Origin: a virus
DNA length: 25,384 nucleotides
Strand: one strand, 5' to 3'
IMG/VR virus record: IMGVR_UViG_3300006753_000061
Coordinates: 1 to 25,384 of that record
Shown: positions 1 to 25,384 of the stretch, one piece after another
How positions within the stretch are numbered: the first letter of the stretch is position 1
How the letters are laid out: each line of letters begins with the position of its first letter
Notes under the pieces: generated by a model
Database searches by the model: none
What the model saw: only the letters and a program-made list of their open reading frames with translations
Told to the model about the DNA's origin: nothing
Position numbers and translations under genes: made by a program

Positions 1-18
1 AGTTGGATAGCTTCGCAC
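1..18 (-). CDS. possible start of a further leftward gene (partial, off left edge)
   Basis: On the minus strand a GTG codon at 18-16 is preceded by GGGGATAA at a good Shine-Dalgarno distance. Almost the same signal precedes the gene starting at 504 (GGGGATAACC before ATG) and a similar one precedes the gene starting at 748. Only six codons lie in the window, so there is no protein evidence. It would be the third gene of the leftward operon. The call rests only on the similarity of the ribosome-binding signal, and a chance match is quite possible. Confidence 0.2.
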
Positions 19-57
19 GATTATCCCCGGTGCATGGCCAGGGACAACCATTCGAAA

Positions 58-504
58 CTAGCGTGGAAGGTTAAATCCTTCTTTCGGCTTATTCCATTGC
101 GCCACATGGTATTGATCTTGAGATGGATCATATGTCCAGCCGTCGCAGCCGTTAGCGTAAGCTTGCGAACAGTTGAACAGGAAGCCGATAGGTTCTTTGT
201 CAGAGTATCCATCGAACCATTCCAGGGACGCAAGACGAGCATTCTTTTCAGCTATTACCGGCCCTAAATGTAAGATGCATACTTGTTTGACCACAAAGGC
301 GCTAGAAACCCTTTTGAAGTCATTAGCGTTTATGATCCAACTAGGCTCTTTGACGCCTTCCCATGATCCTACAAGGCGCTTGTGGCCGATGTTGCAAGCT
401 TGCAAATAGTGGTCGGTATCGGTTGCCGATTGATCCGATGCAAATATCACGTACTCTTCTTTTGCGTCGGCATTATTGGCTAGCCATGAATGAGAGTAAG
501 TCAT
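58..504 (-). CDS. hypothetical leftward phage protein, 148 aa
   Basis: I do not recognise this protein. I start it at the ATG at 504, giving MTYSHSWLANN, because AAGGGG lies just upstream on the minus strand. The reading frame stays open further upstream, but that extension overlaps the neighbouring gene at 509-748 and reads as low-complexity shadow sequence. The protein is soluble-looking, with no signal peptide or membrane span. It is rich in aromatic residues (GSWEGVKEPSWII, LASLEWFDGY, GCDGWTYDP). It lies 4 bases downstream of the 79-aa gene and is probably co-transcribed with it from the promoter at 806-833. Its opposite orientation to the virion genes suggests an early or accessory role, which is inference only. 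Confidence 0.6.
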   Translation of the reverse strand: MTYSHSWLANNADAKEEYVIFASDQSATDTDHYLQACNIGHKRLVGSWEGVKEPSWIINANDFKRVSSAFVVKQVCILHLGPVIAEKNARLASLEWFDGYSDKEPIGFLFNCSQAYANGCDGWTYDPSQDQYHVAQWNKPKEGFNLPR

Positions 505-508
505 CAGG

Positions 509-748
509 TTATCCCCTTTCCAAACGGTTGATATTGCACGCCACGATATCGCCATTGCGAGTGTCGAATATGTAGGCGGCATCATGGCTAATGCTATCGA
601 TGAAACCGCGCACGATATCGCCATTGACCCGGCGATAGGATACGCGATCAAGAGTATGCCAGCGATCAACGCTAGCGGGTTTATCGTGTTTGATGCATCG
701 CTCTAGCGGCAATCCATCCAAGACTTTCTTTATGTTGACTTTAGTCAT
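509..748 (-). CDS. small hypothetical leftward protein, 79 aa
   Basis: I do not recognise this protein. The chosen start is the ATG at 748 (MTKVNIKKVLDG), which has GAAGGGAAA upstream on the minus strand. A longer version starting at 814 would add a Cys/Arg-rich leader and run over the promoter -10 element, so I reject it. The N-terminal third is basic (KVNIKK). The C-terminal half (RVSYRRVNGDIVRGFIDSI, then AAYIFDTRNGDIVACNINRLE) alternates hydrophobic residues and GD turns, as in a small SH3-like beta barrel; that fold is an inference from pattern. It is the first gene after the leftward promoter and is followed after 4 bases by the 148-aa gene. Confidence 0.6.
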   Translation of the reverse strand: MTKVNIKKVLDGLPLERCIKHDKPASVDRWHTLDRVSYRRVNGDIVRGFIDSISHDAAYIFDTRNGDIVACNINRLERG

Positions 749-805
749 GGTTATTTCCCTTCGTTCACGAGACAAGCTTGCACGACATGGGCATATAGAG
801 TGCCG

Positions 806-833
806 ATTATCCATATATCTTGGGCTAAGTCAA
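806..833 (-). promoter_or_regulatory. leftward sigma70-like promoter
   Basis: Read on the minus strand, TTGACT (833-828) and GATAAT (811-806) are separated by 16 bases, each matching the sigma70 consensus at five of six positions. Transcription would start near 799, leaving a leader of about 50 bases before the ATG at 748. Its place directly upstream of the two leftward genes supports it. Use of a host-type promoter would fit early expression. Confidence 0.6.
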
Positions 834-966
834 TGCTCTTGGCTATCGTCGGCCTATGTCGGCCAGGGTGCTAACGCCATCCTTCACAAGCCCCACTAAA
901 TGTCTGAACGTGGGAACAGCCAAGGCAACACCACCGCCCCCAAGTGTATGGCCGAAGCCAATGTTA

Positions 967-1127
967 CCATGGCGAGCGTACACTCTTAAGTGCATGGCCA
1001 CCCATACCGCACCGATAGCGTGTGCATACTAATGAGTGCATGAGCATTGCCATTGTTATCCATGGCTGTACACGTGGCGGTGGTGCTGGGTGATCCATGG
1101 CTCAACCATCGCGTAGGATCGCCATGG
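967..1127. repeat. cluster of four CCATGG palindromes in the non-coding divergent region
   Basis: The 834-1254 stretch has no credible gene on either strand. CCATGG occurs at 967-972, 1060-1065, 1095-1100 and 1122-1127, and the second and third copies share ATCCATGGCT. Related GCATGGCC words lie nearby, including the 11-mer GTGCATGGCCA at 990-1000, which also occurs at 30-40. Four copies of a six-base word in about 160 bases is far above chance. The cluster lies between divergent transcription units, where operators or replication-initiator sites are often found; its role is unknown. Confidence 0.45.
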
Positions 1128-1139
1128 GGGTGCCTTTGC

Positions 1140-1167
1140 GGGCGGGGGCTTCGGGGGCACCGGGGGG
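1140..1167 (+). other. putative G-quadruplex motif
   Basis: Four G-tracts lie at 1140-1142 (3 G), 1144-1148 (5 G), 1153-1157 (5 G) and 1162-1167 (6 G), with loops of 1, 4 and 4 bases. This meets the usual rule for an intramolecular G-quadruplex. The same stretch can also form a competing hairpin, GGTGCC at 1129-1134 with GGCACC at 1156-1161. It is non-coding and lies about 100 bases upstream of the first rightward gene, on the non-template strand for rightward transcription. Confidence 0.55.
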
Positions 1168-1251
1168 CCTCGACCTCCCTCCACCTTCCAGATCGCTACA
1201 GAGTACTTTTCAGCAAATCCTAAAAAAAATCAAAGGCTTTCCGGGAGAAGA

Positions 1252-1260
1252 TGGTATACT
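1252..1260 (+). promoter_or_regulatory. rightward extended -10 promoter, possibly giving a leaderless transcript
   Basis: TGG followed by TATACT (1255-1260) fits an extended -10 element. No good -35 is seen 16 to 18 bases upstream, as expected for this promoter class. The usual start distance of about 7 bases falls on or beside the ATG at 1267, so the first message could be leaderless. It is the best promoter candidate at the start of the rightward block. A phage RNA polymerase promoter elsewhere in the region cannot be excluded. Confidence 0.4.
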
Positions 1261-1266
1261 GCTGGA

Positions 1267-1452
1267 ATGATGCACAAGCTAACTCACTTAGCCATAGCGG
1301 TCTACGACGAACGGACGGGGGGCTGGATGGCCGATGTCGTCGTCAAGGGTTTCGATAACGAGCCTGATGCCCGCGCTTGGGTTGAGGAGTTTAACCGTAT
1401 TGGGGCGCTAATCTTCGAAGATGTAGTGTTCCAGCCCAATAAACTAACTTGA
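1267..1452 (+). CDS. small hypothetical protein, 61 aa
   Basis: This is the first rightward gene. It starts with two consecutive ATG codons (1267 and 1270), giving MMHKLTHLAIAVYDERTGGW, and ends at the TGA at 1450-1452. No clear Shine-Dalgarno sequence precedes it at normal spacing; GGGAGAAG at 1243-1250 is too far away, which agrees with a leaderless start. The predicted product is small, acidic and soluble, with alternating strands and one amphipathic helix (DARAWVEEFNRIGALIFEDV). I recognise no family. It lies ahead of the packaging genes and is separated from them by a structured non-coding stretch. Confidence 0.5.
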   Translation: MMHKLTHLAIAVYDERTGGWMADVVVKGFDNEPDARAWVEEFNRIGALIFEDVVFQPNKLT

Positions 1453-1522
1453 TTTAAGGGATTACTACTGATATCTTTAACACCTGTGGTGCGCTCGTGC
1501 TTCTTCCCCGGCACTCGTAGCG

Positions 1523-1565
1523 CCCGCAAGGGCCAGTAACATGGGCACTGGCCAATCCGTGCGGG
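1523..1565 (+). promoter_or_regulatory. two-tier stem-loop in the leader of the terminase block
   Basis: The inner stem GGCCAGT (1531-1537) pairs with ACTGGCC (1547-1553) around a 9-base loop. An outer stem CCCGCA (1523-1528) pairs with TGCGGG (1560-1565). All 13 pairs are Watson-Crick. No T-run follows, so it is not a standard intrinsic terminator. It sits in the 155-base gap between the 61-aa gene and the membrane-peptide gene, and could be an RNase processing site, an attenuator or a small structured RNA. The remainder of the gap shows no gene. Confidence 0.4.
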
Positions 1566-1607
1566 TGGAACGGTATACAAAAATCTCCCAAGTTTTGAGG
1601 AGGGCTT

Positions 1608-1691
1608 ATGTTTGATTGGAATAAAGCGTATCATATCTTAGCGGTGACGGGGATAATGTCTATATTAGTGGTGGTGGCATGGCTTACGTGA
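1608..1691 (+). CDS. 27-aa single-span membrane peptide overlapping the terminase small-subunit start
   Basis: An ATG at 1608 follows a strong GAGGAGGG ribosome-binding site and opens a 27-codon frame ending at the TGA at 1689-1691. The peptide begins MFDWNKAYH, then has a continuous hydrophobic stretch (residues 10-26, ILAVTGIMSILVVVAWL), as in a single membrane helix. The frame overlaps the first 13 bases of the terminase small-subunit gene. That gene has only GTGGTGGTGG in front of its own ATG, so the strong site here may drive both by translational coupling. It could be a real membrane micro-protein or a leader peptide. I cannot name a family. Confidence 0.5.
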   Translation: MFDWNKAYHILAVTGIMSILVVVAWLT

Positions 1692-2266
1692 AGAAGAAGC
1701 TCAGCGAAAGGGAAGAGACTGTCCTCGACCACTATTTCGATAATGATTTCCACAAGATGGATGCCATGATCGCGGCTGGGTATAAGAAGTCAACCGCCAA
1801 GGATCAGGCGGCGCGGGTGTTTAATCAGCCTTTGATGGTAGCGGCGATTGCGGCGCGGAGGAAGGCGCTCGCCAAGAAGCATGAGGTTTCCCAGGAGTGG
1901 GTGATTAGTCGGCTAAAGGCACGTGCCGATGCGGGGAGGGTGCTGGCGAAATACAAGAAGGTAGATGAGGATGGCCAGCTTTACTGGAACTTCAGGGGTG
2001 CCACCCAAGATGAGTTGGCGCTGGTACAGGCGTGCGGGGTGGAGTTTGCTAAGATTGGGCGTGGGAAGAACGCCATAGACATCACGAAGGCGAAGGTCGA
2101 AGTGGTGGACAGTCATGCGGCGCTGATGGCTTTGTCGAGGCATCTGGGGCTGTTCAACGACAAGCTTGAGGTATCCGACGGCATGACCTTGGCCGAAAGG
2201 ATACAGCAGGGGCGGAACCAAGCAGCGCAAGAAGCGACGGAGCCTGATCCTGGTACCGTACATTAA
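1679..2266 (+). CDS. terS: terminase small subunit (Terminase_2-like), 195 aa
   Basis: The small terminase subunit binds viral DNA and delivers it to the large subunit for packaging into the prohead. The N-terminal half fits the Terminase_2 pattern: LSEREETVLDHYF, then a helix-turn-helix-like segment (residues 27-50) with DAMIAAGYKKSTAKDQAARV, then FNQPLMVAAIAARRKALAKK. The middle region carries VSQEWVISRLKARAD. The C-terminus is polar and probably holds the contact with the large subunit. Its length is typical. It lies directly upstream of a 52-aa gene and the large subunit. Its own ribosome-binding site is poor, and its start is overlapped by the 27-aa membrane-peptide frame. A perfect GGCACGTGCC palindrome lies inside it at 1918-1927. 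Confidence 0.85.
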   Translation: MAYVKKKLSEREETVLDHYFDNDFHKMDAMIAAGYKKSTAKDQAARVFNQPLMVAAIAARRKALAKKHEVSQEWVISRLKARADAGRVLAKYKKVDEDGQLYWNFRGATQDELALVQACGVEFAKIGRGKNAIDITKAKVEVVDSHAALMALSRHLGLFNDKLEVSDGMTLAERIQQGRNQAAQEATEPDPGTVH

Positions 2267-2297
2267 GGTGCACGTGCCACTTATTTAGGGGAAGCTA

Positions 2298-2456
2298 ATG
2301 ATTACACAGCTTACTATCGATGTACGCTTCTATAAAAGAGCGTGGCAGAAGCCTGAGATCGTGCGCAGCGCAAACACTCCTTACTATCCTCCGTACACAC
2401 TATATCGCTTCGGACCTGTTACAGTGCTGGTGGCTACGGGTAAGGTAGGAGAATGA
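2298..2456 (+). CDS. small hypothetical protein between terminase subunits, 52 aa
   Basis: An ATG at 2298 with AGGGGAAG upstream opens a 52-codon frame ending at TGA 2454-2456. That stop overlaps the large-terminase ATG as ATGA, a classic translational-coupling junction. The product (MITQLTIDVRFYKRAWQKPE at the start) is basic and aromatic, with a YYPPYTLYRFG segment, and has no membrane helix. I recognise no family. The good ribosome-binding site, the exact ATGA overlap and the otherwise empty 186-base gap make it a convincing gene despite its size. It may be a packaging accessory or may only set terminase translation. Confidence 0.6.
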   Translation: MITQLTIDVRFYKRAWQKPEIVRSANTPYYPPYTLYRFGPVTVLVATGKVGE

Positions 2457-4012
2457 GTACTCCTGATGAACAGTTAGCGGCGCAGCTATCTAAGTTCTAC
2501 AGCGATCCCTTGGGGTACGTGATGTTCGTATTCCCTTGGGCCAAGTATGTTCCTATCCAGCTTGTCGAGCTACAGTCTCCCTACAAGGAGCGCTACCCTA
2601 ATTGTAAGTACGGCCCCGATGTCTGGGCGTGCGAGTTTTTGGACGAGTTGGGGGAACAAATCAAGGCTCGGAAATTTAATGGTCACGATGCAGTCGAGCC
2701 AATTCAATGCGCTACGGCAAGCGGGCATGGGATCGGCAAATCGGTGCTTGTGGCGTGGCTGATTAAGTTTATAATGGACACACGGCCCTACTCGAAAGGG
2801 ACGGTTACGGCGAATACTGCTGAGCAGTTGAAGACGAAGACCTGGGCGGAACTGGGCAAATGGCATAAGCTGTCGCTCACTGAACACTGGTTCACCTACA
2901 ACTCTGGCCGGGGAGCCATGAACCTCTGTCGCGTGGGCGGCAAGGAGGAATGGCGGTGTGACGCTCAGACCTGTCGTGAAGAAAATTCCGAAGCTTTTGC
3001 TGGACAACACGCTGCCTCGGCTACCTCGTTCTACATCTTTGACGAAGCTTCAGCGGTGCCGGATAAGATATTTGAGGTTCGTGAAGGGGGGACGACTGAC
3101 GGGGAGCCGATGGTTTTCGATTTCGGGAACCCGACACGGAACTCCGGTAAGTTCTTCGAAGAGTGCGCTGGGCGCTTTCGCCACCGTTACAGGGTTCGCT
3201 GCATCGATAGCCGGGATGTGGCGATCACGAACAAGGAAAGGATAGAGCAATGGCGGCAAGACTATGGTGAAGACAGTGACTTCTTTAAAGTACGAGTTAG
3301 AGGAATGTTCCCTTCGGCTGGCTCATGCCAGTTCATCTCTACGCAGAGTGTTGAAGAGGCGCAAGCACGAGAGCTTTACGAGGATAAATATGCTCCACTT
3401 ATCATTGGCGTTGATGTGGCTCGCTTCGGGGATAATGAAACTGTCATCCTCCCGCGAATAGGCTACGATGCCCGCTCGTGGCCAGCTATACGTATCCAGG
3501 GAGCCGATACGGTGGAGGTCGAGGGGAAAGTTATAGAGACTTTAAGGAGTTTTATGAACTTGGGGATAAACTGTAGCGGGCTGTTCATAGACGAAGGCGG
3601 CGTCGGCGGCGGCGTTGTCGATCACCTTTGGGCGTGGGGAGCTATCGGCATCAACTTCGGCGGTAGCCCCGGCGACAAGAAGACATACCGTTTTCGCTCC
3701 GACGAGATGTGGGGCCGGATGCGTGATGGAATGTCGAAGCTTTGCCTTCCCGCCAATAACCAAAAGAACGGGGTTGACTTGAAAGCTGACTTGACCCAGC
3801 GAGAATTTGGCTATACTCTACTAGGTAATAAAGTGCATCTGGAAACAAAGAAGGATATGGTCGCTCGCGGGGTTAAGTCTCCTGACATTGCCGATGCCTT
3901 GGCCTTGACGTTTGCTCAAGACGTTGCTCCGTTGGTCAGGCCGGAAGGTTTCGGAGGGCCAGCACCCCAGATAGTCGAGAGCGAGTATGATCCTTTAGAG
4001 GAACACGTTTAA
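2453..4012 (+). CDS. terL: terminase large subunit (packaging ATPase and nuclease), 519 aa
   Basis: This is the motor that pumps DNA into the prohead and cuts the concatemer. The ATPase domain (about residues 1-240) carries a deviant Walker A, ASGHGIGKS at 89-97, a Walker B FYIFDE at 193-198 and a coupling motif GNPTR at 225-229. The RNase H-like nuclease domain begins near 315. It has GVDVARFGDNET (acidic D321), LFIDEGGVGGGV (D380, E381) and SPDIADAL (D478, D481), the expected three acidic clusters. All catalytic motifs look intact and the length is standard. Translation starts by ATGA overlap with the 52-aa gene, helped by TAGGAG. Its TAA stop overlaps the next ATG by one base. Confidence 0.95.
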   Translation: MSTPDEQLAAQLSKFYSDPLGYVMFVFPWAKYVPIQLVELQSPYKERYPNCKYGPDVWACEFLDELGEQIKARKFNGHDAVEPIQCATASGHGIGKSVLVAWLIKFIMDTRPYSKGTVTANTAEQLKTKTWAELGKWHKLSLTEHWFTYNSGRGAMNLCRVGGKEEWRCDAQTCREENSEAFAGQHAASATSFYIFDEASAVPDKIFEVREGGTTDGEPMVFDFGNPTRNSGKFFEECAGRFRHRYRVRCIDSRDVAITNKERIEQWRQDYGEDSDFFKVRVRGMFPSAGSCQFISTQSVEEAQARELYEDKYAPLIIGVDVARFGDNETVILPRIGYDARSWPAIRIQGADTVEVEGKVIETLRSFMNLGINCSGLFIDEGGVGGGVVDHLWAWGAIGINFGGSPGDKKTYRFRSDEMWGRMRDGMSKLCLPANNQKNGVDLKADLTQREFGYTLLGNKVHLETKKDMVARGVKSPDIADALALTFAQDVAPLVRPEGFGGPAPQIVESEYDPLEEHV

Positions 4013-4428
4013 TGTGTGACGCATCAGATAGCGATGACCATCGGCATGATCGCCCTGCTGGGGGAGCGCAAGCTGCTGCCGGTGCAGCCTCAGACCATCG
4101 GCATGATCGCCCTGGTACGGTAGGCGGCGTCGATACGAGCTTGAACGCCGCTGATGTTATCGGGGTTGGCGCCAGCGCCCTCGCCGCCTACTTAACGGGA
4201 GGAACATCTTATTTATTAGAGAAGGTAGGGATAGCTGCTGCAGGGTATAACGTGGTTACGGGGGTGACGCAAAAGAGGCTGGAAAGGCTTTCTAGGTCTA
4301 TCGCGGCGGGACATGGTACGCCTTCTACGTTAGGTTTGCGGGAAGGTGATGGGGATGGTAGATCGGACAAGAAGCTTTTACTGGGTCAGTCTGGTGGATC
4401 GAACAAGAAGCTTTTACTGGGTCAGTAA
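4012..4428 (+). CDS. short repeat-bearing protein with two KKLLLGQ tags, 138 aa
   Basis: The function is unknown. The gene starts inside the large-terminase stop (TAATG), with AGAGGA further upstream. The N-terminus is polar and carries DHRHDRP twice, 19 residues apart. The middle (ADVIGVGASALAAYLTGG, then VGIAAAGYNVVTGV) is hydrophobic and glycine/alanine-rich, perhaps membrane- or virion-associated. The C-terminus carries KKLLLGQ twice, 12 residues apart, ending exactly at the stop. The neighbouring 73-aa protein ends in the related KKSLLGR. I recall short proteins with such KxLLG tails near portal genes in other tailed phages, but no established role. Both ends show internal DNA duplication. 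Confidence 0.7.
   Translation: MCDASDSDDHRHDRPAGGAQAAAGAASDHRHDRPGTVGGVDTSLNAADVIGVGASALAAYLTGGTSYLLEKVGIAAAGYNVVTGVTQKRLERLSRSIAAGHGTPSTLGLREGDGDGRSDKKLLLGQSGGSNKKLLLGQ
4036..4114 (+). repeat. 22-base exact direct repeat, period 57
   Basis: The 22-base unit at 4036-4057 recurs exactly at 4093-4114. The period is 57 bases (19 codons), so the frame is kept and DHRHDRP is duplicated in the 138-aa protein. In another frame the same repeat encodes TIGMIAL twice, within a 29-codon frame at 4034-4123. Confidence 0.8.
4361..4426 (+). repeat. 30-base direct repeat (29/30), period 36, duplicating a C-terminal tag
   Basis: The unit at 4361-4390 recurs at 4397-4426 with one difference (G4366 against A4402). 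The period of 36 bases keeps the frame and duplicates the KKLLLGQ tag. A related TTTACTGGGT stretch at the end of the next gene (4643-4652) encodes the LLGR version of the tag. Near-identity suggests a recent duplication. Confidence 0.8.
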
Positions 4429-4436
4429 GGAATATC

Positions 4437-4658
4437 ATGTGTATTTTCAGTTCTCCTAAGATACCGGCTCCTCCCCCGCCGCCCCCTGCTCCTCCCCCGC
4501 CGCCTCAACCTCTTGATCCGGCGATTACCAGGGCCAGACGCAGCACTAGGCAACAGGCTAGATTGGCGGCAGGGCGCAGCAGCACTATCCTGACAAGCGG
4601 GTTTGGTATTATTGGCGAAGCTCCGAGTTCTGCTAAAAAATCTTTACTGGGTAGGTAA
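4437..4658 (+). CDS. proline-rich small protein with KKSLLGR tail, 73 aa
   Basis: The function is unknown. The start is the ATG at 4437 after AAGGAAT. The protein opens MCIFSSPK, followed by a proline-rich segment (residues 9-28, with runs of six and five prolines). A basic helix follows (ITRARRSTRQQARLAAG), then SSTILTSGFGIIGEAP and the tail KKSLLGR. I recall similar small proteins, with a cysteine near the start, a proline stretch, STILT and a KxLLG tail, between terminase and portal genes in many podoviruses. They are usually listed as hypothetical or virion-associated. It lies 2 bases before the portal gene. The shared tail with the upstream protein suggests a common partner, perhaps the portal. 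Confidence 0.75.
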   Translation: MCIFSSPKIPAPPPPPPAPPPPPQPLDPAITRARRSTRQQARLAAGRSSTILTSGFGIIGEAPSSAKKSLLGR

Positions 4659-4660
4659 TC

Positions 4661-6358
4661 ATGCCTGACCAATCCTTCCGCGACTATTACCAGCGGCGGC
4701 TGAGTGATCTTAAGAAAGATCAGTCTAGCTTCCGCCCCCACTGGAAAGAGATATCGGAGAATATACAGCCTCGGCGCGGGCGCTTCGATAACACCGATGT
4801 CAACAAAGGCACCAAGCGTCATAAAGCCATAATCAATAGCGCTGGCACTCAAGCTCTGCACACGGCCCAGGCGGGGTTGTTTGCTGGCGTCATGTCGCCT
4901 ACCCGTCCTTGGTTCGATCTCGCTACTCCTGATCCCGGCCTCATGCAGTTTATGCCGGTGAAGGTTTGGCTGAAGCAAGTCGCTCAGCAGATGCGTGGCA
5001 TCTTCAACGCCGGTAATCTCTATACGATGGCCCCGGTGATGATCGGTGAAGTCCTCATGTTCGCCACGGGTTGCATGACCCACGTGGACGACGAGGAGAA
5101 CTTGGCCCGCTTCTACACTCATACGGCGGGCAGCTATTACATTTCCCAAGACGATAAGTTTCAGGTCAACACGCTCGCCCGCGAGTATATGATGTCGGCT
5201 GAGCAGATGGCCTTGGAGTTTACGGACGGTAAAGATTTGAGCAAGCTCAGCGTTGCCGTCCGCAATGCTCTCAGTACCAATCAGCTAGGCGCGATGTTCT
5301 CGGTTGTCCATTTCATTGAACCTAATAACGACTTCAGGCCGCATAATCCTTTATCCAAATTTAAGCCGTTTGTTTCGGTAAAGTATGAACCTGGACATGA
5401 AAACAAGGACATGATCCTGTCGAAGAAGGGTTTCGATGACTTCCCCGTTTATGCTCCTCGCTGGGGTGTTACGGGCGAGGATGTCTACGGCACCGATTGC
5501 CCCGGCATGACCACGCTGGGGGATGTGAAGCAGCTTCAGATCATGGAGAAGCGGAAAGCCCAAGCTATCGATAAGCAAGTCAATCCTCCGCTATCTGCTC
5601 CTCCCTCCGTGCGTAACACTCCCATCACGGGTCTTCCTGGTGGGCTGAACGTATACGATGGCGGCAGCGGGCAGAAGATCGAAAGCTTGTATCAGGTCAA
5701 TCTTCCTCTGGATCATTTGACGAATGATATGGATCGCGTCGAGCGAAGGATCGATGAGGCTTTCTTCGTTGATCTCTTCCTGGCCATCTCCAACATGGAG
5801 GGCATCCAGCCCCGCAATCAGCTTGAACTTTCGGAGCGGAATGCGGAACGGCTGCTTCAGCTTGGTCCGGTGCTTGAGCGGATGCAGGGTGAGTTCCTTG
5901 ATCCGTTGATTGCCCGCACTTTCAACCAGATGGTGAAGGCTGAGTTGGTGCCGGAAGCGCCGCCTGAGATACAGGGTTCTCCGTTGAAGGTCGAATATAT
6001 CTCCTCCTTGGCCCAGGCGCAGCGGTCAGTGGATACTAGAGGCATCGATAGGTTGACGGAGTTTATCGCGGGCCTCAAGGGTGCCGGGATGTCAGACGGC
6101 AAGAAGTTCGATGGGGATCGGGCCATCCAGAAGTATTCTGATCTCCTTGGCACGCCGCCTGAGTTGATGGTGGACGATAAGGTGATCGTTCAGCAAAGAC
6201 AGCATGAGGCCCGACAGCAAGCCCAGGCGGCTAATCTTGAAGCTGCTGAGCAAGCTGGCAGGGCTGCGGCGAGTGCCGGTCAGGTTGATCTGGAAGGCGA
6301 TAATCTCGTATCGCGAGCGGTAAACGTAGGGGCGCAACGGGCAGCGCAAGGACAATAG
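4661..6358 (+). CDS. portal protein (T7 gp8-like head-tail connector), 565 aa
   Basis: The portal forms the dodecameric ring at one capsid vertex through which DNA enters and leaves. The sequence fits the podovirus head-to-tail connector family (Pfam Head_tail_conn). It has an N-terminal YYQRRLSDLKKDQSSFRPHWKEIS-type start and a VMSPTRPWFDL segment near 77-87. The hallmark PRWGVTGEDVYG (about 266-277) is followed by GMTTLGDVKQLQ and KQVNPPL. The C-terminal part has RNQLELSERNAERLLQLGPV and a Gln/Ala-rich helical tail that probably lines the barrel. Its length is close to T7 gp8 (about 536). It begins 2 bases after the KKSLLGR gene. A TCACGTGA-centred palindrome follows 2 bases after its stop. 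Confidence 0.92.
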   Translation: MPDQSFRDYYQRRLSDLKKDQSSFRPHWKEISENIQPRRGRFDNTDVNKGTKRHKAIINSAGTQALHTAQAGLFAGVMSPTRPWFDLATPDPGLMQFMPVKVWLKQVAQQMRGIFNAGNLYTMAPVMIGEVLMFATGCMTHVDDEENLARFYTHTAGSYYISQDDKFQVNTLAREYMMSAEQMALEFTDGKDLSKLSVAVRNALSTNQLGAMFSVVHFIEPNNDFRPHNPLSKFKPFVSVKYEPGHENKDMILSKKGFDDFPVYAPRWGVTGEDVYGTDCPGMTTLGDVKQLQIMEKRKAQAIDKQVNPPLSAPPSVRNTPITGLPGGLNVYDGGSGQKIESLYQVNLPLDHLTNDMDRVERRIDEAFFVDLFLAISNMEGIQPRNQLELSERNAERLLQLGPVLERMQGEFLDPLIARTFNQMVKAELVPEAPPEIQGSPLKVEYISSLAQAQRSVDTRGIDRLTEFIAGLKGAGMSDGKKFDGDRAIQKYSDLLGTPPELMVDDKVIVQQRQHEARQQAQAANLEAAEQAGRAAASAGQVDLEGDNLVSRAVNVGAQRAAQGQ

Positions 6359-6360
6359 GG

Positions 6361-6372
6361 AGTCACGTGACT
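6361..6372. promoter_or_regulatory. 12-base perfect palindrome AGTCACGTGACT after the portal gene
   Basis: AGTCACGTGACT begins 2 bases after the portal stop and is preceded by GGG. The same 12-mer occurs at 10681-10692, again preceded by GAGGG or AGGG and again in a gene junction. A third TCACGTGA-centred palindrome lies at 6768-6779. It could be a protein-binding operator or an RNA hairpin; no T-run follows. Confidence 0.5.
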
Positions 6373-6382
6373 ACGGATTGAC

Positions 6383-6478
6383 ATGATAACTGTAGGCGCG
6401 GCTGACGCTACCGTTGCGATTGGTTATTACAAAGTTAGAGAAGGGTTGGACTTTGAGGCTTGGGACGCAATAAGATAG
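6383..6478 (+). CDS. possible 31-aa small protein in the portal/Bbp19 gap
   Basis: A frame opens at ATG 6383 and ends at TAG 6476-6478, just before the ribosome-binding site of the next gene. The product begins MITVGAADATVAIGYYKVRE and ends in an acidic helix-like stretch. It fills nearly all of the otherwise empty 129-base gap, which argues for a real gene. Against it, no clear Shine-Dalgarno sequence precedes the ATG and the product is very short. I recognise no family. Confidence 0.35.
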   Translation: MITVGAADATVAIGYYKVREGLDFEAWDAIR

Positions 6479-6487
6479 GAGGGGAAG

Positions 6488-6799
6488 ATGGACGTAGGTG
6501 ACCAGAAACAAGTTACACATAAGAAGGCGAAGCATAAGCTGGACCGGCAACAGGAGCTTGAGGAGCTAAAGGATTTACTTTCCAGGCCAGGGGGCAGGGC
6601 TTTTATCTGGCGGTTGATAACCGAATGTAAGGTGACGACCTTCGGATATTGTGGAGACAACAACCAACTGAACCACCAAGAAGGACAGCGGCGAGTAGGC
6701 GGATGGGTGATTGCAGAGCTTGACGCAGCAGACCCAAAAGCTTATTCTAAAATGAGGGATGAAGCCGTATCACGTGATATAGCCAAAGAGAGGAATTGA
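6488..6799 (+). CDS. Bbp19-like phage protein, 103 aa
   Basis: The pattern fits the Bbp19-like family of podovirus head-region proteins, whose exact function is not established. Visible hallmarks are a helical start (QQELEELKDLLSRP), GGRAFIWRL at 35-43, a cysteine-containing middle (CKVTTFGYCGDNNQ), the EGQRRVGGWV box at 65-74, and a closing PKAYSKMRDEA helix. The gene has a strong AGGAGGGG site before ATG 6488. Its TGA lies 2 bases before the scaffold start. In BPP-1-like phages it also sits between portal and capsid genes. A perfect TATCACGTGATA palindrome lies inside its last codons. Confidence 0.8.
   Translation: MDVGDQKQVTHKKAKHKLDRQQELEELKDLLSRPGGRAFIWRLITECKVTTFGYCGDNNQLNHQEGQRRVGGWVIAELDAADPKAYSKMRDEAVSRDIAKERN
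6768..6779. promoter_or_regulatory. 12-base perfect palindrome TATCACGTGATA near a gene junction
   Basis: This palindrome ends 20 bases before the stop of the Bbp19-like gene and 22 bases before the scaffold start. Its core TCACGTGA is the same eight bases found in the junction palindromes at 6361-6372 and 10676-10697. Because it overlaps codons, its presence could be chance. Confidence 0.35.
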
Positions 6800-6801
6800 C
6801 C

Positions 6802-7479
6802 ATGGCTGAAGAAGAGATTTTAGGGTCTGGCGGGGAAGCCGAAGAAGATACGGCAGAGCCGCAGGGGACCACGACATTAACCGCAGAGGAAGGCGGTGAC
6901 AAGGACGATGTAAAAGCCACCGACGATGGTGGTGAAGCGAAGACTGCCGACGACACCGACGATACATCCAAGGACGGCATAGCCGACACGGATAAGGACG
7001 GCGCACCTTCTGAGTATGCAGACTTTACCCTGCCTAAAGGTACTGAGATTGACAAGGAAGTTCTGGGCGAATTTCATGGCGTGCTGAAAGATATCGGCGC
7101 AACCCAGGAAAAAGCTCAAGCGATGGTCGATCTGTACATGAAGAACATGGGCAAAGCTTTCGCAAATCAGGAGAAGCAGTGGGCAGATATCCAGGCCAAG
7201 TGGTCAGAGACTGCTGAGAACGATGAAGAGTATGGCAAGGGTGCATACGACAAGAGTATGGTCGTCGCCCGCAGTGCCATGCGCGAGATTGGCGGTCCCT
7301 CATTGGCCAAGGCACTGGAAGAGACAGGGATGGGAAACCACCCTGAGTTCATACGGTTCTTTTACCGTGTCGGAAAAGCAATCGGAGAGGATAACTTCAG
7401 CTTTGGTAAGGCGCACGCTCCCGGTCAGAAATCGACTGCGGAACGTCTATTCCCCAACCAGGGCAAGGAAGCAGCTTAA
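6802..7479 (+). CDS. capsid scaffold / assembly protein candidate, 225 aa
   Basis: The scaffold guides coat protein into a closed prohead and then leaves. Position (directly before the major capsid gene) and composition fit: the first 75 residues are strongly acidic and low in complexity. YADFTLPKGTEIDKEVLGEF follows, typical of phage scaffolds, then a helical middle (ATQEKAQAMVDLYMKNMGKAF, split by short turns) and a C-terminal GNHPEFIRFFYRVGKAIGED. The extreme C-terminus is polar (STAERLFPNQGKEAA), where coat-binding regions usually lie. I start at ATG 6802, with AGAGAGG upstream, rather than the in-frame TTG at 6796. It is separated from the capsid gene by 40 bases containing a short inverted repeat. 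Confidence 0.8.
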   Translation: MAEEEILGSGGEAEEDTAEPQGTTTLTAEEGGDKDDVKATDDGGEAKTADDTDDTSKDGIADTDKDGAPSEYADFTLPKGTEIDKEVLGEFHGVLKDIGATQEKAQAMVDLYMKNMGKAFANQEKQWADIQAKWSETAENDEEYGKGAYDKSMVVARSAMREIGGPSLAKALEETGMGNHPEFIRFFYRVGKAIGEDNFSFGKAHAPGQKSTAERLFPNQGKEAA

Positions 7480-7509
7480 TTTCTCTTCATCACCCCTAAA
7501 CGAGAGAAA
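7480..7509 (+). promoter_or_regulatory. inverted repeat that could hide the capsid-gene ribosome-binding site
   Basis: TTTCTCT at 7480-7486 is exactly complementary to AGAGAAA at 7503-7509, with a 16-base loop. The right arm overlaps the Shine-Dalgarno sequence (GAGAAAGG) of the major capsid gene at 7520. In RNA this 7-pair stem could tune capsid translation. It is AT-rich and of modest stability. Confidence 0.3.
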
Positions 7510-7519
7510 GGTTTGAACA

Positions 7520-8548
7520 ATGGCTACACTTAGCGTTCAAAATCCTACCCTTCTGGACTTGGCCAAGGCCACTGATCCAGACGGCTCTATCGCGGCGGTG
7601 GTTGAAATCCTGAACGAGACTAATGAAGTTTTGGATGATATGTCGTGGGTTGAAGGCAATCTCCCCACGGGCCATCGTACCACGGTGAGGAGCGGTATCC
7701 CCGCCCCCACGTGGCGCAAGCTGTACGGCGGCGTGCAGCCTAACAAGTCAACCAACGTGCAAGTGACCGATAACACTGGTATGCTGGAAGCCTACGCCGA
7801 AGTCGATAAGGCGCTGGCTGACTTGAACGGCAACACGGCGGCGTTCCGTCTGCAAGAAAATCGTCCTCACATTGAGGGCATGAACCAAGAAATCGTTGAC
7901 ACGCTTTTCTACGGCAATGAAGACACAGAACCCGAAGCCTTCACCGGCCTCGCTCCGCGCTTCACGAACCTTACTGCCGACGAGAACTCGGATAACGTCA
8001 TTGATGGCGCCGGTTCCGGCTCCGACAATGCCAGCATCTGGCTGATCGTCTGGGGTCCGAATACCTGCCATGGTATCATTCCCAAAGGTTCGATGGCTGG
8101 CATTCAGGTGCATGACAAGGGTCAGGTTACTCTTGAAGATGCTTCGGATGGCAGCAACACTGGCCGCATGGAAGCGTATCGGACGCACTATCGCTGGGAT
8201 GCGGGCCTCTCGGTTCGCGATTGGCGTTACGTTGTCCGTATTGCCAACATCGATAAGTCGGCTCTTAGCAGGGTGTACACTTCCGGCACGATTTCTGGCA
8301 GTGCCATCCTCCCCGACCTGATGTTCCAGGCGTTGCGGTTGGTTCCCAACTTGAGTGCTGGTCGTCCCGCTTTCTACATGAGCCGGGACATTGCCACTTG
8401 GGTTGCCCGTCAGAGTGCGGCTATGGGTAATGCTAGCGCGGTCACTATTGACACGATTGCTGGCTCTCAGCGCATGACTGAGCGTTTCAACGGCATTCCG
8501 ATAAGGCGTTGCGATAGCCTGTCTGCCGACGAAGCGGCTCTGACATAA
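7520..8548 (+). CDS. major capsid protein (epsilon15 gp7 / Bbp17-like), 342 aa
   Basis: This is the main shell protein, expected to have the HK97 fold. The sequence matches the group I know from epsilon15 gp7 and BPP-1 Bbp17. It has TLLDLAKATDPDG near the start, NEVLDDMSWVEGN with LPTGHRTTVRSGIP (likely N-arm and E-loop), LYGGVQPNKST, ENRPHIEGMNQE and TLFYGN. The hallmark WGPNTCHGIIPKGS begins at residue 178, followed by RTHYRWDAGLSVRDWRYVVR. The C-terminus has YMSRDIATWV and FNGIPIRRCDSL, typical of the A-domain end. Length is normal. It lies between scaffold and cement-protein genes, with ribosome site GAGAAAGG possibly in a hairpin. Confidence 0.92.
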   Translation: MATLSVQNPTLLDLAKATDPDGSIAAVVEILNETNEVLDDMSWVEGNLPTGHRTTVRSGIPAPTWRKLYGGVQPNKSTNVQVTDNTGMLEAYAEVDKALADLNGNTAAFRLQENRPHIEGMNQEIVDTLFYGNEDTEPEAFTGLAPRFTNLTADENSDNVIDGAGSGSDNASIWLIVWGPNTCHGIIPKGSMAGIQVHDKGQVTLEDASDGSNTGRMEAYRTHYRWDAGLSVRDWRYVVRIANIDKSALSRVYTSGTISGSAILPDLMFQALRLVPNLSAGRPAFYMSRDIATWVARQSAAMGNASAVTIDTIAGSQRMTERFNGIPIRRCDSLSADEAALT

Positions 8549-8573
8549 ACCGGCAATAGGAAAGGATAAAATC

Positions 8574-9047
8574 ATGTGGTTAGATGAACGTCTTGAATTT
8601 GCCGACGCGACTGCGCTGGATACCTCCGGTACTGATACCGATTTGATCGGTGACGTTATCGATCTTGGTGCTACTGGTCGCGATATCGGGCAAGGCCAGC
8701 CTGTCTATTTCGTCGTTCAGATTACGACTGCTGTTACTTCTGGCGGTTCTGCTACGGTGCAGTTCTCCGTCGCTAGTGATGGTGTGGCGGCGATTGCGAC
8801 AAACGGCAATCAGACTATTCACTTCCTCTCGGATGCCATCGCGGTGGCCACGCTTACGGCTGGTCTGACGATGGTATTCCCGCTGCCTAGCAACGACACT
8901 GTGCTGGGAGAGGATAATGTTGGGTACGAAAGGTATCTCGGTTTCCAGACTGTCACCGGCACTGCTGCCTTGACGGCTGGCGCTGTGAACGCCTTCCTGA
9001 CCCTCGACAACTATGGTTGGCAGTCATACCCTGACGCCACCAACTAA
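8574..9047 (+). CDS. Bbp16-like capsid cement (decoration) protein, 157 aa
   Basis: Cement proteins bind the outside of the shell after expansion and stabilise it. The sequence fits the Bbp16 family: an N-terminal WLDERLEFADATAL, then DLIGDVIDLGATGRDIGQGQPVYFV, then threonine/valine-rich beta strands (VTSGGSATVQFSVASD) and a C-terminal GYERYLGFQTVTGTA with FLTLDN. The composition is almost all beta strand, without charged helices, as expected for a jelly-roll-like decoration protein. It follows the capsid gene by 25 bases, with GGAAAGGA as the ribosome site, the same order as in BPP-1-like phages. Confidence 0.82.
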   Translation: MWLDERLEFADATALDTSGTDTDLIGDVIDLGATGRDIGQGQPVYFVVQITTAVTSGGSATVQFSVASDGVAAIATNGNQTIHFLSDAIAVATLTAGLTMVFPLPSNDTVLGEDNVGYERYLGFQTVTGTAALTAGAVNAFLTLDNYGWQSYPDATN

Positions 9048-9097
9048 GGATAGGTGAGGGAGGGTAATCCTCTTGATATTCCTGAAGGATAGAAGAC

Positions 9098-9472
9098 ATG
9101 ATCGTGGAGTTTAAGAATACTTTTCATGCGCCGGGGTTCGGACGGAAGAGGTTTGAGAAAGGCATCGTGCGTGACGTACCGGAAGGCTTAAGGGATGCGC
9201 TTCCATCGTCGGCGGAAATTTTACCGGATGATTACCCGGAAGATAACGAAATCGCCGCCAGAGAAGAAGCTGAACTTAGGGCTGCGGACTTAATGCGAGC
9301 GCAAGCCGATACAAGCGATGCCGCTCTCGTTCAATCCGGCCACGCTGGCTGGGCTGACGAAAGCGATCCTGAACCTGAAGAGGATGATCCCCCCGTATGG
9401 GAGTTTGACGGCAAGGTTTATAAGACTGAACCCGCCATGAAAGCTGCCATCACTAGAAAGAAAGGAAGGTAA
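9098..9472 (+). CDS. small acidic structural-region protein, 124 aa
   Basis: The function is unknown. The N-terminal 45 residues (MIVEFKNTFHAPGFGRKRFE, then VPEGLRDALPSSAEIL) form a compact beta/alpha unit resembling short proteins often found beside capsid genes of podoviruses. A strongly acidic, alanine-rich linker follows (about residues 46-98), then a separate small C-terminal unit, VWEFDGKVYKTEPAMKAAI, ending in a basic RKKGR. The two-domain layout joined by an acidic linker suggests an adaptor or minor head protein, which is inference. It starts at ATG 9098. Its TAA overlaps the next potential ATG (TAATG). Confidence 0.65.
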   Translation: MIVEFKNTFHAPGFGRKRFEKGIVRDVPEGLRDALPSSAEILPDDYPEDNEIAAREEAELRAADLMRAQADTSDAALVQSGHAGWADESDPEPEEDDPPVWEFDGKVYKTEPAMKAAITRKKGR

Positions 9473-9474
9473 TG

Positions 9475-10656
9475 ATGAAGATCGTTACAACTCTTACCGC
9501 TTTGGCCTTAGCGTTTGGTGTCGCCTTCGGTGCGTCTGATGTTGAGGCGCGGCAGTTTGCTTTCAAAGTCGGCGCTGCTACCGTCGATGATGTCACTACG
9601 ACTGCTTGCACTACCGCGATCAACGGCAAAGTCTCTGGCTTTGGTAATGGCGTGGACATGGATCAGGTCTGGGCTTTGGAGAAAGAAGTTGGTTCTCCTG
9701 GGTCTGGTTCCTGGCAAGCTGTGCCTGGGTATACGGATGTGTTTCCTACGGCTAATGGTGCGGCGGCTGTCGGCGGCGTGACGCAGATCACACGCTATAC
9801 CTCGCCGGAAGTTGCTTGCTTCCGTCTGCATATGACTACTGACGGCGGCGGCACTGGCCAAATCCAGCTTGTTACGGACGGCGATAGCCCTTCGGCTATT
9901 CCCTCGCGTGAGACGCATAGGGAATGGTTCGATGACTTCGGACGTAGCGTGCTGGCGATTGCGGCTCTGGGTTCATACCCTGGCGACTACATCTGCTTTG
10001 TTGGTGACGGCTCTGGCTCTTCGGTTGTCGGCATTGGCGAGGTTTCCCCGGAAGGTATCTTGACCATTACGGGCGGTGATGATGGCGATGCTGAAGACAC
10101 TTCGGAATGCACGCTTGGCTCGGCTGATTACGCTGGCCTCGTGAGCGATGGCTTGACCATCTTCGAAGTTCGTTCTTCGGTTGAAGACATCACGGCTGGC
10201 GATTGGTTCGTCGGCTTGACTGAAGATGTTTCGGCTAACAATTCGGAAGACCCGGAGTTCGACATCAATACTAATGTTGTCACTGACAATGCTACGGTTT
10301 CTAGCAGCATCCAATTCGGTTTCTCTTCGGATGCGGTGGCTCCAACGGTGTTGCACGCTGTATCGACTAACGCTACCGCGCTTGGTAACGCTGCCGATGA
10401 GTATACCCTCGGGAATGCTCCGGTTGCGGCTACTTACCAGCGGCTGCGGATCGAAATCGATGCTACGGGCGATGCTTATTGGTACGTCGATGGCGTACTG
10501 ATGGGTGCGGAGCCTTTGGCGGTTGCTACTACCGCTGATATGTTCCCATACATCGTCTCAACTTCGGCTGACGATTGCACGTCCACGTGCGGCGTCACTA
10601 AGTTGGACATCGACTACTTGATCTGGGTCACTCCTCGGCCCACGACAACTAGCTAA
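9475..10656 (+). CDS. secreted-type lectin-like (concanavalin/LamG-like) protein with Sec signal peptide, 393 aa
   Basis: The exact function is unknown. The N-terminus is a textbook signal peptide: MKIV, a hydrophobic core TLTALALAFGVAFGA (residues 6-20), and a likely signal peptidase I site after VEA at residue 25. The mature part is beta-rich and Gly/Thr/Asp-rich, with six cysteines, an even number compatible with disulfides in an oxidising compartment. Near the C-terminus (from about 323) RLRIEIDATGDAYWYVDGV resembles the strand-turn-strand core of concanavalin/LamG-type beta sandwiches. It lies between head genes and tail tubular protein A. Two ATGs exist (9472, 9475); I choose the second for Shine-Dalgarno spacing to AAGGAAGG. 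Candidates are a head-decoration or fibre protein, or a protein exported during infection. Confidence 0.7.
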   Translation: MKIVTTLTALALAFGVAFGASDVEARQFAFKVGAATVDDVTTTACTTAINGKVSGFGNGVDMDQVWALEKEVGSPGSGSWQAVPGYTDVFPTANGAAAVGGVTQITRYTSPEVACFRLHMTTDGGGTGQIQLVTDGDSPSAIPSRETHREWFDDFGRSVLAIAALGSYPGDYICFVGDGSGSSVVGIGEVSPEGILTITGGDDGDAEDTSECTLGSADYAGLVSDGLTIFEVRSSVEDITAGDWFVGLTEDVSANNSEDPEFDINTNVVTDNATVSSSIQFGFSSDAVAPTVLHAVSTNATALGNAADEYTLGNAPVAATYQRLRIEIDATGDAYWYVDGVLMGAEPLAVATTADMFPYIVSTSADDCTSTCGVTKLDIDYLIWVTPRPTTTS

Positions 10657-10675
10657 TGGGACTTGTGGAGGGTCT

Positions 10676-10697
10676 GAGGGAGTCACGTGACTCCCTC
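10676..10697. promoter_or_regulatory. 22-base perfect palindrome before tail tubular protein A
   Basis: The 12-mer AGTCACGTGACT (10681-10692) is flanked by GAGGG on the left and CCCTC on the right, making 22 bases of perfect dyad symmetry. In RNA it would fold as a 9-pair GC-rich stem with a 4-base loop. The downstream sequence is pyrimidine-rich (CTCTCCCTTCCTTC) but lacks a real U-run, so an intrinsic terminator is doubtful. It lies in the 69-base gap between the lectin-like gene and tail tubular protein A. Confidence 0.6.
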
Positions 10698-10725
10698 GGC
10701 TCTCCCTTCCTTCTAGGAGAGCGTC

Positions 10726-11370
10726 ATGGCCACGCTTAGCATCAGCGAAGTTAAGATTTCGAACATGGCGCTTAGTCACATAGGCGCAAAGTCTGCCATC
10801 GAAAGCATGACTGAGGATAGTACGGAAGCTAATGCGTGTGATCTCTGGTATACTTTCGCCCGCCGCATGACCCTCGCTTCCTATGATTGGAGTTTCGCCC
10901 GTAGGCGACTGACGCTGGCCGACCACGGTGATGATCCTCCGTCTGGCGTATGGTCGTACCGCTATCAATATCCTTCCGATTGCATCGTCATGCGGAAGCT
11001 GGAAAATCCTAGCGGATTAGCGGCGATTGCTTTCTATGATGGCAACAAGAACTACGAACCCGACGCTGTTCCTTTCGATATTGAGACGGACGATGACCAA
11101 GACACGAAGAGTATTCTTACTAATCTTGATGATGCCGTGGGGGTTTATACTTTTGATCTGACTACGGTAACGATGTTTTCTGAATATTTCGTGATGATGC
11201 TGTCCTATGCTATCGGCTCTTTGATAGCGTATACGGTTACGGGGCAGACCGACATGAAAGACAGAATGGAAGAGAATTTCCGCAACATGGCTGTCGCTGC
11301 TTCCGCTTCCGACGCCAACGAGCGGGTAGATGCGCCCCCAAGGGATGCCGACTATATAAGAGGGCGCTAA
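10726..11370 (+). CDS. tail tubular protein A (T7 gp11-like adaptor), 214 aa
   Basis: This adaptor ring joins the portal to the tail nozzle. The sequence fits the gp11 family: ISEVKISNMALSHIGAKSAI near the start, DLWYTFARRMTLASYDWSFARRR (about residues 39-62, written here as two adjoining parts of one helix), WSYRYQYPSDCIVMRKL, a beta-rich middle, then FSEYFVMMLSYAIGSLIAY and a C-terminal helix ending ADYIRGR. Length is close to T7 gp11 (196). It starts at ATG 10726 after AGGAGA. One base separates its stop from the start of tail tubular protein B, the usual pairing. Confidence 0.88.
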   Translation: MATLSISEVKISNMALSHIGAKSAIESMTEDSTEANACDLWYTFARRMTLASYDWSFARRRLTLADHGDDPPSGVWSYRYQYPSDCIVMRKLENPSGLAAIAFYDGNKNYEPDAVPFDIETDDDQDTKSILTNLDDAVGVYTFDLTTVTMFSEYFVMMLSYAIGSLIAYTVTGQTDMKDRMEENFRNMAVAASASDANERVDAPPRDADYIRGR

Positions 11371-11371
11371 G

Positions 11372-14300
11372 ATGGGGACTTTCATTCAACCATCTTTCGC
11401 TAAGGGAGAATTCGGCCCTGCTCTCTATGGGCGTGTAGATACGGCTGCATATAGCGTTGCTGCTCGTACTCTTCTTAATGGCGTTGTCCACGCTCACGGC
11501 GGCTTCAGCAATCGCGCTGGAACGAAGTTTATCTGCCCTGTTAAAGATCATACAAATCTTCCTGTCTTGATCGATTTCCAGTTCAAGGCGACGGATACCT
11601 ATATCATCGAAATGGGCAACCTCTACATGAGGTTTATCCGCAACGATGCCCAGGTATTGGAAGCTGCTGACACGATTAACGCCGCCACGAAAGCGGACCC
11701 CTGCGTGATTACCACTTCAGCGGCGCATGGATGGTCTACCGGCGATCACATCTATATTACGGGTGTGACGGGGATGACGGAGTTGAATAATCGGTTCTTC
11801 CATGTTACGGCTGATAGCGGGACTACTGCCTCGTTGCGAAGTGTTTACGATGGGGGAACGGCGACGATAGATAGCTCAGCTTTTGGCACCTTCAGCGGCA
11901 CGGCTTCTGCGGGAAAAGTTTATGAAGTCACCACCACTTATGCCCAAGCTGATCTCGCTGAACTGAAGTGGACCCAATCAGCCGATACCATTACGGTTAC
12001 ACATCCGACATATCCGGTGCGGGAGATCACGCGAACTGACCATAATGCCTGGACAATCGCAGACGCTACTTTTGCGCCCAGCATTGCCGGTCCTACGGCG
12101 GTGACGGTAGCAGTCAACGGCGCAAACAATAATGAGGTCTGGAAGTATAAGATCACGGCGGTCAAGGCGGAAACATTTGAGGAGAGCCTCGCGGGTGTAA
12201 CGGCTACGCTTCCTAACACCGTATCGGCGGCAACGAATGCTAATCCGGTAGTCGTCACTTCCGTAGCCCACGGGCTAGTAACGGGAGATGAAGTTGAAAT
12301 CACCGGCTTCACGGAAATGACAGAAGTTAATGATCGTCGTTTTTATGTCACTAAAGTTGATGCTGATAACTTTTCTTTAGATGGGGAAGATGGTTCTGGA
12401 TACACGGCGGAAAGCACGGGGGGTACTAGCAAAGTTTTTGCTACGCATGATGTCTCCGGTACGGAAGCTGCGCCTACGGGGACGGCGATCCCTGACAATA
12501 CGATCACTTGGACGGCAGTGACGGGCGCGACAAAATATGCGGTGTACAGGGCGAAGGGTGGCAGCGGGCGCTACGGCTTCCTGGCGGAAACCACGGAGCT
12601 TACCTATACGGACGATACAACGGCGTTGACGCTGACCGATCTGGATGTGGTGCCGCCTACCTATCGTGACCCCTTCAGGATCGCTGGCGAGTATCCTGGG
12701 GCGGTTGGGTACTATCAGCAGCGGCGAGTGTTCGGCGGGTCTACTAATCTTCCTGATACCTCCGACTATTCACGCACCGGTCACCAAGACAACTTCAGCA
12801 AATCTGACCCCTTGCAAGCGGATGATGCTATCAGGGCTACGCTGAACGCTCGTAGGGTGAACCAGATCAGGCATTATATCGCGAGAACTGATCTTATCGT
12901 TCTCACGGACGGGTCAGAATGGCGGGTCAATGCGGGCGACAACTCGGGCTTCGCGGCGGACACGTTGAAGCAAGAGCCTCAGACGTACTGGGGGGCGAAC
13001 CATCTGCCGCCCATCGTTATCGGTCAGACGATCCTCTATATGCAAGAGAATAATATTGCGGTGCGGTCCCTCGGATATCAGCTTAGCCTGGATGGTTATA
13101 CCGGCACCGATTTGACGTTGCTTGCGCCCCACATCTTCAAGGAGACAACGGGCGTATCTTGGGGTTACACCCGCTCTCCTGATCCGGTAACGCACATAGT
13201 ACTATCGGATGGTACTGCGGCGGTATTCACCTTCAACCAAGAGCAAGAGGTTATCGCTTGGTCCCGCTGGAATACCCGCAATGGCCTATTCAAGTGGTGC
13301 GCTGCCATGCGGCCCTCGTCTACGGAAGTGAATGACGCCGCTTACTTTGTGGTTGAGCGTATTATCAATAGCAATACGGTAGGTTTCATTGAGCGGGTCC
13401 ATAGTCGGCGCTTCGAAGACGTACAGGATGCCTTTTTCGTGGATAGCGGGCTTAGCTTGGATACCAGCTTCGCCATCTCTGCCGCCACGGCTGCGGACCC
13501 CTGCGTTATCACCACGGCTGTTCACGGGCTATCGGACGGAGACTACATCGATATCGAAGGGATAGATTGGATGCCTCAGTACACGGCCAACGAGGTCAAG
13601 ACAAATCCCGATCAGCTTAACGGGCGGCGTTACATCGTGGCCGACAGCACGGCGACGACGATTGATCTAGTCAACACGGAAAGTCCTATTCCTATTACGG
13701 GGATTTCGGAAACTGATCCTATGGTGGTGACGGCCCCCGCTCATGGTCTTACGTCTGGGGATATCATTGCCTTTAATGGTGTCGCGGGGATGACGGAAGC
13801 CAACAATAACATTTACAAGGTGTCCGCAAACAACAACACGACTGATACGTTTGAGGTCACAAATACTAGCGGTGTAGATATCGACGGCACGAGCGGGTTT
13901 ACCACCTATACCAACGGCGGCAACGTCTACCATGGGGAGGACGGGTCTTCGTTCAAGGCTTACGTGCGTAATGGCAAGATACGCCAAGCAGTCACCAGCA
14001 TCACCGGCCTCAATCACCTTGAGGGCGAGAGCGTGATGATCCTGGCCAACGGCAACGTAGTCACCGGCAAGTCTGTATCTGCGGGAGCGCTGACGTTGGA
14101 TGAGCGAGCAAGCCGGGTCCATATTGGGCTGGAATATAATTCCGATCTTGAGACTTTGGATGTGGAAGCGCCTGACGGTACGATCCAGGGCAAGCCGAAG
14201 AAGATACCGAAAGTGGTGGTGCGGTTTGAGAAATCTCGTGGCTTGCTGATTGGACCCACGGAAGATAATCTCGTGGAGATGAAGCAGCGGGACGAGGAGA

Positions 14301-14452
14301 AGCTGGGTGAGGCAACGAGGCTGCTGACCGGCGACAAGGAGATCGTAATCAAGCCTTCTTGGAACTCCAACGGGCGTATCTTCTTACGGCAGAATAATCC
14401 GCTGCCGATGACGATCCTGGCGGTCATTCCTGATATAGAAGTGGGGGACTGA
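11372..14452 (+). CDS. tail tubular protein B (T7 gp12-like nozzle) with four E1-FCCH-like repeats, 1026 aa
   Basis: The hexameric nozzle closes the podovirus tail and holds the fibres. The family start is clear: IQPSFAKGEFGPALYGRVD, then HAHGGFSNRAGTKFI. The central propeller part has GYYQQRRVFGGSTN, RTGHQDNFSKSDPLQ, TDGSEWRVN and NNIAVRSLGYQ. At 1026 residues it is longer than T7 gp12 (794). The extra length largely holds four related modules beginning near residues 102, 284, 702 and 775, each with xDPxVxTxxxHGxxxGDxxxIxGxxxM. They resemble the FCCH domain often annotated in phage tail proteins. Modules 1 and 3 share a 26-base DNA stretch with only three differences. Start ATG 11372 follows AGAGGG; its TGA overlaps the next ATG. 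Confidence 0.88.
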   Translation: MGTFIQPSFAKGEFGPALYGRVDTAAYSVAARTLLNGVVHAHGGFSNRAGTKFICPVKDHTNLPVLIDFQFKATDTYIIEMGNLYMRFIRNDAQVLEAADTINAATKADPCVITTSAAHGWSTGDHIYITGVTGMTELNNRFFHVTADSGTTASLRSVYDGGTATIDSSAFGTFSGTASAGKVYEVTTTYAQADLAELKWTQSADTITVTHPTYPVREITRTDHNAWTIADATFAPSIAGPTAVTVAVNGANNNEVWKYKITAVKAETFEESLAGVTATLPNTVSAATNANPVVVTSVAHGLVTGDEVEITGFTEMTEVNDRRFYVTKVDADNFSLDGEDGSGYTAESTGGTSKVFATHDVSGTEAAPTGTAIPDNTITWTAVTGATKYAVYRAKGGSGRYGFLAETTELTYTDDTTALTLTDLDVVPPTYRDPFRIAGEYPGAVGYYQQRRVFGGSTNLPDTSDYSRTGHQDNFSKSDPLQADDAIRATLNARRVNQIRHYIARTDLIVLTDGSEWRVNAGDNSGFAADTLKQEPQTYWGANHLPPIVIGQTILYMQENNIAVRSLGYQLSLDGYTGTDLTLLAPHIFKETTGVSWGYTRSPDPVTHIVLSDGTAAVFTFNQEQEVIAWSRWNTRNGLFKWCAAMRPSSTEVNDAAYFVVERIINSNTVGFIERVHSRRFEDVQDAFFVDSGLSLDTSFAISAATAADPCVITTAVHGLSDGDYIDIEGIDWMPQYTANEVKTNPDQLNGRRYIVADSTATTIDLVNTESPIPITGISETDPMVVTAPAHGLTSGDIIAFNGVAGMTEANNNIYKVSANNNTTDTFEVTNTSGVDIDGTSGFTTYTNGGNVYHGEDGSSFKAYVRNGKIRQAVTSITGLNHLEGESVMILANGNVVTGKSVSAGALTLDERASRVHIGLEYNSDLETLDVEAPDGTIQGKPKKIPKVVVRFEKSRGLLIGPTEDNLVEMKQRDEEKLGEATRLLTGDKEIVIKPSWNSNGRIFLRQNNPLPMTILAVIPDIEVGD

Positions 14453-14907
14453 TGTACGAGTTTGTTCCCGTTCTCCAAGAGCATATAGATGAACTGGCGA
14501 GGACGATGCGTGAGGATGACGCCAAGGAGGTCTGGTATGCCGCTCAGAAGATTCCACACGCCGCTATACAGACTTCGGCGGCGGTATCCAGGGATACAAC
14601 TACGTGGTTGGTTAACGGCGCTGTAGGGTGTATATTTGGTGTGCGGCGGGTCAACGCTTTAAGCGATACCGGGGTGCCTTGGATGTTGGGGTCTGATCTG
14701 GTGGTAGAGCATTATAGGAAGTTCGCCAGGGACAGCATCAAGTGCCGCGATGCCATGCAAGAGGAGTTCGACGCCTTGGCCAATTACGTGTATATTGGGA
14801 ACAAGTTTGCCTTGCGCTGGCTGGCATGGTTGGGGTTTGAAATAGAACCCGCTGAGCAATACGGGCCGGGAAGAAAATTGTTCCATCGTTTTGTGTGGGA
14901 GAGGTAA
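14452..14907 (+). CDS. T7 gp13-like internal virion protein (GNAT-like fold), 151 aa
   Basis: The sequence resembles the T7 gp13 family, which I associate with internal virion assembly. Visible features are an N-terminal DELARTMREDDAKEVWYA helix, TWLVNGAVGCIFGVRRVN, GVPWMLGSDLV (74-84), then DAMQEEFDALANYVYIGN and KFALRWLAWLGFEI (118-131), ending in LFHRFVW. The W-L-A-W-L-G-F pattern near the end is typical of GNAT-fold proteins, but I see no proof of acetyltransferase activity. Translation begins in the TGATG overlap with the nozzle gene, with AAGTGGGGG upstream. Position before the gp14-like gene matches T7 gene order. Confidence 0.75.
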   Translation: MYEFVPVLQEHIDELARTMREDDAKEVWYAAQKIPHAAIQTSAAVSRDTTTWLVNGAVGCIFGVRRVNALSDTGVPWMLGSDLVVEHYRKFARDSIKCRDAMQEEFDALANYVYIGNKFALRWLAWLGFEIEPAEQYGPGRKLFHRFVWER

Positions 14908-14908
14908 G

Positions 14909-15700
14909 ATGTGTTTTGGTGGCAGCACTTTCAAGAAGATTGGGACTGGGATAGCTGCGGCTGCGGCTTTATGGTTCGCGCCACAAATCATTGGCCCCTT
15001 GATTGGGCAAGGTACGACAGCGGCTGGAGTTAGCGGATTAACGGGTTTAGCGGGTGGCGGCGGAGGGGGTGTTACGCTTGCTAACCTAGCTACGGCACCG
15101 GCTTTTCAGGGTGCGGGCATCACTGCTGCGAAAGCTGGCAGTAGCAGTATACTAGGCTTCCTTACTTCCCCCGGCTTCGCAGTCGGTACGGCGGTCATAG
15201 GCTTCGGAGTTACCGTCGCTGGACAGCAAGCACAACTTAAAATGCAACAGTCTCAGTTTGCTTTACGGGAAGCTGCATTGGCCAGCAGGAAGATTGCTAT
15301 AGCTGGGGATATAAAGCTTGAGGGAGAAGCGGAGCGGGAGCGTCAACGACTTCTTGGGGAAGCAGGTAAACGGGCGAGCGGTGATGCCATCGTTAAGTTA
15401 GCTGCCCTCGGCCAGCTAGTGAACGAGGGAAGTGCTGCCGACATCACTGAGGAGATCGCGGGCGAGACTGCCTACAAGCAGCTATTGTCGCAGCACCAAA
15501 GCGAACTGCGGATCAGGGATTTCCGTATCGCGTCTACTAGTCTTGATTTTGATACGGCTGGTATTAAGGTGTCTAGTCAGGCTGCAACACAAGCAACTAG
15601 GCTTAATCAATTTGGTTCTGGTATTAATTTGGCTACTGGTTTCTCTAGGTTCCGTCGCGGTAGTGGTGGATTAGCATTTAGAACTCCAAGGATAGCGTAA
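14909..15700 (+). CDS. T7 gp14-like internal virion protein, 263 aa
   Basis: In T7 the equivalent protein is ejected into the host outer membrane and forms a pore. Here the N-terminus (MCFGGSTFKKIGTGIAAAAA, then LWFAPQIIGPLIG) is hydrophobic, followed by a glycine-rich stretch and a second hydrophobic segment (FAVGTAVIGFGVTVAG, about residues 90-107). The remainder is a long polar helix rich in Ala, Gln and Arg (AALASRKIAIAGDIKLEGEA, then ERERQRLLGEAGKRA), ending in a basic FRRGSGGLAFRTPRIA. The start at ATG 14909 has GGAGAGG upstream; an upstream in-frame TTG at 14891 overlaps the previous gene. Base composition becomes AT-rich toward its 3' end. Confidence 0.75.
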   Translation: MCFGGSTFKKIGTGIAAAAALWFAPQIIGPLIGQGTTAAGVSGLTGLAGGGGGGVTLANLATAPAFQGAGITAAKAGSSSILGFLTSPGFAVGTAVIGFGVTVAGQQAQLKMQQSQFALREAALASRKIAIAGDIKLEGEAERERQRLLGEAGKRASGDAIVKLAALGQLVNEGSAADITEEIAGETAYKQLLSQHQSELRIRDFRIASTSLDFDTAGIKVSSQAATQATRLNQFGSGINLATGFSRFRRGSGGLAFRTPRIA

Positions 15701-15701
15701 G

Positions 15702-18700
15702 ATGACAATTGATGTTCCACGAGTGCAAGCAAGTGATATACGGCCTCATGCTAGCCAGTTGCCAGGGGATAATGAAATCCCTGATCTGGATGCTGGCGCA
15801 AAAGGGTTGCAACAGTTTGGAGAGACGATTACGGGTGCTGGTAGCCAGCTAGCTCAAGTTGGCGCTCGCTTGCAGCATGAAGATGAGCAGCGGGAAGTAC
15901 AAGCGAGAATGCTGGGGTTTCGTCAGACGTTGAATGATTATACTTACGGAAATAAAGAGAAAGGGCTTCCTGGGTGGAAAAATTTAACGGGTCAACAATA
16001 TATAGAGTACGAGAAAGCGCTTAGAGGGGGGCTTAAAAAAGCTAGTCGGGAGCTTTCAGCGCAAATTACTAATCCTGTAGTTCTCCAAGCTGTTAAAGAG
16101 CGGACAGCTATCAAGCGGGAAGAGATGTATTCGGCGTATGCGGAAGGCAGCATTGAACAGCGTACAGTCGCAAAACAAGTTACTCGATTAGCTGATATTG
16201 AGTTTACGAAGAAAGAAGCTGCGCTTCAACCATTTAAGGTTAACCCCGATGGTACACTAGATTTTACTTCTACAGATCAAAAGATTTTTCAAGTTACAGA
16301 TCAAGTAGCACAGCTTGCAAATACAGCAAATTTATCTAAGCCTCGATATGAAGGTTTGCTTGAATTACATATATCGCAGTTGATAGCGGGAGCAGTTGAT
16401 ACGAGATTAGCTGGTGATAATCCTGATGTGGTTGGGGCGAAGGCACTTTTTGAGCGATATAAAAGTATGCTTGATATCGATACTCGTAATAAACTTGATA
16501 ATAGTATTGCATCTAGCAAAATTGATGCGACTGTGCAGAGTATCGTAAAAGAAGCTATGTCTGAAGGGACGCCTAAAGAACGTAGGGATGAAGGTATACG
16601 ACTTTCACGATTACCTGGGGTTTCTCCAGATGTTGAAGAAAAAGTTTTGTTAAGTATACGGAAACGAAATGCTGATGAAGCTAGGGATAAAGAAACGGCT
16701 GAAGCTGATGCAGTTGAGTTTGCTGATAAATGGGTAGCAGATAAGAAAAATCCAAATGATCTTCCTAAACATATTAGAGATTTGGTTAAACAAAGTGGGC
16801 ATTTTCCACAGTTGTTAAAAGATTTCACTAGTATATTAAATAATGTGAGCCTTAATCCTGATCCAAAGTTCAGCGATAGAATGTGGGATACGGTATATAA
16901 TAATCCAGAGCAAGCGAAAAATATTAAAATCTTTGATCCAAAGGTTAAAGCTGCAGCAGCAAATGAGTGGACAGATTTGAAGATTGCTGTTCTTGGTTTA
17001 AGGAAGGATGATGTTACTGCACAAAAAGCGTTAGCTAAAGAAGATAAAGAGCGTGTTCGTAAAAGCCAATTGCTTGCTCCTATGATGGTGGCTGCAAAAG
17101 ATCGGATGGAAGAGGCAAACTATAAGGCTAAAGATAGGGTTATCCTTCGCCGTGGATTAGGAGAAATAGTAGCAGATATTGTCCGTCAGAATCCTAATGT
17201 TAAGTTTAGCGAGCTAGATGTTGATAAGCTTATTGAAGATGCGATGGATATTGTTGAGCGTAAGGGTGAACTATTTTATGATCCTGATATTACTAAAGCT
17301 CAGCTTGCTACAGATAATCTTTTAGGAAAAGCTGTATATGATAATTTAGAAGAATTCTATGAGAAGACATCTATACAAGAGGATATTCCTCTAGCTAGAG
17401 TGCAAACAATTGGTGAGTATCGTCGGAAGCATAATTTGTCTTTGACTAGTGTAGCTATTCGGCTTGATAATGAAAGAATACTTAAGCTGGAAGCACAAAA
17501 GAAGGTTGTTGACGCTGTTAGGAAAGGACCGCCTGTAGTAGTTGTGCCAGAGCCTACGCCTGATGTAGTGCTCGCTCCTGAAGTATCGTTTGATGCAGAG
17601 GGGGATGGGTTTGATGACGCTACAGCAAAAGCTCACGGGCTTAAACGAGATGCTACGGGTCACTTAGGTTCTGTTGTTCCTGTGACTGAAGCACAAATAG
17701 CGGAATTAGGTGTGCCTGAAGGTAGTTTTATGCTACTCAAGGGTAAAAAGCATCCGACTTTTGATAAAGCTGTAGCTGCTGAAGAAGCAAGAGGATTTAA
17801 GGTACAAAAAATTGGCGATAGATATTTTTCAATTCCTATTTCTGATGTATCGTTTGAACCATCAGAAGAGACTGATGCAGAGGTAGCTGCTGTCGAAGCT
17901 TTAGGAGCTACAAAAGCAGAGGTAGCTGCTGTTAAAACTGCAACAATGGATATTACACCTGTTGTTGTTGCTCCTAAGCTAACGGCGGCTCAGAATAGGG
18001 AAGCTGAAGAAAAAGCATTAAAAAGGGCGTTAGCAAAAGAACGTTTAGGGGAGACAGTTTCTGTTCCTCAGTTGCAAGCTATGATTAATGAGGAACAGAA
18101 GAAAGCTCAAGCTAACCTTGATGCTGAAGCTAAAGCTGAAGCGGTTCGGGCTAAAGTGATTGAAGATTTTAAGAAAGTAAATAAAGCTTTCACAAAGCGT
18201 TTGCAAAAACATTTAGAAGAAAGCGAAGGGGCATCTGAGGCTAAACAAAAGAAAATTAAAGCAGATCGGGATAAAGCACTTGAAGACTTTAAGAAAGTAA
18301 ATAAAGCTTTCACAGAGCGTTTGCAAAAGCACTTAAAAGGAGGCAAGGCTACAACAGCGCTTGCGGTTCGTCTGAAGAAAAAAACGCCCGTTTCTCCGCG
18401 CACGAAACTTACTCAAACAGAATTAGCAGAGGTAGATACGGTGGTAGAGAAAGCTAAGCAAACTACGATAGCTACGGTGAAAGCAGGTCTTGCAGTTAGC
18501 GAAGGAGCTAGTGGGTCTAGTATTACGGGAGATAAAAAGACATTAAAATGGGGTTTAACGCAAGAGCGCAAAGATGAGATGATAGCGAAAGCTGGCCGAG
18601 AGTTATCTGATGATGAAGCTATAAATATGGTGCTTGAGGAAGATTATAAAATTGTTAGCGAAGGTATCCCCGGCTTCTTGTTATTACCTGAAGTTGCCCA

Positions 18701-19043
18701 AGTTGCAATCCTCGATATGACTTACAATATTGGGAATAAGTGGGTAACAGCTATAGGATTTAACTTGCTTAAAACGCAGATCAAAGAAGGTAATCTCATT
18801 CGTGCAATGAAAGAAACTTTAGATACTGCCAATGTGGGTAAACCTGCGCAATCTATGAAAGGCATAGCTAAACGGCGAGCAGAGAAATATAACGATGCAA
18901 TTTCCGGGGATCAGAAGATTGTGTCTGTTAAGCAATTTGATAATGGACGTATCCGTTATACGTTCCAAGACGGCGGTTTTAAAGAATATACTCCCTCTGG
19001 CGGAAAGCATCCTGATAGTAAAGCTGGTACTGTGAGTATCTAA
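15702..19043 (+). CDS. large internal virion protein (gp15 position) with C-terminal lysozyme-like domain, 1113 aa
   Basis: Position and N-terminal pattern (DIRPHASQLPGDNEIPDLD, then LQQFGETITGAGSQLAQVGA) fit the third ejection protein of T7-like phages. Most of the chain is charged and helical. The middle carries acidic, proline-containing linkers and a tandem 40-residue repeat (about 811-878). From about residue 930 a lysozyme-like domain follows: SEGASGSSITGDKKTLKWGL, LLPEVAQVAILDMTYNIGN (near 995-1013), then GIAKRRAEKYNDAI. The YNIG and RRAE elements recall GH24 muramidases. The catalytic E/D/T spacing is degenerate (E936, D946, T949 as candidates), so activity is uncertain. T7 places its transglycosylase in gp16 instead. 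The gene is clearly AT-richer than its neighbours. Start ATG 15702 follows AAGGA. Confidence 0.75.
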   Translation: MTIDVPRVQASDIRPHASQLPGDNEIPDLDAGAKGLQQFGETITGAGSQLAQVGARLQHEDEQREVQARMLGFRQTLNDYTYGNKEKGLPGWKNLTGQQYIEYEKALRGGLKKASRELSAQITNPVVLQAVKERTAIKREEMYSAYAEGSIEQRTVAKQVTRLADIEFTKKEAALQPFKVNPDGTLDFTSTDQKIFQVTDQVAQLANTANLSKPRYEGLLELHISQLIAGAVDTRLAGDNPDVVGAKALFERYKSMLDIDTRNKLDNSIASSKIDATVQSIVKEAMSEGTPKERRDEGIRLSRLPGVSPDVEEKVLLSIRKRNADEARDKETAEADAVEFADKWVADKKNPNDLPKHIRDLVKQSGHFPQLLKDFTSILNNVSLNPDPKFSDRMWDTVYNNPEQAKNIKIFDPKVKAAAANEWTDLKIAVLGLRKDDVTAQKALAKEDKERVRKSQLLAPMMVAAKDRMEEANYKAKDRVILRRGLGEIVADIVRQNPNVKFSELDVDKLIEDAMDIVERKGELFYDPDITKAQLATDNLLGKAVYDNLEEFYEKTSIQEDIPLARVQTIGEYRRKHNLSLTSVAIRLDNERILKLEAQKKVVDAVRKGPPVVVVPEPTPDVVLAPEVSFDAEGDGFDDATAKAHGLKRDATGHLGSVVPVTEAQIAELGVPEGSFMLLKGKKHPTFDKAVAAEEARGFKVQKIGDRYFSIPISDVSFEPSEETDAEVAAVEALGATKAEVAAVKTATMDITPVVVAPKLTAAQNREAEEKALKRALAKERLGETVSVPQLQAMINEEQKKAQANLDAEAKAEAVRAKVIEDFKKVNKAFTKRLQKHLEESEGASEAKQKKIKADRDKALEDFKKVNKAFTERLQKHLKGGKATTALAVRLKKKTPVSPRTKLTQTELAEVDTVVEKAKQTTIATVKAGLAVSEGASGSSITGDKKTLKWGLTQERKDEMIAKAGRELSDDEAINMVLEEDYKIVSEGIPGFLLLPEVAQVAILDMTYNIGNKWVTAIGFNLLKTQIKEGNLIRAMKETLDTANVGKPAQSMKGIAKRRAEKYNDAISGDQKIVSVKQFDNGRIRYTFQDGGFKEYTPSGGKHPDSKAGTVSI
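18131..18335 (+). repeat. tandem 120-base (40-codon) repeat inside the 1113-aa protein
   Basis: The best-conserved part, 18162-18215, recurs at 18282-18335 with four or five differences in 54 bases. Both encode DFKKVNKAFTxRLQKHL. Weaker similarity extends upstream (xRxKxxxxDFKK). The offset is exactly 120 bases, so the frame is kept. The unit looks like an amphipathic helix. Confidence 0.7.
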
Positions 19044-19045
19044 TT

Positions 19046-22000
19046 ATGGCCGAACCTAATATTGGTGGTATTAAAGTTCCATTGTCCCCTGGAGAGGAAG
19101 CGACTAATACTCTTCTGGGGATAACTGCGCCATCTGTCGAAGCGGTTCCGCAGGGTGATCTTCCTACTCTTCCGATCCAAGGCACCAGCATAGGAGACAC
19201 TGCTAGGCGAGCCAGCGAAACTACTCCTAAAGCGAAGGCTTATGATCTTGAACTTGGTAATGTGTTGGGTCTTAACCCAAATAATATTACCGACAGTAAT
19301 CGTAAGCGTTTCGATCAGCAACGCATTCGTCAGAATATTGAACTTCAGTCGGATGCAGCCCCAGTTACGCAAGGCTATATGAAAGCGGATCAAGATTTGA
19401 CGGCGTTGCTCTCCGGTAATGTTAAAAATGTGGCTGATGGCGAGCGAGCAGTTCAAGGCTTGACTTTCGATGGTGCGCTAAGCAATGGCGTCAGCTTGCT
19501 GAAGAGCTTGGGCTGGCGTTTCCTAGAGGTTGGTGGTGAGCTTGTTGACGAGGATTTTGAAGCCTTCGCTCAGCGCGAGGCAGAGCTTGAGGAAGCTAGG
19601 GCATCCGTGCGTGGCCATAAGCAAGAGTTCAGCGGCATCTTTGAGGGGACGCTGGGGGAGCAAGCGGAAAAGTTCTTTATCTGGGCTAAGCAGACGGCTG
19701 GCGAGGGCATCCCTCTCATGGCTCCGTCCCTGGCGGGTGGCGCTGCTGGCTTCGGCGTAGGGCTGGCTGTCGGTGGTCCCGCTGCGCCCCTGACGGCTAC
19801 CATAGGGGCTATGCTGGGGGCTTTCATTCCTAGTTTCATCTTGGGCGTAGGTGAGGTTCAGCAAAGCATAAAATCCCGCGATAAGAATGTTGAAGCTCCC
19901 CTTGTTGCTCTTGGCGGCGGCGTCATTATCGGCGCTTTGGATAGCCTTCTCGCGGGCAAGTTAGGGACCATTGCTCGCAAGGCTGTTGGGCGTGAAGCTG
20001 CGGAGGAAATGTACCAGAAGATCGCCTTTAAGGTGGCTGCGATGAAGGTGGCTTCAGAGACTGCTGGGGGTCTGACGATTGAAGGTATAACGGAAGGTGC
20101 GCAGTTTATCGTCAGCGAAACTTTTGCAGCGCACGCTACTGATACCGAAATTGACGCAGAGCAATTCACAAAAGAGCTTATCGAAAATATCGCGGCGGGT
20201 ATGTTGTTGGGTGCTGGGGCAACGTCTACCACTAGCACGGGCGGACAAATTGTTCGCGCTCGCCGGGAAAAGCGGGCGATGGACGAGAGCAATCGCTTGG
20301 AGAAGGAAGGGGAACTGAAGGGGCTAAGCGCGGTGAAAGCGGCGGAACTGAAGACCGCTCAGCTACGGGCGCAGGGTGTGGATAGCGTGTTCCTCCCGAT
20401 GGATGTCCTTCTGCGGTACGCTCGCTCCCAGGCTGATCCTGTAGAGGCGCTAGCAAACTTAGGTGTATCTGAGGCGTTAGCTGGGGTCCATAACATGGCA
20501 ACTATAACTGTCGATGTTAAAGGAATACACGGCGCTTCAGATCGAGCGGTAGAAGTAGTTAAAAGCCCAACCTTTCAAACTGCGAAAAGGCTACTTACAC
20601 AATCACAATTCAAACGCTTGAGGGGGACTAAAAATCTTCAGACCGGAGAATTGTTTATCTGGGATGCAGCCCTAGCTACTCACGAAGAGATGAACCATCT
20701 GCTAGGAGGACAAGCTTTTAGAGAGGGGGCTGCTGGAAATGGGCCAGTTTTTAGGGCAAGTGATTTTGCAAACCCTACGCAAGAGTTTAGAGATTTCTTT
20801 CAAGCTAACGCCACCGGCAAAGTAGAGCTATCCCTGGAAGCTTTCGCTGAGCATCTCCACGGTACCGAAGCCTACGATTTGATCGCTCCCCACCTGACTA
20901 TCACCAAGGACACTGTTTCGCTGGCTGAAGCTGTCGAGGAAGCCTTTATCGAAGAAGAAGACATTGAAAATTATGAAGCTGATCTGGAAGCTTACGATGC
21001 TGCCGAAGACCTGAAGGAGCGAGTGCAAGAGACAATCCAGAAGGTGAAAGCGAAGCCCAAGTCAGGCCACCAGATTATCGATGACGCTGGCCGGGATGTG
21101 GAAGTCATACTCGACACGCTGATCCAGAACGTTCAAGAGCGTAAGGGCGGCACCGATGAAATCGTTCGCACGGGTAGGCTGACGAAGCTAGATAGCCAGA
21201 TAAGCGAACAAGACAGGATTATAGCTAACGAGCAAACGAACCTTGAACGGGCGACAAAGGCGAAGACCGCTACTTCGGCTATCCAGAAGCGCTTGAATGC
21301 AGCTATTGCTAAGCGGGATGATTTCATAGAGCAGCAGACAGCGCTAGAGTTGCCTGAAGTTGTAGTTGGTGTTGGGGAAGGTGTTGAGGCTGAGTTTAGG
21401 GCGCAGCAAGCGGAGGATTTGCGTCCTACAGCTATAGAAATCAAAACGAAGACACTGCAAGATTTTGAGGTAAAGATTACTGCTGAAATAATCCGTGAGG
21501 TTCGCAAGGCATTTAGGGCTGGCCTTGATGTGGGGAAAGACTTAATAAAGCGAAAGAAGTCTTTGAAGAAGGAGATACGTGCTGCGCTTAAGAAGACAGG
21601 CGTTAAGCTTACGAAGACTAGCCAAATCGGCGTACAATTGGATCGCTTGAACAACGCCCCTACGGATAAGGCGCTGACGAAGCTGCTCCCCGTCGTGCAG
21701 TCGAGGATAGCGGTGATCGTGGGGACTGAGCGCCGGAAGCAACTTGAGGCTGCGATTAAGAAGGTTGTAGCGGGAACTGCGTCTAAGATACAAGGAGGAA
21801 GGAAGGTTGGCTTCTTCGGCCCTGGTGACGATGCAGCAAAAGCGCAAGAAGTTATGGACATGGCCAGGACAACGATCAACTTGGGAGTAGGGGTAGCGGA
21901 AGAACGCCTAGAGAAGATATTGTCTAGTAAGGAGCTACCGTCCACTGAGGGGCTGCTAGAGCGGCAGTTGCTGGGTATCGCAGCCCACCGTCCTGAAGCT

Positions 22001-24193
22001 GATAATGCGACTGCTGAGCAAGCCCTGCTTGACCTTCAGGAAATCAAACTGTTTGGGAAGGGGGCGGCGCTCAACAAGATCATGGCACGGCGCGATAGAG
22101 CGAACTTGGATGCTACGGAAGGCCGTGAGTTCACCACGCAGGGCAAGCCGGTGAAGGCGATGAATACCGTTGGCTTGTTCGCTCGTATGGGGCGGGGCTT
22201 GAGGGATTTCCGTGATGGGCTAGCGTCCATGCACAACGCCTGGGATGAAGTGCTGGATGACACCTTCAATAAGCTGGACGTAGATGCTCGTCGGCTGATT
22301 AAAAGCCTTCGCTTCACGAAGTACCTTCAGCGGGCTAAGGGAAGGATGCTGAAATGGGAGAAGGAGCTTAACGAGATTGGCTATACAGCTTTCGGTATCG
22401 AAGAAGGGAACTATCGGAAGTTGATGGATCGTCATCACAAGGATGCCCAGCGTATTGATTTTGGTGAGTTTGAAGATAAGAATGGAGATATCGTTAGACT
22501 GCAATATTCTCCCGCTAACATTAGGAAGCTTTGGATGGAGCGTCAAGACCCCACTATTCGGGATGTAGTAACAGACGTAGAAGGCAACGCTTTTACTGAC
22601 GAGATGATGAAAGCGATGTTTAACGTCTTGAACGACGATCCCACTCACTATGATTATGCTCTTGCACAACTTGCCTTTTACCGTAAGCTATACCCCCAAG
22701 TTAACGCAGTGCATCGTCGGGTCTACGGAGTAAATCTCCCCTTTAACGAGTTCTATAGCCCAATCCAGAGGGACAAGGGAGATACAGTTCAAGACGGCTC
22801 AAAAGATAGCTTCGGGGCGGATCGGGTCATAGCTGATGAGCAAACCTATCGTCGCTCTCTTCCTCCCGCACTGAAGAAACGTCTGCCGGGGGTGATTGCT
22901 CCTTTGAAGCGCCGTAGTGATATAGGCGCTATGCACCGTTATATGCACGACATGGCTCACTTCATTGAAACTACGGAGCAAGTCATGCACATGAAGAGTG
23001 TGTTCGCTAGCCGCCCCTTGCGTAAAGCTATTGAGGCAATGCACAGCAAGGCCAGGAATAAAGAGATCGATGAGTTCCTTGAGGACTTCGGCACCGGCTA
23101 TGCTGCCCGTGGGATCGTCGCGGAGCAATCTATCGCCATGTTCAACCGGCGCTTCTCGACTGCGGCTTTAGCCATCAAGCCCAGTATCGGCACCAAGCAG
23201 CTTGTGTCCTGGCTGGCCATGGCAGAGAACATCCCGGTGACGGACTTCATTAAGTCTCAGGCTGACTTTTTCAAGAACCCGAAGAAGAACATGAAAACAC
23301 TCTTTGAGCTTTCTGCCGCATTACAGGCGCGAGGGTCATCGATTGACTTTGAACTGGCCAAGATCGGATCGGAGAATGAGGAGATACTTCGCTGGCGGCA
23401 CAACCAGACCATGGAAGACCTGTTCTTCAAGTTCATTAAGCTGGGCGATAGGATGCCTATTTACGCTGGCGGCTGGGCTGTCTATCAGAATGCACTAAAG
23501 CAGGGTAAATCTCAGAAGCAAGCTATCGATGCGTTTGAAGATGCCATGAACAGCACGCAGCAGTCGGTGGATATCGATAAGATGTCCGCGCTTCAGCGGT
23601 CCAGCGCCATAGGCCGCACGCTCACCATGTTTATGACAGCGAGGATGGCCTTGCTGCGAGGGGAGATGAGGGCCATTCGTCAGGTCAGGCGGAAGAAGAT
23701 CAGCTATCGTGAGTTCGGCAAGCGCATGGCTATCTACCACTTCCTCATGCCTATGATGATCCAGTTCATAGCGAGTGGGTTCCGCTGGGATACGGATCGC
23801 CAGCTTGTGGCTGCGTTCATGGGGCAACTTAATAGCTTTGTTATCTTCGGGGACATCCTAGCCTGGGCGGCGACAAAGGCATTTACCGATGAGCCTGACC
23901 CCTGGCGTGAGGCAAACCAAATCCCAATGGCCCAAGTTTTTCAAGATATGATGGAAGGTGCATCTGATGCGCTAGCCCCAGGCGCTAGCGTAGAAGATAT
24001 GATGGAAGGTTTGTTTGAGATGGCTGATGCCATTGGCCTTGCTACTGGTAAGCCTATCGAGCAAACTCGTAACGCAATCGAAGGCGGATATAACCTTTTA
24101 GCGGAAGGTGAGATTGAGAAAGGTGTGTTGCAGCTTTGGGGATTATCGGAAGCAGTATCAGAGAAAGCAAGACGCGCTGACTTCGTAGAATAA
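19046..24193 (+). CDS. very large internal virion protein (gp16 position), 1715 aa
   Basis: Position after the gp15-like gene, size and composition fit the largest ejection protein, which in T7 (gp16, 1318 aa) helps build the DNA conduit across the host envelope. Hydrophobic segments lie near residues 225-270 (PLMAPSLAGGAAGFGVGLAV, then IGAMLGAFIPSFILGVG) and 285-305. Coiled-coil-like and Lys/Arg/Glu-rich parts fill about 640-960. The C-terminal third has FNRRFSTAALAIKPSIGTKQ, NSTQQSVDIDKMSALQRSSA and IGRTLTMFMTARMALLRGEM, a pattern I recall from giant phage polyvalent and ejection proteins. Two more hydrophobic stretches follow. I see no lysozyme motif. An AT-rich segment (about 480-587) looks inserted. 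The ribosome site is weak, so coupling to the upstream gene is likely. Confidence 0.75.
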   Translation: MAEPNIGGIKVPLSPGEEATNTLLGITAPSVEAVPQGDLPTLPIQGTSIGDTARRASETTPKAKAYDLELGNVLGLNPNNITDSNRKRFDQQRIRQNIELQSDAAPVTQGYMKADQDLTALLSGNVKNVADGERAVQGLTFDGALSNGVSLLKSLGWRFLEVGGELVDEDFEAFAQREAELEEARASVRGHKQEFSGIFEGTLGEQAEKFFIWAKQTAGEGIPLMAPSLAGGAAGFGVGLAVGGPAAPLTATIGAMLGAFIPSFILGVGEVQQSIKSRDKNVEAPLVALGGGVIIGALDSLLAGKLGTIARKAVGREAAEEMYQKIAFKVAAMKVASETAGGLTIEGITEGAQFIVSETFAAHATDTEIDAEQFTKELIENIAAGMLLGAGATSTTSTGGQIVRARREKRAMDESNRLEKEGELKGLSAVKAAELKTAQLRAQGVDSVFLPMDVLLRYARSQADPVEALANLGVSEALAGVHNMATITVDVKGIHGASDRAVEVVKSPTFQTAKRLLTQSQFKRLRGTKNLQTGELFIWDAALATHEEMNHLLGGQAFREGAAGNGPVFRASDFANPTQEFRDFFQANATGKVELSLEAFAEHLHGTEAYDLIAPHLTITKDTVSLAEAVEEAFIEEEDIENYEADLEAYDAAEDLKERVQETIQKVKAKPKSGHQIIDDAGRDVEVILDTLIQNVQERKGGTDEIVRTGRLTKLDSQISEQDRIIANEQTNLERATKAKTATSAIQKRLNAAIAKRDDFIEQQTALELPEVVVGVGEGVEAEFRAQQAEDLRPTAIEIKTKTLQDFEVKITAEIIREVRKAFRAGLDVGKDLIKRKKSLKKEIRAALKKTGVKLTKTSQIGVQLDRLNNAPTDKALTKLLPVVQSRIAVIVGTERRKQLEAAIKKVVAGTASKIQGGRKVGFFGPGDDAAKAQEVMDMARTTINLGVGVAEERLEKILSSKELPSTEGLLERQLLGIAAHRPEADNATAEQALLDLQEIKLFGKGAALNKIMARRDRANLDATEGREFTTQGKPVKAMNTVGLFARMGRGLRDFRDGLASMHNAWDEVLDDTFNKLDVDARRLIKSLRFTKYLQRAKGRMLKWEKELNEIGYTAFGIEEGNYRKLMDRHHKDAQRIDFGEFEDKNGDIVRLQYSPANIRKLWMERQDPTIRDVVTDVEGNAFTDEMMKAMFNVLNDDPTHYDYALAQLAFYRKLYPQVNAVHRRVYGVNLPFNEFYSPIQRDKGDTVQDGSKDSFGADRVIADEQTYRRSLPPALKKRLPGVIAPLKRRSDIGAMHRYMHDMAHFIETTEQVMHMKSVFASRPLRKAIEAMHSKARNKEIDEFLEDFGTGYAARGIVAEQSIAMFNRRFSTAALAIKPSIGTKQLVSWLAMAENIPVTDFIKSQADFFKNPKKNMKTLFELSAALQARGSSIDFELAKIGSENEEILRWRHNQTMEDLFFKFIKLGDRMPIYAGGWAVYQNALKQGKSQKQAIDAFEDAMNSTQQSVDIDKMSALQRSSAIGRTLTMFMTARMALLRGEMRAIRQVRRKKISYREFGKRMAIYHFLMPMMIQFIASGFRWDTDRQLVAAFMGQLNSFVIFGDILAWAATKAFTDEPDPWREANQIPMAQVFQDMMEGASDALAPGASVEDMMEGLFEMADAIGLATGKPIEQTRNAIEGGYNLLAEGEIEKGVLQLWGLSEAVSEKARRADFVE
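20483..20803 (+). other. candidate inserted domain within the 1715-aa protein
   Basis: Residues about 480-587 interrupt what reads as a continuous segment: LGVSEALA before it and ANATGKVELSLEAFAEHLHG after it. The stretch has lower G+C than its flanks (24/60 at 20581-20640, against 38/60 at 20341-20400 and 34/60 at 20881-20940). It carries a compact motif, LFIWDAALATHEEMNHLLGG, after a basic QFKRLRGTKNLQTG. The W-D-A and A-T-H-E-E residues look conserved-domain-like, but I cannot name the family. Confidence 0.45.
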
Positions 24194-24249
24194 TGATTGA
24201 ACCTGTATCTATCCAGTGTTACCATATCTAGTGTGCAAGAGGACATGAA

Positions 24250-25384
24250 ATGACGGTCACAAGCCAGACAACGAAGACCACTACAGCGGGCAACGGGAGC
24301 GCTACCACCTTCTCGTTCAGCCCCATGGTTATCTTCGCTTCCACCGACATCGTAGTGACCACCACGGTCATCGCTACCGGCGTTGAGACTACGATCAGCG
24401 AAGGCGCTACCTCCTCCACCTATAGCGTGGGCATCACCACTTATCCGGCCACCGGCTCCATCACCTACCCGGCATCAGGTGGGACGCCCCTCGCTTCCAC
24501 CCATACCATCACTATCAAGCGGACGCTTACCCTTGAGCAGCAGACCAACCTAGAGAACCAGGGCGGCTATCTTCCGTCCACTCAGGAAGAGCAATTCGAT
24601 AAGCTGTTGATGATTGACCTTCAGCAAGAGGAAGTCATTGCCCGGTCTTTCACTCTGCCCGTCTCTTACACTGGCGGCGCTTCCTTGGAGTGGCCTGTCC
24701 CCGTCGCTGGGTCTTACATTCGATGGAATGCAGGAGCAACCGCTCTTGAGAACACCACCTCCGCCAACACGGCTCTGTCCTGGCCTGATGGTACGGAAGC
24801 ATTGCCTGGGTTGTCGGCAACGGACGATCTCAACACCGGCTGGTATAGGATCGGCGCTGACAATATCGGCCTTAGTTTGGGCGGCACCAAGCGCGTCGAT
24901 TACTCCACTACGAAATCCATCTTCACCACCACCGTTGAGCCTGGGGGAGATACCGCTGCTGGCGATAACGCAGCCATTGGCTATACGCCTGGCGAAGGTC
25001 TGATCGTCACTGGCCAGGGCAGCACCAACGACATCACCATGAAAAACGACGCTGATGCCGATGTGCTGGTGGTCCCGACAGGTACAACGAATGTGGATAT
25101 CGTGGGCGTGGCTACGGCGGCTAGCTTTGAACCTGATGGCGATACTGCTGCTGGCGATAACGCAGCGATTGGCTACACTTCCACAGAGGGCATCATCGTC
25201 ACGGGTCAGGGGTCCACGTATGATGTCGTAATCAAGAATGACGCAGATGCCAATGTTATACAGATTGCAACGGGGACAACTAATGCGGAAGTGACTGGGC
25301 TTCTCACCGCTGGTACACTAAAGCTGGGACCAGGATCGACAGTCACGGACATCCTCAACGAAGACGGCTTCGCTAGCAACTCCG
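24250..25384 (+). CDS. tail fibre / tail spike protein, N-terminal part (runs off right edge)
   Basis: The frame opens at ATG 24250 after AGAGGA and stays open to the window end (378 codons). The first 150 residues fit the podovirus fibre-adaptor domain that docks on the tail nozzle: GNGSATTFSFSPMVIFASTD, VVTTTVIATGVETTISEG, TPLASTHTITIKRTL, then LEQQTNLENQGGYLPSTQEE and LLMIDLQQEEV. A beta-rich shaft follows, with two tandem 64-residue repeats containing GDTAAGDNAAIGY and TGQGST. The receptor-binding C-terminus lies outside the window. It recognises the host surface. It follows the 1715-aa gene by 56 bases that contain no convincing regulatory signal. Confidence 0.85.
   Translation, partial: MTVTSQTTKTTTAGNGSATTFSFSPMVIFASTDIVVTTTVIATGVETTISEGATSSTYSVGITTYPATGSITYPASGGTPLASTHTITIKRTLTLEQQTNLENQGGYLPSTQEEQFDKLLMIDLQQEEVIARSFTLPVSYTGGASLEWPVPVAGSYIRWNAGATALENTTSANTALSWPDGTEALPGLSATDDLNTGWYRIGADNIGLSLGGTKRVDYSTTKSIFTTTVEPGGDTAAGDNAAIGYTPGEGLIVTGQGSTNDITMKNDADADVLVVPTGTTNVDIVGVATAASFEPDGDTAAGDNAAIGYTSTEGIIVTGQGSTYDVVIKNDADANVIQIATGTTNAEVTGLLTAGTLKLGPGSTVTDILNEDGFASNS
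24937..25320 (+). repeat. two tandem 192-base (64-codon) repeats in the fibre shaft
   Basis: Unit 1 (24937-25128) and unit 2 (25129-25320) are in frame and share EPxGDTAAGDNAAIGYT, a (L/I)IVTGQGST block, KNDADA and TGTTN. The protein copies are more alike at the start than at the end. Such modules build the triple-stranded shaft of fibres. Confidence 0.75.

Follow-up and report, generated by a model that had tools for sequence, protein, structure and literature searches.

Signal-bearing relatives of fibre-like phage proteins, probably sent out of the host cytoplasm, in uncultured BPP-1-related podoviruses

The virion proteins of tailed phages are assembled in the cytoplasm, and the phage proteins that do leave it are usually accessory proteins unrelated to them. 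The locus described here raises the question of what a protein with an apparent Sec signal peptide does among capsid and tail genes, and whether it is exported or is a virion fibre whose N-terminus resembles a signal. The window, that is the whole stretch of DNA analysed, is an IMG/VR virus record of 25,384 bases, on which the positions of its features are given (Table 1). It contains genes for a terminase, a portal, a protease, a major capsid protein (MCP) of the GP7 type and a cement protein of the Bbp16 type, followed by a small ORF, the focal gene and tail genes. The source phage is a podovirus of the BPP-1/epsilon15 type, and the window shares the MCP/cement pair and the gene order described for these phages (PMC3863775).

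Table 1. Features of the focal gene and of its surroundings in the window
Feature	Position	Strand	Remarks
Major capsid protein (MCP)	7520..8548	+	Pfam GP7, phrog_212
Cement protein	8574..9047	+	Pfam Bbp16, phrog_427
Small conserved ORF	9098..9472	+	No assigned function; stop overlaps the focal-gene start
Shine-Dalgarno-like AGGAAGG	9463..9469	+	5 nt upstream of ATG 9475; from sequence
Focal gene	9472..10656	+	Signal peptide, beta-sandwich domain and concanavalin/GH16-like domain (predicted)
Sec signal peptide (predicted)	9475..9549	+	Predicted cut between VEA and RQF, after residue 25; model helix 2-18
N-terminal beta-sandwich ("dock") domain of the mature protein	9550..9888	+	Homologous to the start of leaderless relatives; Cys45 and Cys115
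C-terminal concanavalin A/GH16-like jelly-roll	9913..10635	+	Residues ~147-387; Cys174, 212, 368, 372
Perfect 22-base palindrome GAGGGAGTCACGTGACTCCCTC	10676..10697		Between focal gene and tail adaptor
Tail protein/adaptor	10726..11370	+	phrog_394, Bbp14 position

The focal ORF is a real gene. It can be read from the ATG at 9472 (394 aa) or from the ATG at 9475 (393 aa), ends with a stop codon at 10654-10656, and overlaps the stop of the preceding small ORF in the sequence TAATG. A sequence-only reading of the window had placed the gene between the cement and the tail-adaptor genes; this is borne out by the flanks, with the one small ORF intervening. An internal start giving a signal-less product was considered and rejected, because in the window the stretch that runs from the cut site to where conservation of the dock begins contains no ATG, GTG or TTG. 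A promoter scan of the focal gene returned one promoter-like site, where shuffled sequence would give 2.6.

To collect relatives, 80 loci were fetched by means of the capsid protein and subjected to an iterated profile (HMM) search, and the family was extended by further scans. Members are present in nearly half of the 80 loci, between the cement and the tail-adaptor genes; all of them come from uncultured phages, mostly as fragments. Close relatives of the focal protein were present in viral contigs, and a further contig scan with the alignment of the signal-bearing members yielded no new contigs. No relative of the focal protein was found in 50,697 phage records, no family match in plasmids, no prophage copy in two scans of bacterial genomes, and no cultured family member. 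Likewise, tblastn against named phages retrieved nothing for the window protein, L035 and L114, and for L003 one weak match (E=0.4) in an unrelated phage.

The family occurs in two forms, with 18 distinct signal-bearing and 26 distinct leaderless members. In each of the former the cut is predicted where a shared domain begins (GFGY, EFGY, RQFGY, EIAGG and so on), and the latter begin directly at this dock domain, often with MASFTGVGD or MATTSGSF. Homology of the dock between the window protein and the leaderless relatives was recovered by the iterated HMM search; identity between the main signal-bearing group and the leaderless proteins is about 27%, and 20% between the two copies in L114. The signal-bearing members form one clade, both in the tree of the lectin/LamG domain (support 100/100) and in that of the dock domain (90/89). 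Copies of both forms stand in tandem in L128 (same contig as L114; 8001-9191 and 9258-10298) and in L123 (2404-3567 and 3624-4877). Two leaderless copies in tandem were also observed in L056 (7817-9496 and 10092-11177).

Signals were called with a heuristic rule set made for this analysis, not with SignalP. By these rules a signal was present in 18 of the 44 distinct family members and in none of the 338 MCP, cement, small-ORF, adaptor and tail proteins of the same loci, while antisense ORFs scored in 45 of 1730 cases; the predicted signal of the focal family is more than chance. The N-terminus of the focal protein, MKIVTTLTALALAFGVAFGASDVEA followed after the cut by RQFAF, has one lysine, then an extended hydrophobic run free of charges, and V-E-A just ahead of the cut; the clear Sec signal with a VEA site claimed from the sequence alone was found again here. 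All 18 signal-bearing members have K or R, a hydrophobic core, small residues at -3 and -1, and one fixed cut place. At the same time the median identity of the signal region across 13 signal-bearing proteins was 25% (12-42), against 62% for the adjacent dock domain and 52% for the lectin domain. No family member has a Cys at the cut site (+1), as a lipobox would require. Since the property was kept though the sequence was not, with the same end point in all members and with paired cysteines, the evidence supports a genuine Sec-type signal in the focal protein, not a mimic, and its actual export and cleavage are, on these predictions, highly probable.

The cysteines point in the same direction. 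The six cysteines already counted in the focal protein were located at residues 45, 115, 174, 212, 368 and 372 (393-residue numbering). The number of cysteines was even (2, 4 or 6) in 16/16 complete mature signal-bearing proteins, compared with 7/23 leaderless ones. A safer figure, because the 16/16 counts related proteins separately, is that of seven cysteine pairs gained or lost as pairs, namely, in the mature numbering of each protein concerned, 20/90 (in most members), 343/347, 149/187, 301/316, 188/338, 240/245 and 251/254. The mature focal protein would thus probably carry disulfides, up to three in number. Two signal-bearing proteins, L031 and L047 (L120 and L119 in the tree), lack the N-terminal cysteine pair and are placed between the groups, with 38.7% identity to the main signal-bearing group and 36% to the leaderless one; their intermediate state fits an order in which the signal may have been gained first and the cysteines later.

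The structure of the focal protein was predicted by AlphaFold2 from a 25-row alignment (pTM 0.81, mean pLDDT 74.8), giving the N-terminal helix, the beta-sandwich domain and a second beta domain; a leaderless member modelled likewise was also all-beta, with a lower pTM of 0.58. In comparison with PDB the second domain matched GH16 enzymes and lectins, with Foldseek E-values down to 1e-7 and VIA Z scores of 16-17.6 over 180-220 residues, the Foldseek and VIA matches being taken up by this C-terminal domain. The LamG/concanavalin-like C-terminus suggested from the sequence alone is thus matched by a GH16/lectin jelly-roll. The same domain resembles many phage structural proteins in BFVD, where the matches, mainly to the C-terminal domain, are uncharacterised, structural and minor tail proteins of phages, including SO2946-like/concanavalin A-like virion proteins with the same kind of jelly-roll. 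A Pfam search to E=1 gave no family match for the window protein, L003 or L047, and a PHROGs search none for the window protein.

Several leaderless relatives have the anatomy of fibres. L056 (7817-9496) matches the tail-fibre PHROG 24210 at 1e-11, and L108 has matches annotated as tail fibre or tail spike over about residues 136-630, that is its C-terminal 500 residues; other leaderless members have C-terminal domains that are shorter and different, or a lectin domain. Most leaderless proteins also have a linker, D..GN....Q.G...P, after the first domain, which is missing from the signal-bearing ones. From this anatomy, the leaderless members would be adhesins carried in virions, and in view of such kin the focal protein has the look of a virion-fibre paralogue that is exported.

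The focal gene itself appears, on comparison of genomes, to be accessory and no required part of the capsid. It is absent from the collinear relatives L018, L022, L024-L026 and L029, among which L018, L022 and L024-L026 have an MCP 84-90% identical and a gene order otherwise identical; BPP-1, BcepC6B, HU1 and AF, unlike the window, have just a small ORF at the focal position. As a separate observation, the small ORF that precedes the focal gene in the window follows the family gene in L043, L066, L079, L080, L101 and L128, and this switch of side marks the interval between cement and adaptor as a spot of gene exchange. In L069 (9659-12124) and L070, the post-cement interval is occupied by another gene set without family matches.

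A recurrent palindrome was also noted in this region. The sequence TCACGTGA, often lengthened to GGTATCACGTGATACC, lies in the window at 6363, 6770 and 10683. In 1.13 Mb of fetched loci, which overlap, it has 143 copies (82 distinct contexts) against 17 expected with equal base use, and other palindromic octamers tried had 1-31 copies. Many copies are intergenic or near gene ends, as is the 22-base palindrome 3' of the focal gene, and the element may serve as an operator, form a terminator-like hairpin or be some other kind of phage site.

Taken as a whole, our proposal is that the focal protein is a Sec-exported paralogue of a virion adhesin, disulfide-bonded and glycan-binding, that acts as a mask after lysis, and we hold this complete chain to be somewhat more probable than its negation. 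The gene would be translated late together with the capsid genes, as its operon position suggests. After Sec export the signal would be cut behind residue 25, and the mature protein would fold in the oxidising periplasm, where the disulfides could form. Having no lipobox, no beta-barrel and no obvious way through the outer membrane, it should remain periplasmic in a Gram-negative host until the cell lyses, which weakens the idea of masking before lysis. The concanavalin/GH16-like domain would then bind a glycan rather than cut it, the glycan being most likely one of the host envelope. Lysis would free the periplasmic pool together with the progeny, and the freed protein may cover glycan receptors on the dying cell, its debris and its neighbours, thereby sparing progeny from loss and shutting out rivals. 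Receptor or debris masking, the job that we favour for the protein, is a tentative assignment, possible rather than probable. Among the signal-bearing members the dock is more conserved than the lectin domain, which suggests a fixed binding partner, and masking needs none.

The main rival of masking is that the protein coats virions: exported in order to fold and form disulfides, it would bind released virions through its dock after lysis, as a head or tail adhesin. The gene position is shared with the leaderless fibre-like relatives and the first domain is homologous to theirs, and a conserved first domain followed by a variable, independently exchanged lectin domain is the usual plan of a fibre. 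Indeed, dock identity tracks MCP identity somewhat (Spearman 0.31-0.55; 0.55 without L031/L047). In the signal-bearing loci the identity of the lectin domain was seen hardly to track that of the capsid (Spearman 0.13-0.24; 0.24 without L031/L047), and the two behaviours together suggest an exchange of the tip domain. However, the low identities between the dock and the leaderless docks given above, also within L114, make a shared capsid site doubtful, and the linker typical of the leaderless proteins is missing; decoration of virions after lysis is therefore an unlikely reading, although it is the strongest competitor. A wider wording, in which one copy of a virion adhesin is exported by Sec, would gain periplasmic disulfides and is fitted onto finished virions, or soaks up receptors, at the burst, we regard as doubtful as well; if true, a tailed-phage surface protein would be matured outside the cytoplasm. 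A role confined to the periplasm, such as attaching to glycans of nascent LPS, capsule or peptidoglycan, or helping lysis along, seems less likely still: a type I signal with neither lipobox nor barrel would make a soluble periplasmic fate the simplest, and the late operon position agrees with it, but Pfam and PHROGs showed no link to known families for lysis or exclusion.

The reading as an ordinary fibre, assembled in the cytoplasm and with an uncut hydrophobic anchor that resembles a signal, had been offered from the sequence alone as a head fibre mimicking export. The fibre idea has a real basis, because the gene sits in a structural module and the family includes leaderless proteins, of which some end like tail fibres. 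Its second half, the mimic, did not stand up as well: a peptide anchoring the protein in the capsid is expected to be a conserved part, and here the N-terminus is the least conserved one, yet the charge, the core and the small residues are fixed in all 18 members. Moreover, the cysteines are paired and the leaderless relatives manage without any such stretch, which leaves this explanation very unlikely. Equally improbable is an exported enzyme of the GH16 type that trims the host envelope or an extracellular glycan. The solved folds closest to the C-terminal domain are GH16 glucanases, agarases and carrageenases, and the window protein has E-F-D-I-N near where the catalytic strand would lie, by our placement. 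Against this, the catalytic ExDxE/ExDxxE is absent at the corresponding place in all aligned rows covering it, the sole match, EGDQE in L079/L080 (residue 192), is found elsewhere in the protein, and the family does not conserve the acidic residues at that place; the enzyme was set aside for lack of the motif. Glycan binding thus becomes likelier than cutting, and the domain is, judging from the aligned sequences, likely a lectin. The exported lectin-like protein of the sequence-only reading accordingly keeps its two parts, a Sec-type signal and a lectin/concanavalin-like C-terminus, on the strength of relatives and fold matches.

Accessory genes with a signal peptide inside a structural cluster have a counterpart in Lom of phage lambda and Lom-like proteins, Lom being an outer-membrane beta-barrel coded between the tail spike and tail fibre genes and expressed in the lysogen (PMC12309495). 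Unlike Lom, the focal protein is predicted to be soluble, two-domain, all-beta and concanavalin-like, with no barrel in the model; it is kin to leaderless fibre-like proteins, and its gene lies between the cement and the tail adaptor. A second counterpart is the exported receptor-blocking lipoproteins of the T5 Llp type. Like these, the focal protein would be exported and could, by blocking receptors, keep progeny from being lost to debris; unlike them, it has no lipobox and no known similarity, and is probably expressed late, not early. Animal viruses also make secreted versions of virion proteins, for example the secreted form of hepatitis E ORF2. The comparison holds only for the way of working, in which a non-virion version of a surface protein of the virion is exported: the viruses, folds and purpose are other ones, and the focal protein comes from a separate gene, not as an alternative product. 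Titles and abstracts of the open-access literature were searched for virion fibres with a signal, for LamG proteins of phages and for exported copies of a fibre, and among them we found no precedent for an exported copy of a tailed-phage fibre. Exported accessory genes within structural clusters are thus already known, and what differs here is the kinship with leaderless fibre-like proteins.

These comparisons suggest that in some uncultured BPP-1-related podoviruses a relative of a virion protein is probably exported from the host cytoplasm. One family spans both sides, with leaderless fibre-like members and a signal-bearing clade whose cysteines are paired; two of the phages encode both forms next to each other. 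If export is confirmed, the combination of a signal and paired cysteines inside a structural module would provide a genomic signature by which more cases may be recognised, and the family would offer a system in which to ask why a phage exports the relative of an adhesin, be it for receptor interference, debris masking or late coating of virions.

Follow-up and report, generated by a model that had tools for sequence, protein, structure and literature searches.

The WDA-H module, a small recurring phage domain, as a probable in-frame insertion in the ejection protein of a short-tailed phage

The polyvalent proteins described by Iyer et al. (2017) contain 40 LPD domains of unknown function and are predicted to be injected, according to excerpts of that paper (PMC5512222). 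Podovirus ejection proteins are described as exchanging domains, e.g. the peptidoglycan-hydrolase domain of T7 gp16 (excerpts of PMC8954989), and internal virion genes as showing a higher mosaicism (excerpts of PMC10386132). The locus analyzed here displays similarities to these systems. Like the domains of polyvalent proteins in the excerpted text (PMC5512222), the module it contains is a small domain that is reused together with ART, 2H, LPD23 and portal domains, and it is of the same kind as the LPD domains. Unlike polyvalent proteins, the 1715 amino acid protein that carries it has no other known effector domain, and the module matches no Pfam LPD model. The likeness to the T7 gp16 type of exchange, as far as the excerpts describe it (PMC8954989), is the relocation of a functional domain among ejection proteins. 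However, the T7 gp16 type concerns an end domain of known enzyme activity, and the window shows an uncharacterised domain within a conserved segment.

The window is the whole 25,384-base virus record IMGVR_UViG_3300006753_000061 of IMG/VR. Gene content was assigned by PHROG and Pfam profile matches and is as follows:

In the window: small terminase gene (PF03592)
In the window: head-to-tail connector gene (PF12236)
In the window: GP7-type major capsid protein gene (PF20911)
11372–14452: tail protein of 1026 aa; PHROG 376 tail protein is also named in the window
In the window: internal virion protein genes (PHROGs 308 and 418)
15702–19043: gene of 1113 aa just upstream of the 1715 aa gene, with an endolysin-like end (PHROG 31077)
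19046–24193, + strand: ejection (internal virion) protein gene of 1715 aa, from the open reading frame, PHROG matches and gene order
After the 1715 aa gene: start of the tail-fibre gene (profile matches)

This gene set is assigned here to a short-tailed phage of the epsilon15/BPP-1 type, a designation that is our own reading. The 1026 aa tail protein (11372–14452) displays three stretches that match E1_FCCH (PF16190, E-value = 6.5e-25). Another IMG/VR contig (L005, positions 6283–7518) has a best tail-protein segment that is 100% identical to that of the window, and this contig stops before the ejection gene. The 1113 aa gene (15702–19043) has a G+C content of 41.1%, compared with 50%–57% in the other genes measured, and may be a recombinant arrival.

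The 1715 aa sequence is similar to PHROG 6958, a virion structural protein, at positions 143–413 (E-value = 7.4e-20) and to PHROG 9880 at positions 1292–1565. It is termed an ejection protein because of these matches and the gene order. No Pfam family is found above the cut-off in the 1715 aa protein, and no known effector domain is found there. Since the gene is located between the internal virion protein genes and the tail-fibre gene, joint delivery of the protein and the DNA into the host is plausible.

A single full-length homologue was found, a 1561 aa protein in the phage relative L007, which is 26%–29% identical to the 1715 aa protein (26% in the best local alignment). Twelve ejection proteins were compared, with chain lengths of 1280–3125 aa: those of the window, L007, L010 and L011 and those of eight fetched phage records, seven of which were reached via the tail protein and one more via the ejection protein itself. 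A search of phages with the gene DNA gave no relative. The 1715 aa protein found none in plasmids and one weak exception only in phages, and the L007 segment gave nothing useful in phages. In viral contigs, neither the insert region nor the whole 1715 aa protein gave a useful match; the L007 protein, and both proteins aligned, found only L007's own contig. Two further searches gave an empty result, which carries no weight in the absence of a known positive: that of 369 Gammaproteobacteria with the ejection-protein alignment, and that of 15 records, which overlooked records in which a profile does find the segment.

Among the fetched records is that of Limnohabitans phage DC33 (L074, PQ492659.1), which gives Inoviridae as the family. 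The phage contains a podovirus-type tail protein and a 3125 aa ejection protein with the conserved segment described below. Because these two proteins are present, the Inoviridae label looks wrong.

The features of the interrupted region of the 1715 aa gene are:

20363–20482, + strand: left half of the interrupted segment, residues 440–479 (phmmer match to L007, ending at residue 477)
20473–20482, + strand: inverted repeat, left arm, 10 bp, perfect, on the border of the insert
20483–20803, + strand: inserted domain, residues 480–586 (gap in relatives, AlphaFold2 model, low GC3)
20516–20707, + strand: WDA-H module core, residues 491–554, with P508, R526, W539, D540, A541 and H546 (profile match 491–554)
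20803–20812, − strand: inverted repeat, right arm, 10 bp, perfect, on the border of the insert
20807–20923, + strand: right half of the interrupted segment, residues 588–626 (profile of the uninterrupted segment)

Alignment of the 1715 aa protein with the L007 protein by phmmer pairs positions 370–477 with 364–470 and then positions 592–1707 with 481–1558. Thus 114 residues of the 1715 aa protein face 10 residues in L007. The left-flank piece is weak when it is scored alone (1.9 bits), and the left edge of the insert is ambiguous in MAFFT, which also misplaces L007.

A profile of the uninterrupted segment was built from L007 and the Vibrio phages MZH0603 and 1.185.O. It shows the segment unbroken at positions 434–508 of Bbp10 of BPP-1 (i-E-value = 1.5e-7) and at positions 465–534 of the DC33 protein (i-E-value = 1.9e-5), and it matches the 1715 aa protein at positions 588–626 (i-E-value = 1.2e-5 among the 12 proteins). 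The segment is therefore whole in five relatives, i.e. the three profile sources and BPP-1 and DC33, which are not profile sources. Scores for ctRVW222 (5.0 bits), PfDIW6 (4.8 bits) and vir555 (0.5 bits) are unconvincing, and ct8d5349, L010 and L011 are not listed in the search with this profile. The insert is present in one of the 12 ejection proteins, that of the window, and the 11 others are without it.

The earlier note, which was made from the window sequence, had proposed that the flanks read on smoothly without the insert. The phmmer alignment to L007 and the whole segment in five relatives bear this out, with the left piece weak. The alignment with homologues that it had called for places residues 480–586 in a gap in L007, BPP-1, MZH0603, 1.185.O and DC33, all of which are distant. 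Its central claim, a domain insertion, is upheld, and a separate fold is predicted (AlphaFold2 pLDDT 84.9, pTM 0.78). Residues 480–586 are very probably an in-frame insertion, because the domain is absent from the relatives, folds alone in the prediction and belongs to an independent family.

Inteins begin with Cys or Ser and end with His-Asn, followed by Cys, Ser or Thr. The insert starts at Gly480 and ends at Gln586, which is followed by Ala587. These terminal residues do not fit an intein.

The nucleotide composition of the insert agrees with the lower G+C content that had been noted for these approximately 107 residues. The insert has 44.9% G+C, against 51.9% in the whole coding sequence, 59.0% in the 300 nt to its left and 52.0% to its right; at third codon positions the value (GC3) is 33.6%, against 54.8% in the gene. 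Across the coding sequence, 2.8% of the 1608 in-frame windows that match the insert in length are as low in G+C and 1.2% as low in GC3, and the codon-usage score of the insert is at the 4.9th percentile within the coding sequence. The insert is not the deepest dip in G+C, as a stretch at offset 3306 of the coding sequence (22352–22672) falls to 43.6%. A 14-nt direct repeat with two mismatches is found inside the insert at 20711–20724 and 20780–20793, 69 nt apart.

The 10-bp inverted repeat was noticed after the fact, and its positions agree with the homology breakpoints at residues 477 and 588. Its inner AGCT is also a direct repeat, 324 nt apart. The 10-bp word is absent elsewhere in the window, where shuffling expects 0.02, and 369 of 200,000 random pairs of places within the window show an equivalent inverted repeat with the same slack. 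Inverted repeats of at least 10 nt flank 4 of 41 copies of the module, compared with 2.7% of 600 mismatched left/right control pairs, and the mean length of the flanking inverted repeats is 7.8 in module copies and 7.3 in the controls. The module family as a whole thus does not share the border repeat, and a mobile element common to the family was rejected. The repeat at the borders in the window may be due to chance or local history. The module is very unlikely to represent a novel type of injected anti-host-defence domain which arrived as a discrete domain-coding cassette, where 320 bp and the repeated 4-bp AGCT give 108 in-frame codons amid an otherwise 16-bp perfect palindrome.

The sequence WDAALATHEE of the insert, described earlier as a compact motif of its own, proves to be the signature of a recurring phage module, termed here the WDA-H module. 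A profile built without the insert finds it at residues 498–554 among the 12 ejection proteins (E-value = 3.6e-16); with the same module profile, the best E-value in 2000 shuffles of the segment is 0.31. The near-invariant residues P508, R526, W539, A541 and H546 are all present in the window copy. In 41 distinct copies (43 less two near-duplicates) the conservation is P 41/41, R 40/41, H 40/41, W 39/41, A 37/41 and N 37/40; the copies were aligned to the model and the counts lean towards it.

Searches of phages and plasmids with the insert (tblastn for plasmids) gave E-values of 3 or more in every case. The plasmid match at an E-value of 4 is a 2775 aa protein of Pseudomonas mendocina, which has an LPD23 domain along with five stretches of ART-PolyVal. 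This protein, which was not used in the profile, is confirmed by it as a carrier of the module (E-value = 2.9e-12). A second L053 open reading frame, also outside the profile, matches at E-value = 3.1e-12. A strict DNA pattern of the motif gave 12 stretches, of which two, both phage proteins, are members. A looser pattern was modelled on the window and the members known at first, and the 26 viral-contig stretches it gave are therefore motif-selected; all are members by the profile built from them. None of 13 stretches found with the motif pattern in genome contigs is a member, and some WD40-like proteins there score through a GDLYVWDA stretch alone. The plasmid copy and the L054 copy gave no useful match in phages. 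No Pfam or PHROGs family covers the members, no PDB sequence family matches them convincingly, and NCBIfam gives one chance-level match to the insert. A literature search for "WDA motif" and phage found no paper, and no description of the WDA-H domain was found in the literature searched, which is no proof that it is undescribed.

The module is present in 21 of 23 records searched, most of which were picked because they have it; L007 and L011, both phage relatives, lack it. Five or six copies each are found in virus records of 347, 561 and 608 kb, partly as single open reading frames of 143–164 aa, and single-module open reading frames overall are 138–164 aa in length. In the 347-kb record, one open reading frame (L035, positions 3–1808) displays four copies in tandem. 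The N-terminal stretch before these four modules looks ParB-like by its motif. Brevundimonas phages Domovoi (E-value = 7.4e-13; single-module protein USN14882.1) and Kabachok (E-value = 8.1e-13) encode the module in a small protein whose gene is next to that of a helicase, and Brevundimonas phage Papperlapapp has a weak tblastn match only. The module is rare in cellular genomes: among 369 Gammaproteobacteria one has it, and among 289 Alphaproteobacteria there are two matches, both weak and one with an internal stop.

Several module proteins contain other domains. Portal domains are found in L039 and L040, DUF7178 in L040 and L042, and a 2H phosphoesterase in the large module proteins of L020, L025/L030, L033 and L047. 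ART-PolyVal gives a strong match in L015 and one below the cut-off in L030, and LPD23 is above the cut-off in L015 and L051 and below it in L048. The 2H module proteins of L025/L030, L033 and L020 show a sub-threshold match to Acb1 (anti-CBASS). Ten proteins encoded next to the module were scanned with PHROGs, and four gave a match. Two of these, a DNA ejection protein and a terminase, are neighbours in L042, one in L048 is a tail-fibre protein, and one in L036 is an endolysin.

The AlphaFold2 model of 20477–20803, computed with 28 family rows, has a pLDDT of 84.9 and a pTM of 0.78, and that of the stand-alone L046 protein a pLDDT of 73.7 and a pTM of 0.65. The core of about 60 residues has the predicted order strand-strand-helix-strand-strand-helix-strand. 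This order is alike in the two models, which were not superposed. The models support the insert as an independent, self-contained folding domain. At an E-value of 0.001 or better, Foldseek gives no match in PDB for either model or in BFVD for the insert model. The best VIA-align results are Z = 3.6 for the insert model (4.1 Å, 82 residues) and Z = 3.1 for the L046 model (5.2 Å, 88 residues).

NFACT-R proteins (CCDC25, RqcH, Rqc2 and FBPS) recur as weak VIA-align matches of the two models, with Z = 2.3–3.5, rmsd 3.1–5.8 and 62–93 residues; Z values of this size may reflect only a common arrangement. A relation by profile was rejected, as hhalign gives a probability of 0.1% against NFACT-R_1 (31 sequences). 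In our reading of the model, the order of strands and helices also resembles that of ParB/sulfiredoxin. Here again the relation by profile was rejected (hhalign 0.3% with ParB_N, 13 sequences, against 0.2% for a GNAT control). ParB/sulfiredoxin is absent from the VIA-align lists of both models, and such an absence rules nothing out. The module may still have a distant fold in common with ParB/sulfiredoxin or NFACT-R. ART-PolyVal sequences were sought in 36 genomes, one of which gave a match, below the cut-off. None of 28 module members matches PF18760, and membership in ART-PolyVal was rejected. The LPD models in Pfam, which may not cover all 40 LPDs, match none of the 28 members either.

The preferred explanation is that a self-contained domain entered a loop of the conserved segment in an epsilon15/BPP-1-type ejection protein. 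The domain would travel with the ejection protein and end up in the host. After delivery it would act as a binding domain for a small ligand, a nucleic acid or a host protein, and the same binding module would be reused across many phage proteins. As a whole, i.e. an inserted module of a recurring phage family that is delivered and binds, this explanation has about an even chance of being correct. Counted against it are the weak left-flank match, the 26%–29% identity of the nearest homologue, which bears on the date of the insertion, the lack of a significant fold match, and the copies in single open reading frames without an evident virion link.

A role as a binding accessory domain, taken alone, falls slightly short of an even chance. 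It is the most likely role because the module occurs singly, in tandem arrays and next to a wide range of other domains. A binding unit is favored by the array of four copies in L035 and by the single-module open reading frames. The company of portal, ART-PolyVal, 2H and LPD23 domains, together with the DNA ejection protein and terminase near L042, favors delivery. A catalytic function of the near-invariant R and H is just as conceivable.

A catalytic R and H would suit an injected anti-defence or host-takeover effector, e.g. an enzyme in which both residues act on a nucleotide signal, an RNA or a protein of the host. This is the role suggested in the earlier note, and it appears unlikely. Each of the two residues is kept in 40 of 41 copies, and the module is located beside ART-PolyVal, the weakly Acb1-like 2H phosphoesterase and other domains predicted to be injected in the excerpts cited (PMC5512222). 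However, the module matches no enzyme family and has no significant fold match, a tandem of four copies is unusual for enzymes, and the tandem and stand-alone copies fit binding at least equally well. What speaks for the effector comes down to the company of the module, and association differs from function.

A neutral or structural decoration, in which the insert would be no more than a folded loop that alters capsid or channel packing and is idle in the host, is rather improbable. The size of ejection proteins does vary widely (1280–3125 aa in the 12 compared), such proteins exchange domains between phages in the excerpts of PMC8954989, and the 1715 aa protein has no known effector domain in Pfam. 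However, the window copy keeps all the signature residues, and the family is conserved across unrelated protein contexts, in agreement with selection for a function of the module as such. An ancestral origin of the domain, with loss from the relatives in place of a gain in the window, is hardly credible: the searches gave distant relatives and no close homologue of the gene, but the domain is missing in all five relatives that have the segment, the GC3 of the insert differs from the rest of the gene, and an inverted repeat is found on both borders.

With the window copy, the range of a small domain of near-invariant signature, already seen in portal fusions, polyvalent proteins and jumbo phages, extends to an ejection protein. 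Naming the WDA-H module offers an entry point to many phage proteins that still lack characterisation. The ejection protein appears able to take in a foreign domain, and this bears on how phages load proteins for delivery.
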